From Deltaproteobacteria bacterium (GTDB lineage: Bacteria; DRYD01): a stretch of 21,715 nt of DNA. A program made the translations under genes and the position numbers. Positions within the stretch are counted from its first letter, which is position 1, and each line of letters starts with the position of its first letter. This document shows positions 1 to 21,715 of this stretch, in pieces. Location: contig JAPYWL010000016.1 in NCBI GenBank assembly GCA_028276365.1, forward strand, positions 1 to 21,715, given 5' to 3'. The notes below the pieces were generated by a model. The model did no database searches. It worked only from the letters and a program-made list of their open reading frames with translations, and was not told the origin of the DNA.

Positions 1-1564
1 CCCATAAATTAGTAGAAATAACTCCAACTATACTCTTAGGATTAGAATTAATAAAAACATTAGCATAACTAATAAACTGTTCAAAATCTTTAGGAGGTAA
101 AATCGTTATCCCTAATTTATCAAATATCTCATAAAGATGATATCCTCCACCTAATCCTAAATAAATTGTACCATTACTATCTTCAGAAGGTAAATACATT
201 TCCAGCTTTTCATTACCCTGAACCGACGTTAATGGATTAAAATAATTGAAATTAAATTCAACAACATTATCCCTAAAACTATTAATATAAATATTGTTAA
301 TTATACCAATATTTAAAGGAGCAACATTTAAAGAAACATTTATATATTTTATCTTATTATTTTTACTTGGAATAGAACTAATAAAACCTAAATATTTAAT
401 TAAGCTACCTAAAATCATATTATAATTTCCACTTATAGAAGGTAAATATATGTTTTGTTCCTTATTATTCTCAAAAACAATCTTAAAATTAAGCTCAAAG
501 GGTAAAGCTTGATTATCCTGAATATATTTAGAAGAAGTTATATATAAAGCTAAAACAGATAAATAAGGAATAAATTTTGAATTATTAATAACTTGACAAT
601 TATAATTCTTAAGTGATTTTCCATTAAACAATATGGAAATATTTAAAGGAATCATATCAGGTTTCTCATTTGATTTTCCAAGAACCCCAAACGGTCCATC
701 AAATACTATACTACCTATTAATTTAGAATCATCTGGAATATAAGACAACTTAAAAGATTCATTATATCTATTTATAACAGTAATAACCTTAGATTTATAA
801 ACAGGAGCTTTAATATTGCCAACCCCAAGCATCGGATGCCCAAACGCTAAAAATGTTCCATCCTGATTCACCTTAGTTAATGTACCTGTACCATATATCT
901 TAATATCCCCATCAACCAATGCTACACTTATACTTTCTCCATTACTTAGTTTATTTTCATTATCCTTGTATTTACTATTATATAATCCAATTTTTTCATT
1001 ATATAATTCCATAGAATTATCAAGTACTAAATAACTCTTATTTAATTTAGTTTGAAAATTACTAAAATTAATCAATAATTCGTCATCCAAATTATTTTTA
1101 AAATCATTACTCAAAACTTCTTTACTAAATTTATCAAAGTAAGGTATATTATATAAAAACATATACTTTAACTTAAGATTATCAAGATTAAGATTAAAAT
1201 TAGGATAATTTTTAAGTTGCTCCATATATTCAATGGGCATAACAAAAGCAATAGGTTCCTTTTGAAAATCATAGCCAGCAAATAAAGCTCCAACTAATTT
1301 ATCATCTTTAAAAACAGGGCTTCCACTCATCCCTGCCGCCACATCTACCTTATTATCCTTTAATTTAATTATATAAACTTTAAAATCTACCGTATCTTGA
1401 ATCTTTATAGGATAAGGCTTTATAAATTCCACTTCTATTTGCTCTATCCCATTTCCAATATCTGTTAATAAATAATCCTTACTAAATACTAAATTAATTA
1501 AAACTACCAAAAAATAAATAAATACTAAACTTAGTTTAAAAATTTTGCTATATATAAAATTCAT
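1..1564 (-). CDS. SpoIVB-type (S55) peptidase-like protein, secreted, partial at the left edge
   Basis: The reading frame is open from an ATG at 1564 to the window edge, about 521 codons without a stop, so the C-terminus lies outside. The start has a good SD (AAAGGAG about 12 bases upstream) and follows the surE stop by 19 bases. Residues 8-28 are a hydrophobic segment after a Lys-containing start, typical of a signal peptide or membrane anchor. Residues 78-83 read GMSGSP, the nucleophile motif of SpoIVB-family S55 serine peptidases (Ser80 or Ser82), followed by the usual G-A-L-F-A-G stretch. Residues 241-244 read FGHP, with His243 as the likely second catalytic residue, after an acidic VDGDI stretch. 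The GMSGSP-before-GHP order is the reverse of sporulation SpoIVB but matches, from memory, the large non-sporulating group annotated as S55-domain proteins. The substrate is unknown; the compartment should be periplasm or cell surface. The long C-terminal part has no domain I recognise. Confidence 0.8.
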   Translation of the reverse strand, partial: MNFIYSKIFKLSLVFIYFLVVLINLVFSKDYLLTDIGNGIEQIEVEFIKPYPIKIQDTVDFKVYIIKLKDNKVDVAAGMSGSPVFKDDKLVGALFAGYDFQKEPIAFVMPIEYMEQLKNYPNFNLNLDNLKLKYMFLYNIPYFDKFSKEVLSNDFKNNLDDELLINFSNFQTKLNKSYLVLDNSMELYNEKIGLYNSKYKDNENKLSNGESISVALVDGDIKIYGTGTLTKVNQDGTFLAFGHPMLGVGNIKAPVYKSKVITVINRYNESFKLSYIPDDSKLIGSIVFDGPFGVLGKSNEKPDMIPLNISILFNGKSLKNYNCQVINNSKFIPYLSVLALYITSSKYIQDNQALPFELNFKIVFENNKEQNIYLPSISGNYNMILGSLIKYLGFISSIPSKNNKIKYINVSLNVAPLNIGIINNIYINSFRDNVVEFNFNYFNPLTSVQGNEKLEMYLPSEDSNGTIYLGLGGGYHLYEIFDKLGITILPPKDFEQFISYANVFINSNPKSIVGVISTNLW

Positions 1565-1583
1565 TTTATATTAACTCCTTTCT

Positions 1584-2522
1584 TTACTTGATCTTTTTTT
1601 TTATGTCATTTTTATTATTAGAATATTCCTCAAAAGTTTCTCTAAATGTCTTCTTAGCTATATCTTTTAAAACTTTAAATACCTCCATATAGTTATGATT
1701 TTTAATATTAAATAAATTAAAATCAAAAGTTAAAGGAGAAATAGATATATATCCATTAAAAACTGCCTGGATATCAGTTATAAATATGTCATTAGTATTA
1801 TCATAATTTTCTAAATACTTTTGGATATTATCAATAACAGAAACATCAAAATTAGCAGGATGTAGTTTCCAATAAATCCAGAAGTACCTATTTTCTTTAG
1901 GATCTAACCGAGGTTCTAATTCAGCTTTATGACGATAAAAATCATGGATAGTAATTATAGGTAAGCTATCAGCTTTTAATTTATCAAATGCTGGAAAATT
2001 TATATTTAAAAATACTTTATCAAATAAATTAGAATCCATTATATCTTTATAATATTTTATAAATTTGTAAATAAATAAAGAAACAAAAGAATAATCCGGA
2101 TCATTATATTGAAATAAACTAACTGAAATGGATTTAATATTATTAACAAAAGCTTCAATAGCAGCAGAAACAGTACCTGATATACTTAAATCATACCCCA
2201 AATTAGGACCCCTATTTATGCCTGAAACAACTAAATCAACTTGCTCTAAAATATAATTACTACCAATAATAACGCAATCAGCAGGAGAACCAGTAGCCTC
2301 AAAAATATCTAATTTGCCATTAGAATAAAGATTTTTTATCTTAACAGGAATTTTATAAGTAATAGAATGGCCACTAACACTTCTTTCTCCATCAGGGGCT
2401 ATAACCACTATCTTATTCATAAAATTATCTAAATCCTCACTAAAAACCTTATACAAAGAAACTATTCCATCAGCATTAACCCCATCATCATTAGTTAAAA
2501 GTAAATTTAAGTTTTTACGCAA
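1584..2522 (-). CDS. surE: 5'/3'-nucleotidase SurE
   Basis: SurE is a metal-dependent nucleotidase that hydrolyses nucleoside 5'- and 3'-monophosphates in the cytoplasm, usually linked to survival and nucleotide salvage. The N-terminus carries the family motif LLTNDDG at residues 8-14 (metal ligands Asp12, Asp13). RSVSGHSIT lies at 47-55, GSPADCV at 78-84 and SGINRGPNLG at 100-109, with Asn103 as the expected fourth ligand. The start is TTG at 2522. Its SD (AAAGGAGTGA) overlaps the last codons and stop of the upstream gene only 5 bases away, so translation is probably coupled. At 312 residues it is longer than the usual roughly 250, mostly through a more divergent C-terminal half. It sits between a helical-repeat protein and the S55 peptidase gene in one apparent operon. 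Confidence 0.93.
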   Translation of the reverse strand: MRKNLNLLLTNDDGVNADGIVSLYKVFSEDLDNFMNKIVVIAPDGERSVSGHSITYKIPVKIKNLYSNGKLDIFEATGSPADCVIIGSNYILEQVDLVVSGINRGPNLGYDLSISGTVSAAIEAFVNNIKSISVSLFQYNDPDYSFVSLFIYKFIKYYKDIMDSNLFDKVFLNINFPAFDKLKADSLPIITIHDFYRHKAELEPRLDPKENRYFWIYWKLHPANFDVSVIDNIQKYLENYDNTNDIFITDIQAVFNGYISISPLTFDFNLFNIKNHNYMEVFKVLKDIAKKTFRETFEEYSNNKNDIKKKIK

Positions 2523-2527
2523 TTAAC

Positions 2528-3826
2528 TCACTCCTTTATATCCCTTTTTAAAATATCTTTTACCTTATCCACTATCTCCATATTCCTACTATTAATTAAC
2601 TTTAACAAAGAATCATAAACAACTTTAAAATTATTTTTACCAATTATATCAAGTATCTTTAAAATAATGTTATCATTATAAATAAACAAATTTCTAACTA
2701 AATCTTGTAAATCAGAATCACTTAAAATTAAGTCAAATTCATAAATAAAATCAAGTACTATATTTTTTAATCTATCATTTTGAGTATCAATAAAATCTTT
2801 AATAAGTTTGGTAGTAAAATTAAGTACATTATTTTCACCTTTAACAAAAATTAAATAATCTCTAAAAATATCCTTACTATTAACAAAATTACTCAAAAAG
2901 TAATACTTTAAATTCTGATTATTAAAAGCATCTAAATTAAAATAAATGTTATAAACTATCTCACTAAAATTTACATTAGAAAAATATCTTTCTTCTTCAA
3001 TTTTATCATTAATATAATTTTGTAAATTTCTATTATTTTCAAGTAAATTTTTAATTATTCTTAAACAAAAAGCTAAATCTAAAAGAATTAAATTTATTAT
3101 CTGAATCTTATTCTCATCATTTAAATCTTTTATAAATAAATCAATAAAATTTAACACTTTATAGATAAAATAATTACAAAACTCAAAAACAAAAACATTA
3201 TTTAATTTTTCTTTATTTTGCTCAATATACTTTAAAATATCTAAAAATGATTCAAAAAAATTAATAAAAAAATGTTCCCATTTAGGAATTTTATTCTCAT
3301 AATAATTAAGTAAAAACTCAAAAGCTTTATTAATATATTTCGAATTATTCCTATAATTTAACGACAAATACAAAATAACCTCTAAACCTTTTAAATTAAC
3401 TATAAAAGGCTTTTCCTTATCTAAAATACCTAAAATCTCATCTATATAACCTATATATCCATATTTTTTAATAAATTCCAAATACTCTCTTAAACATTCT
3501 ATATCACTTTCTATTTTAATATAATTCATAATATCACTTATTAAATCTTTATAATCCATTAAGTTTGCTATTTTAACTACATACAATCTTATTAAAGTAA
3601 CAGAAGTATAAATCTGATTATAAACTATCTTAGAAATAGAAAGAAATTGATTCTTAAATTTCCTAAATAACTTTTCGTCTTTCTTAACATGTAAAATAAC
3701 TTTATAAATAGAAACTAAACTATCTAAAATAATACTTTGATTATTAGAGGATAAATTTTTATTCCACTCATTAATAATATTTTTAAGATATAGATCATCT
3801 TCAATCTTAGATAAATTTATCTCCAT
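2528..3826 (-). CDS. helical-repeat (HEAT/ARM-like) protein of unknown function
   Basis: I do not recognise this 432-residue protein. It is rich in Leu, Ile, Asn, Lys and Phe and appears to be all alpha-helical. Successive amphipathic segments of about 35-45 residues suggest HEAT/ARM-type solenoid repeats; the last one, around residues 395-432, is the most HEAT-like. There is no signal peptide, transmembrane segment or catalytic motif, so a cytoplasmic scaffold role is possible but not shown. The ATG at 3826 lies 23 bases past the 3' end of tRNA-Ser, in an A-rich stretch without an SD. Its own stop overlaps the SD of surE. It is probably expressed from a transcript that also carries the tRNA. 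Confidence 0.6.
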   Translation of the reverse strand: MEINLSKIEDDLYLKNIINEWNKNLSSNNQSIILDSLVSIYKVILHVKKDEKLFRKFKNQFLSISKIVYNQIYTSVTLIRLYVVKIANLMDYKDLISDIMNYIKIESDIECLREYLEFIKKYGYIGYIDEILGILDKEKPFIVNLKGLEVILYLSLNYRNNSKYINKAFEFLLNYYENKIPKWEHFFINFFESFLDILKYIEQNKEKLNNVFVFEFCNYFIYKVLNFIDLFIKDLNDENKIQIINLILLDLAFCLRIIKNLLENNRNLQNYINDKIEEERYFSNVNFSEIVYNIYFNLDAFNNQNLKYYFLSNFVNSKDIFRDYLIFVKGENNVLNFTTKLIKDFIDTQNDRLKNIVLDFIYEFDLILSDSDLQDLVRNLFIYNDNIILKILDIIGKNNFKVVYDSLLKLINSRNMEIVDKVKDILKRDIKE

Positions 3827-3849
3827 TTTTTATTTTTATTTTTACATTT

Positions 3850-3939
3850 CGGAGGGAAGGGGATTTGAACCCCTGAGGTGGGATTTAACCACCTAATGGT
3901 TTTCGAGACCACCGCCTTAGACCGCTCGGCCATCCCTCC
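3850..3939 (-). tRNA. tRNA-Ser (anticodon CGA)
   Basis: The minus strand folds as a 90-nt class II tRNA. The acceptor stem pairs GGAGGGA with TCCCTCC. The D arm contains GCCGAGCGGTC. The anticodon stem-loop is GTGGT-CTCGAAA-ACCAC, giving anticodon CGA. A long variable arm (AGGTGG paired with CCACCT) and a T arm with GGTTCAAATCC complete the fold; the long variable arm and the anticodon identify tRNA-Ser reading UCG. The 3' CCA is not encoded (discriminator G, then AAATG). A coding gene without an SD begins 23 bases downstream. Confidence 0.95.
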
Positions 3940-4006
3940 TTTAACCCTAATTCTCCATTCCTACCCCCCTAACCCCTACTTAATTAATAATTATAAGATT
4001 AATAAT

Positions 4007-5623
4007 TTAGAAATCTATTTTTTCAGAAACGCTTTTAGGATTAAGGAAGAATAATAAATAATCAGGACCTCCCGCTTTAGAATTAGTACCACTAAATTTA
4101 AACCCTCCAAAAGGATGAACCCCTACAATAGCACCCGTACATTTTCTATTTATATATAAATTCCCGCAATAGAACTCTTGCTTTGCTTTGTTTATGTTAA
4201 ACCTATTTTGACTAAAGACAGCTCCCGTTAGTCCATACTCAACACTATTAGCTATCTTAATAGCTTCATCAAAATCAGAATATTTCATAACAGCTAAAAC
4301 TGGTCCAAATATTTCTTCTTGTGCAATAATATCATTAACCTTTACATCCTCAAAAACAGTAGGCTCTATATAATAACCAGGATATTTATATTCATATCTT
4401 TTACCACCAATTAATAATTTATTATGTTTTTTCCCTATTTCAATATAGTGCATTATTTTATTAAAAGCCTGTTCATTTATAACAGGTCCTAAAAATTTGT
4501 TTTCTTTAGGTAACCCAATCTCTATTTTTGAAATAGCACTTAATAATTTATCCATAAACTTATCATAAATATTTTTATGAAGAATTAATCTGGATAAAGC
4601 AGAGCATTTTTGCCCCTGGAATCCATAAGCACTTACTAATACTGAACTAACAGCATAATCCATAAAAGATTCATCATCAATATCATCAACAATAATAGCA
4701 TTCTTACCCCCCATTTCTGCTATAACTCTTTTTAAATGAGATCTTCCAGGATAATTAGCAGCATTTTTATGAATAAGTAATCCAACTTCTTTAGATCCAG
4801 TAAAAGCTATCATATGAATATCAGGATGTTTTACTAAATAATCCCCAACGATTTCCCCTGTACCTGGTAAATAATTAATAACCCCTTGAGGAACACCAGC
4901 TTCTATTAGTAAATCATATAATAAATAACTCATCATAGGAGCATCTTCAGCTGGTTTAAGTATAACAGTATTACCAGTAATCAACGCTGCAACAGTCATC
5001 CCTAAAGGAATAGCTAATGGGAAATTCCATGGAGGTATAACAACTACTACCCCTAAAGGTAAATAATAATAATAATTAACCTCACCAGGAAATGGTAATA
5101 ATTCTTTAGGATTTTCATGAATAGATATCATTAATTTAGAGTAATATTCAAGATAATCAATAGCTTCAGCAACATCAGCATCAGCTTCTGCCCAATTCTT
5201 ACCAACTTCTAATACCATCCAAGCAATATAGTCAAATCTCCTTTTTCTTAAAATATTAGCAGCCCTTAAAAATACATTAACCCTATCATATACATTAAGC
5301 TTAGACCATACCTTAAAGCTTTCATTAGCAACTTGAACAGCCTTATCAGCTAACTCTATACTACTATCTTGAAAAACACCAATAACTTGGTCCGTATTTC
5401 CTGGATTTACAGATACTATTTTCTTATCAACATAATATTCCTTATCTATAAAAATAGGATATTCTTTATTTAAATTAGATTCAACCAATTCAAAAGCTTC
5501 TTTTAATTTATTAATATTATTAGGATCTTTAAAATCCAAAAATGGTTCTGTTTTATATTCCCAAAGATTATGAATAATGGGATAATTCATATGATTCAAT
5601 TTATTAAAGTTTTGAGTTTTCAT
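4007..5623 (-). CDS. L-glutamate gamma-semialdehyde (1-pyrroline-5-carboxylate) dehydrogenase
   Basis: This NAD(P)-dependent enzyme oxidises glutamate semialdehyde/P5C to glutamate, the second step of proline catabolism and part of arginine/ornithine breakdown. The family call rests on the whole ALDH fold with RocA/PruA-type signatures. GKNWAEADADVAEAIDYLEYY lies near residues 141-161, PPWNFP at 197-202, TGNTVILKPAED at 216-227, EMGGKN at 303-308 (general base Glu303) and FQGQKCSA near 335-342 (nucleophile Cys340). EEIFGPV and PFGGFKFSG are also present. I chose ATG 5623 (538 residues). GGGGG lies 9 bases upstream of it, whereas the in-frame TTG at 5632 directly abuts that SD. No proline dehydrogenase is nearby. 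It has its own intergenic region and probably its own promoter, and the tRNA-Ser lies downstream. Confidence 0.93.
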   Translation of the reverse strand: MKTQNFNKLNHMNYPIIHNLWEYKTEPFLDFKDPNNINKLKEAFELVESNLNKEYPIFIDKEYYVDKKIVSVNPGNTDQVIGVFQDSSIELADKAVQVANESFKVWSKLNVYDRVNVFLRAANILRKRRFDYIAWMVLEVGKNWAEADADVAEAIDYLEYYSKLMISIHENPKELLPFPGEVNYYYYLPLGVVVVIPPWNFPLAIPLGMTVAALITGNTVILKPAEDAPMMSYLLYDLLIEAGVPQGVINYLPGTGEIVGDYLVKHPDIHMIAFTGSKEVGLLIHKNAANYPGRSHLKRVIAEMGGKNAIIVDDIDDESFMDYAVSSVLVSAYGFQGQKCSALSRLILHKNIYDKFMDKLLSAISKIEIGLPKENKFLGPVINEQAFNKIMHYIEIGKKHNKLLIGGKRYEYKYPGYYIEPTVFEDVKVNDIIAQEEIFGPVLAVMKYSDFDEAIKIANSVEYGLTGAVFSQNRFNINKAKQEFYCGNLYINRKCTGAIVGVHPFGGFKFSGTNSKAGGPDYLLFFLNPKSVSEKIDF

Positions 5624-5648
5624 AATTTTCAACCCCCTTTTTATATAA

Positions 5649-5678
5649 TTTATAAAATTATTTATAAATTTAAAACAA
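5649..5678 (-). promoter_or_regulatory. possible sigma-70 promoter for the P5C dehydrogenase gene
   Basis: Minus-strand TTGTTT (5678-5673) stands 18 bases before TATAAA (5654-5649), just upstream of the AAAGGGGG SD. The -35 match is weak and chance matches are common in this AT-rich DNA, so confidence is low. Confidence 0.3.
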
Positions 5679-5681
5679 TAA

Positions 5682-5697
5682 GGAATTTTATAATTCC
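5682..5697 (-). terminator. inverted repeat, possible weak terminator or operator
   Basis: GGAATT (5682-5687) and AATTCC (5692-5697) form a 6-bp stem with a 4-base loop. The hairpin lies between the end of the acyl-ACP reductase gene and the P5C dehydrogenase gene. On the minus strand it is followed by TTATTGTTTT, which could end the lipid operon. An operator upstream of the P5C dehydrogenase gene is an equal alternative. The surrounding 5624-5838 gap otherwise shows no reading frame or RNA that I can recognise. Confidence 0.3.
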
Positions 5698-5838
5698 CAA
5701 TTTAATTTTTCTATAATAAAGATAAAATCACCTTTTTAGATCAATTGTTTTTGTGAATTTGAAAATTTCATCTTTAAATCTCAATAACTATAATTCAAAG
5801 TAAATAACTTGCTTAACAATTTATTTACATTTTGAAAA

Positions 5839-6912
5839 TTAAGAATTATTGCGAATATTAGTTAAAATAGAATTTTCTACAGTAAATCCGTGTTTATCAG
5901 CTAATTGCTTTATTTTAGTAATCTTATTACTATCAATATTTCTACCTATACTATAATTTTCATTAATATTTTCAGCAGTAAGAATAATAGTTTCAGCCAT
6001 ACAAGCTAACACATTATTCTTAGGATACCCTATTATATCTTCAAAAGATATATTATTAAATAGTTTTCTAAAGATAGGGGTAGACGGTAACCTAATAATC
6101 CCTCCTTCAATAACTATAACATCTTTTCTTTTTTCAATAACTTCCTTTGAAACATTATGAGGCATAGATATATCACAAACTATAGAATTATATTTTAAAT
6201 CATTAACATCAATCAATTCCTTAGGACTAGAAGTAGCAATAATAACTACATCGCTTACTTTAGTAGCTTCTGATATACTAGTACTAACTATAATATTTTC
6301 TTTATTAAAATATGGATCATTTAGTAAAATTTCATTTTTTAAAGAATTTAATCTACTTTTATTCCTAGCTACTAAAAAAATTTTCTTATAATCTTTATAA
6401 ATCAAATGAGAGATGGCTTTACCAATAGCTCCCGTAGCTCCAATAACAGAAACTATTAATTCTTTTTTATTTAAATTCAATTGTTTTATATTATAATCAA
6501 CTACTTCCAAAGAAGAAGCAACAGTATAAGAAGCTCCAGAAGTAAAATATAATCTCTCTTTAAAAAGATTAACAAGAGTTAAACCTGCACGTCCTACAAC
6601 AGAAGTAAAAGCTCCCAAACCTAAAATCTTTGTCCCTAACTTAACAGCTAAATTACTACCTTTTATTAATTTATTAACAGCTAATTTTTCATCTTCTATA
6701 AATTGTTTAGCTAATAATGGAATAACAATAAACATTCCAAAGACTACATCATTTGTTTTAGTTTTTATTTCAACTTCAGCAGCTACAAAAGGATCTATCC
6801 ATTTTAAAATCCCCTCAATAAAATCTGGTCTCTTGTTAATAAGCTCAGGCATTACCCTATATAGATCATTATAATTTAACGGATGAATAAAAAAACCAAA
6901 TGGCCCCTTCAT
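5839..6912 (-). CDS. long-chain fatty acyl-ACP reductase (AAR) family protein
   Basis: The protein aligns by eye along its whole length with cyanobacterial acyl-ACP reductase, which reduces acyl-ACP to a fatty aldehyde with NADPH. FGFFIHPLNYNDL at the N-terminus and LGLGAFTSVVG at 98-107 match the catalytic domain. A Rossmann motif GATGAIG lies at 158-164 with VARNKSRL following. DISMPHNV (247-254) and EGGIIRLP (269-276) match the family. ACMAE at 303-307 places Cys304 where the acyl-binding cysteine of the cyanobacterial enzyme lies. The C-terminal GRNIDSNKI and KHGF also match. Its length (357) fits the family (about 340). It starts one base after the lpxA stop, so it is translationally coupled to the lipid A genes. 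No aldehyde deformylating oxygenase is in the window. The substrate and product fate are inferred; automated annotation may call it shikimate dehydrogenase-like. Confidence 0.78.
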   Translation of the reverse strand: MKGPFGFFIHPLNYNDLYRVMPELINKRPDFIEGILKWIDPFVAAEVEIKTKTNDVVFGMFIVIPLLAKQFIEDEKLAVNKLIKGSNLAVKLGTKILGLGAFTSVVGRAGLTLVNLFKERLYFTSGASYTVASSLEVVDYNIKQLNLNKKELIVSVIGATGAIGKAISHLIYKDYKKIFLVARNKSRLNSLKNEILLNDPYFNKENIIVSTSISEATKVSDVVIIATSSPKELIDVNDLKYNSIVCDISMPHNVSKEVIEKRKDVIVIEGGIIRLPSTPIFRKLFNNISFEDIIGYPKNNVLACMAETIILTAENINENYSIGRNIDSNKITKIKQLADKHGFTVENSILTNIRNNS

Positions 6913-6913
6913 A

Positions 6914-7699
6914 CTACCTTAACAATAATCCCCTTTCACTACTTAAATTAATAAAATCTAAAACAATCTCTAAAACTTTTAACTCATCAATTTGATTATT
7001 TTTAATTAAATCTTCCTTTAGTTCCTGTAATTGTTGTTTTATTGTATTTAAAGTAAAGCCTCTTTTATAAATTATCTTATAAATTTTTTTAGCAATATCT
7101 ATTTGTTTAAAATTAAACCCATTTCGTTTCATACCTTCTTTATTAATAGAGATAACCTTAGCGGGATTACCGTCAGCCATCATAAAAGGTGGAATATCTT
7201 TAACAACTTTAGCCATACCACCAATTATAGTATACTTTCCTATTCTTACCTTCTGATGAACCCCAGCCATCCCACCTAATATAACATAATCATCTATAAA
7301 ACTATATCCAGCAATAGCTGCATAGGAAGAAATAACCGTATTATTACCTACATAACAATTATGAGCTATATGAGAACCTGACATTATATAATTATTATCT
7401 CCTATGATAGTTTTATTATTTAATCCCGTAGCCCTATGAATAGTAGTAAATTCTCTTATAATATTATTTTTCCCTATTATAACATAAGATTCCTCATTCT
7501 TAAAACTTTTATCTTGGGGTGGAGTACCAATAACTACAAACGGATATATAACTGTTCCCTCATCTATAATAGTATTACATTCAATGAAAACATTATCCAT
7601 TATCTTAACATTTTTTGAAATTCTACAATTAGGTCCAATATAAACATTCCTTCCTATTTGATCAGTTAGTATAATTGAAGTAGAATCAATAGTATTCAT
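6914..7699 (-). CDS. lpxA: acyl-ACP--UDP-N-acetylglucosamine O-acyltransferase LpxA
   Basis: LpxA transfers a 3-hydroxyacyl chain from ACP to the sugar nucleotide, the first committed-pathway reaction of lipid A synthesis in the cytoplasm. The N-terminal two thirds is a left-handed beta-helix of hexapeptide repeats. [14 protein letters not shown] lies at 57-70. [11 protein letters not shown] at 109-119 contains catalytic His113 (E. coli His125) and His110 (His122). His148 matches E. coli His160, and Gly161 sits at the E. coli Gly173 ruler position, which in E. coli favours long hydroxyacyl chains. Tyr132 replaces E. coli His144. A helical C-terminus follows DGNPAKV. The ATG is 6 bases after the stop of the oxidoreductase gene and the stop is one base before the acyl-ACP reductase ATG. 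The neighbouring oxidoreductase leaves open a 3-amino sugar acceptor. Confidence 0.95.
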
Positions 7700-7705
7700 A
7701 TTAAA

Positions 7706-8689
7706 TTATATCATCTTTATTTTATCAACAATATTAAATTGTTCATATATTTTTTTAAGCATCTTAAAACTAACACTTAAAGCATTGATCCCATCATCAA
7801 TAGTAACTAAAGGCTTTCTATTTTCAGTAATAGAATTAATAAATTCTGTTAATTCTAAACTTAAAGGTTCATATCTAATAACATTAGGGATTTCTACTTT
7901 CATTTCAAAACTCTCATAATTAGTATGCTTATAGATATTAAGAGGTACATAATGAACCTCTACATATTGAGAAATATAATCAGCATAAATAGAGTTATCG
8001 GATTGTATTATCCTTATTTTCCTTTCTTTAACTGGATGACATCTACTACTGGTTAAAACCACAATAGTATCATCTTCAAAAGTAATAACAGCATTAGCTA
8101 TATCTTCATTTAAAGTAAAATCATAAACACTATTACCAACTGCATTTATTTCCCTAATTTTTTTACCTCTTAGTAAAAAATTAACAATAATATCTATATC
8201 ATGGATCATTAAATCAAGAACAACCCCTGTAGATGGTTTTCTATTAGGTAAAGGGCCCATTCTCCTTATTTCAATAAATATTGGCTTATTTATATAATTA
8301 ATAATTTGCTTTAAAACAGGATTAAATCTTTCAGTATGTCCTACCATTAAAATTATTCCTTTTTTATAAGCTAATTCCCTTAATTCCTCAGCTTGTTCTA
8401 AATTATCAGTTACAGGTTTTTCTATTAATATATGTTTTGAATAATTTAAAACCATTTTAGCTACTTCATAATGTTTATCAGTAGGTACAGCAATAGAAAC
8501 AGCATCAACTTCTTTTATTAAATCTTTAACATCTTTATAATAAGCAGTTTGTAGATTTTCTGCTACCATCTTAGCTTTAGATTCATCTACATCATAAACC
8601 CCTATTAACTTACAGATCTTATTTTGTGAATAAATCCGTGCATGATGAAACCCCATATACCCAACACCTATTACTCCAATCTTTAGCAT
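7706..8689 (-). CDS. Gfo/Idh/MocA-family NAD-dependent oxidoreductase (LpxA-linked)
   Basis: Residues 1-125 form a Rossmann domain with GVIGVGYMGFHHA (5-17), AVPTDKHYE and the family EKP motif at 90-92. The C-terminal alpha/beta domain contains GVVLDLMIHDIDI (155-167), in which His163 is the expected active-site residue. The family oxidises sugars or sugar nucleotides. Members directly beside lpxA include GnnA, which oxidises UDP-GlcNAc at C3 so that GnnB can aminate it for amide-linked lipid A. No GnnB-type aminotransferase is in this window, so the GnnA role is only a possibility. The start has AAGGAG 7 bases upstream, 46 bases after fabZ. It lies in the order fabZ, this gene, lpxA, acyl-ACP reductase. 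Confidence 0.85.
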   Translation of the reverse strand: MLKIGVIGVGYMGFHHARIYSQNKICKLIGVYDVDESKAKMVAENLQTAYYKDVKDLIKEVDAVSIAVPTDKHYEVAKMVLNYSKHILIEKPVTDNLEQAEELRELAYKKGIILMVGHTERFNPVLKQIINYINKPIFIEIRRMGPLPNRKPSTGVVLDLMIHDIDIIVNFLLRGKKIREINAVGNSVYDFTLNEDIANAVITFEDDTIVVLTSSRCHPVKERKIRIIQSDNSIYADYISQYVEVHYVPLNIYKHTNYESFEMKVEIPNVIRYEPLSLELTEFINSITENRKPLVTIDDGINALSVSFKMLKKIYEQFNIVDKIKMI

Positions 8690-8735
8690 AACTAAACTCC
8701 TTATTGATTTTTTAATATTTTTAATGTTTTTTTAA

Positions 8736-9170
8736 TTATTTTTTAGGAGTAATCGCAAACGTTAAATTTCCATAAGCTATTAAAACGTCTTCAATATACA
8801 CTTCCCCTTTAGCAGTAGGAAAGATTACTTGCCCTAATTTCTTTATTTTTTCTTTCCTTACCTTTATAATGAGATCATCACCAGGTTTAGCACTTTTTTT
8901 AAATTTAAACTCATTAACAGCAGTTAAAACTGGTAAATAATTATCTTTATCTTTAAAATTATGCAAAAATAAGACCCCTGCTGCTTGAGCTATAGCCTCT
9001 ATTATGATAACGCCAGGTAATATAGGATTATCAGGAAAATGACCCACAAAAAACCACTCGTTTATACTTACACTCTTCTTTACAATTATCTCATCCTCTT
9101 TTAAACTTAATACCTTATCTACAAATAAAAATGGATATCTATGGGGTAAAGAATTTAATATTATATCCAT
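8736..9170 (-). CDS. fabZ: 3-hydroxyacyl-ACP dehydratase FabZ
   Basis: FabZ dehydrates 3-hydroxyacyl-ACP to trans-2-enoyl-ACP in type II fatty acid synthesis and draws on the same hydroxyacyl-ACP pool as LpxA. The single hot-dog fold shows LPHRYPFLFVD (8-18), GHFPDNPILPG (43-53) with catalytic His44, and EAIAQAAG (58-65) with catalytic Glu58. The length of 144 is typical. The ATG at 9170 is the only start that preserves the normal N-terminus, because an in-frame TAG lies just upstream. However, the obvious SD (AGGAGG, 9207-9202) is 31 bases away, unusually far, with an ATG directly followed by TAG in between. fabZ next to lpxA is a common arrangement. Confidence 0.95.
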   Translation of the reverse strand: MDIILNSLPHRYPFLFVDKVLSLKEDEIIVKKSVSINEWFFVGHFPDNPILPGVIIIEAIAQAAGVLFLHNFKDKDNYLPVLTAVNEFKFKKSAKPGDDLIIKVRKEKIKKLGQVIFPTAKGEVYIEDVLIAYGNLTFAITPKK

Positions 9171-9240
9171 TATCTACTGATTCTACATTAACTTTAACTT
9201 TCCTCCTAAAATCTATGTAATTAAAAAACTTTATATTAGT

Positions 9241-10119
9241 TTATATCATTTGTGGAATCCAAATAGTTTTAATTTCAATAAAATTCATTAAAAACTCCAA
9301 CTTAAATAGATCATCATTATAAAAATCTTCTTCCTTAATTTGTTTAATAAAAGTTCTTTTAACATTAAGAGAAGCTCCTTCTTGGATAGTCTCTTTTAAT
9401 CTCTTATTTCTATCATCTAATTCATTATAAACAAAGCAAATAGAGTTAACATCCATATGATTAGCTAAAACAGGCACTAATTCTTCATAAAATCCAGTTA
9501 ATATATTAATAACGCCAGGTAAAACATCAGAAGCTATTATAACCTCAGAAAAAGATAAAACAGCTAATGGATTATGTTCAACTAAAACAACAACTACATT
9601 CCCCAGCATAATAATAGGAATAACTAAGGAAATAAAACTTAAAAACGAAGGTTTTTCAGGTAAAACAACCCCAACTATACCTACAGCTTCAGGTGTAGAA
9701 TAATTAACAAATTTATTATTAACATTATTAACACTTCCTAAGAGATGATGAAATTTATCAGCAAACCCTGCAAAATAAACTAATCTATCTACACTAACCT
9801 CTATCTCTTTAACAGGATTTTCTACCCCCATTAAAGACAATTCATTTATAAATTCTTGTTTCCTATTTTCTAATTCTTCAGCCATTCTATAAATTATTTG
9901 CCCTTTATTATATCCACTTTTAGAAAACCAAGTATCAAAAACATTTTTAGCAAATCTTACAGCATCTCTTAAATCCTTCTTAGAAGCCCTAACTATATTT
10001 GCTAAAAATTTACCTTCTTTACTCATAAGCTTATAAGTCCTATTACTTTCGCTCCTAACTAAATTATTATTTATTAATATCTTATAAGTTTTTTTAACAT
10101 TAATTCTTTCATTGCTCAT
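9241..10119 (-). CDS. truncated aldehyde dehydrogenase-like pseudoenzyme
   Basis: This 292-residue protein matches only the NAD-binding part of the ALDH superfamily. DLRDAVRFAKNVFDTWF (49-65) resembles the ALDH N-terminus. LGNVVVVLVEHNP (172-184) occupies the place of the usual GNTVVLKPSE, so the cofactor-binding Lys is lost. LPGVINILTG (200-209) matches ALDH, but the PWNFP motif is replaced by LPEKPSF, and the domain with the catalytic Cys and Glu is absent. Only about 70 bases follow before fabZ, so this is not a frameshift. I recall a family of such short ALDH-like proteins paired with a full-length ALDH near deoC in actinobacteria; ANHMDVN (219-225) and the KTIW ending match it. The start has SD AGAGGTGA and a strong promoter. 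It heads the fabZ-lpxA operon. A structural or regulatory role is inference. Confidence 0.75.
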   Translation of the reverse strand: MSNERINVKKTYKILINNNLVRSESNRTYKLMSKEGKFLANIVRASKKDLRDAVRFAKNVFDTWFSKSGYNKGQIIYRMAEELENRKQEFINELSLMGVENPVKEIEVSVDRLVYFAGFADKFHHLLGSVNNVNNKFVNYSTPEAVGIVGVVLPEKPSFLSFISLVIPIIMLGNVVVVLVEHNPLAVLSFSEVIIASDVLPGVINILTGFYEELVPVLANHMDVNSICFVYNELDDRNKRLKETIQEGASLNVKRTFIKQIKEEDFYNDDLFKLEFLMNFIEIKTIWIPQMI

Positions 10120-10143
10120 AAAAAATCACCTCTTAATTTAATT

Positions 10144-10172
10144 ATTATACTTTTTTAAAGATTTTCTTTTAA
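10144..10172 (-). promoter_or_regulatory. sigma-70-type promoter for the pseudo-ALDH/fabZ/lpxA operon
   Basis: On the minus strand a perfect -10 TATAAT (10149-10144) lies 17 bases after TTAAAA (10172-10167), a 4/6 match to the -35 consensus. Transcription would begin near 10137, a short distance before the AGAGGTGA SD and ATG at 10119. It is the clearest promoter in the window. Confidence 0.6.
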
Positions 10173-10218
10173 TAAAAATTTAAATAGTAAAAATTAAAAA
10201 AAGGGAAGCTAAAGAAAA

Positions 10219-10325
10219 AAGAGAATAATAAAAATAAAGGGCCCCTAGCTCAAGTGGCAGAGCATGCGGCTCATAACCGCAGGGTTCTAGGTTCGAGTCC
10301 TGGGGGGCCCATTAATTATTCTCTT
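10219..10325. repeat. 11-bp inverted repeat flanking the tRNA gene
   Basis: AAGAGAATAAT (10219-10229) and its exact complement ATTATTCTCTT (10315-10325) bracket the tRNA at 10239-10311. In a precursor transcript they could form a helix stacked on the acceptor stem across a 9-base/3-base internal loop. Confidence 0.6.
10239..10311 (+). tRNA. tRNA with CAT anticodon, most like tRNA-Ile2 (lysidine type)
   Basis: The 73-nt sequence forms a complete cloverleaf. The acceptor stem pairs GGGCCCC with GGGGCCC (discriminator A). The D stem is GCTC/GAGC. The anticodon stem-loop is TGCGG-CTCATAA-CCGCA, and the T arm is CTAGG-TTCGAGT-CCTGG. The anticodon is CAT. The loop CTCATAA and the G/C-rich acceptor resemble the AUA-reading tRNA-Ile2 of E. 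coli and Bacillus more than elongator tRNA-Met, so the wobble C is probably converted to lysidine by TilS. Elongator tRNA-Met cannot be excluded. CCA is not encoded. Confidence 0.85.
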
Positions 10326-10352
10326 AAAAAATACTCCAATAAAAATCCTCCA

Positions 10353-11138
10353 ATGTCTAATGTAATTGAAATAAAAAATCTTTATTTTAAATATGATCAA
10401 GAATTAGTGTTAGAAGATATAAACTTAGAAGTAGAAGAAGGAGAATTTGTTAGTATAATTGGTCCAAATGGAGCAGGAAAAACTACATTAATAAAAATTC
10501 TATTAAACTTAATCCCATTTAATCAAGGAACTATTAAAATCCTTAATAAAGATATATCAAAAGATACAAGTTATTTAGAATACATAGGCTACCTACCTCA
10601 AATTTCAAATATTGATAAAAATTTTCCAATAACCGTTAAAGAAGCAATATTAATATCAAAATATAAACGAAAAGGTTTATTTAGCTTACCCAATTTTGTT
10701 TATACTTCACAAGATAAAATAGAAGTAGAAAAAATTATGGAATTATTAAATTTAGAAGATAAAAAAGATAAAAAACTCAGTGAATTATCAGGTGGGCAAA
10801 TCCAAAAACTACTATTAGCACGAGCACTAATTAGAAATATTAAAATCCTAATTCTAGATGAACCCACTAATTTTATAGATCCTAAATCAAAAACAGAACT
10901 ACTAAACATTATTTCAAAAATACAAAATTCCCTAAATATTACAATACTAATGGTAAGCCATGATTTAAATATAGTTTATAAACTAACTGATAAATTAGTT
11001 TGTATAAATAAAAAAGCTTTTGTTAGCAAATTAGATAATAAATACCAACAAAATAAAGAAAAAATTCAGCAAGACTTAAAATCTATATACAGTCAAAATT
11101 TTGAATATATAGAGCATTTTAACTGCATATTAGAATAG
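10353..11138 (+). CDS. metal-type ABC transporter ATP-binding protein (ZnuC/MntB-like)
   Basis: This is a 261-residue ATPase subunit of an importer, most like the zinc/manganese family. Walker A GPNGAGKTT is at 37-45, followed by the Q-loop YLPQ (80-83) and the FPITVKEA stretch typical of ZnuC/TroB relatives. The LSGGQ signature is at 145-149, Walker B ILILDE at 165-170 and the switch His at 203 (VSHDLN). After Walker B, TNFIDP replaces the usual T-G-L/V-D. The frame is open back into the tRNA, but residues encoded there are artefactual; ATG 10353 gives the standard N-terminus. No SD precedes it (only CCTCC). It begins 41 bases after the tRNA, is the only plus-strand protein gene, and has no permease or binding-protein gene in the window. 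The metal specificity is inferred. Confidence 0.88.
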   Translation: MSNVIEIKNLYFKYDQELVLEDINLEVEEGEFVSIIGPNGAGKTTLIKILLNLIPFNQGTIKILNKDISKDTSYLEYIGYLPQISNIDKNFPITVKEAILISKYKRKGLFSLPNFVYTSQDKIEVEKIMELLNLEDKKDKKLSELSGGQIQKLLLARALIRNIKILILDEPTNFIDPKSKTELLNIISKIQNSLNITILMVSHDLNIVYKLTDKLVCINKKAFVSKLDNKYQQNKEKIQQDLKSIYSQNFEYIEHFNCILE

Positions 11139-11153
11139 TTTTAGGTCCAATTA

Positions 11154-12599
11154 CTAATTTAGATAATCTTTAAAATCAAAAATAATTCCATAAATCTCGT
11201 TTAAATTAATCAAACCATAAGGTAAGTTAATAAGATATTTATTATTTTTAGGATTATCAAAGAAAATACCACTATTAAAATTATCCAAATATCTTTCTAT
11301 TTTAGAAATATCTTTATTAAAAAATTCAAAAATAGGTAAAATAACACCAGCTTTATCAGTATTACCATCCTTACCATCAGTAGCTAATGAAAAAAATAAT
11401 ATATCCACTTTATTTTTTAATTCATCTATATTAAATTGATTTATAAGTAAATAATATAGCTCTTTTATTAAATAAAGAACAATATGTTGTACTCTACCAC
11501 CATATCCATCTTTTAAAACTTTTAAATAAGTTTCTCCACCAAATAAATAAACCTTTATCTTATCTTTTATATCCCCCTTTAAGTACTCATTTAACTTAGT
11601 AAATATAAATGATTTAAAAAATTTAGTTAAATTAATAATATCTAAATTAATGTGTGTAGAAACAATTTCAATTTCAAAATCTTTATTTTTCACATTTAAT
11701 TTATAATATTCTTTTAAATTCTTCATTTGATTGTATAATAAATAAACACTTTCAAAATTATCTAATAAAATAAAATTATGGAGATTCTTTTTTAAATAAT
11801 CTAATTTATTTTCCATTATTTTTTCTATTTCTTTGTTTTTATTAATAATATTTAGAAGCATTTTAGAATCTATAAGGATTTTTAAATATTGGGATAATTC
11901 AGAAATTAATTGATTCATTTCTTGGTAAGATAATTTTTTATAAAAAGTAGTAAGTCCTGAACCTATAGTATCTACACTATTAAATGGGACATCAGAAATA
12001 ATAAAACTAATAATTTTAGATTTATTAAAATATTGTAATAATTTTCCGCCTTTAATATTAGATAAAAAAGTTCTATAAGTATTTAGTTTATAAATATTAA
12101 AATCAACTTGCAAGAGTATCTTGTAAATCTCAGCTAAAGTAATAGGTGGTATAATAGAATCCTCTACCATAGAGCTACTACCACCAGAAATTAAAAATAA
12201 AAATAAACTATTTTCACTATCAAACTCTAAGGCTAAATCGATAATTTTTTTAGCAGCTTTAAAAGAATTATCACTTACTAAAGGATGGGTAGATTCTATT
12301 AACTCTAGTTTTTTATTATTTTCAAGAATTTCCAAATCTTTTATTTGATCCTTTAAATTAATATCATAAATAACTAAGGCTTTATTAAAACTTAGATTAT
12401 ACTTTTCAAAAGTATTAATTAAAGCTTTATACATACTTAAAGAAGCTTTACCTACAGATATTATGTAAATATTTTTATAATTTTTAATAACATCAACATT
12501 AGAATAAACAGCGTTTTCAATAGAATTATTAATAGAGTTTTGTAACTCGTTTTTAAAATTATTTTGAATCGTATTTTTAATAAAATCAAATAAATCCAT
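11154..12599 (-). CDS. glycerate 2-kinase (GckA/MOFRL family)
   Basis: The family phosphorylates D-glycerate to 2-phosphoglycerate with ATP, feeding lower glycolysis. Signatures are ISVGKAS (47-53), LISGGSSSM (136-144), NTYRTFLSNIKGGKL (173-187), SDVPFNSVDTIGSGLT, GGETYLKV, GGRVQH (usually GGRNQE) and ATDGKDGNTDKAG near the C-terminus, the MOFRL hallmark. At 481 residues it is slightly longer than the usual 420-450, with an Asn/Lys-rich middle insertion. I prefer ATG 12599, with AAAGG 13 bases upstream. The in-frame TTG at 12611 is only 2 bases after that SD. It converges with the ABC ATPase gene, leaving 15 bases between the stops and no visible terminator. The preceding gap (12600-12875) contains promoter-like sequence. 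Confidence 0.88.
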   Translation of the reverse strand: MDLFDFIKNTIQNNFKNELQNSINNSIENAVYSNVDVIKNYKNIYIISVGKASLSMYKALINTFEKYNLSFNKALVIYDINLKDQIKDLEILENNKKLELIESTHPLVSDNSFKAAKKIIDLALEFDSENSLFLFLISGGSSSMVEDSIIPPITLAEIYKILLQVDFNIYKLNTYRTFLSNIKGGKLLQYFNKSKIISFIISDVPFNSVDTIGSGLTTFYKKLSYQEMNQLISELSQYLKILIDSKMLLNIINKNKEIEKIMENKLDYLKKNLHNFILLDNFESVYLLYNQMKNLKEYYKLNVKNKDFEIEIVSTHINLDIINLTKFFKSFIFTKLNEYLKGDIKDKIKVYLFGGETYLKVLKDGYGGRVQHIVLYLIKELYYLLINQFNIDELKNKVDILFFSLATDGKDGNTDKAGVILPIFEFFNKDISKIERYLDNFNSGIFFDNPKNNKYLINLPYGLINLNEIYGIIFDFKDYLN

Positions 12600-12721
12600 A
12601 GATAAAAACAAACCTTTAGAGTATTATTTCAGTTTATATTTATTATTTTATATAACATTAGCTCAACTTACTAAAATACATCCTTCTTTACATAATAATA
12701 GAGTTTTCAATTTAAATAAAG

Positions 12722-12778
12722 ATTTTATACTTTTCTTTAGCCCTTTCCAATTTTATATAGATCAATTATTGTTTTCAA
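12722..12778 (-). promoter_or_regulatory. tandem promoter-like elements upstream of glycerate kinase
   Basis: Two successive minus-strand matches share the form TTGRAA, 15-17 bases, TATAAAAT: TTGAAA (12778-12773) with TATAAAAT (12757-12750), and TTGGAA (12750-12745) with TATAAAAT (12729-12722). They would leave a 5' leader of over 100 bases. I found no credible reading frame or RNA elsewhere in the 12600-12875 gap. Confidence 0.35.
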
Positions 12779-12875
12779 GCATACTCTCCAAATTCAGACC
12801 CCTGTTAAGCATTTTATACTACATATTCACTTTATCTACGAGAATTCTACACAGCTTTAAGTTAAAAATTTAAAA

Positions 12876-14240
12876 TTAAGCTAAATTAGTGTTATTAATA
12901 TTATTATTATTTTTAAGTTTCATGGCATAAATAACAGCATTATAAGCATCAACTAACCCCGCACCTTGAGCATATTTATCATAAACTTGATTAGTTTGAG
13001 GATCTTTTATTTTACGTGCTGTTTTCATTAATATTTCTTTAATTAGCTTAGGAGTAGCGTCAGGTAAAATTTGACAGATTAAAGCTGCAATCCCCGATAC
13101 TATAGCAGTAGCTCCACTTGTTCCAGATAAATTAATATAATACTTACCCTGCCAAATATCATCTACAGAATTACCACCAGAATTTGAACCACTATTTACA
13201 TTATCTTTATAAATTTTATGTAATTCGTTATCCATTATTGTATTCTTAATATTAGTAGATGAAGTATAATAATTATCAGATTTTAGTTTATAAGGATCAA
13301 AGACTGAATTAGGGACCCTAGCACCAGCTAATAACTTAGCAGGAGCAACTACATCTGGTTTATCTAATAAATCAAAAGGAGTAGGACCTTTAGAAGAAGC
13401 ATCATAGATGGTATCATCTGAAACATCACAAGTATTCTTAGTATCAATTCCGCCAACTGTTATAACATCAGGTGCAATCCCTGGACTATCTATAGTTTCA
13501 TTAGCATAGTCATTCCCTGCAGCAGCTACAACTGTATAATCCTGAGCTAAATCATTAGATAATTTAGCTATAGTATCATTTAGATATCCTGTCTTAGGAT
13601 CAACCCCTATTGATAAATTAACAACCTTTATATTATATTTTTTCCCATTTTCTTTTATCCATTCTAACGCTTTAATTATTTCAGAAACTGAGGTTATTCT
13701 AAGAATAACGAATTTAACACCAGGTGCTACTCCTTGATTATATCCATTTGACATTTTACCACTTCCACCTATTAACGAAGCAACATGAGTCCCATGACCT
13801 AATAAATCCTTAGGATTATTTTCATTAGATTCACCAGAAAAATCTTTATAAAATATTATTCTATCTTTTTCTAAATCAGGATGATTATAAATTATACCAC
13901 TATCAACAACAGCAACTACTACATCTTTCCCATCAATACCTAACTGTCTTACCTTATCTAAATTAATAGCAATTAAATTCGGATTTAATTTAGCACATGA
14001 ATCCTGAGATATATTTTCAGATTTTTCAACAGTAGCCCCTATATTCACTACTTTTTTTATTAAATTTAAATCAGGATTATTAGCAATAGGATTATATAAT
14101 ACATCTTGTCTAAATTCATCATTGTAATATGTTATAATGTTATATTTCTTTAAATCTTTTTGTAAATCAATTTTATTCTCTAAAAACTCTTTATTATAAA
14201 TTAAGTTTTTTATTTTACTAAAATTAGTTTTTTCTATCAT
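12876..14240 (-). CDS. subtilisin-like (S8) serine protease without signal peptide
   Basis: The catalytic triad is complete. Asp113 lies in VVAVVDSGI (108-116), His149 in GHGTHVA (148-154) and Ser375 in SGTSGATAIVSG (372-383); the oxyanion Asn243 lies in AAAGND (239-244). Residues 1-90 are a charged, Asn/Lys-rich propeptide-like region. The N-terminus has no hydrophobic signal, so the enzyme is probably cytoplasmic, like AprX/Isp-type intracellular subtilases. The active-site serine motif is GTSGAT instead of the usual GTSMAT/A. Residues 345-365 hold a low-complexity Ser/Gly/Asn insertion before the serine block, and the C-terminus ends in an Asn-rich tail. The ATG at 14240 has no visible SD. 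Upstream (14241-14338) is plain AT-rich DNA, then repeat copy A. Substrates cannot be inferred. Confidence 0.9.
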   Translation of the reverse strand: MIEKTNFSKIKNLIYNKEFLENKIDLQKDLKKYNIITYYNDEFRQDVLYNPIANNPDLNLIKKVVNIGATVEKSENISQDSCAKLNPNLIAINLDKVRQLGIDGKDVVVAVVDSGIIYNHPDLEKDRIIFYKDFSGESNENNPKDLLGHGTHVASLIGGSGKMSNGYNQGVAPGVKFVILRITSVSEIIKALEWIKENGKKYNIKVVNLSIGVDPKTGYLNDTIAKLSNDLAQDYTVVAAAGNDYANETIDSPGIAPDVITVGGIDTKNTCDVSDDTIYDASSKGPTPFDLLDKPDVVAPAKLLAGARVPNSVFDPYKLKSDNYYTSSTNIKNTIMDNELHKIYKDNVNSGSNSGGNSVDDIWQGKYYINLSGTSGATAIVSGIAALICQILPDATPKLIKEILMKTARKIKDPQTNQVYDKYAQGAGLVDAYNAVIYAMKLKNNNNINNTNLA

Positions 14241-14338
14241 ATGGTATATATTTTTATGAAAAATAATTACATTTAAAAAATAGGTTAAAAAAATGTTAAT
14301 TTTTTAAAAGAATGCTAAAAAATTAGTTTTAATAAAAG

Positions 14339-14478
14339 CAGAAAAATTAGCTTAGTTCACATTAACAGTTTTTTTTATTAAAAATTTATATGAAAGATTT
14401 TTCATTTTTTTACCTAATTATTATATTGGAGCAAATATACAACATATACGTTTAGCTTACCCCTAGGGGAATTGAAAA
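14339..14478 (+). repeat. dispersed repeat unit copy A: leader-like sequence plus one CRISPR-type repeat
   Basis: This unit is shared with 21208-21350. The 14339-14448 part is AT-rich and leader-like. It begins CAGAAAAATTA and contains a run of eight T followed by ATTAAAAATTTATAT, then TAATTATTATATTGGAGCA. It ends in one 30-bp repeat (14449-14478) with TTTAGCTTACCC, the palindrome CCCCTAGGGG and the terminal GAATTGAAA typical of many CRISPR repeats. The repeat is identical to copy B at 27 of 30 positions. No spacer, second repeat or cas gene is adjacent. It lies 13 bases beyond the stop of fumC, which runs in the opposite direction. Whether it is functional is unknown. Confidence 0.8.
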
Positions 14479-14491
14479 ATAAGCAATATTT

Positions 14492-15922
14492 TTAATATCC
14501 TGTTTTAGTTAAGTTTAAAGGATTTAATATTTTTTCAGCTTCATCTTGAGATAATATATTATTTAAAACCACATATTCTTTAATAGATAATTTATTTTTA
14601 AGCGCTTCTTTAACTATTTCATATGCTTTATCATAACCTACAATTTTAGCTAATGGAGTTACTATAGAAGGATTATAATTAACAATACTATTAACTTTTT
14701 CGAGATTAATTTTAAGCCCATCTATTAGTTTTTCTTTTATTAATTTTAATAAATTAGATAAAATAGAGATAGACTCAGTTAATGAAAAAGAAACTAGTGG
14801 AAAAGTAGTAGATAACTCAAAATTGGAATATTGATTAACAAAAGTTAAGGAATAACTTAATCCCACTATATAAGAGCAAGCCATACCAGTAGCTTCAGGT
14901 ACAACCGGATTAACTTTACCAGGCATAATAGAGGATCCTGGTTGAAGTTCTGGTAAGATTAATTCTCCAAAACCACCTACAGGCCCACTACCCATAAACC
15001 TTATATCATTAGTTATCTTTATTAAAGCTAATGCTAAAATCTTTAAAATATCCATTACTTCTATAAAAGTATCAATAGAAGCTTGAGCTTCAAAATGATT
15101 AGAAGTTTCCCTAAATTTAGGGTATATCTCAAATGGTATATATTTAGCCATAAATTCATTAATTTTATTAACTACTTTATAAGCAAAATCTACATGGGTA
15201 TTAATCCCTGTACCTACAGCAGTTCCCCCAATAGGTAACTCAGCCAATCTATTAAAAACTCCTTTAATCCTATCAATAGCTAATTCTAATTGTCTTCTAT
15301 AACCTGAGAATTCTTGAGAAAAAGTAATAGGAGTAGCATCCATTAAATGAGTTCTCCCTATTTTTACTATATCTTTAAATTCTTCTTCTTTTTGTTTTAT
15401 AGAATTTATTAAATAGTTAATATCGCTTATTAAATTAATTAACATTTTATATACAGCTATTCTAATAGAAGTAGGAATAACATCATTAGAAGATTGTCCT
15501 TTATTAACGTCGTCATTTGGATGTATAAATTTAGAACCTAATTCCTTACCTACCAAAGTAGAAGCTAAATTAGAGATAACTTCATTAACATTCATATTAG
15601 TAGAAGTCCCTGAACCAGTTTGGAAAATATCTAAAATAAAATTATCTTGATATTTTTCAAAATTATTTAATATCTCATCAACAGCATTAACAATAGCATT
15701 AGCTTTGTCAGAATTTAACAAATTTAATTCATTATTAACGATAGCAGCAGCCTTTTTTATAATAAGCAAAGCTTTAATAATTTCTGGATGAAATTTATAA
15801 TTACTTATTTTAAAGTTATTGATAGCTCTTTGAGTTTGAGGTCCCCACAGCTTTTCCTTAGGAATTAATACTTCACCCATAGGATCTTTTTCTATTCTAA
15901 AAGAATCTGTATTTATAGTCAT
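14492..15922 (-). CDS. fumC: class II fumarate hydratase
   Basis: This iron-independent fumarase interconverts fumarate and malate in the TCA cycle, acting in the cytoplasm as a homotetramer. The 476-residue length is typical. Family signatures are DIFQTGSGTSTNMNVNEV (98-115), GQSSNDVIPTS (142-152), KIGRTHLMDATPIT (187-200) with catalytic His192, and GSSIMPGKVNP (329-339) with catalytic Ser331. The Gly in MPGK and the NTHVDFA stretch favour fumarase over aspartase, which has MPAK. SD AAGGAGG lies 8 bases before the ATG at 15922. The upstream ureohydrolase gene ends 39 bases away. The 3' end is followed by repeat copy A, which lies outside the coding sequence. Confidence 0.95.
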   Translation of the reverse strand: MTINTDSFRIEKDPMGEVLIPKEKLWGPQTQRAINNFKISNYKFHPEIIKALLIIKKAAAIVNNELNLLNSDKANAIVNAVDEILNNFEKYQDNFILDIFQTGSGTSTNMNVNEVISNLASTLVGKELGSKFIHPNDDVNKGQSSNDVIPTSIRIAVYKMLINLISDINYLINSIKQKEEEFKDIVKIGRTHLMDATPITFSQEFSGYRRQLELAIDRIKGVFNRLAELPIGGTAVGTGINTHVDFAYKVVNKINEFMAKYIPFEIYPKFRETSNHFEAQASIDTFIEVMDILKILALALIKITNDIRFMGSGPVGGFGELILPELQPGSSIMPGKVNPVVPEATGMACSYIVGLSYSLTFVNQYSNFELSTTFPLVSFSLTESISILSNLLKLIKEKLIDGLKINLEKVNSIVNYNPSIVTPLAKIVGYDKAYEIVKEALKNKLSIKEYVVLNNILSQDEAEKILNPLNLTKTGY

Positions 15923-15961
15923 AAATAATCCCTCCTTATATCATGAAATCTTTAACGATTT

Positions 15962-16819
15962 TCATTTAGAATAAATAGAAGAAGATATAATAAATTCTTT
16001 AATAGCATGAGCAGCTAAAGTAGAAGTATTATAACTAGGGGAATCTAAAAAAGGATTAACTTCAACTACGTCAAAAGCTATAACCATATATTCACTTAGA
16101 ATCCTAAGTATTTCAATAAAATGTTTAAAATCAGCTCCATCATAAACAGGATTGGATACAGCATAAGCTACAGATGGATCAAAAAAATCTATATCCAAGG
16201 AAAGATAAATATATTTACTTTTGATATTCTCTAATACTTTCTTTAAGTAAGAAATATTAGATAAATCGATATTAATAATATTAGAAAAAAAGAAACCTTT
16301 TTCAAAATCATCTAAAGTTCTAACACCAATTGAAATAATATTATTAGTGTATTCCGAAATCCTTCTAACAACATTAGCATGAGAGTAAATTTGATCTAAA
16401 TATTTATCATGGCAATCAGCATGCGCATCTAAATGAATATAAATTAAATCCTTAAATACATCTTTAATAGCTAAGAATGCTGGAATAGTAATACTATGAT
16501 CTCCCCCTATAAAGATATATCTTTTTTTTATGTCTATTATAACGTTTCTTAAATTTTTGTAAATATTATAAACAGTTTTATCGTTATTTTCATCTAATTT
16601 AATAAAAATATCTCCTATATCAAATAGATCGATTTCTTCTAAGGATTTAGAAAAATAGAAACTAAAATTTTCTATTAATTCGGAATAAGTTCTAATATAA
16701 GAAGGTGCTTTAAAAGTACCTAATCTACTATTAACATATCCCTCATAAGGAATCCCTATTATTAAATATTTTGCTTGCTCTAAGTTAGTATAATTCCTCA
16801 AAAATGGGAATATCCTCAT
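15962..16819 (-). CDS. agmatinase/arginase-family ureohydrolase
   Basis: The binuclear manganese site of the ureohydrolase superfamily is complete: His108 in GGDHS (106-110), Asp131/His133/Asp135 in LDAHAD (130-135), and Asp209/Asp211 in SLDIDFFDP (207-215). Glu253 in DVVEVNP is the expected C-terminal acidic residue. The 285-residue length and the N-terminal GIPYEGYVNSRLGTFKAP are closest, by memory, to agmatinase (agmatine to putrescine plus urea), but arginase or another guanidino substrate cannot be excluded. The enzyme is cytoplasmic. It starts 11 bases after the stop of the helical-repeat gene, with only weak SD potential, and precedes fumC by 39 bases. The three genes look like one operon. 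Confidence 0.85.
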   Translation of the reverse strand: MRIFPFLRNYTNLEQAKYLIIGIPYEGYVNSRLGTFKAPSYIRTYSELIENFSFYFSKSLEEIDLFDIGDIFIKLDENNDKTVYNIYKNLRNVIIDIKKRYIFIGGDHSITIPAFLAIKDVFKDLIYIHLDAHADCHDKYLDQIYSHANVVRRISEYTNNIISIGVRTLDDFEKGFFFSNIINIDLSNISYLKKVLENIKSKYIYLSLDIDFFDPSVAYAVSNPVYDGADFKHFIEILRILSEYMVIAFDVVEVNPFLDSPSYNTSTLAAHAIKEFIISSSIYSK

Positions 16820-16830
16820 ATATTTATCAA

Positions 16831-18024
16831 CTATTTTATCATAAGTAATTTCTTATTAGAAATATCTTTTAAAACATCTTGATTTAGCTCTTTATTATTG
16901 TTAATATATTCTTGAACGTTAACTTCACTAAGATATTGTTCTAAATTATTAAATAAATTTTGACTTTCTAAGACTTTAAAAGCTAAAAATTTAGCAATAG
17001 TTATTAACGAAGGAGATAATAAGTATTTATCAGCAACAAAAAAAGCTTTCCAAGCATATTTTAATGCTAACTTATAATTATCAGGATATAAGCTCATATA
17101 ACTTATTATATAATCTTTATACAAGCTTAAAAATAGTGCATTATAATTAAATAACTCACTTAGTTCTAAATATACTTGTTCAGCATATTTTTTTATTTCA
17201 ATTAATCTCTTTTCTATATTAGATTTTTTTGATTTCCCTATCCTAATAGATTTGTTTTCTAAATAATTTTTCATATATTTAAAATGTGTTTTTTCTACTT
17301 TCTTCAAAAATTCCAAATTCTTTATAATAAATTGATAGTAATTTTCCTTAATTTCTTCTAAATCCAAATAATTTATAAAAGATTGGACTATATCAAAAAA
17401 GGTAGATAATATCTCTTTTAATTTATCAAGATTATAGTTTTGATAAATAGCAACAGTAGCCATTAATATAAGAGATTCTATCAAAATTGAGATTAATTCT
17501 TTTATATTTAGATCATCTACTTCTAATATTTCTTTAATAAGATAATTTAAAATATTTACAGAAGCATCAAATTTTCTTCTATAAAAAGCTAATTTAGCTA
17601 TAAGTAGATATATCCTATAAATATATAACTTATTTTCTTGATTATTAATATTGTTTTTTTTAAGATAAATTGATAAATAATTAAAAGCTTTAATCGCAAA
17701 AGATTGAGCTTTATTATATTTCCTTAATTCTAAATAAATTTTTGATATCATATAACATAGTTCAGATTTTATAAATAAGTTATCTAAATTTCTAAAAACC
17801 TTTTTAAAAACCCACCTTATTTCATTATTTAAATCCAATTTATGATAATTATTAAACTCTAATAAAAAATTCAAATAAATAGGAGTGTATTCATATAAAT
17901 AATTCTGATTTATTATTTTTTTTATTAATTTTAAATAAAAATGTACAACTTCACTGGTAGAAGGTAAAAATAACATTAATTTTTCTAAATTTATTATAAT
18001 AGATAAAAAATCACTTTTTATCAT
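16831..18024 (-). CDS. TPR-like helical-repeat protein of unknown function
   Basis: I do not recognise this 397-residue protein. It is almost entirely predicted helix and rich in Leu, Ile, Tyr, Asn and Lys. Several segments look like degenerate TPR units, for example KAQSFAIKAFNYL near residue 120, AKLAFYRRKFDASVNILNYL near 155-175 and YKLALKYAWKAFFVADKYL near 317-335. There is no signal peptide or catalytic motif. A scaffold or adaptor role in the cytoplasm is plausible only by analogy. The ATG at 18024 has no clear SD. It follows a weak hairpin and begins a three-gene run with the ureohydrolase and fumC genes. Confidence 0.6.
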   Translation of the reverse strand: MIKSDFLSIIINLEKLMLFLPSTSEVVHFYLKLIKKIINQNYLYEYTPIYLNFLLEFNNYHKLDLNNEIRWVFKKVFRNLDNLFIKSELCYMISKIYLELRKYNKAQSFAIKAFNYLSIYLKKNNINNQENKLYIYRIYLLIAKLAFYRRKFDASVNILNYLIKEILEVDDLNIKELISILIESLILMATVAIYQNYNLDKLKEILSTFFDIVQSFINYLDLEEIKENYYQFIIKNLEFLKKVEKTHFKYMKNYLENKSIRIGKSKKSNIEKRLIEIKKYAEQVYLELSELFNYNALFLSLYKDYIISYMSLYPDNYKLALKYAWKAFFVADKYLLSPSLITIAKFLAFKVLESQNLFNNLEQYLSEVNVQEYINNNKELNQDVLKDISNKKLLMIK

Positions 18025-18060
18025 AAAACTTTAATTTTTATCATCTAAAATTTAAATAAT

Positions 18061-18101
18061 AAAAAAAATCTAAAGAATTTAGAGAATTCTATGAAATTCT
18101 T
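18061..18101 (-). terminator. weak hairpin with T-run after the branching-enzyme gene
   Basis: AAGAATTT (18073-18080) and AAATTCTT (18094-18101) can pair around a 13-base loop that contains GAATTC. On the minus strand the hairpin is followed by TAGA and eight T residues (18068-18061). The stem has a single G-C pair, so it is weak. Its position between the GH57 gene and the next operon supports a terminator. Confidence 0.35.
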
Positions 18102-18157
18102 CTCAACATTCCCATTAATAAATAAAAATATTGTTTTTTTATTTTTTTCTTCAGTTT

Positions 18158-19762
18158 TCATTTTAATATATGTTCTTTAAATTCATCTACATTTATATTA
18201 AAGAATTTATAAGGGCTATCATAGTTTACAAAATTAGGATCATTATTTTTAATAGCATTTAAAATATTGATAAGATTAGATATATGTTGTTTAAAACGAT
18301 AGTGTCCATAATTTGATACTTGTCCAGTAAAAACAATAAAAGGCCAATCACTACATTGAGCCTGTAATATCTCATATAATGCACTATTTAATAATTCTTT
18401 ATTAGTATTACCGTTATTCTTTATCAAATTAACTAATTCCTGAGAGTTAATATTTATGTGTCTATACATATAATCTACACTACCATTAAGCCAATACTCA
18501 TAATACCCCTTCCATCCCCAACTACTACTATTAGGTTCTATCATTCCTAATTTAAAATTATTCTGTTTTAACATATTTAAATACTTAGAAGGTGTAGATA
18601 AAGATACAAGATAATTAGGGTTTTCATTAATAAGCTTAATAATATTTTTAAGGAAATAAGGTCCTTCATACCACCAATGCCCAAATAATTCAGTATCATA
18701 CATAGCAGTAATAGCTAAGGGAATATTTAATTTTAATTTATCTTGCCAGTATTCGCACTGTCGTTCTCTATTAAATATGAAATTACTTGCGTGTTCTAAT
18801 GTTTTTCTTAAAGCTAATTCAGGATCATATACTTCTTTTCTGGATAACTCTACATCGTTACCTGTTATCCTATAATATTTATAACCAGTATCTCCTCTTG
18901 TTCCACTTTCATGAATATAGTCCTTAATATATTCAAAATCAAGATCAAAACCAATATCTCTATAAAACTCTCTATAAAAGAAATCGCCAGGATATCCTTC
19001 CTTAGCAGACCAAACTTGCTTAGAAGATTCCCTGTCTCTTCCGAAAACTACTAGCCCATTCTTAGTTAAATAAGGTAAAAAAGTACCATATTTAATTTTA
19101 CTTCTACTAAAAAGTATCCCATGATGTTCTAAAAAAGTATATTCTATTTTATATTTAACTAATAATTTATCAAGTTCTTCATAGTAAGCACATTCAGGAA
19201 GCCACATCCCCTTTGGCTCAAAACCAAAATATTTATAAAAATTATCTACAGCCTTATAAATTTGGTATTCTAATAACTTTATATTAGATTCTTCAAAAAG
19301 ATAAAAAGGAGATATACAATGCGTTAAATTACTTGTTATAATCTCGATTTTATTTTGTAAAGCTAATTCCTTAAACCCTCTTAAAATATCTCCATTTAGC
19401 TCGTTAAATTTATTAAAAACTTTTAGGTAATTATCATAAATAAATTTAGCGGGTTTATAAAAAATAGAATGTTTAGTCCTTTCAAGCTCTTTTTCTCCCA
19501 ACTTCACAGTTCTAGTTAAATCTCGATGTATTCTTTCTTTAAAAAAGTCATTAGTAAGCATAGCTAAAAGAGTACCAGAAAAACTAATAGTAATAGAAAT
19601 ATCATAATCCTTCATTTCTTCTAATGCTAATAACAATGGTAAATAGCTATTTCTAACTGCTTCAAAAAGCCACCTTTCTTCTAAAGATTCATTATACTCA
19701 GGATGATATATAAAAGGTAAATGAGAATGTAAAATAAACAAAATAAAACCTTTCTTATTCAT
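18158..19762 (-). CDS. GH57 1,4-alpha-glucan branching enzyme
   Basis: Retaining GH57 branching enzymes build alpha-1,6 branches into glycogen. The N-terminal catalytic barrel shows region 1 HSHLPF (12-17), region 3 GMWLPECAY (185-193) with nucleophile Glu190, and region 4 AMYDTELFGHWW (353-364) with acid/base Asp356. The C-terminal helical DUF1957-type domain contains WGWKGYYEYW and the QAQCSDWPF stretch. The 534 residues fit the Thermus/Thermococcus-type enzymes, which are mostly described from thermophiles and other deep lineages. An amylopullulanase or 4-alpha-glucanotransferase is less likely because of the DUF1957 end. The SD GGGGGAG overlaps the stop of the 58-residue gene directly upstream (2-base gap). 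No other glycogen gene is in the window. Confidence 0.92.
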   Translation of the reverse strand: MNKKGFILFILHSHLPFIYHPEYNESLEERWLFEAVRNSYLPLLLALEEMKDYDISITISFSGTLLAMLTNDFFKERIHRDLTRTVKLGEKELERTKHSIFYKPAKFIYDNYLKVFNKFNELNGDILRGFKELALQNKIEIITSNLTHCISPFYLFEESNIKLLEYQIYKAVDNFYKYFGFEPKGMWLPECAYYEELDKLLVKYKIEYTFLEHHGILFSRSKIKYGTFLPYLTKNGLVVFGRDRESSKQVWSAKEGYPGDFFYREFYRDIGFDLDFEYIKDYIHESGTRGDTGYKYYRITGNDVELSRKEVYDPELALRKTLEHASNFIFNRERQCEYWQDKLKLNIPLAITAMYDTELFGHWWYEGPYFLKNIIKLINENPNYLVSLSTPSKYLNMLKQNNFKLGMIEPNSSSWGWKGYYEYWLNGSVDYMYRHININSQELVNLIKNNGNTNKELLNSALYEILQAQCSDWPFIVFTGQVSNYGHYRFKQHISNLINILNAIKNNDPNFVNYDSPYKFFNINVDEFKEHILK

Positions 19763-19764
19763 TT

Positions 19765-19941
19765 TTACTCCCCCTTAATAAATAATTTTATCAAAATAAA
19801 TTTGAAGACAATTTTCACTCCAAAATAAATTATTCTTATTAAATCAATTATTTTCTCAAAAAAAATAATATAAAAATCTAAAAAAGATTTTTTTTTAGCT
19901 TCTAATAAAGATTTTTCCAAAAGTTCCTTAAACTCCTCCAT
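19765..19941 (-). CDS. 58-residue small hydrophobic protein in the GH57 operon
   Basis: This short reading frame begins at ATG 19941, with GGGG 10 bases upstream, and ends in TAA at 19765, two bases before the GH57 ATG. Its last codons (AAG GGG GAG) form the SD of that gene. Residues 1-18 are charged and amphipathic (MEEFKELLEKSLLEAKKK). Residues 19-55 are strongly hydrophobic with scattered Lys, containing FYIIFFEKIIDLIRIIYF and KFILIKLFIK, which suggests a membrane-associated or strongly amphipathic helix. It starts 19 bases after the M14 peptidase gene. The frame is unbroken, exactly fills the gap and couples to the next gene, which supports a real gene. The function is unknown. Confidence 0.6.
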   Translation of the reverse strand: MEEFKELLEKSLLEAKKKSFLDFYIIFFEKIIDLIRIIYFGVKIVFKFILIKLFIKGE

Positions 19942-19960
19942 AATTTAAACCCCAATATTA

Positions 19961-21202
19961 TTACTTATAAATTATTAAAATTCTAACAGGTAACTCCTTT
20001 AATTTATAATAATTTAAAGGTAAGATATTAAAATTAAATAAACTCTCTCTAGAATTAGGATCTAAAAGATAATAACACAATAAACTAAAAGGAATAACAA
20101 CACTATTATCTAAATAATTTGAAATTAAACTTTTATCTGTTATTTCAGTCTGATAAATTTCAAAATCAGAATATAATAATCCCTTCATTCCAATTTTATC
20201 TGTTTTTAAATTAGTATTTTTTATGTTATACTCTATTAACTTAGCTTTATTTAAATTTTTGAATTTTGAAAAATAATAATACTTAATTTTATTTAAATTC
20301 AAATAGCTAAGTAAAATATCAATATTATCATAATTTTTATCAAATAAATAATATATTGTGAAATTCCTTTCCATTTCTGGTATAAAACTCTTATATTCTT
20401 TAAACAAAAATAAATAATTTTTTAAATTCTCAAAAAAATAATAATAAACCTGATTAGTAATATAATCTTTATTTTCTTTATTAACAGTTTCAAATAGAAT
20501 TGTAGGAATATGCCTAATTACTCCATAATTCCTTAAAATAGAAGCATAATCATATCCACCTACATAATTATTTACAGAATATTTTGAAACCCTAATATTA
20601 GAATTTTTATACAACTGTTCAAAAATTTTTAATTGTGTAGCCTCAATACTTTTTTCAAATTTAATTAACTTATTTAAATTATCTTTGTTATAAATAATAT
20701 TATAATTTTTTAAAAAATTTAATAAAAATTTAGAATAAAACCCATTAGAATACATGAAATCGATATTCTCTCTATTTCCTGCTTCATGTAAATCCAAGAT
20801 TAAATCAATATCATAATCACTTAATAGTTTTAAAATTAATTTAGAGCTTTTAGATAATAAAGATATATAAGTTCTATTAGGATCTATTCCTTCTAAAGAA
20901 TATCTACTTTTATTTTTTAGTCTATAACTACTAGGCTTTAAAACAATAATATAATTAGCATAGGAAAATTGATTCTCAAAATAACCTTTATCTAAAAATT
21001 CAGAAATAATCTTATAAGATAGATCCTCATCCCCATGAACACTACAGTTTATCAATATATTATACTCGCTTCTATTATAAACATAATAAACTAAACTATC
21101 ATTAAATTCATTATCCAACAAAAAAACAAATTCCTCAGCATAAATTTTAGATATAAAAAAAATTAAAACTAAAATGAAAAATAAAAAAATTTTTTTGATC
21201 AT
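19961..21202 (-). CDS. secreted M14-type zinc peptidase-like protein
   Basis: The protein begins with a signal peptide (residues 1-22: MIKK, a hydrophobic run, then IYA just before EEF). The zinc site of M14 metallocarboxypeptidases is recognisable: HGDE at 56-59 (His56, Glu59) and DLHE at 137-140 (His139). DPNR at 107-110 supplies the substrate-binding Arg. LFET at 236-239 (Glu238) fits the catalytic acid. Such enzymes trim peptides or peptidoglycan stems in the periplasm; the substrate here is unknown. The roughly 130 residues after Glu238 are divergent. ATG 21202 has only a weak GAG upstream. It lies just beyond repeat copy B and heads the M14, small protein, GH57 group. Confidence 0.75.
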   Translation of the reverse strand: MIKKIFLFFILVLIFFISKIYAEEFVFLLDNEFNDSLVYYVYNRSEYNILINCSVHGDEDLSYKIISEFLDKGYFENQFSYANYIIVLKPSSYRLKNKSRYSLEGIDPNRTYISLLSKSSKLILKLLSDYDIDLILDLHEAGNRENIDFMYSNGFYSKFLLNFLKNYNIIYNKDNLNKLIKFEKSIEATQLKIFEQLYKNSNIRVSKYSVNNYVGGYDYASILRNYGVIRHIPTILFETVNKENKDYITNQVYYYFFENLKNYLFLFKEYKSFIPEMERNFTIYYLFDKNYDNIDILLSYLNLNKIKYYYFSKFKNLNKAKLIEYNIKNTNLKTDKIGMKGLLYSDFEIYQTEITDKSLISNYLDNSVVIPFSLLCYYLLDPNSRESLFNFNILPLNYYKLKELPVRILIIYK

Positions 21203-21207
21203 TATCT

Positions 21208-21350
21208 CAGAAAAATTACCCTACTACCCATCGACAGATTTTTTTTTATTAAAAATTTATATAAAGGATTTTTTATTTTTTTTAGATAATTATTATATTG
21301 GAGCAGATATATAGCATACGCTTTTAGCTTACCCATAGGGGAATTGAAAG
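21208..21350 (+). repeat. dispersed repeat unit copy B: leader-like sequence plus one CRISPR-type repeat
   Basis: This unit is homologous to 14339-14478 throughout. The left boundary is CAGAAAAATTA (21208). The leader-like part runs to 21320 and shares ATTAAAAATTTATAT and TAATTATTATATTGGAGCA with copy A, with small length changes in the T-runs. The 30-bp repeat is 21321-21350, containing TTTAGCTTACCC and TAGGGGAATTGAAA. Its left arm ACCC and right arm GGGG form the usual interrupted palindrome. On the opposite strand the repeat encodes the last residues and stop of thrS. No spacer or further repeat follows. Confidence 0.8.
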
Positions 21351-21715
21351 TTCTAATTTATTTAATAAATCAAAAAGAGAATCTAAATTTAAAGTAGTTT
21401 TTTCTTGAGAATGTTTAAGTCTAACATTAACAGTACCTGTTTCTTGTTCTTTTTGCCCAATAACAATCATAACAGGAATTTTACTTTTTTCATAATGCCT
21501 TATTTTATAATTTAAACTATTAGCTTTTAAATCAATTTCTACTCTGTACCCCTTTGATTTAATAATATCATATACTTTTAAAGAATACTCATTAAATTTA
21601 TCAGAAATAGGGATTATAACGATTTGAGTAGGAGCCAACCAAAATGGGAATTCCCCATTATAATGTTCAATAAGGATCCCTAAGAATCTTTCAAAAGATC
21701 CTAATAATGCTCTAT
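21324..21715 (-). CDS. thrS: threonyl-tRNA synthetase, C-terminal part (5' end outside window)
   Basis: The frame is open to the right edge. Its first visible residues, RALLGSFERFLGILIEHYNG followed by FPFWLAPTQ, are the end of the class II catalytic core (motif 3 region) of ThrRS. The anticodon-binding domain follows (VIIPISDKFNEYSLKVYDII, then KANSLNYKIRHYEKSKIPVMIVIG and VNVRLK). It charges tRNA-Thr in the cytoplasm. The C-terminus is odd. After LLNKLE the last residues are LSIPLWVS, encoded by the antisense strand of the CRISPR-type repeat at 21321-21350, and the stop lies inside that repeat. Normal ThrRS proteins continue for a few charged residues here, so the element has probably replaced the native tail. 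This is unlikely to harm activity. Confidence 0.93.
   Translation of the reverse strand, partial: RALLGSFERFLGILIEHYNGEFPFWLAPTQIVIIPISDKFNEYSLKVYDIIKSKGYRVEIDLKANSLNYKIRHYEKSKIPVMIVIGQKEQETGTVNVRLKHSQEKTTLNLDSLFDLLNKLELSIPLWVS

Follow-up and report, generated by a model that had tools for sequence, protein, structure and literature searches.

The element at positions 14339-14478 of the window (the whole stretch of DNA that was analyzed, 21,715 nucleotides) consists of a shortened CRISPR leader followed by a single repeat without a spacer, and it is one of 20 solo units of this kind in its genome. Based on sequence comparisons, we consider it moderately probable that these units are mobile leader-repeat cassettes derived from the genome's own type I-B leaders, and that they represent CRISPR loci in a zero-spacer founding state. 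The first-pass annotation had already proposed a CRISPR-type leader with a lone repeat at this position, a reading that was borne out by the sequence and by genome-wide matches. The genome assembly is a MAG of 1.59 Mb in 124 contigs, estimated as 87% complete, its relatives are the "uncultured bacterium" SRR5214706_bin.133 and a Tibetan MAG, and comparisons were made above all with a same-genus sister species (G001, the same genome as L056). The features of the window that are relevant here, with the evidence for each, are the following:

12876-14240, minus strand: subtilase-family gene on the leader side of unit A (open reading frame, neighbors)
14339-14478, plus strand: solo unit A, a shortened CRISPR leader plus one repeat, no spacer (sequence, genome matches, leader alignment, profile)
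14339-14449, plus strand: AT-rich leader part of unit A (aligned with the array leaders of contigs C84, C59, C71 and C68 and a G001 leader)
14399-14427, plus strand: weak promoter-like site, TTTTCA-17-TATATT, in the unit A leader (promoter scan, chance level)
14450-14478, plus strand: unit A repeat, 29 bp, GTTTAGCTTACCCCTAGGGGAATTGAAAA (sequence)
14492-15922, minus strand: fumC, convergent, with its stop codon at 14492-14494, 13 nt past the end of the unit A repeat (open reading frame, neighbors)
21224-21350, plus strand: solo unit B, leader about 21224-21321 and repeat 21322-21350 (homology to unit A, leader comparison)
21324-21713, minus strand: 3' part of a threonyl-tRNA-synthetase-like gene, anticodon-binding domain (open reading frame, C-terminus compared with a relative)

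Anatomy and number of the solo units

The repeat of unit A carries one or two substitutions relative to the array consensus, GTTTAGCTTACCCATAGGGGAATTGAAAG, and matches the repeat of the cas-linked array. Its central palindrome, CCCCTAGGGG at 14460-14469, is present as had been described, but the perfect form is peculiar to unit A, as the array consensus reads CCCATAGGGG at this place. The leader is homologous to the array leaders, though shortened: it begins at (C)AGAAAAATTAG, which in intact array leaders lies within the loop of a terminator-like hairpin, and as a result the 5' arm of the hairpin is absent. A stretch of the leader, TTATATTGGAG, is almost identical across all copies. We defined a solo as a unit without a further repeat at spacer distance, and no such repeat follows either unit A or unit B. 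Unit A was therefore not called an array, which would have at least two repeats with spacers between them.

A homologous second unit had been placed about 6.9 kb away, and this was confirmed for unit B, which lies at a distance of 6,872 bp and aligns with unit A at 86-93% identity in two ungapped blocks. Among the solo copies unit B is the nearest to the array leaders (93%). The threonyl-tRNA-synthetase-like gene has lost its native stop codon to unit B, such that its frame enters the unit and ends ...NKL-ELSIPLWVS*; the extra residues, ELSIPLWVS, are encoded by the reversed unit B repeat (window 21324-21350).

The earlier description of a dispersed element held in that leader and repeat are conserved together as a stand-alone unit, but two copies proved to be far too few. 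Searching the assembly with unit A gave more than 100 matches, which comprised scattered leader-repeat units, matching unit A at E values reaching 1e-42, and individual repeats that recur every 65-67 bp within arrays; likewise, a 26-mer repeat pattern had 113 matches in the genome, compared with 0 for the reversed control, so that chance is no explanation for the family. A profile of the unit identified 20 solos, together with four leaders that adjoin arrays or lie at contig edges and another that is truncated by the end of its contig. The solo cassette is roughly 127 bp in length, again comprising the shortened leader and one repeat, and most solos start in the hairpin loop at (CC)AGAAAAATTAG and have a right end of exactly ...GGGGAATTGAAAG.

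Many of the solos have derived states in common: ATCGACAG is replaced by ATTAACAG, 10 bp are deleted, the leader ends in ACATC..TCCTTAG, and the tail AATTAAAAGAAGGGGAATTGAAAG is present. The derived leader end, the deletion and the half-repeat tail recur in solos at unrelated loci, which indicates that solos were either copied from other solos or converted by them. We infer from these comparisons that the solos are mobile, rather than having been spread by gene conversion, although conversion between copies could also have distributed the shared changes. Ectopic conversion is in fact evident at the paralogous pair C83a and C16: identity is 91-97% in their longer matching blocks, and a sharp difference is confined to the final 50 bp of the unit. 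The two belong to a duplicated locus of at least 3.7 kb on C83 (L021) and C16 (L025), which contains a membrane protein gene and a D-aminoacylase-like gene, with a solo unit in each copy.

Units A and B have no adjoining full or partial repeats, and a half-repeat tail is present in many other copies. Tandem half-repeats occur at the right end of solos and in array trailers in two genomes, and may be a trace of the copying process. At CRISPR distal ends, tandem short copies of the 3' half of the repeat (GGAATTGAAAG plus 3-5 nt) form small satellites (L088 about 14270-14420; L085 2540-2660). In another solo (C124, L027 3104), a perfect inverted repeat, GTAATAACCGGTTATTAC, and T-rich DNA lie directly beyond the repeat, an arrangement similar to a terminator that could end a short leader-repeat RNA.

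Leaders, arrays and the type I-B system

The annotation had recommended a search for cas genes and for arrays with a related repeat, and both were found. Contig C84 carries a full type I-B operon, cas8b-cas7-cas5-cas3-cas4-cas6-cas2-cas1 (with a short cas4), directly upstream of an array leader that is followed by 32 repeats. Further arrays, which share this repeat and have homologous leaders, are located on C72, C59, C70 and C66, and contigs C68 and C71 end inside probable arrays. Given this operon, these arrays and these leaders, the proposition that the unit is an ordinary intergenic repeat or MITE with no CRISPR kin fails. The intact array leaders contain CTGTCGAT...ATCGACAG and then a T-run, forming the terminator-like hairpin, which is kept in the sister species with different letters.

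In total, 81 spacers of 35-40 nt were extracted over the arrays. Two spacers located in different arrays show a 22-nt overlap between opposite strands, which would be expected if both had been taken up from one invader. None of the 81 spacers had a full-length self match within 219 kb, the best partial match being 21 nt, and the idea that self-derived spacers recombined with their source was rejected on this basis. One spacer that is present twice in the C72 array (31 and 33) shares 21 consecutive nt with window 5814-5834, just beyond the stop codon of the open reading frame at 5839-6912; this match is above the shuffled maximum but is only partial. No protospacer was found for one GC-rich spacer, and hence no PAM was derived. 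A second cas6 (L083 585-1316, on C68) is located near the leader at the contig edge without adjoining cas genes, and its N-terminus is nearly identical to that of the C84 cas6.

In view of the fact that the assembly is a short-read MAG in which contigs break within leaders (C71, C68 and C72), the solos might be the product of an assembler that collapsed the repeats of real arrays or made chimeric joins through the repeated leader. We regard such an artefact as highly improbable, since this assembly did resolve arrays of 31 and 38 spacers, the order of the flanking genes (fumC-subtilase, for example) agrees with that in a relative, and the solo repeats and leaders have substitutions of their own.

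Most solos differ from the arrays in their leader end. The array-type leader end was present in 5/5 visible array leaders versus 2/20 solos (Fisher p 4e-4), and spacers were found at 0/20 solo loci. The two solos with array-like leader ends are unit B and the C124 unit, and yet these also have zero spacers. That 18 of the 20 solo leader ends are unlike all five visible array leaders suggests that most solos may be acquisition-dead; on this reading, the altered leaders would be unable to acquire spacers.

The sister species offers a second line of comparison. G001 has about six arrays with a related repeat and leader, and in the profile search it yielded array leaders only and no solo units. 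At the sites comparable to those of unit A, unit B and others there is no unit and the convergent gene is retained, with gene order on both sides preserved at A, B, C6, C106 and C51. The intergenic DNA is too diverged from that of G001 for insertion breakpoints to be placed at the base level. A different repeat, GTTATATCTGAACCTAGTGGAATTGAAAG, characterizes a second type of array in G001, on contigs C36 (L116) and C45 (L117), and half-repeats of this type sit in the trailers of its first array type.

These data bear on the possibility that solos are collapsed arrays, whose spacers were lost by recombination between repeats to leave the leader and one fused repeat. Such an origin would fit the frequent tail AATTAAAAG-AA-GGGGAATTGAAAG, which resembles a first repeat fused to the last 13 nt of another, the similar half-repeats in array trailers, and the existence of decaying arrays (C66, C70 and, in the sister species, C26). 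Nevertheless, we judge collapse to be rather unlikely. It would require about 20 former arrays, compared with about six in the sister genome; the 5' part of the leader is kept by arrays but missing from most solos; and the compared G001 sites are without an array remnant. Furthermore, the tail and the altered leader end are common to several loci, which would mean that the collapsed form itself was copied.

Placement at the stop codons of convergent genes

A strong regularity was apparent in the positions of the solos. In 18/20 solos the repeat points towards a convergent gene, at the 3' end of that gene. In 15/20, as judged from C-termini compared with a relative, the insertion falls between about -20 and +13 nt of the gene's native stop codon; as C83a and C16 share both flanks, the independent count is 14/19. 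The distances from unit end to stop codon were +1, +1, +1, +2, +2, +4, +5, +7, +8, +9 and +13, and in four more solos the gene reads into the unit and has its stop codon inside it. Relative to a uniform intergenic model with random orientation, the facing orientation had a p of about 4e-6; for the units that do face a convergent gene, closeness to its stop codon had a p of about 1.5e-7 under the uniform model. When 0-80 nt were reserved for the promoter of the next gene, the p for placement was still 5e-6 to 1.6e-4, noting that the null model throughout used a sample of about 120 gene pairs from one MAG assembly with open reading frames called by length only. Closeness to the stop codon also holds where more than 100 nt are free. 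The genes concerned have no common theme (fumC, thrS, lepA, relA/spoT, hemB, mutS2 and others, several of them named from sequence by eye). The orientation of unit A into the 3' end of fumC is an instance of a general placement rule and not a feature specific to fumC, and the order fumC-subtilase gene is also found in a relative without unit A.

The distal ends of arrays were found to be placed in the same manner. Arrays grow on the leader side, and a founding repeat should therefore stay at the distal end. In this genome 3/3 visible array distal ends are located where a convergent gene has its stop codon: ftsW/rodA (which reads into array remnants), an aminotransferase gene (1 nt) and infA (0 nt). 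The same was true of 3/5 distal ends in G001, at a radical SAM gene (20 nt), truB (within a few nt) and rapZ (7 nt), and of 1/2 in G002, at fumC (7 nt), the gene that adjoins unit A. The exceptions (C26 and C45 of G001 and C3 of G002) do not end at convergent stop codons and are followed by co-directional genes. The placement is thus not unique to solos and ties solos and arrays together. The fumC array of G002, which represents another genus, is on contig C19 (L119); the corresponding G001 site has nothing.

Among the earlier proposals was a guide-like or antisense RNA acting on fumC, for which we obtained no positive evidence. More generally, the units might be kept for regulation, as a crRNA-like or antisense RNA running into the 3' end of the neighbor or as an anti-repeat in its 3' UTR. 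The fixed orientation to convergent genes, the closeness to stop codons, the conservation of TTATATTGGAG throughout the copies and the presence of Cas6 and Cascade genes in the genome speak for such a role, but we consider it improbable. The 19 downstream sequences had no credible second full match in the genome except at one paralogous locus, although short partial complementarity would escape this search. Folding of the unit as RNA was no better than that of shuffled sequences on either strand, and the promoter-like site in the leader did not exceed chance. Moreover, the neighbors are unrelated housekeeping genes, and the units are missing from the sister species.

It is similarly improbable that the units are a selfish MITE- or REP-like repeat that originated from a CRISPR leader, is moved by an unrelated transposase and is found behind genes mainly because of selection against insertion elsewhere. 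The units are indeed multi-copy, short and non-coding with sharp ends, and REP elements likewise lie 1-20 nt behind stop codons (PMC12306157). The expected hallmarks of such elements are nonetheless missing. No terminal inverted repeats were found in the units, no fixed target motif was seen at either junction, and across 19 sites there was no target-site duplication above chance, with the exception of a 19-bp near-perfect one at C48; terminal inverted repeats and a fixed duplication are what define the MITEs of DDE transposons. A strong, stable palindrome is likewise lacking, and no Y1 (HuH)/RAYT transposase (PF01797), as required for REP or IS200-IS605 elements, was detected in this genome (G000) and G001, the MAG being 87% complete. 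In addition, arrays have the same placement, and selection against insertion elsewhere does not fit with the closeness to the stop codon persisting where there is ample free space.

Proposed origin and comparison with known elements

We propose that a cassette would be copied to a new site such that its repeat end meets a convergent gene at the stop codon. If the leader end were intact, Cas1-Cas2 could then add spacers on the leader side, and the founding repeat would keep its place at the stop codon, where it would form the array's distal end; the majority of solos, with a changed leader end, would stay empty. Array and solo would accordingly be two stages of one kind of locus, which we infer from their shared repeat, leader and placement. 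Of the three possibilities raised for the solo unit at the outset, the mobile cassette and the naive acquisition site fit together in this scheme and are the best supported, although the altered leader end of 18/20 solos speaks against most of them being active acquisition sites. More tentatively, it is possible that the lineage makes its new arrays in this way, by means of a stop-codon-directed mobile cassette that is copied in a fixed orientation and from which arrays grow. An origin of the units by off-target activity of Cas1-Cas2 was not adopted, as the unit is far longer than a prespacer; the repeat end is still a natural Cas1-Cas2 cut site. The genome was also searched for a reverse transcriptase (PF00078), as would be expected for a retrotransposed element, and none was detected in this 87% complete MAG.

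Little is understood of how a genome gains extra CRISPR arrays at a distance from cas genes. Since both stages occur side by side in one genome and a sister species lacks the cassettes, the birth of arrays becomes directly testable, including the enzymes that copy the cassette, the targeting of stop codons and the leader changes that halt spacer uptake. If the proposal is true, CRISPR loci have a dispersal mechanism of their own, separate from horizontal transfer and spacer acquisition, and the empty cassettes act as a selfish repeat family. Array finders that require two repeats miss solo leader-repeat loci.

The closest relatives of the solos are the genome's own type I-B arrays, with which they share the repeat, a homologous leader and a distal end that is placed at convergent stop codons; they differ in having no spacer, a leader cut in the hairpin, a leader end that is usually altered and about 20 copies far from cas genes. 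Stand-alone repeats, that is, CRISPR repeats outside an array, have reportedly been treated by Shmakov et al. in 2023. The methanogen Methanocaldococcus jannaschii is reported to have many dispersed near-identical leaders (the "long repeat" of Bult et al., 1996), some with very few repeats; those leaders head arrays, whereas the solo leaders here do not, and they are not known to be placed at stop codons. In the literature searched, from which subscription journals were mostly absent, there was no description of dispersed families of a leader plus one repeat.

Racr solitary repeat units, which are RNA anti-CRISPRs carried by phages, prophages and plasmids, are also composed of one repeat with no spacer, adjoin promoter-like sequence and are away from cas genes (PMC10651486). 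The solos, in contrast, are chromosomal and multi-copy, have a leader homologue and are located at housekeeping genes of conserved order; consistent with this, no viral contig in the searched collection carries the repeat. The ectopic repeats of CreTA and scaRNA are degenerate and have a spacer-like guide with a defined target (PMC9458426). They resemble the solos as CRISPR repeats outside an array in genomes with Cascade, but solo repeats are nearly consensus and have neither a guide nor a second target: none of the 19 downstream sequences was identified as a guide with partial complementarity to a promoter or toxin target, bearing in mind that short partial complementarity would not be detected. 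REP/BIME elements, which are linked to RAYT, share with the solos many short copies directly behind stop codons (PMC12306157), whereas the solos have no stable palindrome or detected RAYT/Y1 transposase and are of CRISPR origin. Finally, Escherichia coli K-12 provides a partial parallel. Its second array, on the ygcE side, does not fit, with about 640 nt separating it from a stop codon, but in CRISPR-I, which unlike the solos is a single locus with spacers, the distal degenerate repeat begins about 20 nt past the stop codon of the convergent iap gene.
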